Made by a program: the position numbers and the translations under genes
Shown here: in pieces, positions 1-64,000 of the stretch
Layout: each line of letters begins with the position of its first letter
How positions within the stretch are numbered: position 1 is the first letter of the stretch
Notes under the pieces: model-generated
Seen by the model: only the letters and a program-made list of their open reading frames with translations
What the model was told of the DNA's origin: nothing
Database searches by the model: none
DNA from: Sulfurovum indicum
GTDB taxonomy: Bacteria > Campylobacterota > Campylobacteria > Campylobacterales > Sulfurovaceae
Direction of reading: 5' to 3'
NCBI RefSeq assembly: GCF_014931715.1
Contig: NZ_CP063164.1
Location: 372,001-436,000, forward strand
Length of the DNA stretch: 64,000 bases

Positions 1-205
1 ATGATTTAAAGTCAGGATTGACCGATTGACATGCCTGAAGCAAAGCCGTAGCATCGGCCGCTTCATTTGTGACACCTGTCTCAATGGGTTTATAGACACC
101 TGGTTTTACTCCTTTTTCTGCCAATAGCTCTATAAGCCTCAGTGTGGTGTGAGTCTTGCCTACATTTGTACCTGTAGCGGTGATAAAAAGAGTGTTCACT
201 TGCAT
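1..205 (-). CDS. bioD: Dethiobiotin synthetase, N-terminal part (runs off window)
   Basis: Read on the minus strand, the first 68 codons begin MQVNTLFITATGTNVGKT and continue into GVYKPIETGV. The glycine-rich GTNVGKT P-loop at about residues 11-17 followed by the KPIETG motif is the signature of BioD, which uses ATP and CO2 to close the ureido ring of dethiobiotin in biotin synthesis. The start is the ATG at 203-205 with GGAGA four bases upstream. The C-terminal two thirds lie beyond the left edge. The gene is divergent from clpS and shares an AT-rich intergenic promoter region of about 85 bp. Confidence 0.9.
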   Translation of the reverse strand, partial: MQVNTLFITATGTNVGKTHTTLRLIELLAEKGVKPGVYKPIETGVTNEAADATALLQACQSVNPDFKS

Positions 206-227
206 TTCTCCATTTTTTTTGTATAAT
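200..227 (+). promoter_or_regulatory. Probable sigma-70 promoter for clpS
   Basis: TTGCAT at 200-205 and TATAAT at 222-227 are separated by 16 bp and lie 63 bp before the clpS start. The -35 box overlaps the start codon of the divergent bioD. Inferred from sequence only. Confidence 0.5.
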
Positions 228-290
228 ATAGAGTCTTACATGAAACATGTGTAAGTATCAATAAATTATTAATCAGGATTTTAACATAAG

Positions 291-590
291 ATGCCAAAGT
301 TTGAAGAAGAATTAGATGTTGCTTTAGAACTGCAGGAACCACAACTTTTTAAAGTGCTGCTGCACAATGATGATTATACAAGTATGGATTTTGTGGTAGA
401 GGTATTGATGGGGATCTTTCATAAGACACACAGCCAGGCAGAGCAGATCATGTTACAGATCCATGAAAAGGGAAAAGCGATCTGTGGGGTATATACCTAC
501 GAGATTGCACAGATGAAGGTTGAGCAGGTAAAAGAGCTCGCCAAGCAGAATGAATTCCCTCTTCTTGCAACAATGGAAGAGGATGCATGA
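291..590 (+). CDS. clpS: ATP-dependent Clp protease adaptor ClpS
   Basis: This 99-residue protein is the N-degron recognition adaptor for ClpAP. The N-terminus is acidic and flexible. The folded core begins at about residue 20 (FKVLLHNDDYT) and contains the N26-D27-D28 segment and H58 that in ClpS structures bind the alpha-amino group of destabilising N-terminal residues. A conserved KGKAICGVYT segment follows. AGGA lies 12 bp before the ATG. The next gene is clpA, 19 bp downstream, and aat follows it, so adaptor, unfoldase and Leu/Phe-tagging enzyme sit together. I am confident of the family. Confidence 0.96.
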   Translation: MPKFEEELDVALELQEPQLFKVLLHNDDYTSMDFVVEVLMGIFHKTHSQAEQIMLQIHEKGKAICGVYTYEIAQMKVEQVKELAKQNEFPLLATMEEDA

Positions 591-609
591 AAGAATGAAA
601 GGTATATAA

Positions 610-2799
610 ATGATCAGTGTAGCATTGAATGATGTATTTAAAGAGGCGGTAAGCTATGCCAAAGAGAACCGTCATGAGTATTTGACCGTAGAACATGTTT
701 TCCTAGCGATCGTACGGTCGGAAAAAGGAAAAGATATTTTAGAGACACTGGGTGCAGATATAGCTAGGCTTGAAAAAGGAATAGTTGAGCATATACATAA
801 AACGATTCCGACACTCAAAGAGGCTGTAGAGCCTTTTGAGACAGTCGCACTTTCACGTGCCATCAACGATATGATGACTCATATCCATTCGGCAGGACGT
901 ACCGAAGCAAAGGTAGGAGATATGCTTGCATCCATTTTTATGCAGGAACACTCCTATGCGGTCTATCTGATGAAAAAAGAGGGGATCGCACGTATAGATA
1001 TCCTGGAAGTGATCTCACACAACCATACGGAGGAGGGTGCTCCTTCCAAACAGAGTGAGAAAGAGGAGACACTGCTTGAACAGTTTACGATAGAACTTGT
1101 TTCCCTGGCAAAGACCGGTAAGATCGATCCGGTGATAGGACGGGTTGATGAGATAAATCGTGTAATGCAGACACTGTGTCGCCGCAAAAAGAACAATCCT
1201 TTACTGGTAGGAGAACCGGGGGTCGGTAAAACAGCGATCGCTGAAGGGTTGGCGCTTAAGATCTCTGAGGATGAGGTCCCTGATGTACTAAAAAACTCAA
1301 AAGTCTATGCGCTGGACATGGGAGCGCTTGTCGCGGGTACCAAATACAGGGGTGATTTTGAGAAGCGACTCAAGGGGATCATTAAGGAGCTTACGGTACA
1401 GAAGGATGCCATTCTCTTCATTGATGAGATCCATACAATGGTTGGTGCGGGTGCGACCAGCGGAGGAAGTATGGATGCCAGCAACCTGCTTAAGCCTGCA
1501 CTTGCACGAGGAGAACTCAAGTGTATTGGTGCGACAACTTATGGTGAGTTCAGGAATTTTTTTGACAAAGACAAAGCACTCAGCCGCCGTTTTGCGAAGA
1601 TCGATGTGGAAGAGCCAAGCATTGAGGATACCTTTACGATCCTCAAAGGAGTCCAGCACAAATATGAGAATTTTCATAAGATCAATTTTACCGATGAAGC
1701 ATTGCAGAGTGCCATTGACCTTTCCGTAAAGTATCTGCATGACCGTTTCCTGCCGGATAAGGCAATGGATATTATTGATGAAGTAGGGGCCCATTTTATG
1801 CTTCGTGGAAAAGAGGGGGTTGACGTCACGCCAAAAGATATTGAAGAGAGTGTAGCAAAGATGATGAAGCTGCCTTCAACGGTCATCGGAACGGATGATA
1901 CGAAGAAGCTCAAGAATCTTGAAAAAGATCTCAGAGCGCATATTATCGGGCAGGATGAAGCGATTTATGTACTGTCAGCAGCGATCAAACGTTCGTATGC
2001 CGGACTTACCGGAGAGAACAAGCCTATTGGTTCATTTCTTTTTGTAGGACCAACGGGTGTGGGGAAAACAGCATTGGCTACGCAATTGGCGCAAACCATG
2101 CATGTACACTTCGAACGCCTGGATATGAGTGAGTATATGGAAGCGCACACTGTCAGTCGTCTGGTAGGTGCACCTCCGGGGTATGTCGGCTATGAACAGG
2201 GTGGACTGCTTACAGAGATGATCAAAAAACATCCTCATACTGTACTGCTGCTTGATGAGATCGAAAAAGCGCATCCTGATATTATGAATATTCTGCTTCA
2301 GATCATGGATGGTGCAAAGTTGACAGATAACAACGGTGTTGTAAGTGATTTTAAAAATGTCATACTTATTATGACCTCTAATCTTGGAACCAAGGAACCA
2401 AATGTTATGGGCTTTACGAAAGATACATCAGTGAAGACCGACAAAGCGATTAATGCATTCTTTGCACCGGAGTTCCGAAACCGTCTCAGCGCCATTGTCG
2501 AATTTAACCCGCTTAAACTTGAGGCACTTATCGAGATAGCTGACAGAGAGGTTGAGAAACTGAATACTCTGCTAAGATCCAAAAAGATCAAAGTCAAACT
2601 GACAAAAAAAGCCAAAATCTATCTGGCGCAAGAGGGATATGATGAACGCTACGGTGCAAGACACATTGCCCGTGTGATCGATGAGAAGATCAAAGAGGCA
2701 CTGACCGATGAGATACTCTTTGGTAAACTGAAAAAGGGCGGAACGGTCAAAGTCGGTTTCAGTGACGGTAAACTGACTTTCAACTATGGAGCAAAATAA
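610..2799 (+). CDS. clpA: ATP-dependent Clp protease ATP-binding subunit ClpA
   Basis: This 729-residue Hsp100 unfoldase feeds substrates to ClpP. It has a Clp N-domain (about 1-140), a first AAA+ module with Walker A GEPGVGKT at 201-208, and a second module with Walker A GPTGVGKT at 480-487, followed by a ClpB-type D2-small domain. There is no long ClpB middle coiled coil between the modules, and an NVMGFTKD segment after the second Walker B takes the position of the IGF/IGL loop that docks on ClpP. These points make it ClpA rather than ClpB. It follows clpS closely, which fits adaptor-unfoldase co-expression. clpP is not in the window. Confidence 0.96.
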
Positions 2800-2890
2800 A
2801 TGCACCATCAGTATTTTAATTTAATAAATAAAAGTATTGCTCTGCAAAGTATACTGACATTATTGACTGTTCCTTGTTCCTCAGCCACTA

Positions 2891-2911
2891 AAAAGCTCCG
2901 CAGGAGCTTTT
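2891..2911 (+). promoter_or_regulatory. Perfect 9-bp hairpin that buries the aat ribosome-binding site
   Basis: AAAAGCTCC and GGAGCTTTT form a perfect stem closed by a GCA loop. The AGGAG Shine-Dalgarno sequence of aat (2902-2906) lies in the 3' arm, eight bases before the ATG. The stem also ends in a short T run, so it could act as a weak terminator after clpA. Either role would make aat expression conditional. Confidence 0.6.
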
Positions 2912-2914
2912 AAA

Positions 2915-3661
2915 ATGGGATCAATGTTTGATGAGGAGGATTATCTGATTCCTCCGCTGAGCAACTATTCGTATGCATTTCCCAGCCCTCGTTTTGCTTC
3001 GGATGAAGGACTGCTTGCCTATGGAGGAGATCTTTCATCAACACGATTGTTGACAGCATATCGTAACGGCATTTTCCCGTGGTACCTGGAGGGAGATCCC
3101 ATTTTATGGTGGTCACCAAATCCAAGACTGCTGCTCTACCCGAAAGATTTTAAAGTAAGAAAGTCTTTCAGAAGAGTATTGCGTAACGGTGGATTCCGTG
3201 TAACATTTGATCACTGTTTTGCTGATGTTATCAGGTACTGTGCCACTGTACCCAGAGAAGGGCAGAAGGGCTCATGGATAGTACCTGAGATGCAGGAGGC
3301 ATATATCCGTTTGCATGAAGAGGGATATGCCCATAGTGTAGAGGTATATAAAGATGAGGAACTGGTCGGTGGACTTTACGGTGTTTCAATGGGAAAAGCT
3401 TTTTTTGGAGAGTCGATGTTTTCTCTGATGACCGATGCTTCCAAAGTGGCATTTAAAGCGCTCAGTGATGTTTTAGGAGAGAGAGGTTATGATTTTATCG
3501 ACTGCCAGATGAAGACCGACCATATGGTTGGACTTGGGGCCCAGACAGTGGACCGTAACCGTTTTTTATATGAGCTTGAACAGACACTGCAAAAACCAAG
3601 TGATATCGGCTCATGGCAGAATTTTAGATGGAAATATAAGGAAAAGACAGATGGTAAATAG
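2915..3661 (+). CDS. aat: Leucyl/phenylalanyl-tRNA--protein transferase
   Basis: Aat transfers Leu or Phe from charged tRNA to N-terminal Arg or Lys of proteins, making N-degrons that ClpS-ClpA recognise. The 248-residue protein has the family landmarks YRNGIFPWY near residues 49-57, WWSPNPR shortly after, and GVSMGKAFFGESMFS in the second half. The chosen ATG has AGGAG eight bases upstream inside a hairpin; a second ATG three codons in is possible. It follows clpS and clpA, which supports an N-end-rule unit. It overlaps the next gene, tal, by 11 bp, so translational coupling is likely. Confidence 0.95.
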   Translation: MGSMFDEEDYLIPPLSNYSYAFPSPRFASDEGLLAYGGDLSSTRLLTAYRNGIFPWYLEGDPILWWSPNPRLLLYPKDFKVRKSFRRVLRNGGFRVTFDHCFADVIRYCATVPREGQKGSWIVPEMQEAYIRLHEEGYAHSVEVYKDEELVGGLYGVSMGKAFFGESMFSLMTDASKVAFKALSDVLGERGYDFIDCQMKTDHMVGLGAQTVDRNRFLYELEQTLQKPSDIGSWQNFRWKYKEKTDGK

Positions 3662-4637
3662 AGAGATCGGTTTCTCGTTGTGGTTGGATTTTGTAGAGCG
3701 GGACTATTTGAAAAATGCATTCGGAGCTTTGATAGAAAAAGGGATTATTAACGGCGCGACAAGCAACCCGGCTATTTTTGCATCTGCGATTACAAGTTCT
3801 CCTGCCTATAAAGAACAGTTGGAGAGTCTCTCGGGGAAAAGTCCAAAAGAGAAGTATGAGGCATTGGCGATTGAAGATATCAGAACGGCCGCACAGGCTT
3901 TGCGACCGCTTTATGATGAGGGAAATGACGGATATATTTCCATTGAGGTTGACCCTTTTCTCTCCAATGATACGCAAGGTACGATCGAAGAGGGGAGAAG
4001 ACTTTTTGAAACAATAGGAGAACCCAATGTAATGGTCAAAGTACCAGCGACCAATGCGGGATATGAAGCAATGAGCACACTGCTCTCTGAAGGTATTTCT
4101 GTTAATGCGACACTGATTTTTTCACCAACACAGGCCGGGCGCTGTATCAAAGCAATGCAAAAAGGGATGGAACAGACCGACAGAAAAGTGGATGGTGTGA
4201 TATCTGTCTTTGTCAGCCGGTTTGACAGAATGCTCGACAATGAACTTGCGCAAAACGGTATAGACACTTCACTGACAGGTATTTATAATGCTGCAAAGAT
4301 ATACAACATGATCGAAAAGTGCGGCAGTGAAAATATTCGTACACTTTTTGCAAGTACAGGAGTAAAAGGTAATGATCTGCCTGCCTACTACTATATGCGT
4401 GAGCTGCTTGCCTCCCATTCTGTCAACACTGCACCGTTGGCGACCATTGAATCCTATATATCCGTAAAACCGACACCGGCTAAACTTCCTTTGGAAGAGA
4501 CAGTAATAAACGGGTATTTTACAAAGTTGTCAGATAGCGGTTTTGATATGGAAACGGTTTATGCTACACTGTTAAAAGAGGGGTTGGAAGCGTTTGAACA
4601 AGCGTTCCAGGAGATGCTGGATACGTTAAATCGATAA
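3651..4637 (+). CDS. tal: Transaldolase
   Basis: Transaldolase moves a dihydroxyacetone unit between sugar phosphates in the non-oxidative pentose phosphate pathway. From the ATG at 3651 the protein has 328 residues, usual for the long bacterial transaldolase type. It carries the GATSNPAIF motif (35-43) and the Schiff-base lysine K130 in NVMVKVPATNAG. The open frame extends upstream to 3528, but AAGGA just before 3651 and the family N-terminus make 3651 the better start. It overlaps the end of aat by 11 bp. Confidence 0.94.
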   Translation: MVNREIGFSLWLDFVERDYLKNAFGALIEKGIINGATSNPAIFASAITSSPAYKEQLESLSGKSPKEKYEALAIEDIRTAAQALRPLYDEGNDGYISIEVDPFLSNDTQGTIEEGRRLFETIGEPNVMVKVPATNAGYEAMSTLLSEGISVNATLIFSPTQAGRCIKAMQKGMEQTDRKVDGVISVFVSRFDRMLDNELAQNGIDTSLTGIYNAAKIYNMIEKCGSENIRTLFASTGVKGNDLPAYYYMRELLASHSVNTAPLATIESYISVKPTPAKLPLEETVINGYFTKLSDSGFDMETVYATLLKEGLEAFEQAFQEMLDTLNR

Positions 4638-4649
4638 AAGGAAACGCGC

Positions 4650-5792
4650 ATGGAAGAGAGACTCAAACTGTACCTACGTACGATGATAAGCAATAAAGGA
4701 AGTGATCTTCATTTGAAATCCGGCTCCCACGTAAGAGTGAGAATAGACGGTGTCTTGAAGCTTCTGGGTAAAGATGAGCTCACTTCACAGCAGATGGATG
4801 AGCTCGCCAGAGAGATTACGACAACAGAACAATACGGGAAGCTTAAAACAGAGCGTAATCTGGATTTTTCCTATACACTTGGAAAAGAGTATCGTTTCAG
4901 AGTGAATTTCTTTTACCAGATGGACGGACTAAGTGCGGTGTTCCGGATCATTCCTATTGAAATTTTAACTATTGAACAGCTGAAACTCCCCAAGGTAATC
5001 AATGATTTTGCCAATATACAGCGCGGACTGGTACTGGTGACGGGAGTGACCGGATCGGGAAAATCTACTACCCTGGCTGCACTTCTGGAAAAGATCAATG
5101 CTGAACAGAAAAAGCATATTATCACCATTGAAGACCCTATAGAGTTTGTACACAAAGACAGAGGTTGTCTGATCAACCAGAGAGGTATCGGACAGGATAC
5201 CTACTCTTTTTCCGATGCATTGAGAGCAGCTTTGAGAGAAGATCCCGATATCATCCTTGTCGGCGAGATGCGGGACCTTGAAACGATCGATATTGCGATG
5301 CATGCGGCAAATACAGGCCACCTGGTATTTTCAACACTGCATACGCTGGATGCCAAAGAGACTATTGACAGAATTGTCGGTATGTTTCCCAATGATGAGC
5401 AAAACCGTATCAGGATGTCTTTGGCTTCGATACTTGAAGGGGTGATCTCCCAGCGTCTGATCCCAACCAAACGAGGAGGGAGGGTTGCCGCAATAGAGGT
5501 GCTGAAAAAGACAGCACGTATTACACAGCTTATTGCAGAAAAACGTGATGCTGAAATTCCTGATGCACTTTTTGAAGGGAAAGATATCTATGGAACACAG
5601 ACATTTGACCAGGCACTGCTTGATATATACAGAACGGGAGAGATAGATGCCCAAACAGCACTGGACTATGCAACCAATCCGGCTGACATGAAACTTAAAA
5701 TGCAAGGGGTGGGCAAAGGTGCTATTGTTGATGAGAATGCTGGGAAAGACGGACTGGATGTCCTTGAACTTAAAGATGAGAATGAAGGATAG
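4650..5792 (+). CDS. pilT: PilT-type retraction/secretion ATPase
   Basis: This 380-residue protein is a type II/IV secretion superfamily ATPase, closest to PilT, the hexameric motor that retracts type IV pili. It has an N-terminal PAS-like region (GSDLHLKSG near the start), Walker A GVTGSGKS at 132-139, an Asp box with IITIEDPIE, Walker B ILVGEMRD, and a His box with STLHT. The C-terminal PilT motif AIRNLIRE is replaced by TARITQLIAE, so it is a divergent PilT or a PilU-like relative. No pilin genes are nearby. It starts 12 bp after tal, with AGGAAA upstream. Confidence 0.85.
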   Translation: MEERLKLYLRTMISNKGSDLHLKSGSHVRVRIDGVLKLLGKDELTSQQMDELAREITTTEQYGKLKTERNLDFSYTLGKEYRFRVNFFYQMDGLSAVFRIIPIEILTIEQLKLPKVINDFANIQRGLVLVTGVTGSGKSTTLAALLEKINAEQKKHIITIEDPIEFVHKDRGCLINQRGIGQDTYSFSDALRAALREDPDIILVGEMRDLETIDIAMHAANTGHLVFSTLHTLDAKETIDRIVGMFPNDEQNRIRMSLASILEGVISQRLIPTKRGGRVAAIEVLKKTARITQLIAEKRDAEIPDALFEGKDIYGTQTFDQALLDIYRTGEIDAQTALDYATNPADMKLKMQGVGKGAIVDENAGKDGLDVLELKDENEG

Positions 5793-5808
5793 TTTAAAAA
5801 AAATTCGG

Positions 5809-5814
5809 TATAAT
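5809..5814 (+). promoter_or_regulatory. -10 box for rplY
   Basis: TATAAT follows an A-rich run and lies 30 bp before the rplY ATG. No clear -35 box is visible, which is common in this phylum. Confidence 0.5.
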
Positions 5815-5844
5815 CCGTTCCTATTTTAATTTAAGGACATAAAA

Positions 5845-6381
5845 ATGTTAGAAGGTATCGTTAGAGAGAGTATCGGAAAGACTACTGCAAAGAAGCTTAG
5901 AAGAGATGGTTATCTAACTGCAAACCTTTACGCGAACGGCGTAGAGAATATTCAAGCCGCTTTTAAACGTGGTGAGTTTGCAAGAGCAGTTAGAAATAAG
6001 GATAGCCTTACTTTCCCTGTAAAAGTGGGGGACAAAGAGCTTAACGTTGTAATCCAGGAGTATCAACTGCATCCTATTCACGGAGAAGTAGTACATGTAG
6101 ACCTTAGAATTGCGGTTCCTGGTCAGGTGACAGACTACCTTGTACCGGTTGTAACACACGGAACACCGGTTGGTCTGAAAAACAAAGGTGTACTTGTTAT
6201 GTCAAAAAGAAGAGTGAAGGTAAGAGGTGCCATTGAGAATATACCGGCAAAATTTGACCTTAACGTTGAACCGCTACAGAGAGATGACTCTATCCTTATC
6301 AGAGATGTTGAAGTACCTGAAGGGTGCAGAATGATGGACAGACCGGATGTTGCTATTTGTGGTGTAATTAAAGCCAAATAA
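5845..6381 (+). CDS. rplY: 50S ribosomal protein bL25, long (Ctc/TL5) form
   Basis: bL25 binds 5S rRNA in the large ribosomal subunit. The 178-residue protein is the two-domain CTC form: an N-terminal bL25 beta barrel (about 1-92, with LHPIHGEVVHVDLR near 70-83) and a C-terminal TL5-like domain (about 95-178, with GTPVGLKNKGVL). AAGGA is placed eight bases before the ATG. It is followed 13 bp later by pth; the rplY-pth pair is common in bacteria and joins two translation functions. Confidence 0.94.
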   Translation: MLEGIVRESIGKTTAKKLRRDGYLTANLYANGVENIQAAFKRGEFARAVRNKDSLTFPVKVGDKELNVVIQEYQLHPIHGEVVHVDLRIAVPGQVTDYLVPVVTHGTPVGLKNKGVLVMSKRRVKVRGAIENIPAKFDLNVEPLQRDDSILIRDVEVPEGCRMMDRPDVAICGVIKAK

Positions 6382-6394
6382 TGAAAGTATTGTC

Positions 6395-6967
6395 GTGACA
6401 CTCTTCGTAGGTCTGGGAAACCCGGGATCACAATACGAAGATACACGCCACAATATTGGTTTCAAGGTCATCGACGCACTTGTAGATGACACTGGAGCCA
6501 GAGATATCTCCAAAACAGCATTTCACGGTATGCTTTACCGTACAACCAATACCCTTTTTCTAAAACCTGTTACCTATATGAACCTTTCAGGCAAGAGTGT
6601 ACTTCCTGTCAAGCAGTTTTTCAAAGTCGATCTGGAGAATATTATTGTGGTCCATGATGATATTGATCTTCCTTTTGGTGCGGTACGTTTTAAAAGAGGG
6701 GGCGGACATGGTGGACATAATGGTTTAAAGTCAATAGATGCTATGGTCGGTAGAGAGTATCTGCGTGTGAGAATAGGTGTAGGAAAACCTGAACGAAAAT
6801 CACAGGTGGCGGATTATGTACTGCATGATTTCAATGCAGAAGAGATAACATTGCTCAGGTCACTTATTGATCATGTTGTTAGCGCATGTAAAGCACTTTT
6901 GAAGCATGAGCTCAATGAAGTCAAGTCACACTACACTCTTAAGTCTATAGAGGCACTGCACGTATGA
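6395..6967 (+). CDS. pth: Peptidyl-tRNA hydrolase
   Basis: Pth cleaves peptidyl-tRNA released from stalled ribosomes. The 190-residue protein shows the catalytic H19 in TRHNIGF, N63 in YMNLSG, and the H87-D88-D89 patch in VVHDDIDLPFG, followed by GGGHGGHNGLKS. The start is GTG at 6395; an upstream ATG at 6381 is out of frame and runs into a stop. The stop overlaps the next gene's ATG in an ATGA arrangement, so pth and the LptF/G permease are probably translationally coupled. Confidence 0.95.
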   Translation: MTLFVGLGNPGSQYEDTRHNIGFKVIDALVDDTGARDISKTAFHGMLYRTTNTLFLKPVTYMNLSGKSVLPVKQFFKVDLENIIVVHDDIDLPFGAVRFKRGGGHGGHNGLKSIDAMVGREYLRVRIGVGKPERKSQVADYVLHDFNAEEITLLRSLIDHVVSACKALLKHELNEVKSHYTLKSIEALHV

Positions 6968-8046
6968 GTCTGCTGAATCCTCCTCGTTATTTTTTCTATA
7001 TTGCCAAACACTATATCAAAAACCTTTTGGCCATCCTTTTTGGATTGGCATTTGCCTTTGCTGCGATCGATTATTTCCAGCATATTCAGAAATTGGATGT
7101 TGCAGGCAACTACAAGATCCTCTATATCTACTATATGTGGCAGGAGGCATTAGGTCTTCTCTATCCTTTAGCGATCGTTTTTGCTCTCATTATGACCAAG
7201 CTGACTTTTGTCAAGCAGAATACCATGGGAGCATTCCATGCTTTCGGGTACAGTAAAAAACGTCTTGTTGTACCGTTGATGTCTGTTGCAGTGCTTATCT
7301 ATGCTCTCTTTACCTATCTGCATACCACAGAGTTTTCTTATGCAAAGGATAAAGCAGCTGTGCTTTTGGAAAAACAGCTCAATGCCTATGATGTCAATGA
7401 TCTTTTCTTCAAATACAATGATACATTTGTCTATATGAAAAAGCTTGATCCTGTGCATAAAAAGCTCGAAGATATTACGATCTTCAAAGTATCCGGCTAC
7501 AGGGTACTCTATACGATTCATGCACCCTATGCGGTTTTTGATGGAGAAGAATGGGATGCGAAAGATGCTACACTCAAGACACATATATATGAAGATGGCA
7601 AACTGGTTCGCTACCAAATTGAGCATAAAAAAAATATTAAAACGCTTAAAGGCTACAAACCCAAGATAATAGAGTCACTTTATCAAGGGAAAGCACTCAA
7701 TATTGTTGATGCCTATACGACCTGGAAACTGCTTGAAGAACAGCATCTTAATTCTGACAAGATACGTGCAGTTCTTTATGAAAAGACAGTGATGCCTCTT
7801 TTTGCTTTGGCAATGTTACTTATTCTTTTTTTCAAACTCCCTTTTCATGCAAGGATGATGCATGTTGGACTGGTTATCGCGTCTGCTTTGGGATCGACTT
7901 TTGTTGTTTGGGGGATATTGTTCGGTTTGAACCAGATTGGTGCCAATGGTGTATTGCCACCTGAGGTGACAGTGATTTTGCCTATAGGACTGCTTTGGGT
8001 CTATGCGATCTATGTCTTTTTTACAAATGAACGAAGTATCGTATAG
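6964..8046 (+). CDS. LptF/LptG family lipopolysaccharide export permease
   Basis: This 360-residue inner-membrane protein belongs to the YjgP/YjgQ (LptF/LptG) family that extracts lipopolysaccharide with the LptB ATPase. Three hydrophobic segments occupy roughly residues 15-120 and three more about 265-355. Between them lies a hydrophilic region matching the periplasmic jellyroll domain. I cannot tell LptF from LptG by sequence alone. It overlaps pth by 4 bp. LptE is encoded elsewhere in the window (24.4 kb), so two parts of the Lpt machine are present. Confidence 0.88.
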   Translation: MSLLNPPRYFFYIAKHYIKNLLAILFGLAFAFAAIDYFQHIQKLDVAGNYKILYIYYMWQEALGLLYPLAIVFALIMTKLTFVKQNTMGAFHAFGYSKKRLVVPLMSVAVLIYALFTYLHTTEFSYAKDKAAVLLEKQLNAYDVNDLFFKYNDTFVYMKKLDPVHKKLEDITIFKVSGYRVLYTIHAPYAVFDGEEWDAKDATLKTHIYEDGKLVRYQIEHKKNIKTLKGYKPKIIESLYQGKALNIVDAYTTWKLLEEQHLNSDKIRAVLYEKTVMPLFALAMLLILFFKLPFHARMMHVGLVIASALGSTFVVWGILFGLNQIGANGVLPPEVTVILPIGLLWVYAIYVFFTNERSIV

Positions 8047-8100
8047 ACTTCTGAATCTACTCACGTCTCTCTGTTAGGGCACCTCTAATCAATTTTTAGA

Positions 8101-8106
8101 TAAAAT
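8101..8106 (+). promoter_or_regulatory. -10 box for lysA
   Basis: TAAAAT preceded by an AT-rich stretch lies 27 bp before the lysA ATG, in an 86-bp intergenic region. Confidence 0.4.
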
Positions 8107-8132
8107 CACTTCAAATATCAAGAGGATAGTAA

Positions 8133-9341
8133 ATGTCTATAGACTATAAAGGACTGGTGGAGAAATACGGTTCTCCGCTCTACATGTATGATTTTGATTA
8201 TATTGAAAACCGTTACAGAACACTCAAAGAAGCTTTTGCAGGGAAAAAGTCACTTATTAACTATGCAGTCAAAGCCAACTCCAATCTTTCTGTGATTCAA
8301 CATTTGGCAAAGCTTGGTGCCGGAGCTGATTGTGTAAGTATCGGTGAAGTCAGACGTGCATTGGATGCGGGTGTAGATAAGTACAAGATCATTTTTTCAG
8401 GTGTAGGAAAGCGTGATGATGAGATCGAGGAGGCATTGAAAAGAGATATTTTAATGCTCAACCTTGAGAGCGAAGCAGAGATGAAACGTGTGGAGATGGT
8501 GGCAAAAGCTCTGGGTAAAGAAGCACGTATTTCCATCCGGGTTAATCCCAACATCGATCCTCAGACGCATCCCTATATCTCGACAGGCCTGCATGAGAAT
8601 AAGTTTGGGGTTGAGATCGATATGGCAAAACGTATGTATATTTATGCAAACAAGTCAGAGTATCTTAATCCGGTAGGGATACATTTTCATATCGGTTCAC
8701 AGTTGACCAACCTTGATCCGATTAAAGAGTCGGCTATGATCGTTGCAGATCTGGTACGTTCACTTAGAGCAATTAAGATCGATATCAAGTTCTTTGATGT
8801 GGGTGGCGGAATAGGTGTAGTCTATGATGATGAAACACCTATCCCGGAGAGAGCCTACACAGAAGCGATCTCTGAGGCAACCAAAGGGTTGGATGTGACA
8901 CTGCTTTGCGAGCCCGGACGCTATATGGTTGCTAATGCCGGTGCTTTCTTTACAAAAGTTCTATACGAGAAGAACAACGACGGTAAGCGTTTCGTGATCG
9001 TTGATGGCGGAATGAATGATCTGATCCGACCAAGTCTTTACAATGCATATCATAAGATCGAAGCAGTGGGAGCAGAGGGAGAAAAGACACCTGCTGATGT
9101 TGTCGGTCCTGTTTGTGAGAGTGGTGATTTCTTTGGAAAGAATGTACCGCTGCCACCATTGAATCATAACGACATCATTGTGGTACAGTCGGCAGGAGCT
9201 TATGGCTTTACAATGGCAAGTAACTACAATACACGTCCAAAACCTGCTGAAATTGCGTTACAAGGTGGAACGGACAGACTGATCCGAAGACGTGAGACCT
9301 ATGAAGATCAGGTACGTCTGGAGAAAGAGTTCTTGGAATAA
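8133..9341 (+). CDS. lysA: Diaminopimelate decarboxylase
   Basis: LysA decarboxylates meso-diaminopimelate to lysine, using PLP. The 402-residue protein has the PLP lysine K47 in YAVKANSN, the GVHFHIGSQ-type motif (here PVGIHFHIGSQ), FDVGGGIGV for phosphate binding, CEPGRYMV, and the C-terminal CESGD box with the catalytic cysteine. A ribosome-binding AGAGGA precedes the ATG. The gene has its own predicted promoter and is followed by a possible short ORF and pheA. Confidence 0.96.
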   Translation: MSIDYKGLVEKYGSPLYMYDFDYIENRYRTLKEAFAGKKSLINYAVKANSNLSVIQHLAKLGAGADCVSIGEVRRALDAGVDKYKIIFSGVGKRDDEIEEALKRDILMLNLESEAEMKRVEMVAKALGKEARISIRVNPNIDPQTHPYISTGLHENKFGVEIDMAKRMYIYANKSEYLNPVGIHFHIGSQLTNLDPIKESAMIVADLVRSLRAIKIDIKFFDVGGGIGVVYDDETPIPERAYTEAISEATKGLDVTLLCEPGRYMVANAGAFFTKVLYEKNNDGKRFVIVDGGMNDLIRPSLYNAYHKIEAVGAEGEKTPADVVGPVCESGDFFGKNVPLPPLNHNDIIVVQSAGAYGFTMASNYNTRPKPAEIALQGGTDRLIRRRETYEDQVRLEKEFLE

Positions 9342-9342
9342 A

Positions 9343-9477
9343 ATGATAAATAACGTTGATAAGCGACAGGTCACACAAATACTTTGCCGAAGATATCGTA
9401 GTGTATACCTTCAGTTGGAGTCCGGTGTGAACGTACTCAAAAAGACTTCGCTTCTTTGGCGTTATAACAAGGAGTAG
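9343..9477 (+). CDS. Possible 44-residue basic protein of unknown function
   Basis: An ATG one base after the lysA stop opens 44 codons, ending two bases before the pheA ATG. The predicted protein is basic and starts MINNVDKRQVTQILCRRYRS. I do not recognise it. Its tight fit between lysA and pheA argues for a real gene, but there is only a weak purine-rich ribosome-binding site inside lysA and nothing in the composition proves coding. It may simply be a leader. Confidence 0.35.
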   Translation: MINNVDKRQVTQILCRRYRSVYLQLESGVNVLKKTSLLWRYNKE

Positions 9478-9479
9478 GT

Positions 9480-10538
9480 ATGACACTGGATGAGTTACGA
9501 GAGAAAATAGACCATATTGACGATACACTGCTTAAACTATATAATGAACGTATGGAACTGGTGCACCAGGTGGGTGAACTGAAAAATACTACCGGTGCAC
9601 CCATTTATCGTCCTGAACGTGAGCAGGAGATATTGAAGCGTCTTAAAGAACACAATCACGGAAAGCTTACTGATGAAGCGATAGATGCTCTATTCCTGGA
9701 AATGTTTGCCGTTGCACGTAATCTTGAACGTCCTGAAGCCATTGCCTATCTTGGACCGGAAGCAAGTTTTACCCATCAGGCAGCAGAGAGCAAGTTTGGT
9801 GCAATGAGTGTCTATTTCCCCGTTGCGACTATCAAAGGAGTATTTCGTGAAGTCAGTAATGGTAAGGCTAAATTCGGTGTTGTGCCTATAGAGAACAGTT
9901 CCAACGGTATTGTGAGTGATACGATCAACTGCCTGAATGACTATGACTTGAAGATTATTGCCGAGGTGGTTGTGGAAATTCACCATGTGCTTGCAACTGA
10001 GGCAGAGAATATAAAGGATATTGAGCGTATCTATTCCAAAGATATCGCTTTTGGGCAGTGTCAGAATTTTTTGAGTGACTTCGGTTTTGACGAGGTTGAA
10101 CAGATTCCTGTGGAGTCTACAGCAAAAGCGGCTAAACTGGCGGCGGAGGATCCTCAGAGTGCAGCGATCTGTTCTGCCGTTGCAGCCAAGATCTATAACC
10201 TCCCGGTCCTTTTTGAGAATATTGAAGATAACCAGAATAATAGAACACGATTTTTTATTGTCAGCGATTTTGAGAATGCACCAAGCGGCAATGACAAGAC
10301 ATCACTTTTGGTAAAATTGCCGAACAAGCCGGGTTCACTGGTTGAATTTCTTAATGATTTTGAAGCGGCGAATATTAATCTGACAAAGATAAAATCACAT
10401 ATTGTCGAAGGCGTATCGGTCTTTTTCATAGAGTTTAACGGGCATAAAGATGACCCAAAGATCAAAGAGATCATCCAAAAGCATAAAGATGTGATCAAGG
10501 TACTCGGTTCTTATGTCAAGGAGACGGATGATATCTGA
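9480..10538 (+). CDS. pheA: Bifunctional chorismate mutase/prephenate dehydratase
   Basis: The P-protein converts chorismate to prephenate and then phenylpyruvate for phenylalanine. The 352 residues comprise an AroQ chorismate mutase helix bundle (1 to about 88), a prephenate dehydratase domain starting at AYLGPEASFTH with the TRF motif in NNRTRFFIV, and a C-terminal ACT domain (about 275-350). The allosteric GALV motif reads GSLV (285-288). The ESRP motif reads KSHI (305-308), so phenylalanine feedback may be changed. AAGGAG precedes the ATG. The tyrosine-branch gene tyrA is at 36.5 kb. Confidence 0.95.
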   Translation: MTLDELREKIDHIDDTLLKLYNERMELVHQVGELKNTTGAPIYRPEREQEILKRLKEHNHGKLTDEAIDALFLEMFAVARNLERPEAIAYLGPEASFTHQAAESKFGAMSVYFPVATIKGVFREVSNGKAKFGVVPIENSSNGIVSDTINCLNDYDLKIIAEVVVEIHHVLATEAENIKDIERIYSKDIAFGQCQNFLSDFGFDEVEQIPVESTAKAAKLAAEDPQSAAICSAVAAKIYNLPVLFENIEDNQNNRTRFFIVSDFENAPSGNDKTSLLVKLPNKPGSLVEFLNDFEAANINLTKIKSHIVEGVSVFFIEFNGHKDDPKIKEIIQKHKDVIKVLGSYVKETDDI

Positions 10539-10624
10539 TCAATGCTGTTGCATTTGTTCAGTGGGAGAAAGGAATGCAGAAAGTCTCAGTTTGCTTTTCT
10601 CTGCAAGGTTTTTATTTAATGTAA

Positions 10625-10642
10625 GATGGGACTTCTCCCATC
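10625..10642 (+). promoter_or_regulatory. Hairpin in the hisC leader
   Basis: GATGGGA and TCCCATC form a 7-bp stem with a CTTC loop in the 119-bp gap before hisC, about 15 bp before its ATG. There is no following T run, so it is more likely a leader structure than a terminator. The preceding 80 bp hold no other clear signal. Confidence 0.4.
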
Positions 10643-10657
10643 ATCTGAAGGATAGTA

Positions 10658-11752
10658 ATGAAGTTCAATAAAGTGTTAGAGAGTATTAAAACTTATGAAG
10701 CAGGAAAGCCTATCGAACTGGTGGTGCGTGAGTTCGGTATTTCCCCTGAAGAGGTGGTCAAACTGGCGTCCAATGAGAACCCTATAGGTACAAGTCCTGC
10801 TGTAGCAGAGGTCATTAGAAAAAATGCAGACAAAGCACACCTCTATCCTGATGACAGTATGTTTGAACTGAAAGAAGTACTTTCCCGAAAGTTTAGTGTA
10901 GAAGATGAGAATATTATCATTGGTGCGGGATCAGATCAGGTATTGGAGTTTATTTCCAGGGCGCTGCTGAATGAGAACGAGTCGGTCTTGATGTCGGCAG
11001 TAACCTTTGCAATGTATGAGATCTATGCCAGACAAATGGGTGCAAAGATTGTAAGAACACCGAGTTATGAGCACAAAGCTGATGAGTTTCTTGATGCTTA
11101 TAATGAATATAAACCAAAGATCGTTTATATCTGCACACCCAATAATCCGACCGGAGATGCAACCGGCAAAGAAGAGGTATTGCGAATCATAGAAGCGATC
11201 GACAATGATACGCTGGTAGTGGTTGATGGTGCCTATATGGAGTATGCGGCAGCAAAAGATACAAAATATGCTATTACACCAAACGATCTTTTAGGTTATG
11301 AAAATGTTATCTATCTTGGTACCTTTTCAAAAGCATACGGGCTTGGAGGTATGCGTGTAGGATACGGGATCGCACAGAGAGACTTGATCAAAGAGCTTTA
11401 CAAGATGCGTCCGCCGTTTAACATCACGACACTTTCACTGGCTGCAGCGATCGAAGCGGCAAAAGATAATACTTTCGTAAAAGAATCCATTGCGCTGCAT
11501 CAGGAGCAGATCAAGCGTTATGAAACCTTTGCCCGAGAGAATGGGTTTACATATATAGACAGTTATACCAACTTTATCACCTATCTGTTCCCGGATTCGA
11601 TGAATTCTACAGATATCTCTGATATGCTGTTAAAGCGGGGGGTGATCATCCGAAACCTGGCCTCTTATGGAATGAATGCTGTACGGATTACTATCGGAAC
11701 GGAGCGTCAGAACGACATCTTCTTCAAACATTTTGCAGAGGTTATTGCTTGA
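10658..11752 (+). CDS. hisC: Histidinol-phosphate aminotransferase
   Basis: HisC is a PLP aminotransferase converting imidazole acetol phosphate to histidinol phosphate. The 364-residue protein has the aspartate-aminotransferase fold signatures [10 protein letters not shown] near residues 32-41, CTPNNPTGD, and the Schiff-base lysine K225 in [16 protein letters not shown]. The family is promiscuous, and in organisms without a separate TyrB a HisC-like enzyme can also transaminate aromatic keto acids; its position just after pheA makes that plausible. AAGGAT lies upstream. It overlaps the small downstream ORF by 4 bp. Confidence 0.92.
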
Positions 11753-11961
11753 AACGTGTTGAGGTGGTCAAGGCAGGTGAGGTAAAGACCGAACCATTTG
11801 TACTGGAAGATTTCATCGAAGCTAAAGTTAAACCTGTTACTATGGAAAAAATAACAAAAAAGCGATTGAAAGAGACAGCAAAAGAGCTAGGGCTTTCGTA
11901 TGATGATGAGAAGCTTGTCTTTGCCAAGAAGATATTGATGTATTATATGACTAAGCAATAG
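11749..11961 (+). CDS. Conserved-looking 70-residue hypothetical protein
   Basis: A frame with TTG start at 11749 overlaps the hisC stop by 4 bp and ends 10 bp before dxs. The protein starts (M)[11 protein letters not shown] and is charged. The second half ([14 protein letters not shown] onward) looks like a helical segment of the kind found in small DNA- or protein-binding folds. I do not recognise the family. Overlap with hisC and close spacing to dxs support a real gene in the operon. A GTG five codons further in is an alternative start. Confidence 0.6.
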
Positions 11962-11971
11962 AGAGAAAATA

Positions 11972-13774
11972 ATGGATATTAAAGACTATACGGTTGAAGA
12001 GCTTGAAGTACTGGCACAGAAGATAAGAGACCGCATACTTGCAACGGTAAGTAAAAATGGCGGACACTTGAGTTCAACAATGGGTGCAACTGATCTGATT
12101 GTAGCGATGCACAAGGTCTTTGATGTAAACAAAGACCCGTTTATTTTTGATGTCAGTCATCAGGCTTACGCACATAAACTTCTGACCGATCGATGGGAGA
12201 CTTTTGATACATTACGTCAGTTTGGAGGGATCAGCGGGTATACCAAACCCAAAGAGTCTTCATATGATTATTATGTAGCAGGGCACAGTTCCACTTCCAT
12301 TTCATTGGCAGTTGGAGCAGCCAAAGCGATCGCACTCAAAGGAGAGGAGCGCATTCCGGTAGCATTTATCGGTGATGGAAGTATGAGTGCAGGGATGGTC
12401 TATGAGGCACTTAATGAATTGGGGGATCGTAAGTATCCTGTGGTGATCATTCTTAATGACAATGAGATGAGTATTGCCAAACCGATCGGTGCAATATCCA
12501 AACTGCTGTCACAGACGATGGCTGGTTCTTTCTATCAGAAGTTCAAGGGAAAAGTGGAGAAGGTACTGGACCATTTTCCCGAAGGTGCGACCTATATGGC
12601 TAAGCGCTTTGAAGAGTCTTTTAAGCTGATCACTCCAGGTATTCTTTTTGAAGAGATGGGTATAGAATATATTGGTCCGGTGGACGGACATGATATCTCT
12701 TCACTGGTTGAAACGATGGAAGTAGCAAAGCAGTTTGGCAAGCCGGTAATCATACATGCCCAGACAACCAAAGGTAAAGGATATGAGATCGCAGAGGGAA
12801 CCAAAGAGCATTGGCATGGTGTTGGTGCATTTGATCCGGAAACCGGTAAAGCATATAAAAAAAGCAGTGCCAAATCTGCGACACAGATTTTTTCGGAAAC
12901 ACTGGTTTCTATGGCAGATGAAGATGAAAAGATCGTAGGAGTGACTGCTGCAATGCCAAGCGGTACGGGACTTAGTGCCGCCATGGAGAAGTATCCTGAA
13001 CGCTTTTGGGATGTTGCCATTGCCGAGCAGCATGCAGTAACCTCCATGGGACCATTGGCAAAAGAGGGATTTAAACCTTTCTGTGCCATCTATTCTACTT
13101 TTTTGCAAAGAGGGTATGACCAGGTGATCCATGATATTGCTTTGATGGACTTGGGTGTGGCATTTGCTCTGGATCGTGCAGGAATCGTAGGAGAAGACGG
13201 AGAGACGCATCAGGGAGTTTTTGATATCTCTTATCTGAGAGCTATCCCCAATATGACGCTTTTAGCACCGTATAATGAAACAACAATGAAACTGGCAATG
13301 GCGTTTGCCAAAGAGTATGATCATCCGTGTGCCTTCAGGTACCCAAGAGGATCCTTCCTCGCTGAGGATTGCCAGTGCCCTGCTTTTGAACTTGGTAAGT
13401 CTGTACTGCTTCAAGAAGGGGAGGAGATCCTTTTTATCGGGTATGGTAACGGTGTAGGAAGAGCAGAACAGACTGCGGCTTTATTGGAGAAAAAGGTGGC
13501 AATACTTGACCTTCGCTTTGTCAAGCCCTTGGATGAAACAATGCTTGAATCGTTGAGTAAACGTTATAAGCAATGGTATGTTTTCTCAGACTCCGCAAAG
13601 CGTGGAGGTGTAGGTTCTGCGATTCTGGAATTTCTGAACGGAAAAGGGATCAGTGATATATCGTTAACTTCATTTGAGTATGATGACGCTTTCATTACCC
13701 ATGGGAATACTAAGCTGGTAGAAGAGAGTCTTGGATTGTTGCCTGAACAACTGGCCGAACGGGTAAAAAATTAA
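11972..13774 (+). CDS. dxs: 1-deoxy-D-xylulose-5-phosphate synthase
   Basis: DXS condenses pyruvate and glyceraldehyde 3-phosphate in the first step of the MEP isoprenoid pathway and supplies precursors for thiamine and pyridoxal. The 600-residue protein has the TPP-binding motif starting GDGS at about residue 134 and ending ILNDNEMSI. A central pyrimidine domain contains VAIAEQHAVT with the catalytic Glu, and a C-terminal transketolase domain follows. AGAGAAAA precedes the ATG. It closes the hisC-small ORF-dxs run; a strong hairpin follows its stop. Confidence 0.95.
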   Translation: MDIKDYTVEELEVLAQKIRDRILATVSKNGGHLSSTMGATDLIVAMHKVFDVNKDPFIFDVSHQAYAHKLLTDRWETFDTLRQFGGISGYTKPKESSYDYYVAGHSSTSISLAVGAAKAIALKGEERIPVAFIGDGSMSAGMVYEALNELGDRKYPVVIILNDNEMSIAKPIGAISKLLSQTMAGSFYQKFKGKVEKVLDHFPEGATYMAKRFEESFKLITPGILFEEMGIEYIGPVDGHDISSLVETMEVAKQFGKPVIIHAQTTKGKGYEIAEGTKEHWHGVGAFDPETGKAYKKSSAKSATQIFSETLVSMADEDEKIVGVTAAMPSGTGLSAAMEKYPERFWDVAIAEQHAVTSMGPLAKEGFKPFCAIYSTFLQRGYDQVIHDIALMDLGVAFALDRAGIVGEDGETHQGVFDISYLRAIPNMTLLAPYNETTMKLAMAFAKEYDHPCAFRYPRGSFLAEDCQCPAFELGKSVLLQEGEEILFIGYGNGVGRAEQTAALLEKKVAILDLRFVKPLDETMLESLSKRYKQWYVFSDSAKRGGVGSAILEFLNGKGISDISLTSFEYDDAFITHGNTKLVEESLGLLPEQLAERVKN

Positions 13775-13800
13775 CAGTTAAAAACTAAAGAAGATTGTAA

Positions 13801-13819
13801 GGTGCATTTTTAATGCACC
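13801..13819 (+). terminator. Stem-loop after dxs
   Basis: GGTGCATT and AATGCACC form a perfect 8-bp stem with a TTT loop, 26 bp after the dxs stop. There is no long T run, so termination efficiency is uncertain. It stands at the head of a cluster of inverted repeats before metK. Confidence 0.5.
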
Positions 13820-13820
13820 G

Positions 13821-13892
13821 GTTCAAGTGTTGAACTTAATAAAGTGATAGTTTATCTTTTTATTAAGTTCAGTGACAGTGGACGAACTTAAT
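13821..13892 (+). promoter_or_regulatory. Nested inverted repeats before metK
   Basis: GTTCAA/TTGAAC (13821-13835) is a 6-bp inverted repeat. It runs directly into GAACTTAATAAA (13832-13843), which pairs perfectly with TTTATTAAGTTC (13859-13870). A third GAACTTAAT occurs at 13884-13892, just before the metK ribosome-binding site. The 12-bp stem has a 15-base loop. The three copies of the same box suggest either an operator or two mutually exclusive RNA folds. It does not resemble the SAM-I to SAM-IV or SAH riboswitch cores that I know. Confidence 0.55.
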
Positions 13893-13909
13893 ATTTAAAA
13901 GGATTAAAA

Positions 13910-15070
13910 ATGGCTAACGAATACATTTTTACCAGTGAGTCAGTAACCGAAGGGCATCCTGACAAGATGGCAGACCAGATCTCAGATGCGATCCTGGACT
14001 ACATCATTAAAGAGGACCGCAATGCCAGAGTGGCATGTGAAACGTTACTGAGCAATGGTTTTTGTGTTATTGCAGGAGAATTAAAGACAACAGCATATGC
14101 GCCAATGCAGGAAATTGCACGTGAAGTGGTAAGAGATATCGGTTATACCGATGCATCTTACGGGTTTGACTATCGCTCAGCCGGTGTATTGAACGGAATT
14201 GGAGAACAGTCGCCGGATATCAATCAGGGAGTTGACCAGGCAGATGGTGAGATTGGTGCAGGTGATCAGGGACTGATGTTCGGATATGCCTGTAAAGAGA
14301 CACCTGAACTGATGCCTCTTCCTATCTCATTGGCACACAAGATCACAGCCAAGTTGGCTGAAGTAAGAAAAAACGGAACTGTTCCTTTTCTCCGTCCCGA
14401 CGGAAAAGCACAGGTCTCAGTAAAATATGTTGATGGGAAACCGGTCGGTGTTGATACGGTCGTTGTCTCTACCCAGCATCATGACAATGTCTCGCTGGCA
14501 CAGGTGCAAAAGGCAGTACGCCAAGAGGTTATTACCCCTGTACTTGAAGCATATGATATGCTTAGTGATGAGATCACCTACCATATTAATCCGACAGGCC
14601 GTTTTGTTATCGGTGGTCCTCAGGGTGATGCCGGTTTGACAGGAAGAAAGATTATAGTTGACACCTATGGGGGGTCATGTCCGCATGGTGGAGGTGCTTT
14701 CTCAGGAAAGGATCCAACAAAAGTAGACCGCTCTGCAGCCTATGCAGCACGCCACGTGGCTAAAAATCTTGTGGCTGCAGGTGCCTGTGAAAAAGCGACA
14801 CTGCAGATCGCTTATGCAATCGGTGTAGCTGAGCCGGTCTCTATTTATGTCGATACCCATGGTACTTCCAATATAGAGGAAGAAAAGATTATTGCATGTG
14901 TCAAAGAGTTATTCGACCTGACACCAAAAGGGATCATGGATTCTCTCGATCTGTTACGTCCGATCTATCGAAAAACAGCGGCCTATGGACACTTTGGTAG
15001 AGAAGAAGAGGATTTCAGCTGGGAAAAATTGGATAGGGTAGATGAGATTAGAACCTATTTAGGGATATAA
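13910..15070 (+). CDS. metK: S-adenosylmethionine synthetase
   Basis: MetK forms S-adenosylmethionine from ATP and methionine. The 386-residue protein has the conserved [18 protein letters not shown] start, the [12 protein letters not shown] hexapeptide region near residue 118, and the C-terminal [19 protein letters not shown] loop. AAAGGA is placed eight bases before the ATG. The gene is monocistronic by position: inverted repeats lie upstream and a separate promoter lies before the ferredoxin gene downstream. Confidence 0.97.
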
Positions 15071-15097
15071 TTAAAGAATAATTTAAATAAGTTTTGC

Positions 15098-15103
15098 TAT
15101 AGT
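15098..15103 (+). promoter_or_regulatory. Extended -10 box for ferredoxin gene
   Basis: TTTTGC immediately followed by TATAGT lies 28 bp before the ferredoxin ATG. Confidence 0.45.
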
Positions 15104-15131
15104 TTGAGCATCTTACATAAAGGAGAAACAA

Positions 15132-15407
15132 ATGGCAGTAATTATTACAGATACTTGTATCAACTGTGCCGCTTGTATTGACGAATGTCCAGTAGAAGCG
15201 ATCGTTGATGAGGATGATAACCCAACAGGTGAGGAGATCTACTACGTATACCCAGACAAATGTGTTGAGTGTGTAGATTACTTTGAAGTTCCGGCATGTG
15301 CAGAAGCATGTCCTACTGAAGGATGTATCCAGTGGGATGATCCAGTAGAAGGAATGCCTGCGTCACCAAACAGAGGGGAAAAAGGTACGCCGGTAATCGA
15401 GGACTAA
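15132..15407 (+). CDS. 2[4Fe-4S] Alvin-type ferredoxin
   Basis: This 91-residue electron carrier has two [4Fe-4S] cluster motifs. The first is CxxCxxCxxxCP (CINCAACIDECP). The second is CVECVDYFEVPACAEACP, with an extended loop between its second and third cysteines. That extended second motif defines the Allochromatium vinosum (Alvin) type, whose clusters have unusually separated, very low potentials. A strong AAGGAG precedes the ATG. A second gene of the same type lies at 41.4 kb on the minus strand, so the organism has at least two paralogues. Confidence 0.92.
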   Translation: MAVIITDTCINCAACIDECPVEAIVDEDDNPTGEEIYYVYPDKCVECVDYFEVPACAEACPTEGCIQWDDPVEGMPASPNRGEKGTPVIED

Positions 15408-15424
15408 TTTCCATTTTACGTTAC

Positions 15425-15446
15425 GGTCGGGGCTTCCCGGCCGACC
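15425..15446 (+). terminator. GC-rich stem-loop after ferredoxin gene
   Basis: GGTCGG and CCGACC pair around a GC-rich centre, 18 bp after the ferredoxin stop, and a T/A-rich run follows. This is the most GC-rich spot in the intergenic region and probably a terminator. Confidence 0.55.
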
Positions 15447-15499
15447 TATCTATATTTCAAGAAAATCACCTTTTAATCAAAAATTAATATCTATTTAGA

Positions 15500-15505
15500 T
15501 ACAAT
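15500..15505 (+). promoter_or_regulatory. -10 box for ndk
   Basis: TACAAT in TTTAGATACAATTCC lies 50 bp before the ndk start, within a 148-bp intergenic region. Confidence 0.35.
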
Positions 15506-15555
15506 TCCGCCCGAATACTTCTCTGTGAAGTAAATTATCCCTTAGGAATATATGT

Positions 15556-15969
15556 ATGGAACAAACACTATCAATTATCAAACCAGATGCAGTAGCAAAA
15601 AATGTTGTAGGGCAGATTCTTGCACGTTTTGAAGCAGCCGGACTTAGAATTGCAGCAACAAAAAAGACTAGACTCTCAAGAGTAGATGCAGAAGCATTTT
15701 ATGCGGTTCACAAAGATCGTCCTTTCTTCAATGATCTTGTAGAATTCATGATCTCGGGACCGGTTGTGGTTTCTGTTCTTGAAGGTGAAAATGCAATGGC
15801 AAAGAACAGAGAGCTTATGGGAGCAACAAACCCTAAAGAAGCTGAACCGGGAACCATAAGAGCGGATTTTGCAGACAGCATTGATGCAAATGCAGTACAC
15901 GGAAGTGACTCTTTGGAAAATGCAGCAGTTGAGATCAGTTTCTTTTTTGCCCAAAGAGAAATACATTAA
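15556..15969 (+). CDS. ndk: Nucleoside diphosphate kinase
   Basis: Ndk balances nucleoside triphosphate pools by a ping-pong phosphohistidine mechanism. The 137-residue protein is the usual length. The active-site H115 sits in [12 protein letters not shown], and the N-terminal [10 protein letters not shown] and central [12 protein letters not shown] motifs are intact. AGGA lies eight bases before the ATG; an out-of-frame ATG at 15552 is ignored. It is followed by the yceD-rpmF-plsX-fabH group and may be its first gene. Confidence 0.96.
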
Positions 15970-15981
15970 TTAAGAACGTTT

Positions 15982-16356
15982 TTGAAAATTCTTTTTGACA
16001 AAGTAGGTTCAACAGCAAAGCCTGTTGAACTGGATGTTCAGGGTGTGAAACTGACCGGAACACTACAAAAGAGCGGTTATCATCGTGTCTTGCTCAATGC
16101 CAAAATGGAGGGAAGTCTTCCTCTTATATGTGATCGCTGCGGTCAAGTATTTGACCAGGAGATCACAACACCGCTGAAGCTGACGCTCAGTGATCAGGTA
16201 TCTGAAGATAAAGATGATTTGGATATAATTGAGTTTTTAGATGGCGTTATCGATGTAACGTACATACTTGAAAGCGAAATTAATGCGATCGAAGGTGCAT
16301 TCCACTACTGTGACAATTGTGACGGAAGTGAAGAGACACTGGAAATAGAATATTAA
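15982..16356 (+). CDS. YceD/DUF177 family protein
   Basis: The 124-residue acidic protein belongs to the DUF177 (YceD/YlbN) family, which is almost always encoded immediately upstream of rpmF; in plants a relative has been linked to 23S rRNA accumulation. Visible landmarks are the LICDRCG cysteine pair at about residue 50 and a second CxxC (YCDNCD) near the C-terminus, which may bind metal. The TTG start at 15982 is the best available and has no strong ribosome-binding site. It lies 12 bp after ndk and 23 bp before rpmF. Confidence 0.85.
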   Translation: MKILFDKVGSTAKPVELDVQGVKLTGTLQKSGYHRVLLNAKMEGSLPLICDRCGQVFDQEITTPLKLTLSDQVSEDKDDLDIIEFLDGVIDVTYILESEINAIEGAFHYCDNCDGSEETLEIEY

Positions 16357-16379
16357 AACAACGAAGAAAAGGATGAACT

Positions 16380-16541
16380 ATGGCAGTACCTAAGAGACGT
16401 GTGAGCCACACAAGAGCAGCAAAAAGAAGAACACATTACAAATTGACACTTCCAATGCCGGTTAAAGATGCAGATGGAACATGGAGAATGCCTCACCACA
16501 TGAATATGACTACAGGTGAGTACAAAACAACAAAAGCGTAA
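16380..16541 (+). CDS. rpmF: 50S ribosomal protein bL32
   Basis: A 53-residue frame starts [20 protein letters not shown], the unmistakable N-terminus of bL32, and ends GEYKTTKA. The ribosome-binding AAAAGGA lies eight bases before the ATG. It has no cysteines, so it is the zinc-free form; the usual CxxC pair is absent. The position between yceD and plsX is the classic arrangement linking ribosome and fatty-acid/phospholipid genes. Confidence 0.96.
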
Positions 16542-16546
16542 TCTGA

Positions 16547-17536
16547 ATGATAAAGATTGCGATTGACGCGATGGGTGGGGACTTTGGTCCTGAACCCATT
16601 ATTGAAGGTGTTGTCCAGGCACTTGAAGAGAAAAGTTTCCTTCCTGTTTTGGTGGGAGACAAAGAAGAAATTCTTTCACTCCTCCCCCAATACTACATTA
16701 ACAAAGTAGAGATTGTTGAAGCATCTGATGTGATCGATATGGCGGATCAGGCAACGAATGCCTTAAAGCGTAAGGACTCATCGATCTATAAAGCGGTTGA
16801 ACTGGTACGCAACAAAGAGGCTGATGCAGTTGTATCTGCCGGACACAGCGGTGCGACCATGACTCTGGCAACACTTCGGATAGGGCGCTTGCCGCATATT
16901 TCCAAACCGGCATTGGCGACATTGATGCCAAGTCTTGGAAACAACAAAACGCTTGTACTGGATGTTGGTGCAGTCACAGACTGTACACCTCAGAATCTCT
17001 ATGAGTTCGGTGCTATGGGTGAAGCATATGTAGAGAAGACACTGGATGTAAAAAATCCGCGTGTCGGACTGCTATCGAACGGTTCGGAAGAGACTAAAGG
17101 CAATGCACTCACCAAGGAGGCATTCAAGCTTTTGAAAGGTCTTCGAGGTTTTGTCGGAAATGTAGAAGGGAAAGACATTTTTAACGGTAATGTCGATGTG
17201 GTGGTATGTGACGGATTTACCGGAAACATTCTCCTCAAGACAAGTGAAGGTGTCGTAACCACAGTTTTTGCCCTGATGAAACAGTATATACGTAAATCCC
17301 TTCCTGCAAAGATCGGTGCATTGATGATGCGAAAGAAGGTGTTTGTCAATATGAAAAAAGAGGTTGACAAAGATGAATACGGCGGTGCTCCACTGCTTGG
17401 TATTAACGGATGTGCGATCATTTCCCATGGTGCATCAAATGCAAAAGCAATCAAGAACGCGATCTTTCAGGCAATACGCTTTACACAAACGGATGTCAAC
17501 AAAGAGATCGAGACACTTCTTACGGAAAATGCATAA
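16547..17536 (+). CDS. plsX: Phosphate acyltransferase PlsX
   Basis: PlsX converts acyl-ACP to acyl-phosphate for the PlsY acyltransferase, whose gene is at 42.9 kb. The 329-residue protein begins [14 protein letters not shown] and shows [12 protein letters not shown] and the [14 protein letters not shown] segment typical of the family. The ATG lies 5 bp after rpmF, so the two are cotranscribed. A hairpin with a T run right after the stop suggests partial termination before fabH. Confidence 0.95.
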
Positions 17537-17538
17537 AC

Positions 17539-17558
17539 AAGGGGCTTTTTGCCCTTTT
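17539..17558 (+). terminator. Rho-independent terminator after plsX
   Basis: AAGGGGC and GCCCTTT form a 7-bp stem (one G-T pair) with a TTTTT loop, followed by a further T. It starts two bases after the plsX stop. Confidence 0.65.
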
Positions 17559-17608
17559 GCATCATACTTTTATTCTCCGTTTTCTCCTCAAATCTTAGAA
17601 ACTTATGG

Positions 17609-17614
17609 TAAAAT
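17609..17614 (+). promoter_or_regulatory. -10 box for fabH
   Basis: TAAAAT in ATGGTAAAATAGAG lies 30 bp before the fabH ATG and just downstream of the plsX terminator. Confidence 0.45.
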
Positions 17615-17644
17615 AGAGTCTGAATTTACGGCTCAAGGATAACG

Positions 17645-18667
17645 ATGTCACCTACTACACCTCCCTATGCTTCATTCCGGTCTATCGGAGCTTATGTCCC
17701 TGAAAAGATCCTTTCCAATGAAGACCTTGAAAAGATGGTAGATACGACCGATGAATGGATCACAAAACGTACCGGGATTAAAGAACGTCATATCGCTGCA
17801 GAGGATGAGTATACCAGTGATATGGGTGCGAAAGCGGCAAAGACTGCAATAGAACGTGCCGGATTAAGCAGTGATGATATAGATCTTGTTGTATGTGCAA
17901 CAGTAACACCTGACTATTTCAATATGCCTTCAACAGCATGCATCATATCTGATAAGCTGGGTATCAAAAATGTGCAGGCATTTGATATTTCAGCTGCATG
18001 CAGTGGATTTGTCTATGCACTTTCAGTCGCAAAAGCTTTTGTAGAGTCGGGTATGAAAAAAAATGTACTGGTGGTCGGTTCTGAAAAGTTCTCTTCGATT
18101 GTGGACTATACAGACAGGGGTACATGCATCCTCTTCGGTGATGGAGCCGGGGCAGCAGTGATCTCCGCCACAGACAATAAAGAGGAAGCATTTATCGATA
18201 TTCATGCAAGTGCGGACGGTTCTTACGCAGACTTCCTTGTAACACCGGCACCCGGCAGCATTAACCCTGTCAGCCAGAAGGTATTGGATGAGGGGTTGCA
18301 GTATGTACAGATGAAAGGAAATGAGACCTTTAAACTGGCCGTAAAGACCTTAACCAAAGATGTCAAAGAGATTTTGGAGAAGAATGGGATCGCGTCAGAT
18401 GATATTCCCTACTTCATACCACATCAGGCAAATTACCGTATTATCAAAGCGGTAGGTGATGCATTGAAAATGCGTGAAGATCAAGTGGTTTTAACTGTCC
18501 ATAAGTATGGTAATACTTCGGCAGCATCCATTCCAATGGCGATCAATGACATTTATGAGTCAGGACGTCTCAAAACCGGAGATCTGATGTTGCTTGATAC
18601 CTTTGGCGGCGGACTCACCTGGGCAAGTGCTTTGCTTCCGTTTGCAGGGGAGAGCGCTCAGCGCTAA
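17645..18667 (+). CDS. fabH: 3-oxoacyl-[acyl-carrier-protein] synthase III
   Basis: FabH starts fatty acid synthesis by condensing acetyl-CoA with malonyl-ACP. The 340-residue protein has the complete catalytic triad: C119 in ISAACSGF, H260 in PHQANYR and N290 in YGNTSAAS. AAGGAT precedes the ATG. The last codons and the stop lie within a run of seven-base repeats (18653-18680), so the very C-terminus (GESAQR) is repeat-derived and probably variable among relatives. Confidence 0.95.
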   Translation: MSPTTPPYASFRSIGAYVPEKILSNEDLEKMVDTTDEWITKRTGIKERHIAAEDEYTSDMGAKAAKTAIERAGLSSDDIDLVVCATVTPDYFNMPSTACIISDKLGIKNVQAFDISAACSGFVYALSVAKAFVESGMKKNVLVVGSEKFSSIVDYTDRGTCILFGDGAGAAVISATDNKEEAFIDIHASADGSYADFLVTPAPGSINPVSQKVLDEGLQYVQMKGNETFKLAVKTLTKDVKEILEKNGIASDDIPYFIPHQANYRIIKAVGDALKMREDQVVLTVHKYGNTSAASIPMAINDIYESGRLKTGDLMLLDTFGGGLTWASALLPFAGESAQR

Positions 18668-18680
18668 GAGCGCAGCGTTC
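18653..18680. repeat. Heptamer array across the fabH stop
   Basis: Four seven-base units read AGCGCTC, AGCGCTA, AGAGCGC, AGCGTTC. They span the fabH stop codon and end 14 bp before ymdB. The last unit is identical to the AGCGTTC unit inside folC, 7 kb away. Units 2 and 3 can form a GCGCT/AGCGC hairpin. Confidence 0.7.
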
Positions 18681-18694
18681 AGAAGAGATTTGTA

Positions 18695-19513
18695 ATGCGG
18701 ATAGGGTTTATAGGGGATATTGTAGGCAAACCCGGCCGTTTAATGATCAAGCAGCACCTCCGACGCCTCCGTCAGGAACACTTCCTTGATTTTGTCATTG
18801 CCAATTATGAGAATGCTTCCCATGGCTTCGGTCTGACAGAGAAGAACTGTGAAGAACTGCTGGGTTATGGTATTGATATGATGACCGGAGGCAATCACAG
18901 TTTTGATAAAAAAGAGATCTTCGGCCTTTTTGAAACATATCCGCTCATCCGTCCTATGAACTATCCGGATGCTGCTCCAGGGAAAGGCATATTCCATACC
19001 AGGATCAAGGGTAAGGATGTTGCAGTTTTGAATGTTATGGGACACTATACAATGCCTATGGCAGATAATCCTTTTACGATGATCACCTCTGTTGTCGCTT
19101 CTTTGAAAGCAGAAGGGATCAAACATATTATTATTGATATACATGCAGAAGCAAGCTCTGAAAAAAATGCGCTGTTACATATGCTTAAAGAGGATACTTC
19201 AGCGCTCATGGGCACGCATACCCACGTGGGAAGTGACGATCTTATGATTATAGACGGTTGCTGTTATGTGACCGATGTGGGACTTACCGGATGCAGGGAT
19301 GGTGTGATTGGTATGGATAAGGAGGTTCCTTTGAAACGTTTTTTAACCGGTCTGGGAGGGCACCATGATATTCCTGATACCTGTAAGGCAATCTTTCAGA
19401 TGATAGTATTTGAACTTGATGATCAAGGGCGATGTATCAAGGCGGAGAAAGTGAAGGTTTATGATGATAGACCAAAGATAACTACTCCGGCCTGGATTGA
19501 TAGAGAGGCTTAA
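18695..19513 (+). CDS. YmdB-family metallophosphoesterase
   Basis: This 272-residue protein belongs to the TIGR00282/YmdB metallophosphoesterase family; characterised members hydrolyse 2',3'-cyclic nucleotides. It begins MRIGFIGDIVGKPGR and keeps the metal ligands in IGDIVG, ANYENA, TGGNHSFDK (GNH box), IDIHAEA and GTHTHVG. The downstream hairpin is shared with the convergent dnaX gene. Its cellular role here cannot be read from the sequence. The ATG lies 27 bp after fabH, beyond the heptamer array. Confidence 0.88.
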   Translation: MRIGFIGDIVGKPGRLMIKQHLRRLRQEHFLDFVIANYENASHGFGLTEKNCEELLGYGIDMMTGGNHSFDKKEIFGLFETYPLIRPMNYPDAAPGKGIFHTRIKGKDVAVLNVMGHYTMPMADNPFTMITSVVASLKAEGIKHIIIDIHAEASSEKNALLHMLKEDTSALMGTHTHVGSDDLMIIDGCCYVTDVGLTGCRDGVIGMDKEVPLKRFLTGLGGHHDIPDTCKAIFQMIVFELDDQGRCIKAEKVKVYDDRPKITTPAWIDREA

Positions 19514-19516
19514 ATA

Positions 19517-19576
19517 TTAATCCGAAATATGCATTAGAATCACTCAAAGTTCACCTAATGCATATTTCGGGATTAA
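19517..19576. terminator. Long inverted repeat between convergent ymdB and dnaX
   Basis: The left arm (19517-19537) and right arm (19555-19576) pair over 21 bp with a single bulged C and a 17-base loop. The arms read TTAATCCGAAATATGCATTAG and its complement. It lies between two gene ends and would work as a terminator in either direction. A 13-base part of it (ATATGCATTAGAA) reappears directly after rimP at about 53.997 kb. Confidence 0.65.
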
Positions 19577-19629
19577 GAATTAGGATATAAGAAAAGTTTA
19601 GAATGCAGTTGTTCTCTCTTCTTGATCAT

Positions 19630-21678
19630 TTATGTATTTCGCTTGATCCGTACTTTTTTGGGGTTAAAGAGTTCCATGGCTGTTTTGATCATAGGCTCAT
19701 CCAAAAGTGTTGAGGGATCTTTTTCTTTTGCCGCTTCTGTTTCACCTGCTTCAGGAGCGATACAGGAGCTTTTCATTTCAACTTCCTCAATCATGGATGC
19801 TGTATCAGTATCATTGTGAACGACCGGAGCCTTTTCAGTGCCCACAGGTGTATTGCCGTGCTCAGCTACTGTAAGTACTTTATTTGAAGTATTGTCTGGC
19901 TTTTCGTCACTTTCTGTTAGTTGCCCACTGTTGCCTGTATCAGCTTTTTTTTTAGCGATATTTTTGATCTTTGTTTCAAATCCGAAGAGTTCTTTGACAA
20001 ACATGTTGACCAGACCCCAGTGGTTGATCAGTATTTTTTTGTCAGCTCCTTCGGCTGTTGACTCCCATGTCAATGTATTATCAGTAAAATCTATAAAAGT
20101 GATATTGCGCTCAAAACAGCTTCCAAGATCATAGTTACGGTCGTAAATCTTTTTGACAAGATTGTCAAAAAGATGAGTATTAAGTGTTAAACGCTCAGGA
20201 TTCTGAGGAGGGTGTACAGGAGCCTGTGGTTCCTCTTTTATCTCCATTTTTTTTTCTGTAACAGGCGGTTGTGCAGAAGTGGGAGGCTCTTCCATTTTTG
20301 ATAAATCGGCACTATCTGTCTCTTTCTGTTCTTTTACAATGGCTGTCGGAGTGGAGACAACTGACTGAAGTGCCTCTGAAGCACTTTGATCTACTGATAC
20401 ATTGTTTGTTTCCGGTTTTTGCGTAGGTACTGAGATACCCTGCTTTGTAGAAGTTTGCTGCTTTGTCTGGTTTTCCTGAACACTGAACCCTGAATTCTGA
20501 AGGCTTTCTCTTTCAACGGGAGCGAGAATCTCCTCCTCTGTGATTGTGATTACCTCTTTGGGAACGGAAAGGTCAGGTGTCGGTGTAGTTACCATGATTT
20601 CACTTATCTCAACCCCTTTAAGTTCCCTTTCCAAGCCTTTGATCATAGTATCTATATCTTTGATCTGAAGTGCTTCCATCATTTTGAAAAGAGTCAATGA
20701 AAGTACGAATTCACCGTCACTTCCAAGGGAAAGAAGGTTTTTCGACTCGGCAATGGTTCTAAAGAAACGCTCTATGATCATTGGGCTGAGTTTACCGCTT
20801 TTTTCAAGCAGCAAACTCTTGAGATAGAGTGTCAGTTCATCAAGAATCATCTCTGCTTCATAGTCAGCAGTATCTCTAATGAAATCTAAAATAGCACTGG
20901 TCTTTTTTTGGACGATATCGCCCAGTAGTTTCTCCAAAAGAGTCGGCTCTATGATTCCCAGCATTCCTGTTACCGTAGCAACATCAACAAAGTTCTGTGA
21001 GTAGACGATGGCCTGATCCAGAAGGGTAAGAGAGTCTCTGAGGCTTCCCGCCCCCGTTCGTGCGATAATCTCGACGGCTTCTTTTTCAAATCCTATATTT
21101 TCAAGGTTAAGTATGTGCTCAAGATGTTTCTCGACCAGCTGCTGAGGGATCTTTTTAAAGCGGAAATGCTGGGTGCGTGACAGAATGGTCGCCGGCAGTT
21201 TAAGCGGGTCGGTTGTTGCCAGAATGAATTTGACAAAATCAGGCGGCTCTTCAAGTGTTTTGAGCAGAGCATTGAATGCCTGATTGGTGAGCATATGCAC
21301 TTCATCAATGATGAATATCTTAAAACGTGCCGAACTTGGTTTGTACTTGGTATGTTCTATGAGGTCTTTAATGTCATCAATTCCACGGTTGCTGGCAGCA
21401 TCCATCTCAATAATATCCATATGACGACTCTCTGCTGCCATGATACAGTGTGTGCACTCCCCGCATGGTTGTGAACTTGCACCTTTTTCACAGAGCAGGG
21501 CTTTGGCAAAAATACGTGCTGTTGAGGTTTTACCGCTTCCCCTCAGCCCGGAGAAAAGGTAGGCATGGGAGAGCCTCTGATTATCCAGCGCAAGTGAGAG
21601 TGTCTGTGAAACTGCTTCTTGTCCAATCAGGTCATTAAAGGTCGAGGGACGATATTTTCTTGCTAAAGCCAATGACAC
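19630..21678 (-). CDS. dnaX: DNA polymerase III subunits gamma and tau
   Basis: DnaX is the clamp-loader ATPase and replisome organiser. The 682-residue protein has a RuvB-like AAA+ domain with Walker A GLRGSGKTS, a zinc module with CGECTHC, DEVHML, and the SRT sensor ATILSRTQHF, then domain III to about residue 365. A Pro/Gln/Glu-rich linker and a tau-like C-terminal region follow. The start is GTG at 21678 with AGGAG five bases upstream; an ATG at 21680 is out of frame. Two runs of nine A occur on the coding strand (codons 475-478 and 576-578); the first lies in the linker and could generate gamma by slippage. Confidence 0.94.
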   Translation of the reverse strand: MSLALARKYRPSTFNDLIGQEAVSQTLSLALDNQRLSHAYLFSGLRGSGKTSTARIFAKALLCEKGASSQPCGECTHCIMAAESRHMDIIEMDAASNRGIDDIKDLIEHTKYKPSSARFKIFIIDEVHMLTNQAFNALLKTLEEPPDFVKFILATTDPLKLPATILSRTQHFRFKKIPQQLVEKHLEHILNLENIGFEKEAVEIIARTGAGSLRDSLTLLDQAIVYSQNFVDVATVTGMLGIIEPTLLEKLLGDIVQKKTSAILDFIRDTADYEAEMILDELTLYLKSLLLEKSGKLSPMIIERFFRTIAESKNLLSLGSDGEFVLSLTLFKMMEALQIKDIDTMIKGLERELKGVEISEIMVTTPTPDLSVPKEVITITEEEILAPVERESLQNSGFSVQENQTKQQTSTKQGISVPTQKPETNNVSVDQSASEALQSVVSTPTAIVKEQKETDSADLSKMEEPPTSAQPPVTEKKMEIKEEPQAPVHPPQNPERLTLNTHLFDNLVKKIYDRNYDLGSCFERNITFIDFTDNTLTWESTAEGADKKILINHWGLVNMFVKELFGFETKIKNIAKKKADTGNSGQLTESDEKPDNTSNKVLTVAEHGNTPVGTEKAPVVHNDTDTASMIEEVEMKSSCIAPEAGETEAAKEKDPSTLLDEPMIKTAMELFNPKKVRIKRNT

Positions 21679-21824
21679 ATATACTCCTCGTTTTTAATGC
21701 TATATTGTATTCTATTTTTACTTTTGATTGGTATAAACAATTTTATGGCTATTCCCATCGCGGTAATGATATGGTCAAATCAGGAATGACGGCTATATAT
21801 ACTCATCTCTAACCCCATCTTCGC

Positions 21825-21830
21825 TATAAT
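21825..21830 (+). promoter_or_regulatory. -10 box for leuS
   Basis: TATAAT preceded by TTCGC lies 37 bp before the leuS ATG, in the 189-bp divergent region shared with dnaX. Confidence 0.5.
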
Positions 21831-21867
21831 CCTGCTAATTAAATAACTATACGATAAGTGAGAAACT

Positions 21868-24309
21868 ATGAGTTACAATCCAAGTGAGGTTGAAGCCAAA
21901 TGGCAAAAGAAATGGGATGAAGAACAGGCATTCGAGCCGAGTGATTCGCATGAACAGAAGAAAAAGTATATTTTGAGCATGTTTCCTTTTCCAAGCGGCC
22001 GTCTGCATATGGGACATGTACGTAATTATGCGATAGGTGATGCTTTTGCCAGGTACTATAGAAAACAGAACTTTAATGTACTGCACCCCATTGGTTGGGA
22101 TGCGTTCGGTATGCCTGCTGAGAATGCGGCAATCAAGCATGGAAGACACCCTAAGGAGTGGACTTACAGTAATATCGACTATATGAGGAAAGAGCTGAGT
22201 ACACTGGGACTCTCTTTTTCCAAAACACGGGAGTTTGCCACCTGTGATGAACTCTATACAAAACATGAGCAGAAATTCATTATCGAGATGTTTGAAAAGG
22301 GTCTTCTCTACCGTGAGTCGACCACGGTAAACTGGTGTGAAAGCTGTCATACAGTACTTGCCAATGAACAGGTAGAGGAAGGATGCTGCTGGCGTTGTGA
22401 CAACCCTGTAGAGCTGAAAGAGATGCCGGGATACTATCTTGATATCATCAAGTATGCCGATGAACTGCTTGAAGATCTGGAGCAGCTTGAAGGGAAGTGG
22501 CCTCACCAGGTCATTACAATGCAGCGTAACTGGATCGGGAAATCACAGGGGCTTGAGTTCGTATTTGAACTGACTGAAGAGAGCAAAGCAAAACTTGGTG
22601 GTCATTTTGAAGGTTATACTGTCTTTACAACACGTCCCGATACGATCTACGGAGTGACCTACTCTGCACTGGCGGCGGAACATCCAATCACCAAATATCT
22701 GATCGAGAATGGACTGTTGGAGGATGAGACTGCAGAAAAGATCAAAGAGATCAGCAACATGACCGAAGTAGAACGTGCACAGCAGGGTAAGGAGGGCTAT
22801 CCTCTTGGTATCTCTGTGATTCATCCGTTGACAGGGGAAGAGATTCCGGTCTGGACAGCGAACTTTGTATTGGCAAGCTACGGCGGTGGAGCGGTCATGG
22901 CGGTTCCTGCACACGATGAGCGTGACTATGAGTTTGCAACCAAATATGACCTGCCGATCAAACGTGTGATTGAAGGGGGAGAGGAACTGCCGTATACCGG
23001 GAACGGAGCACTGATCGAGAGTGATCGCTTCTCCTGTCTAGAGAATGAAGAGGCGAAGGTCGCTATCATCAATTACATAGAAGAGGAAGGCAAAGGCAAA
23101 GGGACCACCAACTACAAATTGAGAAACTGGGGGGTAAGCCGTCAGCGTTACTGGGGAGCACCTATTCCGTTTATACATTGTGATGCCTGTGGACTTGTAC
23201 CGGAAAAGATAGAGAATCTTCCTGTGGCTCTGCCTGAAGATATAGAGATTACCGGTGAAGGGAACCCCCTTGATAATCATCCGACTTGGAAACAGTGCAA
23301 GTGTCCAAAATGTGGGAAAGAGGCAGAACGAGAAACAGATACGCTTGATACTTTTGTGCAGTCAAGCTGGTACCAGTTCCGTTATGCGACCAATCCGAAA
23401 AAATGGGAAGAGACAGGTATAGAGAGAGAGGATGCGAATTACTGGCTGGGAGTTGATCAGTATATCGGCGGGATCGAACATGCGATCCTTCATCTGCTCT
23501 ATGCACGTTTCTTTACGAAAGTATTGCGTGATCTTGGTTATCATGATATCGATGAACCGTTTACCAGACTACTGACCCAGGGAATGGTGCTGATGGATGG
23601 TGCCAAAATGAGCAAGTCAAAAGGAAACACCGTTGATCCGGATGCTCTGGTAGAGAAGTACGGTGCCGATACGGCTCGTCTCTTTATTCTCTTTGCTGCA
23701 CCGCCGCAAAAAGAGCTGGAGTGGAATGATTCTGCCGTAGACGGAGCGTTCAAATTTATTAAAAAACTCTATGACAGGAAGTCAAGGGTGACAGGCAATA
23801 CTCTGCCACACATAGATCACGGAGCACTCAGCAAAGCAAGCAAGCTGGCACGTGTCAAAGTGTATGAAGCATTACAGAAATCAACAGATGTCTATGAAAA
23901 CACGTTTGCTTTCAATACACTGATTGCAGCCTGTATGGAAGCACTTAATGCGCTGGATAAACAGGAGAATGGAGATGTCTGGACAGAGGGAATGTATATT
24001 ATGCTCAATCTGCTTGAACCGATCATTCCGCATGTGACAACAGAGCTCAGTGAACAGCTTTTTAACCGTGAGAACCTTACTGCCAAACTGGAAGTAAAGG
24101 ATGAAGTATTCATACAGGAGAGCATTCTCTATGTTGTGATGATCGGAGGAAAGAAGCGAACTGAGATCGAGGTTGATCCAGCTGCTTCGAGTGATGAGAT
24201 ACTGGCTGCTGCCAAAGAGGCGGGAGAGAAGTGGTTGCAGGGAATGCAGATCGTTAAAGAGATCGTAGTGCCGAACAAGCTGGTTAACTTGGCAGTCAAG
24301 CCAAGTTAG
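21868..24309 (+). CDS. leuS: Leucyl-tRNA synthetase
   Basis: LeuRS is a class Ia synthetase charging tRNA-Leu. The 813-residue protein has the HMGH (HIGH) signature at 47-50 and KMSKS at 580-584. Between them lies the CP1 editing domain with [13 protein letters not shown], and the zinc-type cysteine pairs CESCH/CWRCD and CKCPKCG. Length and order are those of bacterial LeuRS. The ribosome-binding site (GTGAG) is weak. The stop codon is followed at once by purine-rich heptamers of repeat element A. Confidence 0.96.
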
Positions 24310-24452
24310 TGAAGAGTGAGGAGTGAAAGTATGCAAAAGCAGGTTTTGCTTTTATTGAATAGAGGAGTATTAGCATGAATATATCAAATAAAGGTTTTGC
24401 GCAGCAAAACAAACCGACACTCTCCACTCTTCACTCTCCACTCTTCACTTTA
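24309..24452 (+). repeat. Heptamer/hairpin element A (between leuS and lptE)
   Basis: Left arm: GTGAAGA, GTGAGGA, GTGAAAG, then TATGC. Hairpin 1 is GCAAAA/TTTTGC. A linker includes ATCAAATAAAGG. Hairpin 2 is GTTTTGC-GCA-GCAAAAC (24394-24410), followed by AAACCGACAC. Right arm (24418-24452): CACTCTC, CACTCTT, CACTCTC, CACTCTT, CACTTTA. The 3' half, including hairpin 2 and the right arm, is translated as residues 1-26 of LptE. Confidence 0.8.
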
Positions 24453-24935
24453 ATGGCAGCACTGCTGCTATTAACCGCTTGCGGTTACAAACCTTCTTCC
24501 CATGCGATTCAAAATCTTTTTGCCGACACCGTTTATGTGGAAGTGAATGTGGACAGGGCTGAACCGGAAAATGCTCCTTTTCTCAAGGATGAGATGAACC
24601 GTATTGTCTACAACCGTTTCAAAGGGCATGTTGCATCAAAAGAGACAGCTGAGAGCCGAATCTATATTAGCTATGCAGGGAGCAGTTTTACACCACTTAC
24701 CTATACAGACGGATATGTGACACGATATCGTGCCAATATAGATGTACGCTTTGATATGGTGACGAAAAAAGGAAAGCTGAGCAAAACGATCTCTGCAATC
24801 CATGAATCAGATATTCAGGAAAGTTCTCTAAGCTCTTCAACACTAAGGATCGAGGCGATCCGAAAAGGATTGGAAAAAGCGATGGATGAGTTCCTGGCTT
24901 ATGCAAGTGCCAAGGGAATGCTGGATAGTAAATGA
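24375..24935 (+). CDS. lptE: LPS-assembly lipoprotein LptE-like
   Basis: The 186-residue protein has a signal peptide ending in the lipobox LLTAC and a short mature domain starting CGYKPSS, the hallmark of LptE, the outer-membrane lipoprotein that plugs the LptD translocon. The ATG at 24375 has GGAG seven bases upstream. A second ATG at 24453 would give a shorter signal but lacks a ribosome-binding site. With the first start, residues 1-26 come from repeat element A. The stop overlaps the folC ATG by 4 bp. Confidence 0.82.
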   Translation: MNISNKGFAQQNKPTLSTLHSPLFTLMAALLLLTACGYKPSSHAIQNLFADTVYVEVNVDRAEPENAPFLKDEMNRIVYNRFKGHVASKETAESRIYISYAGSSFTPLTYTDGYVTRYRANIDVRFDMVTKKGKLSKTISAIHESDIQESSLSSSTLRIEAIRKGLEKAMDEFLAYASAKGMLDSK

Positions 24936-26164
24936 GTAATGAGAAACCGATAGCGTGTTCGGCATCACTAAATGTATTTTTGGATGAAAAACCGCTTTAC
25001 TACAAAGAGATTGACCATGAGCGGGTGCATCATGCTTATGCCATACTCAAACCCCATATCAGACGACCCAAAACCGTGCATCTTGTCGGTACCAACGGCA
25101 AAGGTTCAACCGGCCGTATGATTGCCTACCTCGCCTGGAAGCAAGGGATGGATGATGAAGGGTCGCTGCAGGCTGGCAACAACCACTCCTCATTTTCTGT
25201 CGGGCACTACACTTCACCGCATATTCTGAAGTTCAATGAACGAATATGGCTAAATGGCAAAGATGCCTCCGATGAGCTACTGGAAGCAGCACATCAAAAG
25301 CTCTATGCAATTCTTGGTAAAGAGATGAGTGAGGCGCTAAGCTACTTTGAATATACTACGCTTTTGTCATTTGTCGTTTTTGAAAAGTGTGATCTAATGG
25401 TACTTGAAGCGGGACTTGGCGGAGAGTTTGATGCGACCAATGTCTGTGACAAAGAGTTGAGTGTCATAACGCCTATCGGGATCGATCATCAGGCATTTTT
25501 GGGAGATACTATTGAAGAGATCTCAGCTACAAAGATTCGCAGTATTCAAAAAAGTGTGCTGCTTGCACCGCAGCCTTATGATGAGGCAGTGAAAGTTGCG
25601 CAACAGATTGCCGGAGAGAAAAAAGCAGAGCTTTTTAGTGTTCAGCGTTCAGCGTTCAGCGTTCAGAAGATGGCACTGTTGCATGAAATTGCTGTGAAAA
25701 AGAGATGGGGTGAGTATCTTGTTGATAATGCCATGGTTGCACTGCAAGCATTAGAGATATTGGGTATTCCGTATGATATCAATGATCTTTATGATCTTGA
25801 ACTCTTTGGAAGATTCTATCCTCTGACAGAGAATATACGTATCGATGTAGGACACAATCCGCTGGCTGCCCAAGCGATTGTCAGGTCGATGCAGTCTGAG
25901 ACAGTACTTGTTTATAACTCACTGGATGATAAAGACTGTGAAGCAGTATTACGCATTTTAAAACCCAAAGTGAAACGTGTGGAGATCATACTTGTTGATT
26001 CGCAACGGGCTGCAACTCTTGAAAAGATCGAGCATGCATTACAGCATGCAGGGGTGCCGTATGGATCTTTTAATTATGAGATAGATCCAAATGAGAACTA
26101 TCTGGTATTTGGTTCGTTCTATACGGTAGAGGCATTTTTGAAGAGTATTGGTTTTCAAAAGTGA
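24932..26164 (+). CDS. folC: Dihydrofolate synthase/folylpolyglutamate synthase
   Basis: FolC adds glutamate to dihydropteroate and folates. The 410-residue Mur-ligase-fold protein has the P-loop GTNGKGST at 53-60, a FNERIWLNG segment, the EAGLGGEFDATN box and a C-terminal domain with RIDVGHNPLA. It overlaps lptE by 4 bp. At about residues 236-246 the sequence FSVQRSAFSVQ is encoded by four seven-base units; this is a repeat insertion between the central and C-terminal domains that happens to stay in frame. Confidence 0.92.
   Translation: MSNEKPIACSASLNVFLDEKPLYYKEIDHERVHHAYAILKPHIRRPKTVHLVGTNGKGSTGRMIAYLAWKQGMDDEGSLQAGNNHSSFSVGHYTSPHILKFNERIWLNGKDASDELLEAAHQKLYAILGKEMSEALSYFEYTTLLSFVVFEKCDLMVLEAGLGGEFDATNVCDKELSVITPIGIDHQAFLGDTIEEISATKIRSIQKSVLLAPQPYDEAVKVAQQIAGEKKAELFSVQRSAFSVQKMALLHEIAVKKRWGEYLVDNAMVALQALEILGIPYDINDLYDLELFGRFYPLTENIRIDVGHNPLAAQAIVRSMQSETVLVYNSLDDKDCEAVLRILKPKVKRVEIILVDSQRAATLEKIEHALQHAGVPYGSFNYEIDPNENYLVFGSFYTVEAFLKSIGFQK
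25637..25664. repeat. In-frame heptamer array inside folC
   Basis: AGTGTTC followed by three perfect copies of AGCGTTC. The unit is seven bases, so gain or loss of one or two copies would shift the folC frame, and only changes of three keep it. The unit is shared with the array at the fabH stop. Confidence 0.8.
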
Positions 26165-26195
26165 TCAGCAATAGATAGATAAAAAAGGTAAAACA

Positions 26196-29183
26196 TTGGT
26201 ATATCAGAGCAATATTTACGAGTATCTGGAACACTCCGACAGTAAACACCTTCTAATCTGCAAAGATGATAAAGAGGCAAAGCAGATTTCAGATGTAGCA
26301 AATCTTCTGGGGTACAATACTTTTGTTCTGCCTGATATCCGTGTGAGTGTGGGAGAGGATCTGCGCGCTTACGCAGAAGAAGTACAGGCACTCTTTATAC
26401 AGCTGGCAGGATATGCCAAAAGTAAGAGAAAAAAACTTCTTGTCTCTCCGGTAAGAACACTGTTGCTTCCTTTCCCCAAAGCAGAATTTTTTGAGAGTAT
26501 GATGATTGAATTCGGGGAGAGTCTTGATATTCCCGGCTTGAAGGAGAAACTCTATCAGTGGGGATACCACTTTACAGATATTGCCGCACAAAAGGGTGAA
26601 GTCTCTTTCCGTGGGGATATTATTGATATTTATCCTATTACCAGTGAGAAACCATATCGTATTTCACTCTTTGATGAAGAGGTGGAGACGATTCACTATT
26701 ATGATGAAACCTCCCAAAAACGTCTTGGAGATGAGTTGGAGTCTCTGGAGATCACACCGGCATTTCTGGCATTGGACAAAGAAGAACATGAAGCGCTTAG
26801 AAATCGGTGTGAGCACAGTCCTTATGATACTTTTGTGAAAGATATAGATTCGCTTGGACTATGGCATCTTGATGATCTTGCACAAAATGCTTTTGAAATG
26901 TTTGACGCAATATTGACAGCTAATCTTGATGAAGAGCTACAGGAGATCTACGAACTTGACAGACCGATGGTAGAGCGTAAACATTTCCTGTTACCAATTA
27001 TTCCTGAGGCTACAAAGTACCGTGATCTTGAAGTGGTCGATCCAAATAAACTACTGGAATCTCATAAAGGGAAGCAGATCACGATCCTGGCAAAGAATGA
27101 AAGTATCGTCCGCGGTTCGCAATTAAGCTTTTTTGAGAATATTGAATTTGTTTATCAGGATGGTATAGTCAATATCCTGGGACAGGAGAGACTTATTCTT
27201 TCACTGAATAAACCTTTTAAGCGAAAGAAGGTCAAAAAAGCGACAATTATTCTCGATGAGCTCAAACCGGGTGATTATGTAGTACATGAGAACCATGGTG
27301 TAGGGATCTTTCGGGGCATTGAAAAGCGTGAAGTCCTGGGGGCAACTTCGGAGTTTGTAACCATTATGTACCAGAATGAAGATACGCTGCTCATTCCGGT
27401 AAGCAATCTTGAGGTCATCGACCGCTATGTAGCAGAAGGCGGGGCACTTCCGGTTCTTGACCGTATGGGCAAGGCAAGCTTCAAAAAGCTTAAAGAGAAG
27501 GTCAAGGAGAAACTCTTTGCAATCGCCAGCCAGATCATCAATCTTTCGGCACAGCGTCATCTCAAAAAGGGAATTGTGTTGAAAACCCCTGAAGAGCATG
27601 CTCTCTTTATGTCCAAAGCGGGATTTGTACATACCGAAGATCAGGAACGGGCAATCTTTGAAATGCTTGAAGATATGCAGTCGGGTCGTATGATGGACAG
27701 ACTGCTTTCAGCGGATGTTGGTTTTGGAAAGACGGAAGTTGCGATGAACGGAATATTTGTTGCAGTAAAGAACGGCTATCAGGCGATGATGATCGCACCG
27801 ACCACGCTGCTGAGTGCACAGCACTACAAAAGTCTCAAGGAGCGTTTTTACGGTGAAGAGATCTCCGTAGCCAAACTCGATCGTTTCTCTACGACCAAAG
27901 AGAAAAACAGCGTACTCAAAGGTTTGGCTGAAGGCAGTATCGATGTGGTGGTGGGAACCCATGCGCTGCTTAAGGCAAAGTTTAAGAGTCTTGCCCTGGT
28001 GGTGATCGATGAGGAGCATAAGTTCGGGGTCAAGCAGAAAGAGGCACTCAAGGAGATGAGTATTGATGTGCATTTGCTTTCTATGTCAGCGACTCCTATT
28101 CCCCGCTCACTCAATATGGCACTCTCACAGGTCAAAAGCTTTTCAGAGATTCTTACACCTCCGACTGAACGTCAGGGGGTACGTACCTTTGTAAAAAGTT
28201 ATGATGACAAAGTGATTAAAGAGGCGATCTTGCGCGAACTGCGCCGTGGTGGCCAGATCTTCTATGTATTCAACTCTATTGCAGGGATCGAAGAGAAGAA
28301 AAAACAGTTGCTTGATATCTTGCCAAAACTTCGTATTGCTGTGCTCCATTCCAAGATTTCAGCAAAAGAGACCGAAGATGAGATGCTGAAATTTGAGGAT
28401 GGGGAGTATGATGTACTGCTCTCTACTTCCATTGTCGAATCGGGTATTCATATGCCACATGCAAATACGATGATCGTTGACGGGGCGGACAGTTTCGGTA
28501 TTGCCGACCTGCATCAACTGCGTGGACGTGTCGGACGTGGAGGTAAAGAGGGCTACTGTTATTTCATGGTGACAGACAAAGAGCGTCTTACAGACAATGC
28601 CAAACGAAGACTGCTTGCACTCGAGACACACTCCGATCTTGGAAGCGGTGCGGTCCTTGCTTTTCATGACCTTGAGATACGCGGCGGAGGGAATATCATC
28701 GGTGAGGCACAAAGCGGCCATATTAAACAGATAGGGTACAGCCTCTACCTGCGTATGCTTGAAGATGCTATTAAAGAATTAAGCGGACAGGATAAGGAGG
28801 TAAGCCAGCAGATCGATATGAAGCTTTCGATCCAGGCGTATCTGAATGAAGAGCTTATCGAAGAGGATAGGTTGCGTCTTGAACTTTATCGTCGTCTTTC
28901 TCTTTGTGAGAGTGCAGGTGAAGTCTATGAGATCGAAGCAGAGATTGCAGACCGGTTTGGCAAACCGGATACTGTTACACGACAGTTCATTGATGTGATG
29001 GTCATGAAAGTACTTGCACGTCAGCAGGGGATTTCCAAGGTTTCATCCTATGGAGAGAATGTCTTTATGGAGTTTGCAGAGGAAGGTAAAGAGCGTGTTG
29101 TGCTTAAAGCCCGAAGCAAGGATGACGATGACATTATTGCAACCGCTATGAACTATCTGAAGCAAAACAGTGAAAACATTTAA
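26196..29183 (+). CDS. mfd: Transcription-repair coupling factor
   Basis: Mfd removes stalled RNA polymerase and recruits UvrA. The 995-residue protein has an N-terminal UvrB-like module, a CarD-like RNA-polymerase-interacting domain (LKPGDYVVHENHGVGIF), then a RecG-type helicase motor with Walker A GFGKTEVA (K512) and DEEH at 605-608, and a C-terminal TRCF domain. It is about 150 residues shorter than the E. coli protein, mostly in the N-terminal half. The start is TTG at 26196 with AAGG eight bases upstream. The MITE-like element starts 37 bp after its stop. Confidence 0.95.
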   Translation: MVYQSNIYEYLEHSDSKHLLICKDDKEAKQISDVANLLGYNTFVLPDIRVSVGEDLRAYAEEVQALFIQLAGYAKSKRKKLLVSPVRTLLLPFPKAEFFESMMIEFGESLDIPGLKEKLYQWGYHFTDIAAQKGEVSFRGDIIDIYPITSEKPYRISLFDEEVETIHYYDETSQKRLGDELESLEITPAFLALDKEEHEALRNRCEHSPYDTFVKDIDSLGLWHLDDLAQNAFEMFDAILTANLDEELQEIYELDRPMVERKHFLLPIIPEATKYRDLEVVDPNKLLESHKGKQITILAKNESIVRGSQLSFFENIEFVYQDGIVNILGQERLILSLNKPFKRKKVKKATIILDELKPGDYVVHENHGVGIFRGIEKREVLGATSEFVTIMYQNEDTLLIPVSNLEVIDRYVAEGGALPVLDRMGKASFKKLKEKVKEKLFAIASQIINLSAQRHLKKGIVLKTPEEHALFMSKAGFVHTEDQERAIFEMLEDMQSGRMMDRLLSADVGFGKTEVAMNGIFVAVKNGYQAMMIAPTTLLSAQHYKSLKERFYGEEISVAKLDRFSTTKEKNSVLKGLAEGSIDVVVGTHALLKAKFKSLALVVIDEEHKFGVKQKEALKEMSIDVHLLSMSATPIPRSLNMALSQVKSFSEILTPPTERQGVRTFVKSYDDKVIKEAILRELRRGGQIFYVFNSIAGIEEKKKQLLDILPKLRIAVLHSKISAKETEDEMLKFEDGEYDVLLSTSIVESGIHMPHANTMIVDGADSFGIADLHQLRGRVGRGGKEGYCYFMVTDKERLTDNAKRRLLALETHSDLGSGAVLAFHDLEIRGGGNIIGEAQSGHIKQIGYSLYLRMLEDAIKELSGQDKEVSQQIDMKLSIQAYLNEELIEEDRLRLELYRRLSLCESAGEVYEIEAEIADRFGKPDTVTRQFIDVMVMKVLARQQGISKVSSYGENVFMEFAEEGKERVVLKARSKDDDDIIATAMNYLKQNSENI

Positions 29184-29220
29184 TTTTAGTTAACCTCACT
29201 CAAGTATACTCCTGTTAATA

Positions 29221-29488
29221 TTACCGTACCAATTAAATACCTCAAACTTTGAGAGAACGAGACGAGGCAAGATGTGCGTGAAAAAATCTGAAGGACTACC
29301 CGTAGGTAATTCAAAGATTTTTTTGCGTGCAGGTTGTCTCGTATCGTTCTCCCCGAAGGGTGCGCACTTTCGCCCACATACGGCGTTAGATTTTCTTGAA
29401 TTAGCCTCCGGCTAGTCCTGCGAAAATCTGCCTTGTCTGTGAACGAAATTGCAGCATCAAAGATTGAGGTATTTAATTGGTACGGTAA
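29221..29488. mobile_element. 268-bp MITE-like element with TA duplication
   Basis: The ends are perfect terminal inverted repeats of at least 25 bp (TTACCGTACCAATTAAATAC onward at the left, its complement at 29464-29488), and the match extends further inward with one mismatch. Both ends abut a TA dinucleotide (29219-29220 and 29489-29490), as in IS630/Tc1-mariner insertions. The interior has no ORF that spans it convincingly and is rich in hairpins: GAGAACGA/TCGTTCTC enclosing 29253-29351, AGATTTTC/GAAAATCT (29388-29429) and TAGCC/GGCTA. It sits between mfd and moxR and is non-autonomous. Confidence 0.85.
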
Positions 29489-29509
29489 TAAACCATTCAG
29501 GAGAGAACC

Positions 29510-30457
29510 TTGAGTCAAACCATTCAAGAGATTAGAAAAGAGATTTCCAAAGTCCTTGTCGGACAGGATAAGATGGTAGAGGGGCTGCTTGCAGGGCTGC
29601 TTTGCCGTGGACACATTCTGCTTGAGGGGGTGCCCGGGCTTGCCAAGACCACAGCCGTCAATGCGATGGCAAAGACATTGGGGCTGAACTTCAAACGGGT
29701 ACAGTTCACTCCCGATCTGCTTCCGTCGGACATTATTGGAACTGAGATATACGACCCTTCCAATAACGCCTTCAAGATCAAGCAGGGACCTGTCTTTACC
29801 AATCTTCTGCTTGCGGATGAGATCAACCGTGCACCTGCAAAAGTACAGTCAGCCTTGCTTGAAGTTATGCAGGAGCGTCAGGTAACCATTGGAGATGAGA
29901 CTTTCAAGATCGATCTTCCCTTCCTTGTTATGGCGACACAAAACCCGGTAGAGCAGGAGGGTGCCTATGAGCTTCCTGAAGCACAGCTTGACCGTTTCAT
30001 GATGAAAGTGGTTGTGGGTTACAACACCAAAGAGGAGGAGCTTGAGATCGCAAGACGTGTGGCGAACAACTCTTTTGAACAAATAGAGCAGGTAGCGTCC
30101 AAAGAGGATCTTGAGCGTATCAGAAAAGAGGCGATGGATATCCACATGGATGAAGAGGTGGAGCGTTACATCATTGAACTGGTTGCAGCAACACGTGATC
30201 CCAAGGCATATGGTCTTGAAGAGCTTGAAGCATTTATTGAATTCGGTGCGTCTCCGCGTGCGAGTATCGATATGTATAAAGCCAGCCGAGCCATTGCCTA
30301 CCTTAAAGGACAGGATTATGTATCACCGCTTGAGATTGCCTATATTGCCAAAGAAGTTCTCAGGCACAGAATTATCCTGAGCTATGAGGCCCAGGCAGAA
30401 GATGTAACGCAGGATCAGATCATCGAGAAGATACTGGCAGCGGTGCCGATTCCGTGA
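29510..30457 (+). CDS. MoxR-family AAA+ ATPase
   Basis: MoxR ATPases act as chaperones for complexes containing von Willebrand A proteins. The 315-residue protein has Walker A GVPGLAKT at 40-47, Walker B LLLADEINRAPAK and the MATQNPVEQEGAYELPEAQLDRF block that defines the family. The start is TTG at 29510 with AGGAG upstream; a later ATG would remove the conserved N-terminus. It heads a MoxR-DUF58-DUF4381-BatA-BatB-TPR-BatD series. The MITE lies immediately upstream and may have displaced or supplied the promoter. Confidence 0.94.
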   Translation: MSQTIQEIRKEISKVLVGQDKMVEGLLAGLLCRGHILLEGVPGLAKTTAVNAMAKTLGLNFKRVQFTPDLLPSDIIGTEIYDPSNNAFKIKQGPVFTNLLLADEINRAPAKVQSALLEVMQERQVTIGDETFKIDLPFLVMATQNPVEQEGAYELPEAQLDRFMMKVVVGYNTKEEELEIARRVANNSFEQIEQVASKEDLERIRKEAMDIHMDEEVERYIIELVAATRDPKAYGLEELEAFIEFGASPRASIDMYKASRAIAYLKGQDYVSPLEIAYIAKEVLRHRIILSYEAQAEDVTQDQIIEKILAAVPIP

Positions 30458-30473
30458 TCTTCAAGAAAGATCA

Positions 30474-30598
30474 AATGAAGAATGAGGAATTAGGAATGAG
30501 GAATTTTGGTATGCTTTTTTGCAAAAAGCCTATAGTTAATAAAAGCGTTGCCTTGCAACGCAAACCGAAACTATTCACTATTCACTATTCACCATTAA
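30474..30598 (+). repeat. Heptamer/hairpin element B (between moxR and DUF58 gene)
   Basis: Left arm: AATGAAG, AATGAGG, AATTAGG, AATGAGG, AATTTTG, then GGTATGC (30508-30514). Hairpin 1: GCTTTTT-TGC-AAAAAGC (30513-30529). A linker contains TTAATAAAAG. Hairpin 2: GCGTTGC-CTT-GCAACGC (30545-30561), then AAACCGAAA. Right arm: CTATTCA three times, then CCATTAA. It is untranslated here and lies within the bat-type operon. Confidence 0.85.
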
Positions 30599-30600
30599 CT

Positions 30601-30617
30601 CACCTCAAACGGAGGTG
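30601..30617 (+). promoter_or_regulatory. Hairpin sequestering the DUF58 gene ribosome-binding site
   Basis: CACCTC and GAGGTG form a 6-bp stem with a 5-base loop; GGAGG is the Shine-Dalgarno sequence of the gene starting at 30623. It lies directly after the right arm of element B. Confidence 0.55.
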
Positions 30618-30622
30618 TCCTG

Positions 30623-31453
30623 ATGAATAAAGTAGCAAAAAAGATAGTACTCAAAACCCGGAAGCAGGTTTACGGAGACATGCTGGGTAACAATGCCTCG
30701 TTATTTCAGGGTGAAGGTTTTGAGTTTGCCGAGCTAAGAGAGTATGTTTACGGAGATGATGTCCGTAAAATCGACTGGAAGACAACAGCTAAACTTGGAA
30801 AGCCCTTTGTCAAGGTTTATAAAGAGGAGAGGGAGCTTAATGTCGTAGTTGTAACGATGATGAGCGGGTCGATGTATTTTGGAACAGTGAAGCAGAAGTC
30901 TGATATTGCGGCAGAAGTAGTGGCAACACTTGGATTCTCTGCTGTCAGGAATGCTGACTTGTTTTCACACATGATTTTTGCAGACAGGCTTTATACACTA
31001 AGCAAGCCGAGTAAAAAGCTTTTCTCAGTGCATAAAGCAATCGAAGAGGTGCTTGAGTTCGATCCGCTTGGGAAAGTGGGGGACTATCAGGCTTTGGTAG
31101 AGATACTGAACAATCGTCTGAAGAAGAAAGCGCTGCTTTTCATTATTTCCGATTTTGTAGGTGAGATAGACCTGAAGCTGCTCAGTAAGAAGCATGATGT
31201 TTTTGCTGTGATGGTACGTGACAGGTTTGAAGAGGATCCGAGTGAACTGGGATATCTGCGTCTGATCGATATGGAAACCAAACAGAGTTTTGAAGGTAAC
31301 ATCGATACTGGTACGCTTAAAAATTACAAAAAAGCACTTTTGAAAAATGATCACAGACTTTATGAACAGTTCAAGAAACAGGGAATACGTTTTACAAAGA
31401 TATATACTCATGATGATCCAGTGATCAAACTGATGAAGGGAATGAGAAAATGA
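30623..31453 (+). CDS. DUF58 domain-containing protein
   Basis: The 276-residue protein is a DUF58 member, a degenerate von Willebrand A fold usually paired with MoxR. The diagnostic segment GDDVRKIDWKTTAKLGKPFV lies at about residues 47-66, followed by VKVYKEERE. There is no signal peptide or membrane segment. The MIDAS position reads MMSGSM, so metal binding is doubtful. The ribosome-binding GGAGG is inside a hairpin. Its last codons, ATGAGAAAATGA, merge into repeat element C, which starts the next gene. Confidence 0.9.
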   Translation: MNKVAKKIVLKTRKQVYGDMLGNNASLFQGEGFEFAELREYVYGDDVRKIDWKTTAKLGKPFVKVYKEERELNVVVVTMMSGSMYFGTVKQKSDIAAEVVATLGFSAVRNADLFSHMIFADRLYTLSKPSKKLFSVHKAIEEVLEFDPLGKVGDYQALVEILNNRLKKKALLFIISDFVGEIDLKLLSKKHDVFAVMVRDRFEEDPSELGYLRLIDMETKQSFEGNIDTGTLKNYKKALLKNDHRLYEQFKKQGIRFTKIYTHDDPVIKLMKGMRK

Positions 31454-31542
31454 GAAATGAGAAGTTAGAAATGGGAAATGAGAAACGCTTTGAGAAGCAA
31501 AGCATACCAAGACTTTTTACGCTTCACTCTCTGCTCTTCACT
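31448..31542 (+). repeat. Translated heptamer/hairpin element C
   Basis: Heptamers AAATGAG, AAATGAG, AAGTTAG, AAATGGG, AAATGAG, then hairpin GCTTTG-AGAAG-CAAAGC (31487-31503), the GCATACC box and a right arm CTTCACT, CTCTGCT, CTTCACT. The ATG of the following gene lies inside the left arm, and the whole element is read as its first 31 codons. It is a shortened copy with one hairpin. Confidence 0.75.
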
Positions 31543-31959
31543 ACATTGGCTCTTGCAGAGGCCAATATTACTGCACAGCTTCGGGATATCAAGCCGTTAC
31601 TAAAGATCCCTGACAGCAGTTTTTATATCTATTGGGGGATGATCGGTTTTGGTATCCTGCTGGTACTCGCCATACTCTTTTTTATTTTCAAAAAGCTGTG
31701 GGAGAACCGCAGGATTAATCTTGCCAAAGGGTATCTTGCCAGACTCAAAGCAATTGACTGGAGTGAGAGTAAAAAGGCAGCTTATGAGGCGACATACTAT
31801 GCAAGGCTTCTGGCAACTGATGAGAGAAGGAAAGAGCTTTTTTCCCAGCTTGAGCCAATGCTGGAAAAATACAAATATAAAAAAGAGGTCGATGCAGTCG
31901 ATCAGGATACGCTGAACCAATTCAATCTTTTTGTGCAGGTGGCAGATGAGTCAATTTAG
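31450..31959 (+). CDS. DUF4381-like membrane protein of the MoxR/Bat operon
   Basis: The 169-residue protein has a predicted signal peptide (LFTLHSLLFTTLALA, about 22-36), a short region ITAQLRDIKPLLKIP, one membrane segment at about 55-78 (YWGMIGFGILLVLAILFFIF) and a soluble helical tail. This layout and position match the DUF4381 proteins found in such operons. The signal peptide is encoded by element C. It overlaps the DUF58 gene by 4 bp and batA by 14 bp. Function unknown; probably part of a membrane complex with the VWA proteins. Confidence 0.78.
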   Translation: MRNEKLEMGNEKRFEKQSIPRLFTLHSLLFTTLALAEANITAQLRDIKPLLKIPDSSFYIYWGMIGFGILLVLAILFFIFKKLWENRRINLAKGYLARLKAIDWSESKKAAYEATYYARLLATDERRKELFSQLEPMLEKYKYKKEVDAVDQDTLNQFNLFVQVADESI

Positions 31960-32863
31960 TTTTGAGTATCCGTTAGCATTTTTAGTGATATTGCTTTTTA
32001 TGTTGTGTGCCAAGTGGTGCAGGGAGCGCAGCAGGGCAATCTTTTTTCCCCATGTGGCTACACTGATCGGAAGCGATGGTCATAAGAGCAGACTGCTTAA
32101 CTGGCTGAAATGGATAGGGATCGTTGCAGCAGTAGCTGCACTGGCCTCACCGGTGATTACAAAGAGTTACTCCAACTCTAAAAAAGAGGGACGTGATATC
32201 GTACTGGTCATTGACAGTTCCGATTCGATGCGTCAGCAAGGGTTTGATCCCAGTGATATCTTTAAGAACAAGTTCGATGTAGTCAAGGAGGTTGTAGCAG
32301 ACTTTATCAAAAAAAGAGAGAATGACCGTATCGGAATGGTAACCTTTGCCGATGTGGCATTCATTGCTTCGCCATTGACATTTGAGAAAGAGTTTCTGAC
32401 CAGTATTACCAAAATGCAAAAGCTTGGTATGGCAGGAAAACGAACGGCAATCAATGATGCATTGGTACAGGCATATAACCTTTTGAGCAAAAGTAAAGCC
32501 AAAAGCAAGATCGTCATTTTACTGACAGACGGTATTGACAACATGAGTAAAGTGCCTTTCCCTGATGTTAAAAGTATGATTGAAAAGCGAGATATCAAGC
32601 TTTATGCCATTGGAATAGGCGGTCCCAGAGACTATGATGCATCTTATCTTACAGCTTTGGCAAAAGCCGGTAAAGGTGAAGCCTTCGGTGCAAGAGACGC
32701 AACGACACTGAGCAGGATCTATGACGAGATCGATAAGCTTGAAGCAACGAAGCTGAACAACAAAAAAGTGGTAGAGCATACCTACCTGTATATCTATCCG
32801 CTTTTCCTGGCCATCATGAGCCTGCTGCTGTTCATCTACTTTAGAAACCAAAGAGGGATATAA
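31946..32863 (+). CDS. batA: BatA-type VWA membrane protein
   Basis: The 305-residue protein (from the ATG at 31946; a TTG at 31931 is in frame but less likely) has two N-terminal membrane helices, a von Willebrand A domain with an intact MIDAS (DSSDS in VLVIDSSDSM, and TDGIDN), and a C-terminal membrane helix. BatA and BatB are thought to form periplasm- or membrane-exposed complexes handled by MoxR, linked in Bacteroides to aerotolerance. It overlaps the preceding gene by 14 bp. Element D begins directly at its stop. Confidence 0.85.
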   Translation: MSQFSFEYPLAFLVILLFMLCAKWCRERSRAIFFPHVATLIGSDGHKSRLLNWLKWIGIVAAVAALASPVITKSYSNSKKEGRDIVLVIDSSDSMRQQGFDPSDIFKNKFDVVKEVVADFIKKRENDRIGMVTFADVAFIASPLTFEKEFLTSITKMQKLGMAGKRTAINDALVQAYNLLSKSKAKSKIVILLTDGIDNMSKVPFPDVKSMIEKRDIKLYAIGIGGPRDYDASYLTALAKAGKGEAFGARDATTLSRIYDEIDKLEATKLNNKKVVEHTYLYIYPLFLAIMSLLLFIYFRNQRGI

Positions 32864-32990
32864 AATGAGAAATGAGGAATTGGGAATGAGAAATTGTGGT
32901 ATGCTTTTTTGTAAAAAGCCTTTATTGAATAAAGGCGTTGCGCAGCAACGCATACTGACACTCTTCACTCTTCACTCTTCACTCTTCACT
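32864..32990 (+). repeat. Heptamer/hairpin element D (between batA and batB)
   Basis: Left arm: AATGAGA, AATGAGG, AATTGGG, AATGAGA, AATTGTG, then GGTATGC (32898-32904). Hairpin 1: GCTTTTT-TGT-AAAAAGC (32903-32919). A middle hairpin is GCCTTTAT-TGA-ATAAAGGC (32918-32936). Hairpin 2: GCGTTGC-GCA-GCAACGC (32935-32951). GCATAC closes on GTATGC of the left side. Right arm: ACTCTTC four times. This is the clearest complete copy. GTATGC/GCATAC could close the three hairpins into a cloverleaf. Confidence 0.88.
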
Positions 32991-32991
32991 A

Positions 32992-33007
32992 ACCTCCGAA
33001 AGGAGGT
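32992..33007 (+). promoter_or_regulatory. GAAA-tetraloop hairpin burying the batB ribosome-binding site
   Basis: ACCTCC and GGAGGT form a perfect 6-bp stem closed by GAAA (GNRA-type). The 3' arm is the full Shine-Dalgarno sequence of batB, seven bases before its ATG. It follows element D immediately, as the similar hairpin follows element B. Confidence 0.65.
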
Positions 33008-33013
33008 GTACTG

Positions 33014-34021
33014 ATGGAGTTTGTTTACCCCTATTTGTTTTGGATCATGATCGTACCGTTTGTACTCTTTGCGGTGTTGGTCTCAACCAATAAGGAGCGT
33101 CTTTCTCGTATTTTTGATGCCAAGGTACTTGAACGTCTGAGTGCAGGAGACGAAAGTATGCCTCAGCGTCTTCGCAATGTCATTCTGTTTACCGGCATTT
33201 TCTTTATGATCGTCGCCATGGCACGTCCTGTGGTAGATGAAGGTGAAAAGACAGTACCGGTGCAGGGGTTGACGGTGTTGAGTGCACTGGACATTTCCGG
33301 TTCAATGCGCAGTAAAGATGTATATCCAAACCGTCTGGAATTTGCCAAAAAGAAGATGATGTCATTTTTCGACGCAATGCCGAGTGATGAGGTGGGTGTG
33401 GTGGCTTTTGCCTACTCTCCGTTTGTACTGGCACCCTTTTCCAGTGACAAAGAGACACTGAAGATGATGGTTGAAGGGGTCGATGATTCCTATATCAATA
33501 TGGGCTCGACTGATTTTTCGGCTCTCGGCGATCTGGCAGCAACGCTGCTTGAGAAGAAAAAACCGAAAATACTTGTACTCTTTACCGACGGTGGAGACAA
33601 AGAGGCGATCGCAGGATTCTCAGATATTCTCAAGGCGAACGATATAGATCTCTATGTAGTGCTTGTGGGAACCAGGCAGGGAGCACCGGTTATCGGGCCT
33701 GATGCGAAACCGATGAAGCTCAAAGATGGCACTATTGCGATTACTCAGCGAAATGATACGCTGGGTATCCTTGCCAAAGAGAACGGCGGTGCCTTTGTTG
33801 TTGCGGGGAATGGTAATGATGATATGAAAAAGCTTGCCGATGTGATCCATGCCAAATATAAAATGCAGGAGCAGGGAGAGGTGAAGATCAGACAACGAAG
33901 CGAGTATTTCTACTACCCGCTGGCACTTGGACTTCTCTTTTTGCTCATTGGACTGAGTTCACTGCCGCGATTTGGAAGCAGGGATGAGAAAGCAGACAAG
34001 AGCAGAGGAGGTGAGGTATGA
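33014..34021 (+). CDS. batB: BatB-type VWA membrane protein
   Basis: The 335-residue protein has N-terminal membrane helices (about 6-22 and 55-75), a VWA domain with MIDAS DISGS in SALDISGSM, TDFSAL and FTDGGDKE, and a C-terminal helix (YYPLALGLLFLLIGLSSL). It is a paralogue of batA in the same operon. Its stop overlaps the ATG of the TPR gene by 4 bp. The start has GGAGG inside a tetraloop hairpin, which may couple its translation to upstream ribosome passage. Confidence 0.85.
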   Translation: MEFVYPYLFWIMIVPFVLFAVLVSTNKERLSRIFDAKVLERLSAGDESMPQRLRNVILFTGIFFMIVAMARPVVDEGEKTVPVQGLTVLSALDISGSMRSKDVYPNRLEFAKKKMMSFFDAMPSDEVGVVAFAYSPFVLAPFSSDKETLKMMVEGVDDSYINMGSTDFSALGDLAATLLEKKKPKILVLFTDGGDKEAIAGFSDILKANDIDLYVVLVGTRQGAPVIGPDAKPMKLKDGTIAITQRNDTLGILAKENGGAFVVAGNGNDDMKKLADVIHAKYKMQEQGEVKIRQRSEYFYYPLALGLLFLLIGLSSLPRFGSRDEKADKSRGGEV

Positions 34022-34905
34022 TATTTGACAATAGAAGTTTTTTGAAAAAAAGCATACCGGTATTATGCATTATGTATTATGCATTATTCACTTGTCTGCA
34101 GGCAGGCATTACTGATTTCAAGACTATAAAAGAAGCCAGACAGGCATATGAAGCCAAAGAGTATACCAAAAGTGCAGCACTCTATAACCAACTGGAGAAA
34201 GAGGTGCCTCAGAAGGAGTATGACCTGGGGAATGCCTACTATAAGTCGAAGAACTATGATGCGGCACTCAAAGCCTATGAGCAAGCCAAAGGTGAAGGGG
34301 TGGATGAAGCACAGCGGTTACACAATATGGGGAATGCTCATTTTATGAAAAATGAGCTGGATAAGGCCATAGAAGAGTATGAGAAGGCTCTGAAGATTAA
34401 AGAGGACAAAGATACCCGATTTAACCTTGAGCTTGCCAAGAAGAAAAAAAGACAGCAGGAACAGAAGAAGAAACAGCAGCAAAAAAAACAGAACAAAGAT
34501 CAAAAAAAGAAGAAAGATCAAAAGAATCAAGATCATAAAAAGAACGAACAGCAGAAGAATAAAAATCAAAAGCACAAGCAGAATGAAGACCAAAAGAATA
34601 AAAAAGATCAGAACAAGAAGAAGCAGAATGACAAACAGAAGGGTGAGAAGAAAAAAGAAGATGAAAAGAAAAAGGGAGAGAAGAATAAATCAGACTCCCA
34701 AAAAGAGAAAAAACCTCAGAACAAAAAAGGGAATGAAGCTTCTTCGCAGCCTAAAGAGCAGAAAAAAATGAGTAAAGAAGAGAAGATTAAACAGGCAGAG
34801 CTGAAGCGCCTGCTCAAAAAGATGGGACAGAAGAAAACACCGACAATGATGTACCAGATGGGTACAGGAAAACCAAAAGAGAGAAATGAGATCAGACCAT
34901 GGTAG
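34018..34905 (+). CDS. TPR protein with long Lys/Gln-rich tail (BatC-like)
   Basis: The 295-residue protein has a signal peptide of about 30 residues (FLKKSIPVLCIMYYALFTC), three TPR-like helix pairs (about 37-135) and an extremely basic Lys/Gln/Asp/Asn tail at about 140-270, then a short end. TPR proteins occupy this place between batB and batD in other bacteria (BatC/BatE). The tail is low-complexity A-rich DNA and may be a disordered linker binding acidic surface polymers. The signal peptide is written in element E. It overlaps batB by 4 bp. Confidence 0.75.
   Translation: MIFDNRSFLKKSIPVLCIMYYALFTCLQAGITDFKTIKEARQAYEAKEYTKSAALYNQLEKEVPQKEYDLGNAYYKSKNYDAALKAYEQAKGEGVDEAQRLHNMGNAHFMKNELDKAIEEYEKALKIKEDKDTRFNLELAKKKKRQQEQKKKQQQKKQNKDQKKKKDQKNQDHKKNEQQKNKNQKHKQNEDQKNKKDQNKKKQNDKQKGEKKKEDEKKKGEKNKSDSQKEKKPQNKKGNEASSQPKEQKKMSKEEKIKQAELKRLLKKMGQKKTPTMMYQMGTGKPKERNEIRPW
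34036..34090 (+). repeat. Translated partial element E at the start of the TPR gene
   Basis: A GTTTTTTGAAAAAAAGC imperfect hairpin is followed by the ATACCGG box and heptamers TATTATG, CATTATG, TATTATG, CATTATT. The hairpin encodes FLKK (n-region) and the heptamers encode the hydrophobic h-region of the signal peptide. Confidence 0.65.
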
Positions 34906-34918
34906 TTGAAAAACCAAG

Positions 34919-35030
34919 AATGAGGAATGGAAAATGAGACAATTATTTAGCAAACTATTTAATAAAAGCTTTTTGAAAAAAGGCATACTCCCTCTATTTA
35001 TGATTTATTATGCACTATTCACTCTTCTGC
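34919..35030 (+). repeat. Translated partial element F at the start of batD
   Basis: Left arm AATGAGG, AATGGAA, AATGAGA contains both a Shine-Dalgarno-like GAGG and the batD ATG. The imperfect hairpin GCTTTTTGAAAAAAGGC is followed by ATACTCC and a pyrimidine/AT arm with CTATTCA and CTCTTCT. Elements E and F encode closely similar peptides: SFLKK, then IP or ILP, then YYALFT and LQA. Confidence 0.65.
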
Positions 35031-36484
35031 AGGCAGCATCCGTAGAAGCAGTACTTTCACAGAATGAAGTGGTAGAGGGCAATACCGTACAACTTCGTAT
35101 CAGTGCTGAAGGTGACCGTGTAGAGTTCCCTGAGATTAAGACAATAGGAGATGTTCCTGTGCTGGGGAGAAGCCGTACACAACAAACCTCATTACAGATC
35201 ATTAACGGTAAAAGTACGGTTGCCCATACAACCAACCTTATTTTGACATTTACACCGAATAAAGATATGCAGATCCCCTCCTATACGGTGAAGATAGATG
35301 GAAAAACGTATCAAACAGAGCCACTTACACTAAAAGTAGTGAAGTCTACAGCCCCCAGTTCCGTGAGTACAGGAGAGTTCTCATTGACTATGAAGGCGGA
35401 CAAACACTCTGTAATTGTTGGTGAACCGTTACTTGTTACCGTCTATTTCTCTTTAAGGAGTGATGTCAGGCTCTCTGACAATCCGCAGTACAACAGACCT
35501 GCTTTCAAGGGGTTTTTTGTCAAGGAGGTAGAAGAGGAGAAGCGTTATGTCCAAGGAGATCACCGTATTACGGAACTTCGCTATATCCTGACACCGCAGA
35601 AAGAGGGCCATTATACCATAGAGCCTGCTGCAGCGAATATAGGTATAGCTGATACAAGCAGACAGGATATCTTTGGACGTTTTTTCGGAACAATCTGGAA
35701 GTCGATTGCTTCCAATACTTTGAAGATCGATGTAAAGCCTGCACCGCAGGATACGGATCTGGTAGGAGACTTCCATATTGAAGCACATATTGACAAAAGT
35801 ACAACAAAGATGAATAAACCTGTCAATTTGACGGTGACTATCGAAGGTGACGGCAGTGTGGAAGACTATGAGATGCCCAATTATGAGATAGATGGGGTAA
35901 CAGTTTACAGTGATGATGCAGAAGTAACGACCAAAGTGATAGGCAACAAGCTCAAAAGTACTTATGTGAAGAAGTTCGTTTTTATATCAGATCATGATTT
36001 TGAGATCCCTGCGCGTCAGTTGACTTCCTATGATCCGAAGAAAAAAGAGGTCAGACAGCTTAAGATACCGGGATACACTATTCATATTGAAACGATGAAA
36101 AATAGTGCATCTGCTATGCAGACAGCATCAGGGAAAAAGGATCAAAATGGTGAGATACAGACTAATTTAAATCTCTCTAAAGTGACGAATGAGAGTGCCG
36201 GGATAAAAAAAACAGAAGTTGTACAGACTGCCTGGTGGATGGTCATTTTGGCATTTCTGGCAGGGATGGTCACCATGTATCTGTTGCGTTTGGTCCGCTG
36301 GAAGCATACTCCAAGTCCTTTTAAAGAATCAGAGGCACTGAAGATACTTTATGGGCATATGAGTGAGGATCCTGAAGCGGAAATGATGGTACGCAGACTC
36401 TATGCCAGAAAAAACGGTGATAAAAGTGTTGTTATTGACAAAAAAGAACTCAGAGCATTGGTAGAAAAGTATAGGGGTGTGTAA
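34934..36484 (+). CDS. batD: BatD-family (oxygen tolerance) protein
   Basis: The 516-residue protein has a signal peptide (FLKKGILPLFMIYYALFTLL, then QAA), a long beta-rich periplasmic region with repeated Ig-like segments typical of BatD (VEGNTVQLRI, VGEPLLVTVYFSLR, PVNLTVTIEGDG), a membrane helix at about 432-452 (WWMVILAFLAGMVTMYLL) and a cytoplasmic tail. BatD closes the MoxR-Bat operon. The signal peptide and start codon lie in element F. The partners suggest a membrane-anchored periplasmic complex; its substrate is unknown. Confidence 0.87.
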   Translation: MRQLFSKLFNKSFLKKGILPLFMIYYALFTLLQAASVEAVLSQNEVVEGNTVQLRISAEGDRVEFPEIKTIGDVPVLGRSRTQQTSLQIINGKSTVAHTTNLILTFTPNKDMQIPSYTVKIDGKTYQTEPLTLKVVKSTAPSSVSTGEFSLTMKADKHSVIVGEPLLVTVYFSLRSDVRLSDNPQYNRPAFKGFFVKEVEEEKRYVQGDHRITELRYILTPQKEGHYTIEPAAANIGIADTSRQDIFGRFFGTIWKSIASNTLKIDVKPAPQDTDLVGDFHIEAHIDKSTTKMNKPVNLTVTIEGDGSVEDYEMPNYEIDGVTVYSDDAEVTTKVIGNKLKSTYVKKFVFISDHDFEIPARQLTSYDPKKKEVRQLKIPGYTIHIETMKNSASAMQTASGKKDQNGEIQTNLNLSKVTNESAGIKKTEVVQTAWWMVILAFLAGMVTMYLLRLVRWKHTPSPFKESEALKILYGHMSEDPEAEMMVRRLYARKNGDKSVVIDKKELRALVEKYRGV

Positions 36485-36542
36485 ATGCTGAAGAAATCGG
36501 AGAGTTCAGGAAAGTGGGGATCTGTATAAAATCACCTGTTGC

Positions 36543-37382
36543 TTAGAGGATATCATGCAGCGTATTGGCTTCTTTCATCCAATGGTTCAGTGCTTCCCAC
36601 TCTTCTTTCTCAACCATTCTTTTGCATTGTGCCAACTCTTTTTGAAAGAACTCAATTGCTTCGATCAGGTTGGTTTTGTTCTGTCTGAAGATATCCTCCC
36701 ACATATTGGGTGAAGATTTGGCAATACGACTCATGTCTCTGAATCCCCCGCCTGCAAGGGCAACGATGCTTTCAGGGTCCTCCTGTCTCATAACAGCATT
36801 GGCAAGGGCATAGCTCAGAGCATGGGGCATATGGGAGATGAATGCTGCATGTCTGTCATGCTCTTTTGCGCCCATAAAGACAAGTTTCATTCCTATTTCG
36901 GTAAAGAGCTGTTTTGCTGTCTCCTGCTGATGCTTTCCACTTTTTTCAAGGTCACAGAGCACCACGACCTTGTCTTCATAAAGATCCGGAAGTGCAGCAG
37001 TCGGACCGAACTTTTCCGTCCCTGTCATTGGATGTGCTGTTACGAAAAAGTGACGTCTTTCCTGCGGAATGCCTTCAGAGATCTTTGCTTTGGTACTTCC
37101 AAGATCGATGACAGTACATTCCGGATTGGTTGGATTGAGCTGTTGTGCAACTGTAATGATACCGTCTACGGGAATGGTTAGAAAGATGATATCACAGTGA
37201 CTGATTGCATCGAGAGAATCAACGATCTGGTCAACAAGTCCAAGCTCAAGTGCCTGGGTACAGTGTACAGGATTATGGTCAAGTCCGATAAAACAGTAGG
37301 GTGTCGGTGTTTTTTTGAGTGCGAGAGAGAGGGAACCTCCCATCAGTCCCAGTCCGATAATCCCGATCTGCTTTACTGCCAT
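36543..37382 (-). CDS. tyrA: Prephenate dehydrogenase
   Basis: TyrA oxidatively decarboxylates prephenate to 4-hydroxyphenylpyruvate in tyrosine synthesis. The 279-residue protein opens with an NAD-binding Rossmann motif (GIIGLGLMGGSLSLALK) and has the family segments DLGSTKAKI and FVTAHPMTGTE. No ACT domain or mutase domain is attached, so it is the minimal monofunctional form. It converges with batD and diverges from bamA. The phenylalanine partner enzyme is pheA at 9.5 kb. Confidence 0.93.
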   Translation of the reverse strand: MAVKQIGIIGLGLMGGSLSLALKKTPTPYCFIGLDHNPVHCTQALELGLVDQIVDSLDAISHCDIIFLTIPVDGIITVAQQLNPTNPECTVIDLGSTKAKISEGIPQERRHFFVTAHPMTGTEKFGPTAALPDLYEDKVVVLCDLEKSGKHQQETAKQLFTEIGMKLVFMGAKEHDRHAAFISHMPHALSYALANAVMRQEDPESIVALAGGGFRDMSRIAKSSPNMWEDIFRQNKTNLIEAIEFFQKELAQCKRMVEKEEWEALNHWMKEANTLHDIL

Positions 37383-37516
37383 TGTTTTCCCTCTTTTTTA
37401 GAATGGATATCCGGTAAGTACCGGTCTAGTATCCGTTTTACGGATTATAGCATTTTTTCATATGCCTCTTATTGAAAAAACGATAGAATTTATGCAAATT
37501 ATTTCAAGGTGACTCT

Positions 37517-39790
37517 ATGATCAAAAAAATTGTACTCTCATGGATGCTGATAGGCTCCCTTCTTCTTGCACAAAAGATCTCACAGATTAAATTTGAAGGA
37601 CTTCATCACCTCTCTCCTTCAGTAGCACTCGAAGTAGCCGGTCTGCGAGTCGGTGATGAGATGAATATCGAAAAGATCAATCAGTCTATTGTCAACTTTT
37701 TCAATCAGGGGTATTTTGAAGATGTATGGGTAGAGAGAGAAGGTCGTACACTAATCTATCACTTCAAAGAGAAACCTGCAATAGCCAATGTGGAGATCAA
37801 AGGGTTCGGTTCGGGTGATGAGGGAGAGAAGCTGCTGAAGAGTATCGGCTTGAAGAGAGGTGACCTTTATGATGAGAGGCGTGTAGAAAAAGCCAGGAAA
37901 CTTTTGATTGAGCGGCTACAGAGCCAGGGGAACTATGATTCTGTGGTCGAGGTGACAAAAACACCTGTTGGAGAGAGTGCTGTTTCCATTGTTTTCGATG
38001 TCAACAAGGGAGAAAAAATCAAGATCAAGAAGATCAATTTCAGAGGTGCCAAAGCTTTAAGTGAAAGTGATCTGGAACGTGATCTCGTCAATAAAGAGGA
38101 AGACTTTCTGGGATGGATTCCTTTCCTCAACAGTGGTGAGGTGAAGGTCGATCAGCTTGAATACGATGCTTACAGACTGAAAGAGACCTATATGCAATAC
38201 GGTTACCTTGATGCAGAAGTCAGTAAACCGTTGATGCGTGTGGATTACAGCTCCTATACGGCAGAGATTGACTACCAGATCAAAGAAGGTCCGCAATACC
38301 GTGTGGGTGATATCACTATTTCCCAGAATGTCAAGGGTGTGAGTACAGAGGAGCTGCTTTCCGAACTGAAGCTTAAAAAAGGAAGAGTCTTCAACATCAA
38401 AAAGATGCGTCAAGATATAGAGATGATCAAAAACAGGGTAAGTGACCTTGGTTATGCCTATACGAAAGTCTCTCCACAGATGCGTAAAGATGAAGCTGCA
38501 AAAGTAGTCAACCTCCAGTATGTGGTACATCCGGGTAAAAAAGTACGTATTCATGATGTATTGATTTCGGGAAATGATACAACCAAAGACAGGGTTATCC
38601 GCCGTTATATCTATCTTGCACCGGGAGACCTTTACAGTGCGACTGATCTAAAAGACAGTAAAAATGCATTGGGAAGAACAGGGTTCTTTGAAAATATAGA
38701 TATTCAGACCCAAAGAGTCTCGGAAGATGAGATCGATCTTTTGGTCAAAGTTAAGGAAGCGTCAACAGGAACGATCTCTTTAGGAGGCGGATACGGAAGT
38801 TATGAAGGACTTATGCTCAATGCAAGTATTTCGGATAAAAATATTTTTGGATCAGGCATAAATACAAGTTTTGGTTTTGATATCTCAAAGATATCTGTTA
38901 ATTACAATGTTTCCTTCACCAATCCCAAAATATGGGACAGTATGTACAGTCTGGGCTTCAGTCTTTATAAAAAAGAGTATGAATATATAGATTATACACA
39001 GGATCAGTTAGGAGGGTCTTTAAGTTTAGGAAGACAGTTCTTCAGACATCTTTATGCATCGGTAGGAATAGGGTATGTAGATAATAAGTCCACCATCAAC
39101 CAAGATGAGAATATAACGATCTACGATACCTATCTTTATGCAGATCAATACAAGAAAACCTCTCTTTTGACAAGTATCAAGTTTGATAATACAGATGACT
39201 ATTATACACCAAGAGAGGGGATGATAGCAGCGGTGAATGTTGAATATGCCAGTTTAAGCGGAGATCTGAATGCCAGTGAATTGGCAGTCTATCCGAATGG
39301 TTACGGGACATTTATCAAAACAAATGCAAAACTTGGTTTGTATTACGGGGTAAGTGACTGGATCGATTATGATCTGATATTACGTCTTAAAGCGAGATTG
39401 ACCACAATAAGTTCCGGTGACGGAGAGAAACTTCCAATTGGTGAAAAACTTTTTATGGGAGGTATAGGAAGCGTAAGAGGCTATGACCCCTATTCACTTT
39501 CACCTTTGGACAGTAACGGAGACCGAATGGGAGGAACACAGCGCTTCTCTACAAGTATAGAGGCAAGTATACCTCTTTCCGAAGCAGCAAAGATGAGATT
39601 AGCATTTTTCTATGATTATGGGATGATAGGTGAAGATGATTTCAATGAGATACAACGATCATCTGCCGGTGCTGTGATAGAGTGGCAGTCAGGGTTCGGA
39701 CCTATTAACCTTGTTTTTGCACAGGCGCTGGATCCGGAAGCAGATGACAGAACATCTGTATTTGAATTCTCCATGGGAACGAAATTCTAA
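37517..39790 (+). CDS. bamA: Outer membrane protein assembly factor BamA
   Basis: BamA folds and inserts beta-barrel proteins into the outer membrane. The 757-residue protein has a short signal peptide (SWMLIGSLLLAQ), five POTRA repeats to about residue 345, and a C-terminal Omp85 barrel with the conserved VRGYDP loop motif and a terminal EFSMGTKF beta-signal ending in Phe. AAGGTG precedes the ATG. A hepta-repeat element follows its stop. Confidence 0.95.
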   Translation: MIKKIVLSWMLIGSLLLAQKISQIKFEGLHHLSPSVALEVAGLRVGDEMNIEKINQSIVNFFNQGYFEDVWVEREGRTLIYHFKEKPAIANVEIKGFGSGDEGEKLLKSIGLKRGDLYDERRVEKARKLLIERLQSQGNYDSVVEVTKTPVGESAVSIVFDVNKGEKIKIKKINFRGAKALSESDLERDLVNKEEDFLGWIPFLNSGEVKVDQLEYDAYRLKETYMQYGYLDAEVSKPLMRVDYSSYTAEIDYQIKEGPQYRVGDITISQNVKGVSTEELLSELKLKKGRVFNIKKMRQDIEMIKNRVSDLGYAYTKVSPQMRKDEAAKVVNLQYVVHPGKKVRIHDVLISGNDTTKDRVIRRYIYLAPGDLYSATDLKDSKNALGRTGFFENIDIQTQRVSEDEIDLLVKVKEASTGTISLGGGYGSYEGLMLNASISDKNIFGSGINTSFGFDISKISVNYNVSFTNPKIWDSMYSLGFSLYKKEYEYIDYTQDQLGGSLSLGRQFFRHLYASVGIGYVDNKSTINQDENITIYDTYLYADQYKKTSLLTSIKFDNTDDYYTPREGMIAAVNVEYASLSGDLNASELAVYPNGYGTFIKTNAKLGLYYGVSDWIDYDLILRLKARLTTISSGDGEKLPIGEKLFMGGIGSVRGYDPYSLSPLDSNGDRMGGTQRFSTSIEASIPLSEAAKMRLAFFYDYGMIGEDDFNEIQRSSAGAVIEWQSGFGPINLVFAQALDPEADDRTSVFEFSMGTKF

Positions 39791-39862
39791 GTAGCAAGGA
39801 GCAATTAAGAAAGCGTAGCAAATAATTGCTACCTGCTACCTGCTACCTGCTACCTGCTACCT
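39790..39862. repeat. Heptamer element H between convergent bamA and ppx
   Basis: Left arm AGTAGCA, AGGAGCA, then ATTAAGAAAGC; right arm AATT followed by five perfect copies of GCTACCT (39828-39862). The arms are inverted: AATTGCT of the right pairs with AGCAATT of the left. The last copy ends two bases from the ppx stop codon. Confidence 0.85.
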
Positions 39863-39864
39863 GC

Positions 39865-41388
39865 TTATATTCCAAGTTCTTTACACTTCGGCAGCCTCTC
39901 TTCATCTTCGATGATCACCGCAAGAGGTATGGGTTTTTCCAGCATTTTTATCTTCTCTTTTGCAAGATAGAGCGGTTTGTCAGAAAAGATACGCAGTGTA
40001 CGGTTAGCGTATTCAAATGTTATTGTTGCACTGTTCGAAGCTTCATGCAGCAGTACGGTAAGTGTATAGATGAAGCTAAGCCAGAGGAGGGTCTGTTTAG
40101 GGGGCAGGAAAGACTCGAAACTTTTGAAAAGCGGTTTGTGAAGCAGCTCCTTCCCATGCATTCTAAGCAGCAGTGAGACGAGTAGTATCTCTTGATGTGT
40201 AAAGCCGTAATTAAGCTCCTGTAGTGCGATATAAAAGGCATGTTGGTGTGATTTGTAGATTGTGAGGGTTGTTCCGATATTAGAGAGCTTCAAGGCCCAT
40301 TGCAATTCACGCTGATAGCATTTTTTGTCTTGTATTTCTACCTGTAGAACCGTATAGAGGTTGGTTCCTATCCTGCGTTTGTTCTTTTTTTTTGATTCAA
40401 TGTTGACATAAGGTTTGAAACGGTCAAGAAGGGAGGTGATACTAGGGTTTATTCCTTTTGGAAAGGTAAGATTATCCTGTTTGAGTGACTGTTCCAAAAA
40501 TACACCTTCTCTTACTCCTACAGCACTGGTAATAACTTTTTGGGCACCAAGATGTTTAAGTATTGACTTCCAGATCAGAGTCCCTTCTCTAATAGTATCG
40601 TAGCGGTTTTTCTTCAGGTTGAATTTTTTTAAACCTTTTGCACTGGAGAAGGTAATGTCATTGAAGTAGGCTTTGAATGCATCAACCTCATAACTGAATG
40701 CATGCAGTTTATCAAGAGGGTAATCTGTTTTTTTCATAATTCCTTTGCTTAAAGTCCTGGCAGTACCTCCAATACCAATTACCAGAGGAGTGTGAAAGTG
40801 TTCGGGAATATCCTCAAGTGCATTTTCAATATATATTTTTGCTTTTCTGTGTGCCTCTTTACGGGAGTTCTCTTTATCAAAAAAGAGTTCTTTAAGTCTG
40901 ACCGTACCCAAATTCAGAGAATAGGTATCAATAATCTGTCCGTTCTGTATCAGGGCCATATCTGAGGATCCTCCACCGATATCCAAGGTGACTGCATCCG
41001 TGACAGGCAGAAGGTTTTTTGTTGCAATAGCACCGTAGTTTGCTTCTTTCTTTCCGTCAATGATCTTGATGGAAAGTCCAAGCTCTTTTTTGATCCAGTT
41101 GACAAAAATATCACCGTTTGGTGCATCACGCAGTGCAGATGTAGCAACACATATTGTTTTGTGTGCTTGATATTTCTCTATGGTATGCATAAAAGATTGA
41201 AGTGTAAGAAAAGCTCGTCTGATGCCTGCAGGCTGAAGATAGCCATTCTGTTCGTAGGCACCTTCACCTATACGAACCTTGGATTTTTGTTCACAGATAA
41301 GATGAAATCCGTAACGGCTGGTTTTCTCAAAAATGACCAGTCTGGCTGAATTCGAACCGATATCGATGATCGCGGTTCGTTTTGCCAT
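39865..41388 (-). CDS. ppx: Exopolyphosphatase/guanosine pentaphosphatase (Ppx/GppA)
   Basis: Ppx/GppA enzymes hydrolyse polyphosphate and pppGpp. The 507-residue protein has the ASKHA-fold phosphate motifs AIIDIGSNSARLVIF at the start, DIGGGSSDMAL at about 137-147 and IGIGGTARTL, then an HD-like helical C-terminal part. The start lies 8 bp after the ferredoxin stop, so the two minus-strand genes form an operon with hsrA upstream. Whether polyphosphate or pppGpp is preferred cannot be read from sequence. Confidence 0.9.
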   Translation of the reverse strand: MAKRTAIIDIGSNSARLVIFEKTSRYGFHLICEQKSKVRIGEGAYEQNGYLQPAGIRRAFLTLQSFMHTIEKYQAHKTICVATSALRDAPNGDIFVNWIKKELGLSIKIIDGKKEANYGAIATKNLLPVTDAVTLDIGGGSSDMALIQNGQIIDTYSLNLGTVRLKELFFDKENSRKEAHRKAKIYIENALEDIPEHFHTPLVIGIGGTARTLSKGIMKKTDYPLDKLHAFSYEVDAFKAYFNDITFSSAKGLKKFNLKKNRYDTIREGTLIWKSILKHLGAQKVITSAVGVREGVFLEQSLKQDNLTFPKGINPSITSLLDRFKPYVNIESKKKNKRRIGTNLYTVLQVEIQDKKCYQRELQWALKLSNIGTTLTIYKSHQHAFYIALQELNYGFTHQEILLVSLLLRMHGKELLHKPLFKSFESFLPPKQTLLWLSFIYTLTVLLHEASNSATITFEYANRTLRIFSDKPLYLAKEKIKMLEKPIPLAVIIEDEERLPKCKELGI

Positions 41389-41396
41389 GGAAGAAA

Positions 41397-41648
41397 CTAC
41401 TCCTCTTCCTGGAGTTTTTCAAATTTGAATTTCAGTTCGTCAATATTCTCTACATTGTCCGGATCGGAAATGATACAGTCTACAGGACAGACAGCGATAC
41501 ACTGTGGTTCATCAAAGTGTCCTACACATTCAGTACATCTGTCCGGATCAATAATATAGACCGGATCATTCTCTTCAATGGCTTCATTCGGACACTCTTC
41601 TCTACATGCGTCACAAGCAATACATTCATCAGTTATTAATAGTGCCAT
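41397..41648 (-). CDS. 2[4Fe-4S] Alvin-type ferredoxin (second copy)
   Basis: The 83-residue protein begins MALLITDECIACDACREE and has a first cluster CxxCxxCxxxCP and a second CTECVGHFDEPQCIAVCPVD with the extended loop of the Alvin group. The C-terminal helix (ELKFKFEKLQEEE) is typical of the YfhL/Fdx subgroup. It lies between hsrA and ppx on the minus strand. It differs from the paralogue at 15.1 kb mainly after the second cluster, where that one has a longer tail. Confidence 0.92.
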   Translation of the reverse strand: MALLITDECIACDACREECPNEAIEENDPVYIIDPDRCTECVGHFDEPQCIAVCPVDCIISDPDNVENIDELKFKFEKLQEEE

Positions 41649-41752
41649 AATTTCCTCGGTTAAGTTAATTTATACGTGTTATAACTCAACAAAGCTTATG
41701 CTTTATTTAAAATATTACTCCATCTGCCAAATATATGTTTTTTTTGAAAATG

Positions 41753-41770
41753 CTGGGCAGAAGTGCCCAG
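41753..41770. terminator. Stem-loop downstream of hsrA
   Basis: CTGGGCA and TGCCCAG form a 7-bp stem with a GAAG loop, 26 bp past the hsrA stop on the minus strand and 105 bp before the ferredoxin gene. A G7 run lies between it and hsrA. There is no clear T run, so it may slow rather than stop transcription. Confidence 0.5.
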
Positions 41771-41795
41771 TTCTTAGGGGGGGAAAGAGAAAGAA

Positions 41796-42473
41796 TTAAC
41801 CAATTTTTTTGGGAAAGCAGAAACGATAGCCTCGGCGACGTACAGTTTCAATAGTGGTGATGTCAAGTGGTTTATCCATTTTTTGTCGGATCTGGTTGAT
41901 CGCAACTTCAATGACATTGGGAGTAACAAGTTCCGGCTCTTCCCAGATGGCATCAAGAAGCTGTTCTTTTGAGACTATCTGGTCTTTATGCATCGCTAAA
42001 TGTGTAAGTACTTCGAAAGGTTTTCCTTTCAGTTCGATTTCATTCCCCTGATAGATGATCTTCTCCTCTTCAGGATTGATGATCAGCTCTTCGATCTCAA
42101 TGATATTTGAGGCTCCAAAGCGGAGTTTTGCTTCGATACGGACAAGAAGTATCTCTTCATCGATCGGTTTACGAATAAAGTCATCTGCACCAGAGCGGAG
42201 TGCATCGATCTCACTCTCTTTATCCAGACGTTCCGAGATTACGATCACAGAGGTTTTATGTGCATTTTTTTTGATCTCTCCAATGACGTTGAGGCTGCTT
42301 GAAGGTGTACCTGCCGGCCATCCCAAGAGCACGAGGTCATAGTTTCGGATATCAAGATAGTATTTAGCATCACCAACACTTTCAGCTACATCACACTGAT
42401 AGTTGTGTTCACTTAGAAGGTTTGAGAGCGCATCACTCATTTGTACATCATTTTCCATGATCAGTATTCTCAT
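41796..42473 (-). CDS. hsrA: HsrA/CosR-type orphan response regulator
   Basis: The 225-residue OmpR-family regulator has a C-terminal half that closely resembles HP1043/HsrA of Helicobacter and CosR of Campylobacter as I remember them (KGKPFEVLTHLA, IVSKEQLLDAIWEEPE, PNVIEVAINQIRQKMDKPL, VRRRGYRFC). The receiver is degenerate: the phosphate-accepting Asp is replaced (YDLVLLGW, Gly at residue 51). In characterised homologues the protein acts as an unphosphorylated, often essential, dimeric regulator of oxidative stress and growth. No sensor kinase is adjacent. Confidence 0.92.
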   Translation of the reverse strand: MRILIMENDVQMSDALSNLLSEHNYQCDVAESVGDAKYYLDIRNYDLVLLGWPAGTPSSSLNVIGEIKKNAHKTSVIVISERLDKESEIDALRSGADDFIRKPIDEEILLVRIEAKLRFGASNIIEIEELIINPEEEKIIYQGNEIELKGKPFEVLTHLAMHKDQIVSKEQLLDAIWEEPELVTPNVIEVAINQIRQKMDKPLDITTIETVRRRGYRFCFPKKIG

Positions 42474-42493
42474 TCGTGTACCCTTTTTTTAAG

Positions 42494-42515
42494 TTATGTT
42501 TAAATTATAACATAA
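42494..42515 (-). promoter_or_regulatory. hsrA promoter with inverted repeat
   Basis: On the minus strand TATAAT (42504-42509) lies between the arms of an inverted repeat TTATGTT/AACATAA (42494-42500 and 42509-42515). Such an arrangement would suit autoregulation, which is reported for HsrA homologues. Inference only. Confidence 0.45.
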
Positions 42516-42579
42516 AATGGAGCATTCTGAAAGTTTTTTTAATCCAATTGAAGAGAATGAGCGGTTGAGTGAAACAGGA

Positions 42580-42906
42580 TCAGTAATTCCACTGGTGACT
42601 AAGTGCAACAGTTCCGTTGTTCAGGATATCAGGTTTACTGATCTTCAAATATAGAGAGGTGATCTGAGGGTAGGTAGAGAGAATCAGTGTTTCCAGCTCC
42701 AAAAGGGCATCCTCAAGCAGTTTATAATGTGCCTGTTTTACTTTTTCCATAATAAGTGTTGCAAGATCGGCATAATCGATGAATTCGCCAGGTATATAGT
42801 CATAACCTGCTTTAAGATCTACAACTACTCGTTGCGGACGCTCCTGTTCAAAGTCAAGCAGTCCGATGATAGCATCAAAGGCAAGGGCTTCGATATGGAT
42901 CGTCAT
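42580..42906 (-). CDS. folB: Dihydroneopterin aldolase
   Basis: FolB converts dihydroneopterin to 6-hydroxymethyl-dihydropterin in folate synthesis. The 108-residue protein starts MTIHIEALAFDAIIGLLDFE and contains the ERPQRVVVDL strand and DYADLATLI typical of the T-fold family, with KISKPDIL near the end. It starts one base after the plsY stop, so the two are cotranscribed on the minus strand. Confidence 0.88.
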   Translation of the reverse strand: MTIHIEALAFDAIIGLLDFEQERPQRVVVDLKAGYDYIPGEFIDYADLATLIMEKVKQAHYKLLEDALLELETLILSTYPQITSLYLKISKPDILNNGTVALSHQWNY

Positions 42907-42907
42907 T

Positions 42908-43531
42908 TTATACTACTTTGCCCTCTTCTTTATTGATCAGACGGATAATATTGGGGATATGTTTATAAAAAATGATCATGGCAATAATCCAGATTGGCGA
43001 GTGGGAGCCGATCCCCGGCACTTCAGGATAAATAATATAGGAGGCGACAAGCAGTGCAGCAAGTCCGATGAGAGAGGAGAGAGAAGAGATCTTCAACCCT
43101 TTGCTTGCTCCAAGCCAGACACCAATGGCGATGAGGGAAGGGATTGGCATCATCACAAGCAGGACGCCAAATCCAGTGGCAACCCCTTTACCTCCTTCAA
43201 ATGCAAGAAATGCAGAGAAACAGTGTCCAACAACAGCCAATACGGCAATTGTCCAGAGTGTACTTTCCGGTGCATCGAGCATCATTGCGGCAAAAAGTAC
43301 GACCATTCCTTTGATGGCATCAAGAAAGAGTGTTGCAGCACCCAGTTTTTTAGCCAGTGCAGGGTCTTTTTCTTTGACTACCCGCAGCACGTTGGTAGCT
43401 CCAATATTTCCGCTTCCGGCATGTTTGATGTCAACACCGGCAAACTGCTTAGCCAAAAGATACCCGAAAGGAATACCTGAAAGAAGATAAGCTGAGAGAT
43501 AAAGTAATATATTCTGATTGAAAATGTCCAT
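42908..43531 (-). CDS. plsY: Acyl-phosphate glycerol-3-phosphate acyltransferase PlsY
   Basis: PlsY transfers acyl groups from acyl-phosphate to glycerol 3-phosphate, the first membrane step of phospholipid synthesis, and works with PlsX (16.5 kb). The 207-residue protein has five to seven membrane segments and the two signature loops HAGSGNIGATNVLRV near residue 36 and FEGGKGVATGFG near residue 110. It is divergent from nadA and followed directly by folB. Confidence 0.94.
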   Translation of the reverse strand: MDIFNQNILLYLSAYLLSGIPFGYLLAKQFAGVDIKHAGSGNIGATNVLRVVKEKDPALAKKLGAATLFLDAIKGMVVLFAAMMLDAPESTLWTIAVLAVVGHCFSAFLAFEGGKGVATGFGVLLVMMPIPSLIAIGVWLGASKGLKISSLSSLIGLAALLVASYIIYPEVPGIGSHSPIWIIAMIIFYKHIPNIIRLINKEEGKVV

Positions 43532-43580
43532 GTCATATCCGTGAAAAAAATTTGGTAGTGCAATTTTATCCGAATTTTGC

Positions 43581-43586
43581 TAAAAT
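43581..43586 (+). promoter_or_regulatory. Extended -10 box for nadA
   Basis: TTTTGC immediately before TAAAAT, 24 bp upstream of the nadA ATG. Confidence 0.5.
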
Positions 43587-43610
43587 AGCCAGATTCTATA
43601 AGGATATGGT

Positions 43611-44606
43611 ATGAGTATTGATTATAAAGCAGAAATAGAAAGACTCAAGAGAGAACTCGATGTTACGGTTGTCGCACACTATTATCAGCGCGACGAGGTT
43701 TTTGAGATGGCTGATATTATCGGAGACTCCCTGGAGTTGGCACGCCGTTGTAAAGCTGACAATAACCCATGGGTGGTTTTCTGTGGTGTTGGTTTTATGG
43801 GGCAGAGTGTCAAAGTGATCGCACCTGAGAAGCGTGTATTGATGCCAAAGATCGCCTGTTGTGCAATGGCGCGGATGATCGATGGAAGTTTTTTTGATGA
43901 CTCGGTAAACTATATGATCGAGCATGGGATCCCAAAAGAAGATATACTGCCTATCACCTATATTAACTCCGATGCGACGGTCAAAGCGAAAGTAGGTGAA
44001 ATGGGCGGGCTGGTCTGTACCTCTTCCAATGCGTATAAGATCATAGAAAAAGGGCTTGAAAGCGGTAAAAAAATTCTTTTTGTGCCTGACAGGTGTCTGG
44101 GACAGAACTTTGCCAACAGTATGGGGCTGAAATCATGTGTGATTGGTGTGGGGGAGTGTGATCCCAAAGAGGCGGATGTGATCTGTTTCAACGGCTTCTG
44201 TTCTGTTCATCAGCTCTTTACGGTGGATGATGTTGCGTTCTACAGAAACAAATACCCGGATATCAAGATAGCTGTGCACCCTGAATGCGATCCAAGTGTA
44301 GTACAGGCAGCAGACTTTGTCGGTTCGACGTCTCAACTGATCAAGTATGTCAATGAACTTGATCCGGAGCAGAAAGTGGCCATTGGAACAGAATACAATC
44401 TTGTCAACCGCATGAGACAGAAGAATACATATGTACTCTCTTCCACCAAACCTGAGTGCCCTACGATGAACGAGACAACACTGGAAGATCTTTACAATAC
44501 GCTTAAATCGATCGAAGAGGGCAAGCCGATGAATGAGATTCATATCGATGAGCATACAGTAAAATATGCCAACCTGGCACTGGAAAGAATGCTGGAAATT
44601 AAATAG
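43611..44606 (+). CDS. nadA: Quinolinate synthase
   Basis: NadA condenses iminoaspartate with dihydroxyacetone phosphate, using a [4Fe-4S] cluster. The 331-residue protein has the cluster cysteines expected for the family in FCGVGFMGQ, GLVCTSSNA and the C-terminal KPECPTM, plus HPECDPSV. AAGGATA precedes the ATG. nadC follows, giving the last two steps from aspartate to nicotinate mononucleotide; nadB is not in the window. Confidence 0.95.
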   Translation: MSIDYKAEIERLKRELDVTVVAHYYQRDEVFEMADIIGDSLELARRCKADNNPWVVFCGVGFMGQSVKVIAPEKRVLMPKIACCAMARMIDGSFFDDSVNYMIEHGIPKEDILPITYINSDATVKAKVGEMGGLVCTSSNAYKIIEKGLESGKKILFVPDRCLGQNFANSMGLKSCVIGVGECDPKEADVICFNGFCSVHQLFTVDDVAFYRNKYPDIKIAVHPECDPSVVQAADFVGSTSQLIKYVNELDPEQKVAIGTEYNLVNRMRQKNTYVLSSTKPECPTMNETTLEDLYNTLKSIEEGKPMNEIHIDEHTVKYANLALERMLEIK

Positions 44607-44680
44607 TGTGATATATGCTGCGTGCTGCGAAAACATTGGAGCAATTGGTAAAGCGTAACACGCCATTCAAGGAATTAAGT

Positions 44681-45499
44681 ATGTTAAAAGAAGAATTTGT
44701 TAAAGCAGTGGTAGCTGAAGATGTGGGTCGGGGAGATCTTTTTACCCGTATCAGCAAAAGCAGGGAAGTCCGTGCGTATGTTGTTGCCAAAAGTGACGGG
44801 GTATTTGCCGGACGTGAGTATGTTGATGTTTTGGCCAAGATGTATGATCTTTCGTTGATCTGGGAAGTAAAAGACGGTGAATCGTTCAAGTCAGGGAAAA
44901 AACTGCTATTTATAACAGGCGACTCCAAAATACTTCTCTCTTTGGAGCGTTCCATCCTTGATATTATATTGCATGCAAGCTCTATTGCAACATTGACATT
45001 CAGATATGTCGAGGCGATTGAAGGAACAGGGGTAAAACTGCTTGATACGCGTAAAACTCGTCCTTTGCTCCGTGCTTTTGAGAAGTATGCGGTACGCTGT
45101 GGTGGCGGGATCAATCACCGTATGGGGCTGGATGACTGTCTAATGCTTAAAGATACACACCTTAAGACCATCGATGACCTGGATACGTTTATGTCAGAAG
45201 TACGTCAAAAGATCCCTTTTACTTCCAAAGTAGAGATCGAGTGCGAGACTCTGGAGATGGTCAAGCGTGCCATGAAAGCAGGTGCGGACATTGTGATGTG
45301 TGATAATATGTCCATTGAAGAGATTGCAGAGGTGGTTGAATTCAGAAATACAAACTACCCCCATATTTTGTTGGAAGCCAGCGGTAATGTGACACTTGAT
45401 ACGATCAAAGTGATAGCCCAGACCGGTGTAGACGCGATCAGCTCCGGATCGATCATTCACCAGGCGAACTGGCTCGATCTTTCCATGAAGATAGAGTAG
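44681..45499 (+). CDS. nadC: Nicotinate-nucleotide pyrophosphorylase (carboxylating)
   Basis: NadC turns quinolinate and PRPP into nicotinate mononucleotide. From the ATG at 44681, which has AAGGA seven bases upstream, the protein has 272 residues, the normal length; the frame is open back to 44615 but that extension is unlike the family. Motifs include EDVGRGDLFTR, LLDTRKTRPLLR, EKYAVRCGGGINHRMGLDD and ASGNVTLD. It lies 74 bp after nadA. Confidence 0.93.
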   Translation: MLKEEFVKAVVAEDVGRGDLFTRISKSREVRAYVVAKSDGVFAGREYVDVLAKMYDLSLIWEVKDGESFKSGKKLLFITGDSKILLSLERSILDIILHASSIATLTFRYVEAIEGTGVKLLDTRKTRPLLRAFEKYAVRCGGGINHRMGLDDCLMLKDTHLKTIDDLDTFMSEVRQKIPFTSKVEIECETLEMVKRAMKAGADIVMCDNMSIEEIAEVVEFRNTNYPHILLEASGNVTLDTIKVIAQTGVDAISSGSIIHQANWLDLSMKIE

Positions 45500-45511
45500 A
45501 AAGATAGAATA

Positions 45512-46498
45512 GTGGAAAGCAGTTTTAATATCGACCTTCCCGTTCACCAGGTTGCACAAAAGATACAAGCGGCAGGGGCCATCACCATTTTGACACATCT
45601 GAATCCTGATCCGGATACGCTTGGAACGGGACTGGGGATATTTAACCTTTTGAAACAATATACAAACAAACGCATCGAGATTGTCAATGCATCAAAGGAG
45701 ATTCCTCTTTATCTCGATTTTCTTCCCTCTTTCAATAAAATCAAGCCCAGGATGGATTTTGATGAGAGTCTGGTCATTACGTGTGATGGTGGTACTATCG
45801 ATCGTTTCGGATTTGAAATCTCAGAACGTGAGATCATAAATATCGATCATCACTTCAGTAATACATACTATGGAACGGTCAATGTAGTGATCCCGGAGTA
45901 TGCATCTGCCTCCCAGGTGGCTTATCGTCTGTTTGAAAAGATCTATACCCCAACCCCCTCAAGTGTAGTCTGCTTTTATACGGCATTGCTTTCCGATACC
46001 CGCTATTTTACTACCTCTTCGGTCAACCATGAAGTTTTCAAGGTAGCCGCAGAAATGGTTGCTCTTGGAGTAGATCCTGCTGAGGTTGCTGCCAACTTCA
46101 CACAGAGGCGTTCACTGGCTTCTTTACGTATGTTGGAGCGTGCACTGCACTCGTTAACGCTCTATTTTGAGGGGAAGATTGCAGTGCTGACGATCACACC
46201 TGAAGATATTGATGCAACGGGAGCGACAATGCCTGATATGGATGGAATTGTCGACTATGCACGCTCTCTTGCAACTGTGGAGGTAGCTGTACTGGTCATC
46301 GCTCTGGCAGATGGCAGTGTACGAATATCTTTGCGAAGTAAAGGGGCTGATGTTTCAAAAGTTGCGGCAGCATTTGGAGGCGGAGGACACAAGGTAGCAG
46401 CGGGCTTTACTCTGGTGCATATGCAAACACAAGAAATTATTGATACAATTTTAGAGAAAATTTCCATATTAGGGTTGATAGATGGCAAAGAGAAATAG
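45512..46498 (+). CDS. DHH-family phosphoesterase (NrnA-like)
   Basis: The 328-residue protein is a DHH/DHHA1 phosphoesterase like NrnA, which degrades nanoRNA and pAp. The metal motifs are HLNPDPDTLGT at about 29-39, TCDGGTID, the DHH box NIDHHFSNT, and LLSDTRYF. The C-terminal DHHA1 domain ends in FGGGGHKVAAGF. The start is GTG at 45512 with a weak ribosome-binding site. It overlaps the M23 peptidase gene by 17 bp. Substrate (short RNA, pAp or cyclic dinucleotide product) is not fixed by the sequence. Confidence 0.87.
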   Translation: MESSFNIDLPVHQVAQKIQAAGAITILTHLNPDPDTLGTGLGIFNLLKQYTNKRIEIVNASKEIPLYLDFLPSFNKIKPRMDFDESLVITCDGGTIDRFGFEISEREIINIDHHFSNTYYGTVNVVIPEYASASQVAYRLFEKIYTPTPSSVVCFYTALLSDTRYFTTSSVNHEVFKVAAEMVALGVDPAEVAANFTQRRSLASLRMLERALHSLTLYFEGKIAVLTITPEDIDATGATMPDMDGIVDYARSLATVEVAVLVIALADGSVRISLRSKGADVSKVAAAFGGGGHKVAAGFTLVHMQTQEIIDTILEKISILGLIDGKEK

Positions 46499-47897
46499 AA
46501 GCAGAGGCGGATTGATTTTTCTACTGTTGCTGATAGGAGCAGCAGTAGGTATAGGTTACATCTATACTGCACCGGAGTTTGAGAGAGAAAAACCGATGAT
46601 AGAGAGTGTTGACCAACTTTTTTGGGACAGAAAATCTCCTATTCGTATTCAGCTCAGTGACAATGTCGGTCTGGGAAGTTACAAACTTATTCTGAGTGAT
46701 GGTAAAAAAGCTGTTCTTATAGGACAGGGACAAATAGAGGGGAATCCCAAAGAGCAGACTCTTTTGGTAAAGTACCCCAAAAAGAGCAAAGTACTGGATC
46801 ACAAGTCCAAACATTTCAGTCTGAAGATAGCGGTGACAGACAACAGTATGTGGAATATGTTTGAGGGGAACAGTGCCAGTAAAACTATTGATATTAAAAT
46901 AGACACCAAACGTCCTAATGTCAATGTGATTGCCAACTCCCGTATGATCAATCAGGGGGGAAGTGCATTGGTTGTCTTTCAGGCAGAAGATGAAAATCTT
47001 GATACCTTGTATATTATGGCGAACAGACATAAGTTCAAGGCTCAGCCTTATAAAAAAGAAGGCTACTATGCAGCCTTGATCGCCTGGCCGTTTACGGATG
47101 AGGGGTTTGATGCGAAAATTGTTGCAACAGACCTGGCAGGGAACAGGCGTGAAACGCATATCCCTTTCTATCACGGGAATCCAAAATATAAAGTATCCAA
47201 AATTCATGCAACTGACAAATTCATAGAGGGGAAGATCACTGATCTGGCATCCAGTGATCCCGAATATGCAAATATTGATAACAAGCTTGAAAAACTCAAA
47301 GTAATCAATGAGACAATGCGTCTGAAAAATGAAGCGTTGATCCATAAGCTGAGTGAACATGTTTCTGACGAGTTGATCGACTCCTGGAAAATGAAGAAGT
47401 TCTATCCGCTTAAGAATGGTAAGAAAGTGGCAAGCTACGGTGACCATCGTTACTATTATTATAATGATAAGGATCATGTTGTCTCAGAATCCTACCATGT
47501 CGGATATGACCTGGCAAGTACCAAGATGGCTGATATAGTCTCTTCCAATCCGGGGAAAGTGGTCTTTGCTGATGAGAACGGGATCTATGGGAATATGCCA
47601 ATGATTGATCACGGATTGGGGCTTTTCACTCTTTATGGACACTGTTCACAGCTTTTGGTCAAAGAGGGTGACGAGGTGCAGGCGGGACAAGTTATAGCAA
47701 AGACCGGTATGACAGGACTTGCATTGGGTGACCATTTACACTTTGGTATTGTGATACAGGGAATTGAGGTACGTCCTGTTGAGTGGTTTGACCAAAAGTG
47801 GATCACGAAGTTTATTGACAATGTTTTTAAAGAAGCGGACAATATTATTTCCCCGGCAGTTACAAAGAAAACAGACAAAACCCAAAAAAACAGGTAA
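46482..47897 (+). CDS. M23 family membrane-anchored peptidoglycan peptidase
   Basis: The 471-residue protein has an N-terminal membrane anchor (LIFLLLLIGAAVGIGYIY), a beta-rich region (about 40-245), a coiled-coil-like stretch (about 265-290) and a C-terminal LytM/M23 domain. Zinc motifs are complete: H339 and D343 in HVGYD, and H418-H420 in HLHFG. It is probably a DD-endopeptidase cleaving peptide crosslinks in the periplasm; cell-shape roles are known for relatives in Helicobacter and Campylobacter. It overlaps the upstream DHH gene by 17 bp. Confidence 0.88.
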   Translation: MAKRNRSRGGLIFLLLLIGAAVGIGYIYTAPEFEREKPMIESVDQLFWDRKSPIRIQLSDNVGLGSYKLILSDGKKAVLIGQGQIEGNPKEQTLLVKYPKKSKVLDHKSKHFSLKIAVTDNSMWNMFEGNSASKTIDIKIDTKRPNVNVIANSRMINQGGSALVVFQAEDENLDTLYIMANRHKFKAQPYKKEGYYAALIAWPFTDEGFDAKIVATDLAGNRRETHIPFYHGNPKYKVSKIHATDKFIEGKITDLASSDPEYANIDNKLEKLKVINETMRLKNEALIHKLSEHVSDELIDSWKMKKFYPLKNGKKVASYGDHRYYYYNDKDHVVSESYHVGYDLASTKMADIVSSNPGKVVFADENGIYGNMPMIDHGLGLFTLYGHCSQLLVKEGDEVQAGQVIAKTGMTGLALGDHLHFGIVIQGIEVRPVEWFDQKWITKFIDNVFKEADNIISPAVTKKTDKTQKNR

Positions 47898-47933
47898 GTA
47901 CTTCACAAACAGTTCACATAAAAAGCGTATGAT

Positions 47934-47961
47934 TGTAATTAGTAATGTTTTATAGTATAAT
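47934..47961 (+). promoter_or_regulatory. lpxC promoter
   Basis: TTGTAA (47934-47939), a 16-bp spacer and TATAAT (47956-47961), 24 bp before the lpxC ATG. One of the better sigma-70-like promoters in the window. Confidence 0.6.
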
Positions 47962-47985
47962 TATGAAATTTTGAAAAGGAGAGTA

Positions 47986-48870
47986 ATGCAGCAACGAACC
48001 ATCAAAAAACCGGTTGAAGTCATCGGTATCGGTCTGCATAAAGGTGAGCCGATCAAGTTGCGCCTTGAGCCGCTCGATGTAGATGCCGGGATTGTTTTTT
48101 ATCGTGAAGATCTGGCTTTTTCCATCCCTCTCTCTCCTGCATCGGTTATCGATACCCGTATGGCAACAGTCATTGGAAGTGACAAGGGGTTTATCTCTAC
48201 GATCGAGCATTTTCTCTCCGCATTATATGCTTACGGTATTGACAATCTGCGTGTTGTTGTCAATGGCAATGAAATGCCGATCATGGATGGTTCTGCCATT
48301 TCATTCTGTCTGCTTTTGGATGAAGCAGGTATTGCCCGGCAGGAAGCACCTAAAAAGATAATACGGGTGAAACAGGTAGTTGAGGTAGAGGAGGGGGAAA
48401 AGTTTGTCCGTCTCTCACCAAGTCAGAGTGCCGGATTTGATTTTAAGATAAAGTTTGACCACCCTGTTATCGGTGAACAGGACCATACTTTTGGCTTTGG
48501 TACGCACAGCTTTATCGATGAAATCGCAAGGGCAAGAACATTTGGTTTTGCCAAAGATATTCAATATTTGCAAAGTCAGAATCTTGCACTCGGTGCCAGT
48601 TTGCAAAATGCTATCGGGCTTGATGACCACAAAGTACTTAACCCTGAAGGTCTGCGTTTTGAAAATGAATTTGCCAGACATAAGATTCTTGATGCAATGG
48701 GAGACATGATGGTTACAGGACATAATATATTGGCTCAGTATGACTCTTTTGCCGGCAGTCATGACCTGAACTACAAACTCACCTCAAAACTGCTCTCAGA
48801 CAGCAGGAACTATGAACTTGTGGCTGTGGAAGCCCTACAAAGCAGAGCCTTTGCAAAAAGCTTCGCATGA
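47986..48870 (+). CDS. lpxC: UDP-3-O-acyl-N-acetylglucosamine deacetylase
   Basis: LpxC catalyses the committed step of lipid A synthesis. From the ATG at 47986 (AAGGAGAG upstream) the protein has 294 residues. It shows the zinc motifs EHFLSALYAYGIDN, RHKILDAMGDM and GSHDLNYKL. A TTG at 47971 is in frame but overlaps the ribosome-binding site. It heads the lpxC-tsaB-thrB-ylxR-infB-rbfA-rimP cluster conserved in Campylobacterota. Confidence 0.95.
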   Translation: MQQRTIKKPVEVIGIGLHKGEPIKLRLEPLDVDAGIVFYREDLAFSIPLSPASVIDTRMATVIGSDKGFISTIEHFLSALYAYGIDNLRVVVNGNEMPIMDGSAISFCLLLDEAGIARQEAPKKIIRVKQVVEVEEGEKFVRLSPSQSAGFDFKIKFDHPVIGEQDHTFGFGTHSFIDEIARARTFGFAKDIQYLQSQNLALGASLQNAIGLDDHKVLNPEGLRFENEFARHKILDAMGDMMVTGHNILAQYDSFAGSHDLNYKLTSKLLSDSRNYELVAVEALQSRAFAKSFA

Positions 48871-49318
48871 TATCACACTGCTGATCCTTTCCGTAGCTTC
48901 ACCTCTCCAGATCGGGGTGTATGAAGAGGGGGTTCTAATAGACGAGCGGAAAAGTACGCTGAAAACATCTGAGATTCTTCTCCCTTTGATCACCGAGCTG
49001 CTTGAAACATATCATGTGAAACAGATTGTCTATACACGAGGACCGGGATCGTATATGGCAATCAAGCTGACCTACATTATGCTCAAAACAATTGAGATAG
49101 TAGAGGGTATACGTTGCCTGGGGTGCAGTGCTTTTGCTTTAAATGGGGGCCAACCTGTCAAAGCGGTCGGAAACCTCTATTTTATCAAGGAAAAAGAGAC
49201 TATAATTACAAAAAAATTTGAAGAGCCGGTCAGTACCAGTTTTATGCTGCCCCACAGTATTCATGATCTTGAAATAGATGAAGAATCAACCCCTGAGTAT
49301 ATGTTGCCGGCTGTTTAA
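48812..49318 (+). CDS. tsaB: tRNA threonylcarbamoyladenosine protein TsaB-like
   Basis: The frame encodes up to 168 residues and matches a short TsaB, the ASKHA-fold partner of TsaD in t6A37 synthesis. The recognisable core starts near ITLLILSVASPLQIGVYEEG and includes YTRGPGSYMAIKL, the family GPGSFTGLR position. The start is uncertain: the ATG at 48812 overlaps lpxC by 59 bp, and a TTG at 48851 would shorten the overlap. Position between lpxC and thrB is typical of the phylum. The C-terminal half of longer TsaB proteins is missing, as in other short epsilonproteobacterial forms. Confidence 0.72.
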   Translation: MNLWLWKPYKAEPLQKASHDITLLILSVASPLQIGVYEEGVLIDERKSTLKTSEILLPLITELLETYHVKQIVYTRGPGSYMAIKLTYIMLKTIEIVEGIRCLGCSAFALNGGQPVKAVGNLYFIKEKETIITKKFEEPVSTSFMLPHSIHDLEIDEESTPEYMLPAV

Positions 49319-49333
49319 CGGAAGAAGATATTT

Positions 49334-50215
49334 ATGTTTGTAAGCGTACCAGCCACATCGGCGAACCTTGGACCGGGTTTTGATACCCTTGGTCTTGCAG
49401 TCGATCTGAGAAACGAGATCATTATCAAACCCTCCAAATTTTTGAGCATCTCTACACATGGAGAGGGTTCAGATAATCCGAAGATCAAAAAGAATACCCT
49501 CTTTTTAAGTATTTTTAATGAAAACTATAAGCGTTTGACAGGCCGTACAGACAATTTCAGGTTTGAATTTCATAATCGCATACCGATCTCACGCGGTCTT
49601 GGAAGCTCGTCTGCAGTAATTGTCGCAGCACTAAGTGCAGCATATACAACAGCAGGTGTACGCTATAATAAACGTGAAATACTCAACCAGGCTTTGCGTT
49701 ATGAGCATCATCCGGACAATATTACTCCTGCCGTTATGGGCGGTTTCAATGTCGCATGTGTAGAAGGGGACAGAGTCTACAGTAAAAAGAGACGGCTTCC
49801 GGATTACCTCAATGCAGTAGTGGTGGTGCCAAACCGTACTATCTCTACAGCCAAGTCACGTACGGTACTTCCAAAAATGTACCGCAAGGAGGAGACTGTA
49901 TATTCTCTTTCACGGGCAGCCTATATGACAGCACTTTTTATGAGTGAATCATGGGATCTGCTCCGTATAGCATCAAAGGATAAGTTACATCAGGCGCGTC
50001 GTATGAAAATGATGCCGGAGCTTTTTGAAGTACAGAAAACAGCTCTTAAACATGGTGCAGTAATGAGCACACTTTCCGGATCGGGATCGACATTTTTTAA
50101 TCTTGTGTATGAAAAAGATGCCCAAAAGATCCATAGTGCACTGCAATCCCGTTTTCCTCAGTTCCGGGTCTTTACCCTTGCTTTGGACAACAATGGGGTA
50201 ATGGTTAAGAGCTAA
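49334..50215 (+). CDS. thrB: Homoserine kinase
   Basis: ThrB phosphorylates homoserine for threonine synthesis. The 293-residue GHMP kinase has [18 protein letters not shown] at the N-terminus, the phosphate loop [17 protein letters not shown] at about 90-106 and the C-terminal [13 protein letters not shown] motif. It follows tsaB by 15 bp. The thr operon partners are not in the window. Confidence 0.94.
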
Positions 50216-50240
50216 GCAGAGCTCTTAATCTCTTTTTGGG

Positions 50241-50246
50241 TATAAT
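50241..50246 (+). promoter_or_regulatory. TATAAT box 4 bp before ylxR
   Basis: A perfect TATAAT ends four bases before the ylxR ATG, so a transcript from it would start at or just inside the start codon. Either the mRNA is leaderless or the box is accidental and ylxR is read from upstream. Confidence 0.35.
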
Positions 50247-50250
50247 ACGC

Positions 50251-50535
50251 ATGAAAAAATCACAGCCTATACGAATGTGCATCGCTTGCCGGAGCAGACA
50301 TCCTCAAAACATTTTGATTAGACTTAAGCAGGAAGGTAATAACATCATAGCCTATAACGGAGTAGGCAGGAGTTTTTATCTCTGTGAGATTTGCAGTCAA
50401 AATGAAAAAAAGATCAGAGGCTTGGTGAAACGTTTTAAACAGGATGAAGTACATTTTGTGAAATTGTTGAGAGAGATGACACAAACAGTCAACTCATGCG
50501 ATACGTCGCATTTAAATGAAGGAGTTAATAAATAA
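50251..50535 (+). CDS. YlxR (DUF448) RNA-binding protein
   Basis: The 94-residue protein is a YlxR/DUF448 member, a small RNA-binding protein (recently tied to RNase P in Bacillus). It has RMCIACRSRHP, the GRSFYLCEIC box, and two CxxC pairs. The ATG at 50251 is preferred over a TTG at 50236. It overlaps infB by one base (TAATG), a classic ylxR-infB pairing; nusA, often upstream, is absent here. Confidence 0.9.
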   Translation: MKKSQPIRMCIACRSRHPQNILIRLKQEGNNIIAYNGVGRSFYLCEICSQNEKKIRGLVKRFKQDEVHFVKLLREMTQTVNSCDTSHLNEGVNK

Positions 50536-53201
50536 TGGATAAAGTAAAAATCCAAGAAGTAGCAGAAGAAGCGGGGTTGTCAAATGGCGAGCTCATTGAA
50601 AAAGCAAAAGAGCTCGGCTTTGATGTCAAGGCACCAAACAGTACGATCAGTATGGAGAATGCCGGTATACTCGTAGACTATGCTATCAGCGGCAGCCTGC
50701 CAAAAGGGTTCAGGAAATCTGAAGAGAAGAAAAAAATAACTGTTGTAAAGAAAAAAGAGACAGAGAAAACGGAAGAGGAAGTTCCGAAGACAGAGAGTAT
50801 TGAAACGGTTGCCGAAGAGAGTTCTTTACAAAAAGAAGAAAAAACCGAAAGTCCTGAAGAGAGAGTAGCCGAATCTAAAGAAGAAAAAGAAGTACCTGTA
50901 GAGAAAACTGTATTAAAAGAGGTAAAGAAGCGCAAGGGGATCTCTGTGATCAGTAAAAAAACAGAACCTGAAGCAGAAACCTTAAAAGCAGAGCAAAAGG
51001 AAAGTGAACGGCCTAAACGCAAAACGCTTTCACGTTCAGGCATTAAGATCGTAAGAAAAGCGAAACCGGCACCGGTACGGGCTGCAACAAAGATATCGAT
51101 GGGAGAAGCTGCATCTGTACCTTCCAGGAAAAAGGTTAAAAAGGGACCGGCTCAGGCAAAAGAGACTGGAAAAAAGATCGATATTTTCAACCATGACAGT
51201 ATGAGTGGTGACATTGACAGCGGATTTGGTGAAGAAGAGGTTGTACTGCTTGATTTCTCTGACAAGAATATCTATGAAGAGATGATGCGACAGGAACAGA
51301 AGCGTAAAGAAGAGGCTAAAAAAAGAGAGTTGGCAGCAGGTGGTCCTGCAAAAGGCAGACAACCGTTCCGTCCTCAGCAGAAGCGATCGCTCAAACGTGG
51401 CGGAAAGCGCAAGAAATACAGTAAAGAGGAAAGTACAGATGTTATTACTTCTGTCGAAATCCCTGAGAATGTGAGGGTCTATGAGTTTGCCGAAAAGATA
51501 GGCAAGACAGCAGGTGATGTCATTAAGGTACTTTTTGCATTGGGAATGATGGTAACCAAAAACGATTTCCTCTCAAAAGATGAGATCGAGATCCTTGCTG
51601 AAGAGTTTGGGGTGGAAGTGACCACGATGAATCCGCTTGATGAACTTGATTATGTACAGGTGTATGATGCCAAACCAAATGAGAATCTTGAAGAGAGACC
51701 GCCGGTTATAACCATTATGGGACACGTTGACCATGGTAAGACTTCATTGCTTGACAGGATACGTTCTGCAAAAGTGGCAGATAAAGAGGCTGGCGGTATT
51801 ACACAGCATGTAGGAGCCTATCAGATAGAGAAAGAGGGCAAGAAGATAACTTTCGTTGACACTCCGGGGCACGAAGCCTTTACTGAGATGCGTTCGCGCG
51901 GAGCACAGGCAACTGATATTGTAATCATTGTGGTTGCAGCAGATGATGGTGTTATGCCGCAGACCAAAGAAGCGATTGCACATACCAAAGCAGCAGGTGT
52001 GCCGATGATCGTTGCGATCAACAAGATTGATAAACCAAATGCAAATCCGGACAACGTCAAGGCACAACTTGCTGAGATCGATGTAATGGCAGCAGACTGG
52101 GGTGGAGAGTATGAGTTCGTTCCTGTCTCTGCACATAGCGGTGAAGGGATCGATGAACTTCTTGAAACGATCCTTCTTCAGGCAGAAGTGATGGAACTTG
52201 AAGCTGATCCGACCAGAGAAGCTAAAGCAGTTGTGGTTGAGAGCTCATTGGAAAAAGGATTTGGCCCGGTTGCCAATGTGATTATCAAGAACGGAACGCT
52301 TCATGTAGGGGATAATGTGATTGTTGGTACGACATATGGACGTATCAGAGCAATTAAACTCGATGATGGCAGCAATGTCAAAGAGATCGGTCCAAGTACA
52401 CCGGCAGCTATTGTGGGATTGAATGAAGTGCCGGGTGCCGGTGAAACACTGGTAGTAATGGAGAATGAAAAAGAAGCACGTGAACTGGCTGAAAAACGTG
52501 CAGAGTATGAAAGAGCAAAACAGCTTTCAAAAAGTACGAAAGCATCATTGGAAGATCTGTCAGCACTTATCGCAGAAGGTCAGCTCAAGTCTCTTCCTGT
52601 TATCATCAAAGCAGATGTGCAAGGATCGCTTGAAGCGATCAAGGGTAGTTTGGAGAAGCTTAGAAATGAAGAGGTCAAGGTTAATATTATCCATGAAGGT
52701 GTAGGTGGGGTTACAGAGAGTGACGTAACGTTGGCAGATGCCAGTGAACATGCAGTCATTCTCGGTTTTAATGTCAGACCTACAGGATCAGTCAAGAAGA
52801 AAGCGAAAGAACTGGGCGTGGAGATCCGTACCTACAGTATTATTTATGATCTGCTTGATGATGTGAAGGCATTGCTTGGCGGTCTGATGAGTCCTGTGAT
52901 CAAAGAAGAGGTGACGGGTCAGGCGGAAGTACGTGAAACCTTTGTTGTGGGTAAAGTAGGAACCATTGCCGGATGTAAGGTGACTGACGGTGTGATCACA
53001 CGTAACTCCAAAGCAAGACTCATCCGTGACGGTGTTGTGGTATATGAGAGCTCTATTTCTTCCCTTAAACGCTTCAATGAAGATGCGAAAGAGGTGAAGA
53101 ATGGTTATGAGTGTGGTATTATGCTTGAGAACTTTAATGATATAAAAGAAGGTGATGTAATTGAAACCTTCAAAGATGTTGAGGAACAGGTAAAGCTGTA
53201 A
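50535..53201 (+). CDS. infB: Translation initiation factor IF-2
   Basis: IF-2 places initiator tRNA on the ribosome. The 888-residue protein has an N-terminal IF2-N helix (1 to about 50), a long Glu/Lys-rich low-complexity linker, a second IF2-N region, and the G domain with GHVDHGKT at 396-403, [12 protein letters not shown] and NKID. Domains II to IV follow with the IF-2 C-terminal fold. GGAG is upstream of the ATG. The 150- to 300-residue linker region is the variable part of the family. Confidence 0.96.
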
Positions 53202-53202
53202 T

Positions 53203-53577
53203 ATGACACAAGAAGAGATTAAGCGTAAGCGCACGGAATCGGTGCTTAGAGAGATCATTCCTGAAGCATTGGCAACATTGGATGACAGTCGTATCAATTC
53301 ATTGTTAGTGACCGATGTGGTCTGTTCTAAAGGAAGAAGCGATGCAAAGGTCTATCTGGACAAATCCTTTTTGACAGAGCAGGAACAGCGCGAAGCACTT
53401 AAACAGTTGCGTGCAGTAGCAGGCTACATCCAAAATCATTGTAAGCAAAGTGAAGGGTGGTTCAAGGCACCGCGTTTTACCTTTGAATTTGATGAACAGC
53501 TTGAAAAACAGAGCCGGATGGAAGAGCTTTTCAAGCAGATCGCACAACGCAAAAAGGATGAGAGTGATGAATCTTGA
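53203..53577 (+). CDS. rbfA: Ribosome-binding factor A
   Basis: RbfA helps 16S rRNA 5'-end maturation and cold adaptation. The 124-residue KH-fold protein begins MTQEEIKRKRTESVLREII and contains DVVCSKGRSDAKVYLD and the PRFTFEFDEQLEKQSRMEEL end. The ATG is one base after the infB stop, and the stop overlaps rimP by 11 bp, so the three are coupled. Confidence 0.93.
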   Translation: MTQEEIKRKRTESVLREIIPEALATLDDSRINSLLVTDVVCSKGRSDAKVYLDKSFLTEQEQREALKQLRAVAGYIQNHCKQSEGWFKAPRFTFEFDEQLEKQSRMEELFKQIAQRKKDESDES

Positions 53578-53995
53578 GGAGCAGATCGCCAAGATCGTTG
53601 AGGCAAACGGTGCATCTCTTTATGATATAGAAGTTGTTACAGAGTTTGATGAGGCAATTTATCGTGTTTATATTACTAAGACAGGTGGTGTAGAGCTTGA
53701 TCTCTGTGCAGAAATATCCAATGAACTCTCTCCATTTCTCGATGTCAATCCTCCTATGCATGGGCATTACCGCTTGGAGGTAAGCTCTCCAGGTATTGAA
53801 AGAAAGCTGATTAAACCGGTACATTTCCAAAATGCTATTGGTGAAAAAGTGAAGATCAAAATTCCCGGGAAGGAACGCCTTAAAGGGGTAATGAAGTCGG
53901 CTGATGATGAAGGTTTTACGGTTGGGACCAAAGAGGGTGATGTCACTTTAAAGTATGGTGATATAGGTACAGCAAAAACCTATTTTGAGTGGTAA
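53567..53995 (+). CDS. rimP: Ribosome maturation factor RimP
   Basis: RimP acts in 30S subunit assembly. The ATG at 53567 gives 142 residues beginning MNLEEQIAKIVEANGASLYD, with the RLEVSSPGIERKL motif near residue 70 and a C-terminal SH3-like domain (TLKYGDIGTAKTYFEW). The frame is open further upstream inside rbfA, but AAGGA lies eight bases before 53567 and the family N-terminus fits there. It closes the infB cluster. Confidence 0.93.
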   Translation: MNLEEQIAKIVEANGASLYDIEVVTEFDEAIYRVYITKTGGVELDLCAEISNELSPFLDVNPPMHGHYRLEVSSPGIERKLIKPVHFQNAIGEKVKIKIPGKERLKGVMKSADDEGFTVGTKEGDVTLKYGDIGTAKTYFEW

Positions 53996-54145
53996 TATGC
54001 ATTAGAAAATATAAAAGGCATCCATAAAGAAGAAGTGCTTTTTATCTGCTGGCTTGAAACTAAAGTGTGCTTTCAAAAGCTTGCTGAAAGTGAGAAGCAG
54101 AAGTATGATCTGCGAAGATAAAAACATTGAAGAAGGGAAGATCGT

Positions 54146-55141
54146 ATGAACCTGGATGAAATATTTATGCGGCTTGCCCTGGATGAAGCGTGGAAATATC
54201 AGCTTCTCACTTATCCAAATCCTGCTGTAGGTGCAGTTATTGTACAAAATGGCCGTATCCTCGCTGTTCAGGCACATCAGAAAGCCGGCACTTCGCATGC
54301 AGAAGTAATTGCCTTGCTCTATGCGTATGAAGTACTCTCTTCAAAGAGGATCGTTTTTGACAGGTTTGATGCGCATAAGGCCCATGATTTTTTGTTATCT
54401 CTTCCCAAAAATTTTTTTTCTGAATGTACGATCTATGTGACTTTGGAACCCTGTTCCCATACAGGAAAAACACCCTCCTGTGCCTCTTTGTTACAGAAAC
54501 TTTCGCCAAAGCGTGTGGTTATAGGATTAAAAGATCCCATTACAGGACACAACAATGGTGCGAAAATGCTCAAAAGCGTCACTTTAGGGGTACTTGAGGA
54601 TGCGTGCAGGGATTTGCTGGAGCCCTTTTTGATCTGGCAGAAACGTGCATTTGTTCTTTTTAAACTGGCACAAACCACTAATGGACGTATTGGAGGAGGG
54701 TACCTAAGCTCACAAGCATCTTTGTACCATGTCCATCAGCTCCGGGAGGTGTGCAGTACTCTTATGATCGGTGGTAATACCGTACGTATTGACAGACCGA
54801 TACTCGATTGCCGTTTTACCCAAGGCAGAGCACCAAATGTAACAATTTATAGCAAAAAGAAAAAATTTGATGAGACCATACCTCTTTTTGGGGTAAACAG
54901 ACGCTCTGTAACAGTCACAGAGGAACTTGACTGGTTAACAGAACCCTCTTTTGTACTGGTTGAAGGAGGAGAGAGGATGCTGAAAGCATTGAAAGATCAT
55001 ATCGATTGGATGCTGATATATCAAACACCTAAGCTCTCTACGCATGAATTATCCTATAATATCGACATGAATTTAGCATTTTTGCATCAGGATAAAAAAG
55101 ATGCAGATATAATGATATGGAGTAGACAAGTTGGGCATTGA
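54146..55141 (+). CDS. ribD: Riboflavin biosynthesis deaminase/reductase RibD
   Basis: RibD deaminates and reduces the pyrimidine intermediate of riboflavin synthesis. The 331-residue protein has a CMP/dCMP deaminase-type zinc domain (TSHAEVIAL; VTLEPCSHTGKTPSC) and a C-terminal DHFR-like reductase. A relatively long spacer (about residues 65-95) separates HAE from the EPC box. The 150-bp gap upstream after rimP shows no FMN riboswitch core. It overlaps ubiE by 11 bp. Confidence 0.9.
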   Translation: MNLDEIFMRLALDEAWKYQLLTYPNPAVGAVIVQNGRILAVQAHQKAGTSHAEVIALLYAYEVLSSKRIVFDRFDAHKAHDFLLSLPKNFFSECTIYVTLEPCSHTGKTPSCASLLQKLSPKRVVIGLKDPITGHNNGAKMLKSVTLGVLEDACRDLLEPFLIWQKRAFVLFKLAQTTNGRIGGGYLSSQASLYHVHQLREVCSTLMIGGNTVRIDRPILDCRFTQGRAPNVTIYSKKKKFDETIPLFGVNRRSVTVTEELDWLTEPSFVLVEGGERMLKALKDHIDWMLIYQTPKLSTHELSYNIDMNLAFLHQDKKDADIMIWSRQVGH

Positions 55142-55868
55142 AAAACTGACAGATAAACAGCAGAAACAGGAAAAGATCGTAGAGATGTTTGATAACATTG
55201 CCGAGACCTATGACCTGGCCAACAGGGTGCTGAGTATGGGTATTGATATCCAATGGCGCAAAAAGGGCTGTGATAAAGCTTTTGAGATACTGAAGAAAAA
55301 AGAACTTGAACAGATTACAGATGTTGCAACTGGTACCGGAGACCTGCTGATCTATTGGAAAGAACAGGCACAGAAGAATGGTATTGAGATAGAGAAGTAT
55401 GTCGGTATCGATCCATCAGTAGGGATGCTTGAAGTGGCAAAGAAGAAAGTCGATTTTGCCAATTTTATTGAAGGAAAGGCGCAGGAACTCCCCATAGGGA
55501 ACCAAAGTACCAATGTCATCTCGATCTCTTACGGAATTCGCAATGTAGTGGACCGGGTAGAAGCACTGCAAGAGTTCCATAGGGCTTTGAAACCAGGCGG
55601 CATAGTGGTAATACTTGAATTTACAAAGCAGGATAGAAGTGGGTTGATAGACAAAGTAGTAGATTTTGGAATGAAAAAAGTACTGCCGCGTATTGGTGGT
55701 TTGATCTCAAAGAATTATGAAGCTTACAAATATCTTCCCGACTCTATTGAAGAGTTCCTGACAACTGAAATGCTAAGCCAGGAGCTTGAGGAGGCCGGAT
55801 TTGAGATGAAATATACCAAATCCTTTTCAATGGGAATCAGTACGCTTTTGGTGGCGCAGAAGATTTAA
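55131..55868 (+). CDS. ubiE: UbiE/MenG demethylmenaquinone methyltransferase
   Basis: The 245-residue SAM methyltransferase has the motif I segment VATGTGDLLIYW, the GIDPSVGMLEVAKKK post-I strand and the ISYGIRNV motif of UbiE/MenG. In an anaerobic or microaerophilic epsilonproteobacterium the likely substrate is demethylmenaquinone. The start is TTG at 55131 with GGAG eight bases upstream, overlapping ribD. A heptamer element (G) begins at its stop. Confidence 0.9.
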   Translation: MGIEKLTDKQQKQEKIVEMFDNIAETYDLANRVLSMGIDIQWRKKGCDKAFEILKKKELEQITDVATGTGDLLIYWKEQAQKNGIEIEKYVGIDPSVGMLEVAKKKVDFANFIEGKAQELPIGNQSTNVISISYGIRNVVDRVEALQEFHRALKPGGIVVILEFTKQDRSGLIDKVVDFGMKKVLPRIGGLISKNYEAYKYLPDSIEEFLTTEMLSQELEEAGFEMKYTKSFSMGISTLLVAQKI

Positions 55869-55998
55869 TGAGGAGTGAGCAGTGAACAGTGAAGAGTGTC
55901 GGTTTTCTTTGCTTCGCAATTCCTTTATTCATACAGCCGCTTTCCGGAAGGAAAGCATACAACAATTCCTCATTCCTCATTCCTCATTCCTCATTTCA
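55869..55998 (-). repeat. Heptamer/hairpin element G, inverted, before xseA
   Basis: Read on the plus strand the arms are TGAGGAG, TGAGCAG, TGAACAG, TGAAGAG, then TGTCGG; hairpin TTGC-TTC-GCAA; CCTTTATTCATAC; hairpin GCTTTCC-GGAA-GGAAAGC (55939-55956); GCATAC; then AATTCCT, CATTCCT three times, CATTTCA. Relative to elements A, B and D it lies in the opposite orientation: its reverse complement has the (AATGAGG)n arm, GTATGC, hairpin 1, AATAAAGG, hairpin 2, ACCGACAC and (CTCTTCA)n. Confidence 0.82.
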
Positions 55999-56003
55999 TT
56001 TTC

Positions 56004-57266
56004 ATGGAAAATACCATGCAAATGATGTCTGTTTCATCGCTTAATACAAAGATTAAATCTCTCCTGGAAGCGACTTTTATGCATATTCTCGTTGAAGGTG
56101 AAATCGCTTCTGTTACTTATCATACTTCCGGTCATCTCTATTTTAGTATCAAAGATGACAAGAGTTCCATCAAGTGTGTCATGTGGCGTTCTTCTGTAGT
56201 CAAGATGAAGTTTCGTATCGAGAAGGGAATGCATATTGTTGTTGAAGGTTCTGTCAGTGTTTACACACCAAGAGGGGAATACCAGTTCCAAACCGTCAGA
56301 ATCGAACCATATGGTCAGGGTGCTTTGGCATTGGCCTTTGAACAGCTTAAAGAGAGGTTGAAGGCAAAAGGTTATTTTGATGTACAAAAAAAGAAACCTA
56401 TTCCCAAACAGATCCTTAAAATAGCTTTGGTAACAGCCAAAGAGAGTGCAGCACTGCATGATATGCTTAAGATCATTGAAAAACGATGGCCCATGGTGGA
56501 AGTATACGTAGTCGATACGTTGGTTCAGGGAGAAGCAGCTGCCCCGCAGATTGTCAAAAGTTTGAAATATGCCGATAGACTAGGTGCGGATGTTGTGGTT
56601 GTCGGACGAGGGGGAGGATCAGTAGAAGATCTTTGGGCTTTCAATGAAGAGGTGGTAGCAGATATGATCTTTGCTATGAAGACTCCGGTAGTAAGTGCGG
56701 TAGGACATGAGGTGGATGTACTGATCTCTGATTATGTGGCAGATCTGAGAGCACCTACTCCCAGTGCAGCTATAGAGATGATACTGCCCGATCGTAATGA
56801 GGTTCTTTATATGCTTGATGAATTGGCAGAACGTTTTGGAAGCAGTGTCAGGCACAGGATCGATCAGAAAATGCAGCTTTTAAGACATAGTAAGACATTA
56901 CTGATACAAAGTTCTCCCTCCCGTAAACTGCAGGAGACACAAAGGGCATTTCTCAGCCTGAAAGAGGAGTTTAATCGAACTGTTCGACATAGACTGGATC
57001 TGTATAGTGTACAGGTTCCTCAGCTGCAGGTAGAGTTCCAAAATAGCATGGCACTTGTGCTTCGCTATAAAATGCAGCAGGTAGAGTATTTGTATGAAAA
57101 GATAAAGCTGAGTGATCCAAGACAACAGTGTAAAACAGGATGGGCACAAGTATCCAAGGATGGAAAAACAGTAACCCTGGAGATGATCGAAGCAGATGAA
57201 AAATTTATAGTGGAAGATATCTCTGCTCGTATTGAAGCAATATGCTTAAGTAAAAAAGAGATATGA
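56004..57266 (+). CDS. xseA: Exodeoxyribonuclease VII large subunit
   Basis: XseA is the catalytic large subunit of exonuclease VII. From the ATG at 56004 the protein has 420 residues: an OB-fold (LLEATFMHILVEGEIASVTY), the catalytic core with SGHLYFSIKDD and GRGGGSVEDLWAFN, and a long coiled coil. The frame stays open through element G to a GTG at 55896, but that region does not look like XseA. The chosen ATG has no ribosome-binding site because the pyrimidine arm of the repeat sits there. xseB is not adjacent. Confidence 0.9.
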   Translation: MENTMQMMSVSSLNTKIKSLLEATFMHILVEGEIASVTYHTSGHLYFSIKDDKSSIKCVMWRSSVVKMKFRIEKGMHIVVEGSVSVYTPRGEYQFQTVRIEPYGQGALALAFEQLKERLKAKGYFDVQKKKPIPKQILKIALVTAKESAALHDMLKIIEKRWPMVEVYVVDTLVQGEAAAPQIVKSLKYADRLGADVVVVGRGGGSVEDLWAFNEEVVADMIFAMKTPVVSAVGHEVDVLISDYVADLRAPTPSAAIEMILPDRNEVLYMLDELAERFGSSVRHRIDQKMQLLRHSKTLLIQSSPSRKLQETQRAFLSLKEEFNRTVRHRLDLYSVQVPQLQVEFQNSMALVLRYKMQQVEYLYEKIKLSDPRQQCKTGWAQVSKDGKTVTLEMIEADEKFIVEDISARIEAICLSKKEI

Positions 57267-57359
57267 TATGGAGAAAACTACTTTTGTACATGAATAGTGT
57301 TATAAATAAGAGTGAAAAGATACTGATTCTTGATGAGGATTGAAAAAACAAGGTAAAAT

Positions 57360-59141
57360 ATGGAATTTTCATTAGAAACAGTGTTATTGTGTGGCGGGCT
57401 GATCGGAATGGTCATTATATTGCTGATTATCCAGAAGAGACATAATGACTTGAAAAAGCGTATTGAAGCTGAAGTGCAGATGTTTAAAAAAGCATTTGAT
57501 ATTTCAGAAGTTTCCATTCTTGTTCTTTCAGATAACAATAAAATACATTATGCCAATCAAGCAGCACAAAAGCTTCTCTCCTTACCCAAAGAGTATATAG
57601 ATAAAGCACTCGATCCAATGCCTAAAATAAAAATTAAAAAAGAGTGGATTCCGTTGGACAGATTTATCCAGGAAGTACGACAGAATGATAATGAAAAGAT
57701 GCACTCTTTTCCTCAATCAAGTTTGTCTGTCGGATGGAATATACAACAAAGCATACCGGTAAATTTCTATGTAGACCGTTCGTCCATGGGGAAACCTTAT
57801 ATGCAGTGGTGCAATATTATTGCTATTCATGATCTTAGTAAAGAGTATGAACGGGATAAAGTAATATATCGTCATAAACTGACCAAACTTCCTAACCAGC
57901 TTCAGGCATTAGAAGATCTTAATAAACTCTTTTCAAAGATACATTTACATAATAAAAAACTGGCCCTGTTATTATTTGAAATAGACAACTTTTCACAAGT
58001 CCGTTCTATTATTGGATATGAGCAGTGTGAGAATATTCTAATTCATTTTTCCCAATATTTGGAAAACCTGGCAAAAGAATCCTCATTTTATGTTTATCAT
58101 ACCTATAGTAACAGCTTTTTACTCTGTATCCCTGTGATTGACACAGTTGATGAAGTAGTCCATTTAAGTAAACAGATACAAAGAGAGCTTAGTTCATTCT
58201 ATAGAATAAATGATGTCAGGCTTCATCTGACAGCCTCTGTTGGTATAAGTATCTATCCCGATAGTGGATCTACATTGAACCTGATGGATCGTGCCTATAA
58301 AGCACTTGCACATGCACAAAAAAGCGGATATGGACATATTCATCTTTATAAGAAGAGTGTATTGGAAAAGAAGTATGATGAACTGGAGCTTTTCAATGCT
58401 ATTCATGAAGCGATTGAAAAATCAGAGTTTGAGATCTACTATCAGCCAATTGTTCGAAGCAAAGACAAAGAGGTTGTTGCTGCAGAAGCATTGATACGCT
58501 GGAAGCATGAGAAGTATGGTTATATTCCGCCTGATATCTTTATTCCGATACTTGAAAAATCAGGATTTATTATTGATCTAGGACGCTATGCTCTTTCAGA
58601 AGTACTCAAACAACAGAAACGTTGGGAGGTATTCAGGTTTAAATCGATAGAGGTTTCTATTAATATGTCTCTACTTGAACTTGAAACAGAGGGGTTTGTT
58701 GAAAATGTTTCTCAGATGCTGGCAGAGCACCAGGTTGCACCTGAACTTATTAAATTTGAGATTACAGAAGGTGCAGCAATGGAAAATGAAATACAGACTG
58801 ACAGACAGTTGCATGAGCTTAAAAAGCTTGGTGTCTCTATTGCTTTGGATGATTTTGGTACAGGTTATACCTCTTTTTCCTATTTGAAAAAGTTCCCGGC
58901 AGATGTCTTGAAGATTGATAAGACCATGACCGATCATATCATGGAGAACAAAGAAGATCAGCGCATTATAAAAGCAATGATTGACCTGGGGCATAGTCTG
59001 GGTATGAAAATTGTTGTAGAGGGAGTTGAAAATCAAGAAATGGCTGATCTTATTACCTCATATAAATGTGATTATATGCAGGGGTACTATTTTGGAAAAC
59101 CTCTTCCGGCGTATGAGTTTCAGGAGCTGATAAGAAGATAG
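57360..59141 (+). CDS. PAS/degenerate GGDEF/EAL c-di-GMP signalling protein
   Basis: The 593-residue protein has an N-terminal membrane helix (about 7-24), a PAS-like region (about 40-150), a GGDEF-fold domain with the active motif changed to YSNSF (249-253), and a complete EAL domain: EALIRW at 376-381, the EITEG motif, DDFGTGYTS at 497-505, KIDKTM and EGVEN. It should be a c-di-GMP phosphodiesterase whose GGDEF domain is inactive or regulatory. It is transcribed alone; groEL converges on it. Confidence 0.9.
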   Translation: MEFSLETVLLCGGLIGMVIILLIIQKRHNDLKKRIEAEVQMFKKAFDISEVSILVLSDNNKIHYANQAAQKLLSLPKEYIDKALDPMPKIKIKKEWIPLDRFIQEVRQNDNEKMHSFPQSSLSVGWNIQQSIPVNFYVDRSSMGKPYMQWCNIIAIHDLSKEYERDKVIYRHKLTKLPNQLQALEDLNKLFSKIHLHNKKLALLLFEIDNFSQVRSIIGYEQCENILIHFSQYLENLAKESSFYVYHTYSNSFLLCIPVIDTVDEVVHLSKQIQRELSSFYRINDVRLHLTASVGISIYPDSGSTLNLMDRAYKALAHAQKSGYGHIHLYKKSVLEKKYDELELFNAIHEAIEKSEFEIYYQPIVRSKDKEVVAAEALIRWKHEKYGYIPPDIFIPILEKSGFIIDLGRYALSEVLKQQKRWEVFRFKSIEVSINMSLLELETEGFVENVSQMLAEHQVAPELIKFEITEGAAMENEIQTDRQLHELKKLGVSIALDDFGTGYTSFSYLKKFPADVLKIDKTMTDHIMENKEDQRIIKAMIDLGHSLGMKIVVEGVENQEMADLITSYKCDYMQGYYFGKPLPAYEFQELIRR

Positions 59142-59236
59142 TTTTGTTCTGGCAGTAAAGTAAATGATTGCTAGGCAGGCAGGTGGATAAAGATCCATTT
59201 TGAATCTGAAGTAGTTTTTACCTGTTAAAAGAGTTA

Positions 59237-59416
59237 ATGGTTTTTAACCTTATAAACGCATGTCAGTTTGCGTTCGTGTTATGGTTTTCTTAGTCTAGAG
59301 GGAGGTTTTTTTAAGATATCACCTCCGGTTTCAAACCTATGAACAAGAACTCTTTCTTGTTCATGTGATGGTTTTGATGCTACAAACGTGAAACAGTTCA
59401 CGTTTGATGTAGGCAT
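59237..59416. repeat. Row of hairpins separated by GGTTTT boxes (EAL gene to groEL)
   Basis: The 276-bp gap between convergent genes holds four or five hairpins in series: AACGCA/TGCGTT; GGAGGT/ACCTCC (59301-59326); ATGAACAAGAA-CTCT-TTCTTGTTCAT (11 bp, 59339-59364); CAAACGTGAA-ACAG-TTCACGTTTG within GATGC/GCATC. ATGGTTTT boxes occur at 59237, 59281 and 59368, and GGTTTC at 59327. Terminators for both genes are expected here, but this is more structure than needed. Confidence 0.6.
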
Positions 59417-59417
59417 C

Positions 59418-61097
<1,680 letters not shown>

Positions 61098-61115
61098 TTA
61101 TAATAAAATAATGGT

Positions 61116-61376
61116 TTAGCCTATTACGCCCAATACATCTGAGAGTTCAAGTACCAGATACTCTTTGTCATCAAGTGCTAATTCTGTTCCAGAGTATTTA
61201 CCAAAAACAACGATATCATCGACGCGAACCTCTTCTACGTCACTTCCGATTGCCAATACTTTACCTTGTGACGGTTTCTCTTTTGCGTTGTCTGGAATGA
61301 TGATTCCACTAGCTGTAGTGTTCACCTCTTCTACTCTCTCTACAAGAAGTCTGTCACCAAGTGGTTTAAAGTTCAT
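61116..61376 (-). CDS. groES: 10 kDa chaperonin GroES
   Basis: GroES caps the GroEL cage. The 86-residue protein begins [16 protein letters not shown] and contains the mobile-loop sequence [14 protein letters not shown], and has no C-terminal metal-binding tail of the kind seen in Helicobacter HspA. GGAGGAT precedes the ATG. Its promoter with a candidate operator is described separately. Confidence 0.96.
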
Positions 61377-61412
61377 CTTATAATCCTCCGTGTTGTTTAA
61401 TTTTGTATCGCG

Positions 61413-61451
61413 ATTTTACAACATTTTTTTCTAAATGTCAATAACATTTAG
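61413..61451 (-). promoter_or_regulatory. groESL promoter with candidate operator
   Basis: On the minus strand TTGACA (61436-61441), a 17-bp spacer and TAAAAT (61413-61418) form a near-consensus sigma-70 promoter. The inverted repeat CTAAATGT-CAATA-ACATTTAG (61431-61451) is centred on the -35 box. It is not the CIRCE element (TTAGCACTC-N9-GAGTGCTAA) and I see no HAIR element. A repressor binding it would block polymerase. Confidence 0.65.
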
Positions 61452-61516
61452 TCAAATACACTAAAACTTTCTACATTTTTTGATACAGCTTTTCTTTTCC
61501 TCTTGAATAAATGTGT

Positions 61517-61522
61517 TATAAT
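61517..61522 (+). promoter_or_regulatory. -10 box for glutaredoxin-like gene
   Basis: TATAAT in GTGTTATAATATT lies 35 bp before the ATG at 61558. Confidence 0.5.
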
Positions 61523-61557
61523 ATTAATTGAAGTTTAGACAATAAGGAGTTCTATAG

Positions 61558-61797
61558 ATGGAAAAGAAACAAAAGAAGATCGTACTTTTTACTTCTCCTA
61601 GCTGTAAATGGTGTACAGTAGCAAAAGAATACTTTAAAAAGAACGGATATAGATTCAAGACTATAGATATTACAAAAGATGCCAAAGCCGCACAGGACTG
61701 TGAACGTCATGGATGTCGTGGAGTACCGGTAGTGCTTATAGGAAGTCGTTGGATCTGTGGATTTGACCAAAAAGCAATAGAAAAAGCACTTGGCTAA
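61558..61797 (+). CDS. Glutaredoxin-family protein
   Basis: The 79-residue thioredoxin-fold protein has the redox motif CKWC (FTSPSCKWC near residue 14), the GVPVV cis-proline loop and a C-terminal helix (DQKAIEKALG). Two more cysteines occur in DCERHGCRG. Size and motif fit the NrdH/YruB-like glutaredoxins. AAGGAG lies 8 bp before the ATG. It is alone between groES (divergent) and the tRNA gene. Confidence 0.85.
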   Translation: MEKKQKKIVLFTSPSCKWCTVAKEYFKKNGYRFKTIDITKDAKAAQDCERHGCRGVPVVLIGSRWICGFDQKAIEKALG

Positions 61798-61830
61798 GCA
61801 TTTTTAACCAAACTTTAAGAAATAATCGAT

Positions 61831-61836
61831 TAAAAT
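61831..61836 (+). promoter_or_regulatory. -10 box for the tRNA gene
   Basis: TAAAAT lies 18 bp before the mature 5' end of the tRNA. Confidence 0.4.
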
Positions 61837-61854
61837 CACGGCCTCCAAAGACTT

Positions 61855-61931
61855 GTCAAGGTAGCTCAGCTGGTTAGAGCGCTGGTCTCATAAGCCGGAG
61901 GTCGAGGGTTCAAGTCCCTCTCTTGACACCA
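61855..61931 (+). tRNA. tRNA with CAU anticodon, probably elongator tRNA-Met
   Basis: A complete cloverleaf can be drawn: acceptor GTCAAGG/TCTTGAC, D-arm GCTC/GAGC, anticodon loop CTCATAA with CAT anticodon, T-arm GAGGG/CCCTC with GTTCAAG, and an encoded CCA. The acceptor starts with a G-C pair and the anticodon stem lacks the three G-C pairs of initiator tRNA, so it is elongator Met or tRNA-Ile with lysidine. The two cannot be separated by eye. Confidence 0.92.
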
Positions 61932-62312
61932 TACTAATTCCCCTTCATACAAGAGTTACTTCAGATTAACCTGTTTTTAAAGTTTGTATTTGTGTTTATA
62001 CTCTTTTTCTGAAAAACCCTGATAGTTTTTGACAAACAAGCCTCTATTTTTCCTATGTAATATTATGCTTCCACTATCGCAGATATTATCCGGTTTGTCT
62101 AATATCCAATTATTCTATTATTATGGTTTCCGGGAGTTTTCAGGAGGTATCTGTATGTGAAATGAAAGTCCTCTGATTTATGTGGATTATATGCTATATA
62201 CACTTTTCAATATTTTTAAATATTTAATCAAAAAAATAAAATTTTTATGGTATTCTATAAGGAGTACATTCGAAAGAAATGTAAAATCTTCGTAATAAAC
62301 AAGGGAGTTAGA
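61932..62312. other. 381-bp AT-rich gap after the tRNA
   Basis: This stretch between the tRNA and the beta-barrel gene has no convincing coding frame. A TTTTTCTGAAAAA inverted repeat soon after the tRNA may be its terminator. A strong AGGAGGT at 62142-62148 is followed six bases later by ATG-TGA, a start directly followed by a stop. Near 62250 a TATTCT box suggests a promoter for the downstream gene. Otherwise nothing is recognised. Confidence 0.5.
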
Positions 62313-62852
62313 ATGTTAAAAAAAGTAATGGTTTCATGTTTTGCAATGGTTTTGGGTACATCTTTGCATGCAAAAGATTTTTCAGTCAGTGAAAAGATCA
62401 TCGGTATTGAAATAGGTGCAGCAAGTATTCAGGCAGATACTAACGGTTATCTATTTGGTGAGCCGGAGCATGACGGATCTGATGTGGAGTACGGCTTAAG
62501 AATAGGTGCACAGATGAATGAATGGCGTACACTATTGGTTTTGGATTATTTTGATAGCAAAGATGATGATCAAAACTATGAAAAATTTATGATCACTGTC
62601 GATAACATGTTTAACAATACTGAAAAAGATGTGAAAGGCCTCCAGCCTTATATCGGACTGAATATAGGGTATATGAACTATGAATCAACAAATATTAATG
62701 AAAGCGGATTTCTTTATGGAGGTCAGGCAGGACTATTTTATAGAGTAACAGATAACGTTGGCGTTGATGTAAGTTACCGCTATTCTCTAACTGATGCGGA
62801 CAGAACAGACCATATAGCAAGTTTCGTTATGGGTATTAATTATATTTACTAG
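62313..62852 (+). CDS. Small outer-membrane beta-barrel protein
   Basis: The 179-residue protein (from the ATG at 62313, with GGGAG upstream; the frame is open from 62247) has a signal peptide (MLKKVMVSCFAMVLGTSLHA), then alternating hydrophobic strands such as YGLRIGAQMNEWRTLLVLDY, GLQPYIGLNIGYMNY and GVDVSYRYSL, ending in a tyrosine-rich aromatic beta-signal (GINYIY). This is the pattern of an eight-stranded OmpX/OmpA-type barrel. Exact family and role are unknown. Confidence 0.75.
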   Translation: MLKKVMVSCFAMVLGTSLHAKDFSVSEKIIGIEIGAASIQADTNGYLFGEPEHDGSDVEYGLRIGAQMNEWRTLLVLDYFDSKDDDQNYEKFMITVDNMFNNTEKDVKGLQPYIGLNIGYMNYESTNINESGFLYGGQAGLFYRVTDNVGVDVSYRYSLTDADRTDHIASFVMGINYIY

Positions 62853-62870
62853 AGTTATAAAGGACCTTTA

Positions 62871-64000
62871 ATGAAAAAAAATATAGTAGCGATCCTCACA
62901 TTTGTATTTGTGTCTGTTCTTGCATTGACTGGATGTGGAAGCACAAGTGGTACAAGTAGTGGAACTGAAACTACGGTTGTGGTGGAGATGCAGGAAAATG
63001 AAATAGTTCTTCAGCCAAATGGTACTGACTTTACTTTATCTCTGCCATTTACCAAGAAACTGGATAGTACGTATCATGTAGAGTTGAATAATTTTACATT
63101 GGCTGTAAGTGAGTGTTCTGTCAGTGTAGGCAGTGTAAGTTTTGCACCAATACCTTTAGTGTTGGACGGGGCATTAAATACACAGGAAATATTGACGATC
63201 AATGGTTCTTTTGACCAAAATTGTACACCGACAGGGTATTCTCTGACCGCAATACAGACTGTGAGTAAAGATAGTCAAACAACAAGTGGAGATATTTCAT
63301 TCACCTATACATATTCCGGTTCTTCCGGAATTGTAGAAAACGGGTATGCCTTTATTAACGCAACAACACCGTTGAATATCGGAGCGTCAAATACAGACTA
63401 TACGATCAGTATGCAGCTGATCAAAGATGGTTTTGTAGCATCCGGTGAAACCGTAGAGCTGAAAGCATTCAGTAATGTGTACGGAAGTATCAAAACAACT
63501 ACAACGTATACTGTTGCAACAGATGCAAACGGTATCGCTGTATTTGATTATGTCTCTCCGGGTACTTTGCCTGCAGACGGTACTACAGCAACTATTACAG
63601 CAGTATTAAAAGATGAAAATGGAACTATAGTTCCAGGTATAGAACAAAATATTGAATTAATTTTTGACCAGAACAGCAATAACAGCGGTATTGACTATAC
63701 TAATTATACGTTTACGGCTATACCATCTGAAATCAATATTACAGAAGGAGGGGCATCAAGGGTTATAGATGTTTATGTCGGGAATAATAATCAGCCGGTT
63801 GCCAATGAACTTGTGAAAGTTGATTACACCTTTACTGCTGATGGTAACGGAACAGTAAACAGCTATGAAGGGTTTACAGATGCAAACGGACATGTAGCGT
63901 TTAATTATACGGCACCGTCAGACATCACCTCTCTTATAGGAACCAGTACTGCTGTAATATTGAGACTTGACGGTAATAGCAGTATTTACAGTACAACCAC
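62871..64000 (+). CDS. Lipoprotein with bacterial Ig-like repeats, 5' part
   Basis: A frame opens at 62871 (AAGGA upstream) and runs off the right edge after 376 codons. It begins with a lipoprotein signal (VSVLALTGC lipobox), a Ser/Thr/Gly-rich linker, then repeated beta-strand units ending DANGIAVFDYVSP and DANGHVAFNYTAP, which resemble Big-1 (invasin/intimin-type) Ig domains. It is probably a long surface-anchored adhesin or stalk; its length and C-terminus are unknown. It follows the beta-barrel gene by 18 bp, so they may be cotranscribed. Confidence 0.78.
   Translation, partial: MKKNIVAILTFVFVSVLALTGCGSTSGTSSGTETTVVVEMQENEIVLQPNGTDFTLSLPFTKKLDSTYHVELNNFTLAVSECSVSVGSVSFAPIPLVLDGALNTQEILTINGSFDQNCTPTGYSLTAIQTVSKDSQTTSGDISFTYTYSGSSGIVENGYAFINATTPLNIGASNTDYTISMQLIKDGFVASGETVELKAFSNVYGSIKTTTTYTVATDANGIAVFDYVSPGTLPADGTTATITAVLKDENGTIVPGIEQNIELIFDQNSNNSGIDYTNYTFTAIPSEINITEGGASRVIDVYVGNNNQPVANELVKVDYTFTADGNGTVNSYEGFTDANGHVAFNYTAPSDITSLIGTSTAVILRLDGNSSIYSTT

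Follow-up and report, generated by a model that had tools for sequence, protein, structure and literature searches.

A candidate two-state leader RNA upstream of metK in Sulfurovum and a similar design before an RNA helicase gene

Introduction

Short structured RNAs located directly upstream of metK, with alternative pairing near the gene start, are known from the SAM-I, SAM-III/SMK box, SAM-VI and SAM/SAH riboswitches. Genes for RNA decay can also carry regulatory leaders, as do pnp and rne of Escherichia coli, which are both autoregulated. In other phyla, metK is often a riboswitch target (PMC4239095), and the same account does not mention Epsilonproteobacteria as regards methionine/SAM regulation. 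Only a TPP riboswitch was found in the 5' UTRs of Campylobacter jejuni (PMC3847290). Our literature searches found nothing that joins metK with Sulfurovum, or metK with the leader of a DEAD-box helicase gene, and one paper that names both Sulfurovum and a riboswitch contains no mention of metK.

Here, we describe a leader between dxs and metK in Sulfurovum. It shares its position and its alternative pairing with the SAM riboswitches named above, but differs from them in being built of one long hairpin and an overlapping mini-hairpin, a design common to a helicase gene. The latter gene encodes a CshA-like, degradosome-type helicase, so that the leader can be likened, by description and not by sequence, to the hairpin leaders of the RNA-decay enzyme genes pnp and rne, although metK as a co-target would be unusual. 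The original prediction for this locus, made from the sequence alone, had proposed nested inverted repeats with two alternative folds, acting either as a new leader regulator or as a two-site operator for a repressor.

Results

Anatomy of the metK leader

The window, i.e., the whole 64-kb stretch analysed (G000:C1:372001-436000), belongs to a genome of 2.21 Mb, referred to as G000. The features around the leader are as follows, in window coordinates.

11972-13774, plus strand: dxs; P1 starts 57 nt past its stop codon here
13802-13820, plus strand: upstream hairpin GGTGCATTtttAATGCACC, lacking a T-run and lying outside the conserved element
13832-13849, plus strand: 5' arm of P1, GAACTTAATAAAGTGATA, pairing with 13853-13870; consensus of relatives GRAYTTRA...
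13853-13870, plus strand: 3' arm of P1, TATCTTTTTATTAAGTTC; the base, AAGTTC, does not vary across the Sulfurovum alignment
13867-13871, plus strand: shared switch strand GTTCA, whose partner is the P1 5' arm or TGGAC (P2); a C-to-U change in L179 and L206 is compensated on both
13872-13878, plus strand: P2 loop GTGACAG, near-invariant in metK leaders and not in helicase leaders
13879-13883, plus strand: 3' arm of P2, TGGAC; TGRRC in relatives
13884-13886, plus strand: RAA directly 3' of P2, conserved in the alignment
13884-13892, plus strand: third box GAACTTAAT, an optional longer partner of the switch strand; present as GAACTTA in 9 of 66 distinct relatives
13897-13903, plus strand: ribosome-binding site of metK, AAAAGGA, before the ATG at 13910
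13910-15070, plus strand: metK, S-adenosylmethionine synthetase (TIGR01034, 604 bits against a cut-off of 309)

A second metK-like gene, about 40% identical, is found at G000:C1:1008592-1009761 and also in many relatives.

Inspection of the sequence confirmed every inverted repeat of the original prediction at its position. The palindrome GTTCAA-gtg-TTGAAC is located at about 13821-13835, the first 12-bp arm (GAACTTAATAAA) at 13832-13843, and the complementary middle arm (TTTATTAAGTTC) at 13859-13870. Exact matches to GAACTTAATA occur in the window only at the three repeat places of the leader. The leader region also folds more stably than dinucleotide shuffles (z = -2.8). The conserved element spans 13832-13886 and comprises a hairpin of 17-18 bp, P1 (13832-13870), and an alternative small hairpin, P2, which forms when the 3' base of P1, GTTC(A) at 13867-13871, pairs with TGGAC at 13879-13883.

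Comparison with relatives redrew the boundaries of the proposed element. Among relatives, neither the upstream stem nor the 6-bp palindrome nor the third box shows general conservation. The stem had been called terminator-like; it is present, albeit without a T-run. The palindrome exists in the window, but outside the conserved block, and the third box had to be given up as a general part. The middle arm had been thought to pair with either of two boxes: its pairing with the first arm could be extended into P1 and shows compensatory change, whereas its general second partner is TGGAC rather than the third box.

Distribution of the element

Absence of conservation in close relatives would have refuted the original prediction, but almost every congeneric genome has a block of some 55 nt ahead of metK. 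Of 78 Sulfurovum genomes, about 70 have a single copy each of its near-invariant tail, AAGTTCAGTGACAGTGRAC, located upstream of metK, and so do two genomes of the sister genus; these counts include related sequences. The core GTTCAGTGACAGTGRRC has one exact place in most of the 78 Sulfurovum genomes and carries one mismatch in a few. An exact scan for this core across the genomes of about 85,000 species gave 58 matches, 55 of them in records assigned to Sulfurovum, Epsilonproteobacteria or Campylobacterales; the remaining three look like chance. The core was not found in any contig in a scan of viral contigs.

The covariance search proposed earlier placed the element upstream of metK across Sulfurovum and in the sister genus g22. 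Model R1 found nothing outside the genus among 399 order-level and 298 phylum-level genomes. With the covariance model R2, to which two divergent members had been added, the metK elements of Sulfurovum and of two g22 genomes all scored at least 49.8 bits, and the next match reached 41.7 bits. Related genera were covered only through metK upstream regions and this covariance search. A genus-wide pattern search for similar tails yielded no more matches in total than the reversed control; hence, only orthologous clusters count.

Most genomes without the element had no metK found on the contigs examined. Two genomes are true exceptions: G011, and G018, in which a different gene precedes metK. At G087:C45:11496-12653, the match to metK is split into several pieces, with one TGA and a break in the reading frame, probably an assembly error. 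In genus g18, one metK upstream region (L269, genome G237) lacks the conserved tail but has, some 46 nt ahead of metK, a hairpin resembling P1 and, after it, CAAGTTC...GAACTTG.

Genomic context

In most genomes, dxs lies upstream of the element, and P1 starts 5-92 nt past the dxs stop codon. The distance is only 5, 7 and 14 nt in L051, L067 and L090, respectively, where metK is therefore probably co-transcribed with dxs. The element remains with metK in genomes that lack dxs (L106, L125, L206) or have it at a distance of 2 kb (L095, L119).

Between the core and the start codon there are mostly 10-36 nt, but about one genome in three has 77-175 nt there, with an additional hairpin-rich insertion. 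The ribosome-binding site of metK is left uncovered by both folds. Together with these long distances, this makes simple occlusion of the ribosome-binding site no general explanation. In about 20 genomes (L098, L050, L065 and others), an extra stretch lies between the element and metK, often CTGAGCC..GGCGAAGC.TTTAGTGAGATGAATTGA together with a hairpin; the start of metK in these genomes often reads MNEYIF. The leader of a long-leader relative with this stretch had no Rfam match. We also considered an upstream open reading frame within the hairpin. Some genomes do have an open frame there, but the hairpin lengths are spread over all three modulo-3 classes, and a coding role was rejected.

Pairing and covariation in P1 and P2

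The arms of P1, GRAYTT... on the 5' side and ...AAGTTC on the 3' side, pair over 17-18 bp. On alignment A1 (53 sequences), 94.8% of the cells are paired, and 10 of the 17 pairs show double changes. The covariation score was 0.460 as opposed to 0.201 in shuffles, none of 500 shuffles being as good on pairing or covariation, and the best slid control reached 59.5% pairing. Ungapped counting on 64 sequences gave a similar figure (94.4%). The leader thus has what is expected of a riboswitch-like cis-regulatory RNA, namely a structure that is conserved ahead of a gene and shows compensatory changes.

P2 forms between GTTCA and TGRRC across a seven-base loop and is paired in 98.9% of the genus alignment. 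Since the strand is nearly invariant, little covariation is possible inside the genus, and in metK leaders it is confined to two sequences and to G-U changes. In L206 (genus g22), P2 reads GTTTA-GTGACAG-TAAAC, and in L179 (genome G057) GTTT-AGTGAC-AAAC. In both, the C-to-U change of the shared strand goes together with G-to-A at its P1 partner and with A at its P2 partner, so that C-G becomes U-A in P2 and G-C becomes A-U in P1; for L179, the P2 change depends on moving a 3-nt gap by eye, which the aligner had placed differently. Double compensation in these two divergent members supports a strand exchange between P1 and P2.

P1 is the predicted more stable state in most metK leaders, with forced-P2 states lying about 2-3.5 kcal/mol higher (medians of predicted energies). 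The case for mutually exclusive structures is built on sequence evidence, namely the shared strand, the compensation in two sequences and the similar predicted energies. From this, we consider it likely that P1 and P2 exchange.

The same design at other loci

Weak matches of the covariance model led to a gene for a 460-aa DEAD-box helicase downstream of uppP. The best NCBIfam match of the protein is the degradosome helicase CshA, below the cut-off of that model. The arrangement GRATTTA...hairpin...AAGTTCA-N-GRRC was present in all the helicase leaders examined (L313-L361; 52 distinct sequences; L343 at G000:C1:889367 in the window's genome) except in G011. Of the 364 cells for the seven basal pairs of P1, 363 are paired. 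P2 is 7-9 bp long in 51 of the 52 distinct leaders, with variable loops of mostly 3-7 nt. The predicted energies of P1 and P2 differ by a median of 0.85 kcal/mol and lie within 3 kcal/mol of each other in 94%. The helicase leader had no Rfam match. As G011 is without both the metK and the helicase element, the joint absence is suggestive of a shared factor, albeit in one genome only.

Some genomes have a third site, between nfo and a gene for a secretory-lipase-like lipoprotein or a FadL-type gene, which partly overlaps dispersed repeats. There, a hairpin is combined with GTTCA...TGRAC (G000:C1:198315-198380, L184; also L182, L244, L247, L293, L296 and L312). A descriptor made of P1, P2 and a ribosome-binding site with start codon, applied to 1.26 Mb (57%) of the window's genome, recovered exactly three loci, metK, helicase and nfo-lipoprotein, and none in the reversed control. 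No other SAM-cycle gene carries the design within this 57%. Weak model matches at other loci were mostly dispersed palindromic repeats and were set aside; the nfo-lipoprotein locus nevertheless fits the P1/P2 descriptor.

Discussion

The region is very probably a functional cis-regulatory RNA. The predicted leader RNA upstream of metK, in which the middle arm takes part in either of two alternative folds, is supported at the level of sequence. As an overall explanation, we favor a cis-acting, bistable metK leader RNA, usually intercistronic after dxs, in which a trans-acting factor would read the exchange; on balance, this is the more plausible account of the alignments and folds.

The closest competitor is a new class of SAM (or SAH/methionine) riboswitch, in which P2 and its invariant loop, joined to a shortened P1, would form the ligand pocket for feedback on metK. 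The strict association with metK, the single copy per genome and the near-invariant tail beside a covarying stem are as expected for such an RNA, and the near-invariant metK loop GUGACAG keeps this reading alive. The class would have to be new. No known SAM riboswitch core had been seen in the original prediction, and Rfam 15 agreed: nothing in the window exceeded the gathering score, and no SAM/SAH family was among the matches of the region up to E = 10. However, the same P1/P2 design precedes the RNA-helicase gene with variable P2 loops and no obvious need for SAM feedback, which makes a SAM-specific riboswitch less likely. Moreover, the core is on the small side for an aptamer, conserved junctions, internal loops or pseudoknots were not seen, and the other SAM-cycle genes in the scanned part of the genome lack the design. 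We regard a SAM riboswitch as unlikely. An RNA thermometer or cold-shock switch, whereby temperature would shift the balance of P1 and P2 and so the expression of metK and the helicase together, is less probable still. The two states are close in predicted energy, and DEAD-box helicases act in cold adaptation (PMC5874925, in the part available to us), but the ribosome-binding site is occluded in neither state, and temperature alone leaves the invariant metK loop unexplained.

The hairpin could also be an ordinary one, a dxs terminator or a dispersed palindromic repeat that precedes metK by chance. Half of the P1 3' arms do contain a run of at least 6 T, but about a third have at most 3 consecutive T, and all 64 sequences have only one T in the 8 nt past the stem. 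The run of U that follows the GC-rich stem of an intrinsic terminator is lacking, and no terminator was found in the region. The dispersed palindromes CTGAACTTGATTCAG...CTGAATCAAGTTCAG in these genomes resemble P1, both in the stem base GAACTTGA/TCAAGTTCAG and in a right flank like ATGACAATGGAC, and the element may descend from one of them. These repeats are scattered, whereas each genome has a single strong copy of the metK element, whose tail is invariant and whose location is orthologous; the element stays with metK rather than with dxs. We consider an ordinary hairpin highly improbable. As an observation on the repeats themselves, the palindromes GTCATNCTGAACTTGATTCAGGATC...GATCCTGAATCAAGTTCAGGATGAC at L279-L283 and L289 have some right flanks that resemble the metK tail, a possible evolutionary source. 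Least probable of all is the two-site operator, with GTTCAgTGaCAgTGAAC as a near-palindrome bound by a repressor. This near-palindrome of 17 bp has symmetric mismatches, yet the fixed half-site spacing of a dimeric-repressor operator was not found: most metK leaders do share one spacing, but that of L179 is 3 nt shorter and that of the helicase leaders varies. Most half-site changes preserve pairing as U-A or U-G, an operator leaves the neighbouring covarying hairpin unexplained, and a P1 that can begin 5-14 nt past the dxs stop codon leaves little room for a promoter.

In the bistable leader that we prefer, the strand AAGUUCA would pair either upstream, completing the long hairpin P1, or downstream with UGRAC, giving a small P2 that adjoins a shortened P1. 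The exchange may set the efficiency of metK translation, or the cutting and protection of metK mRNA. It would be read by a shared trans-acting factor, and the invariant metK loop GUGACAG could add gene-specific recognition. The most likely candidate for this factor would be the RNA-decay machinery, helicase plus RNase, because the design is shared with the gene for a degradosome-type helicase. In Helicobacter pylori, the sole DEAD-box helicase, RhpA, is linked with RNase J (PMC7492731, PMC5874925, in their available portions). A readout by the decay machinery, suggested by the helicase link, is a speculative proposal that we hold with some doubt. Slightly less tentative is the broader proposal that one shared sensor, protein or metabolite, acts through this leader class to co-regulate S-adenosylmethionine synthetase and a degradosome-type RNA helicase in Sulfurovum. 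If true, such a leader would couple methyl-donor supply to RNA turnover.

The metK leader probably represents an RNA switch not described before, and not one of the known SAM riboswitches. A genus-wide RNA switch at metK would fill a gap in the methionine/SAM regulation of Epsilonproteobacteria, and its recurrence before the gene of a degradosome-type helicase suggests a small regulon at the RNA level. With RNAs of 60 nt, these leaders may also illustrate gene control by two alternative helices that leave the ribosome-binding site uncovered.
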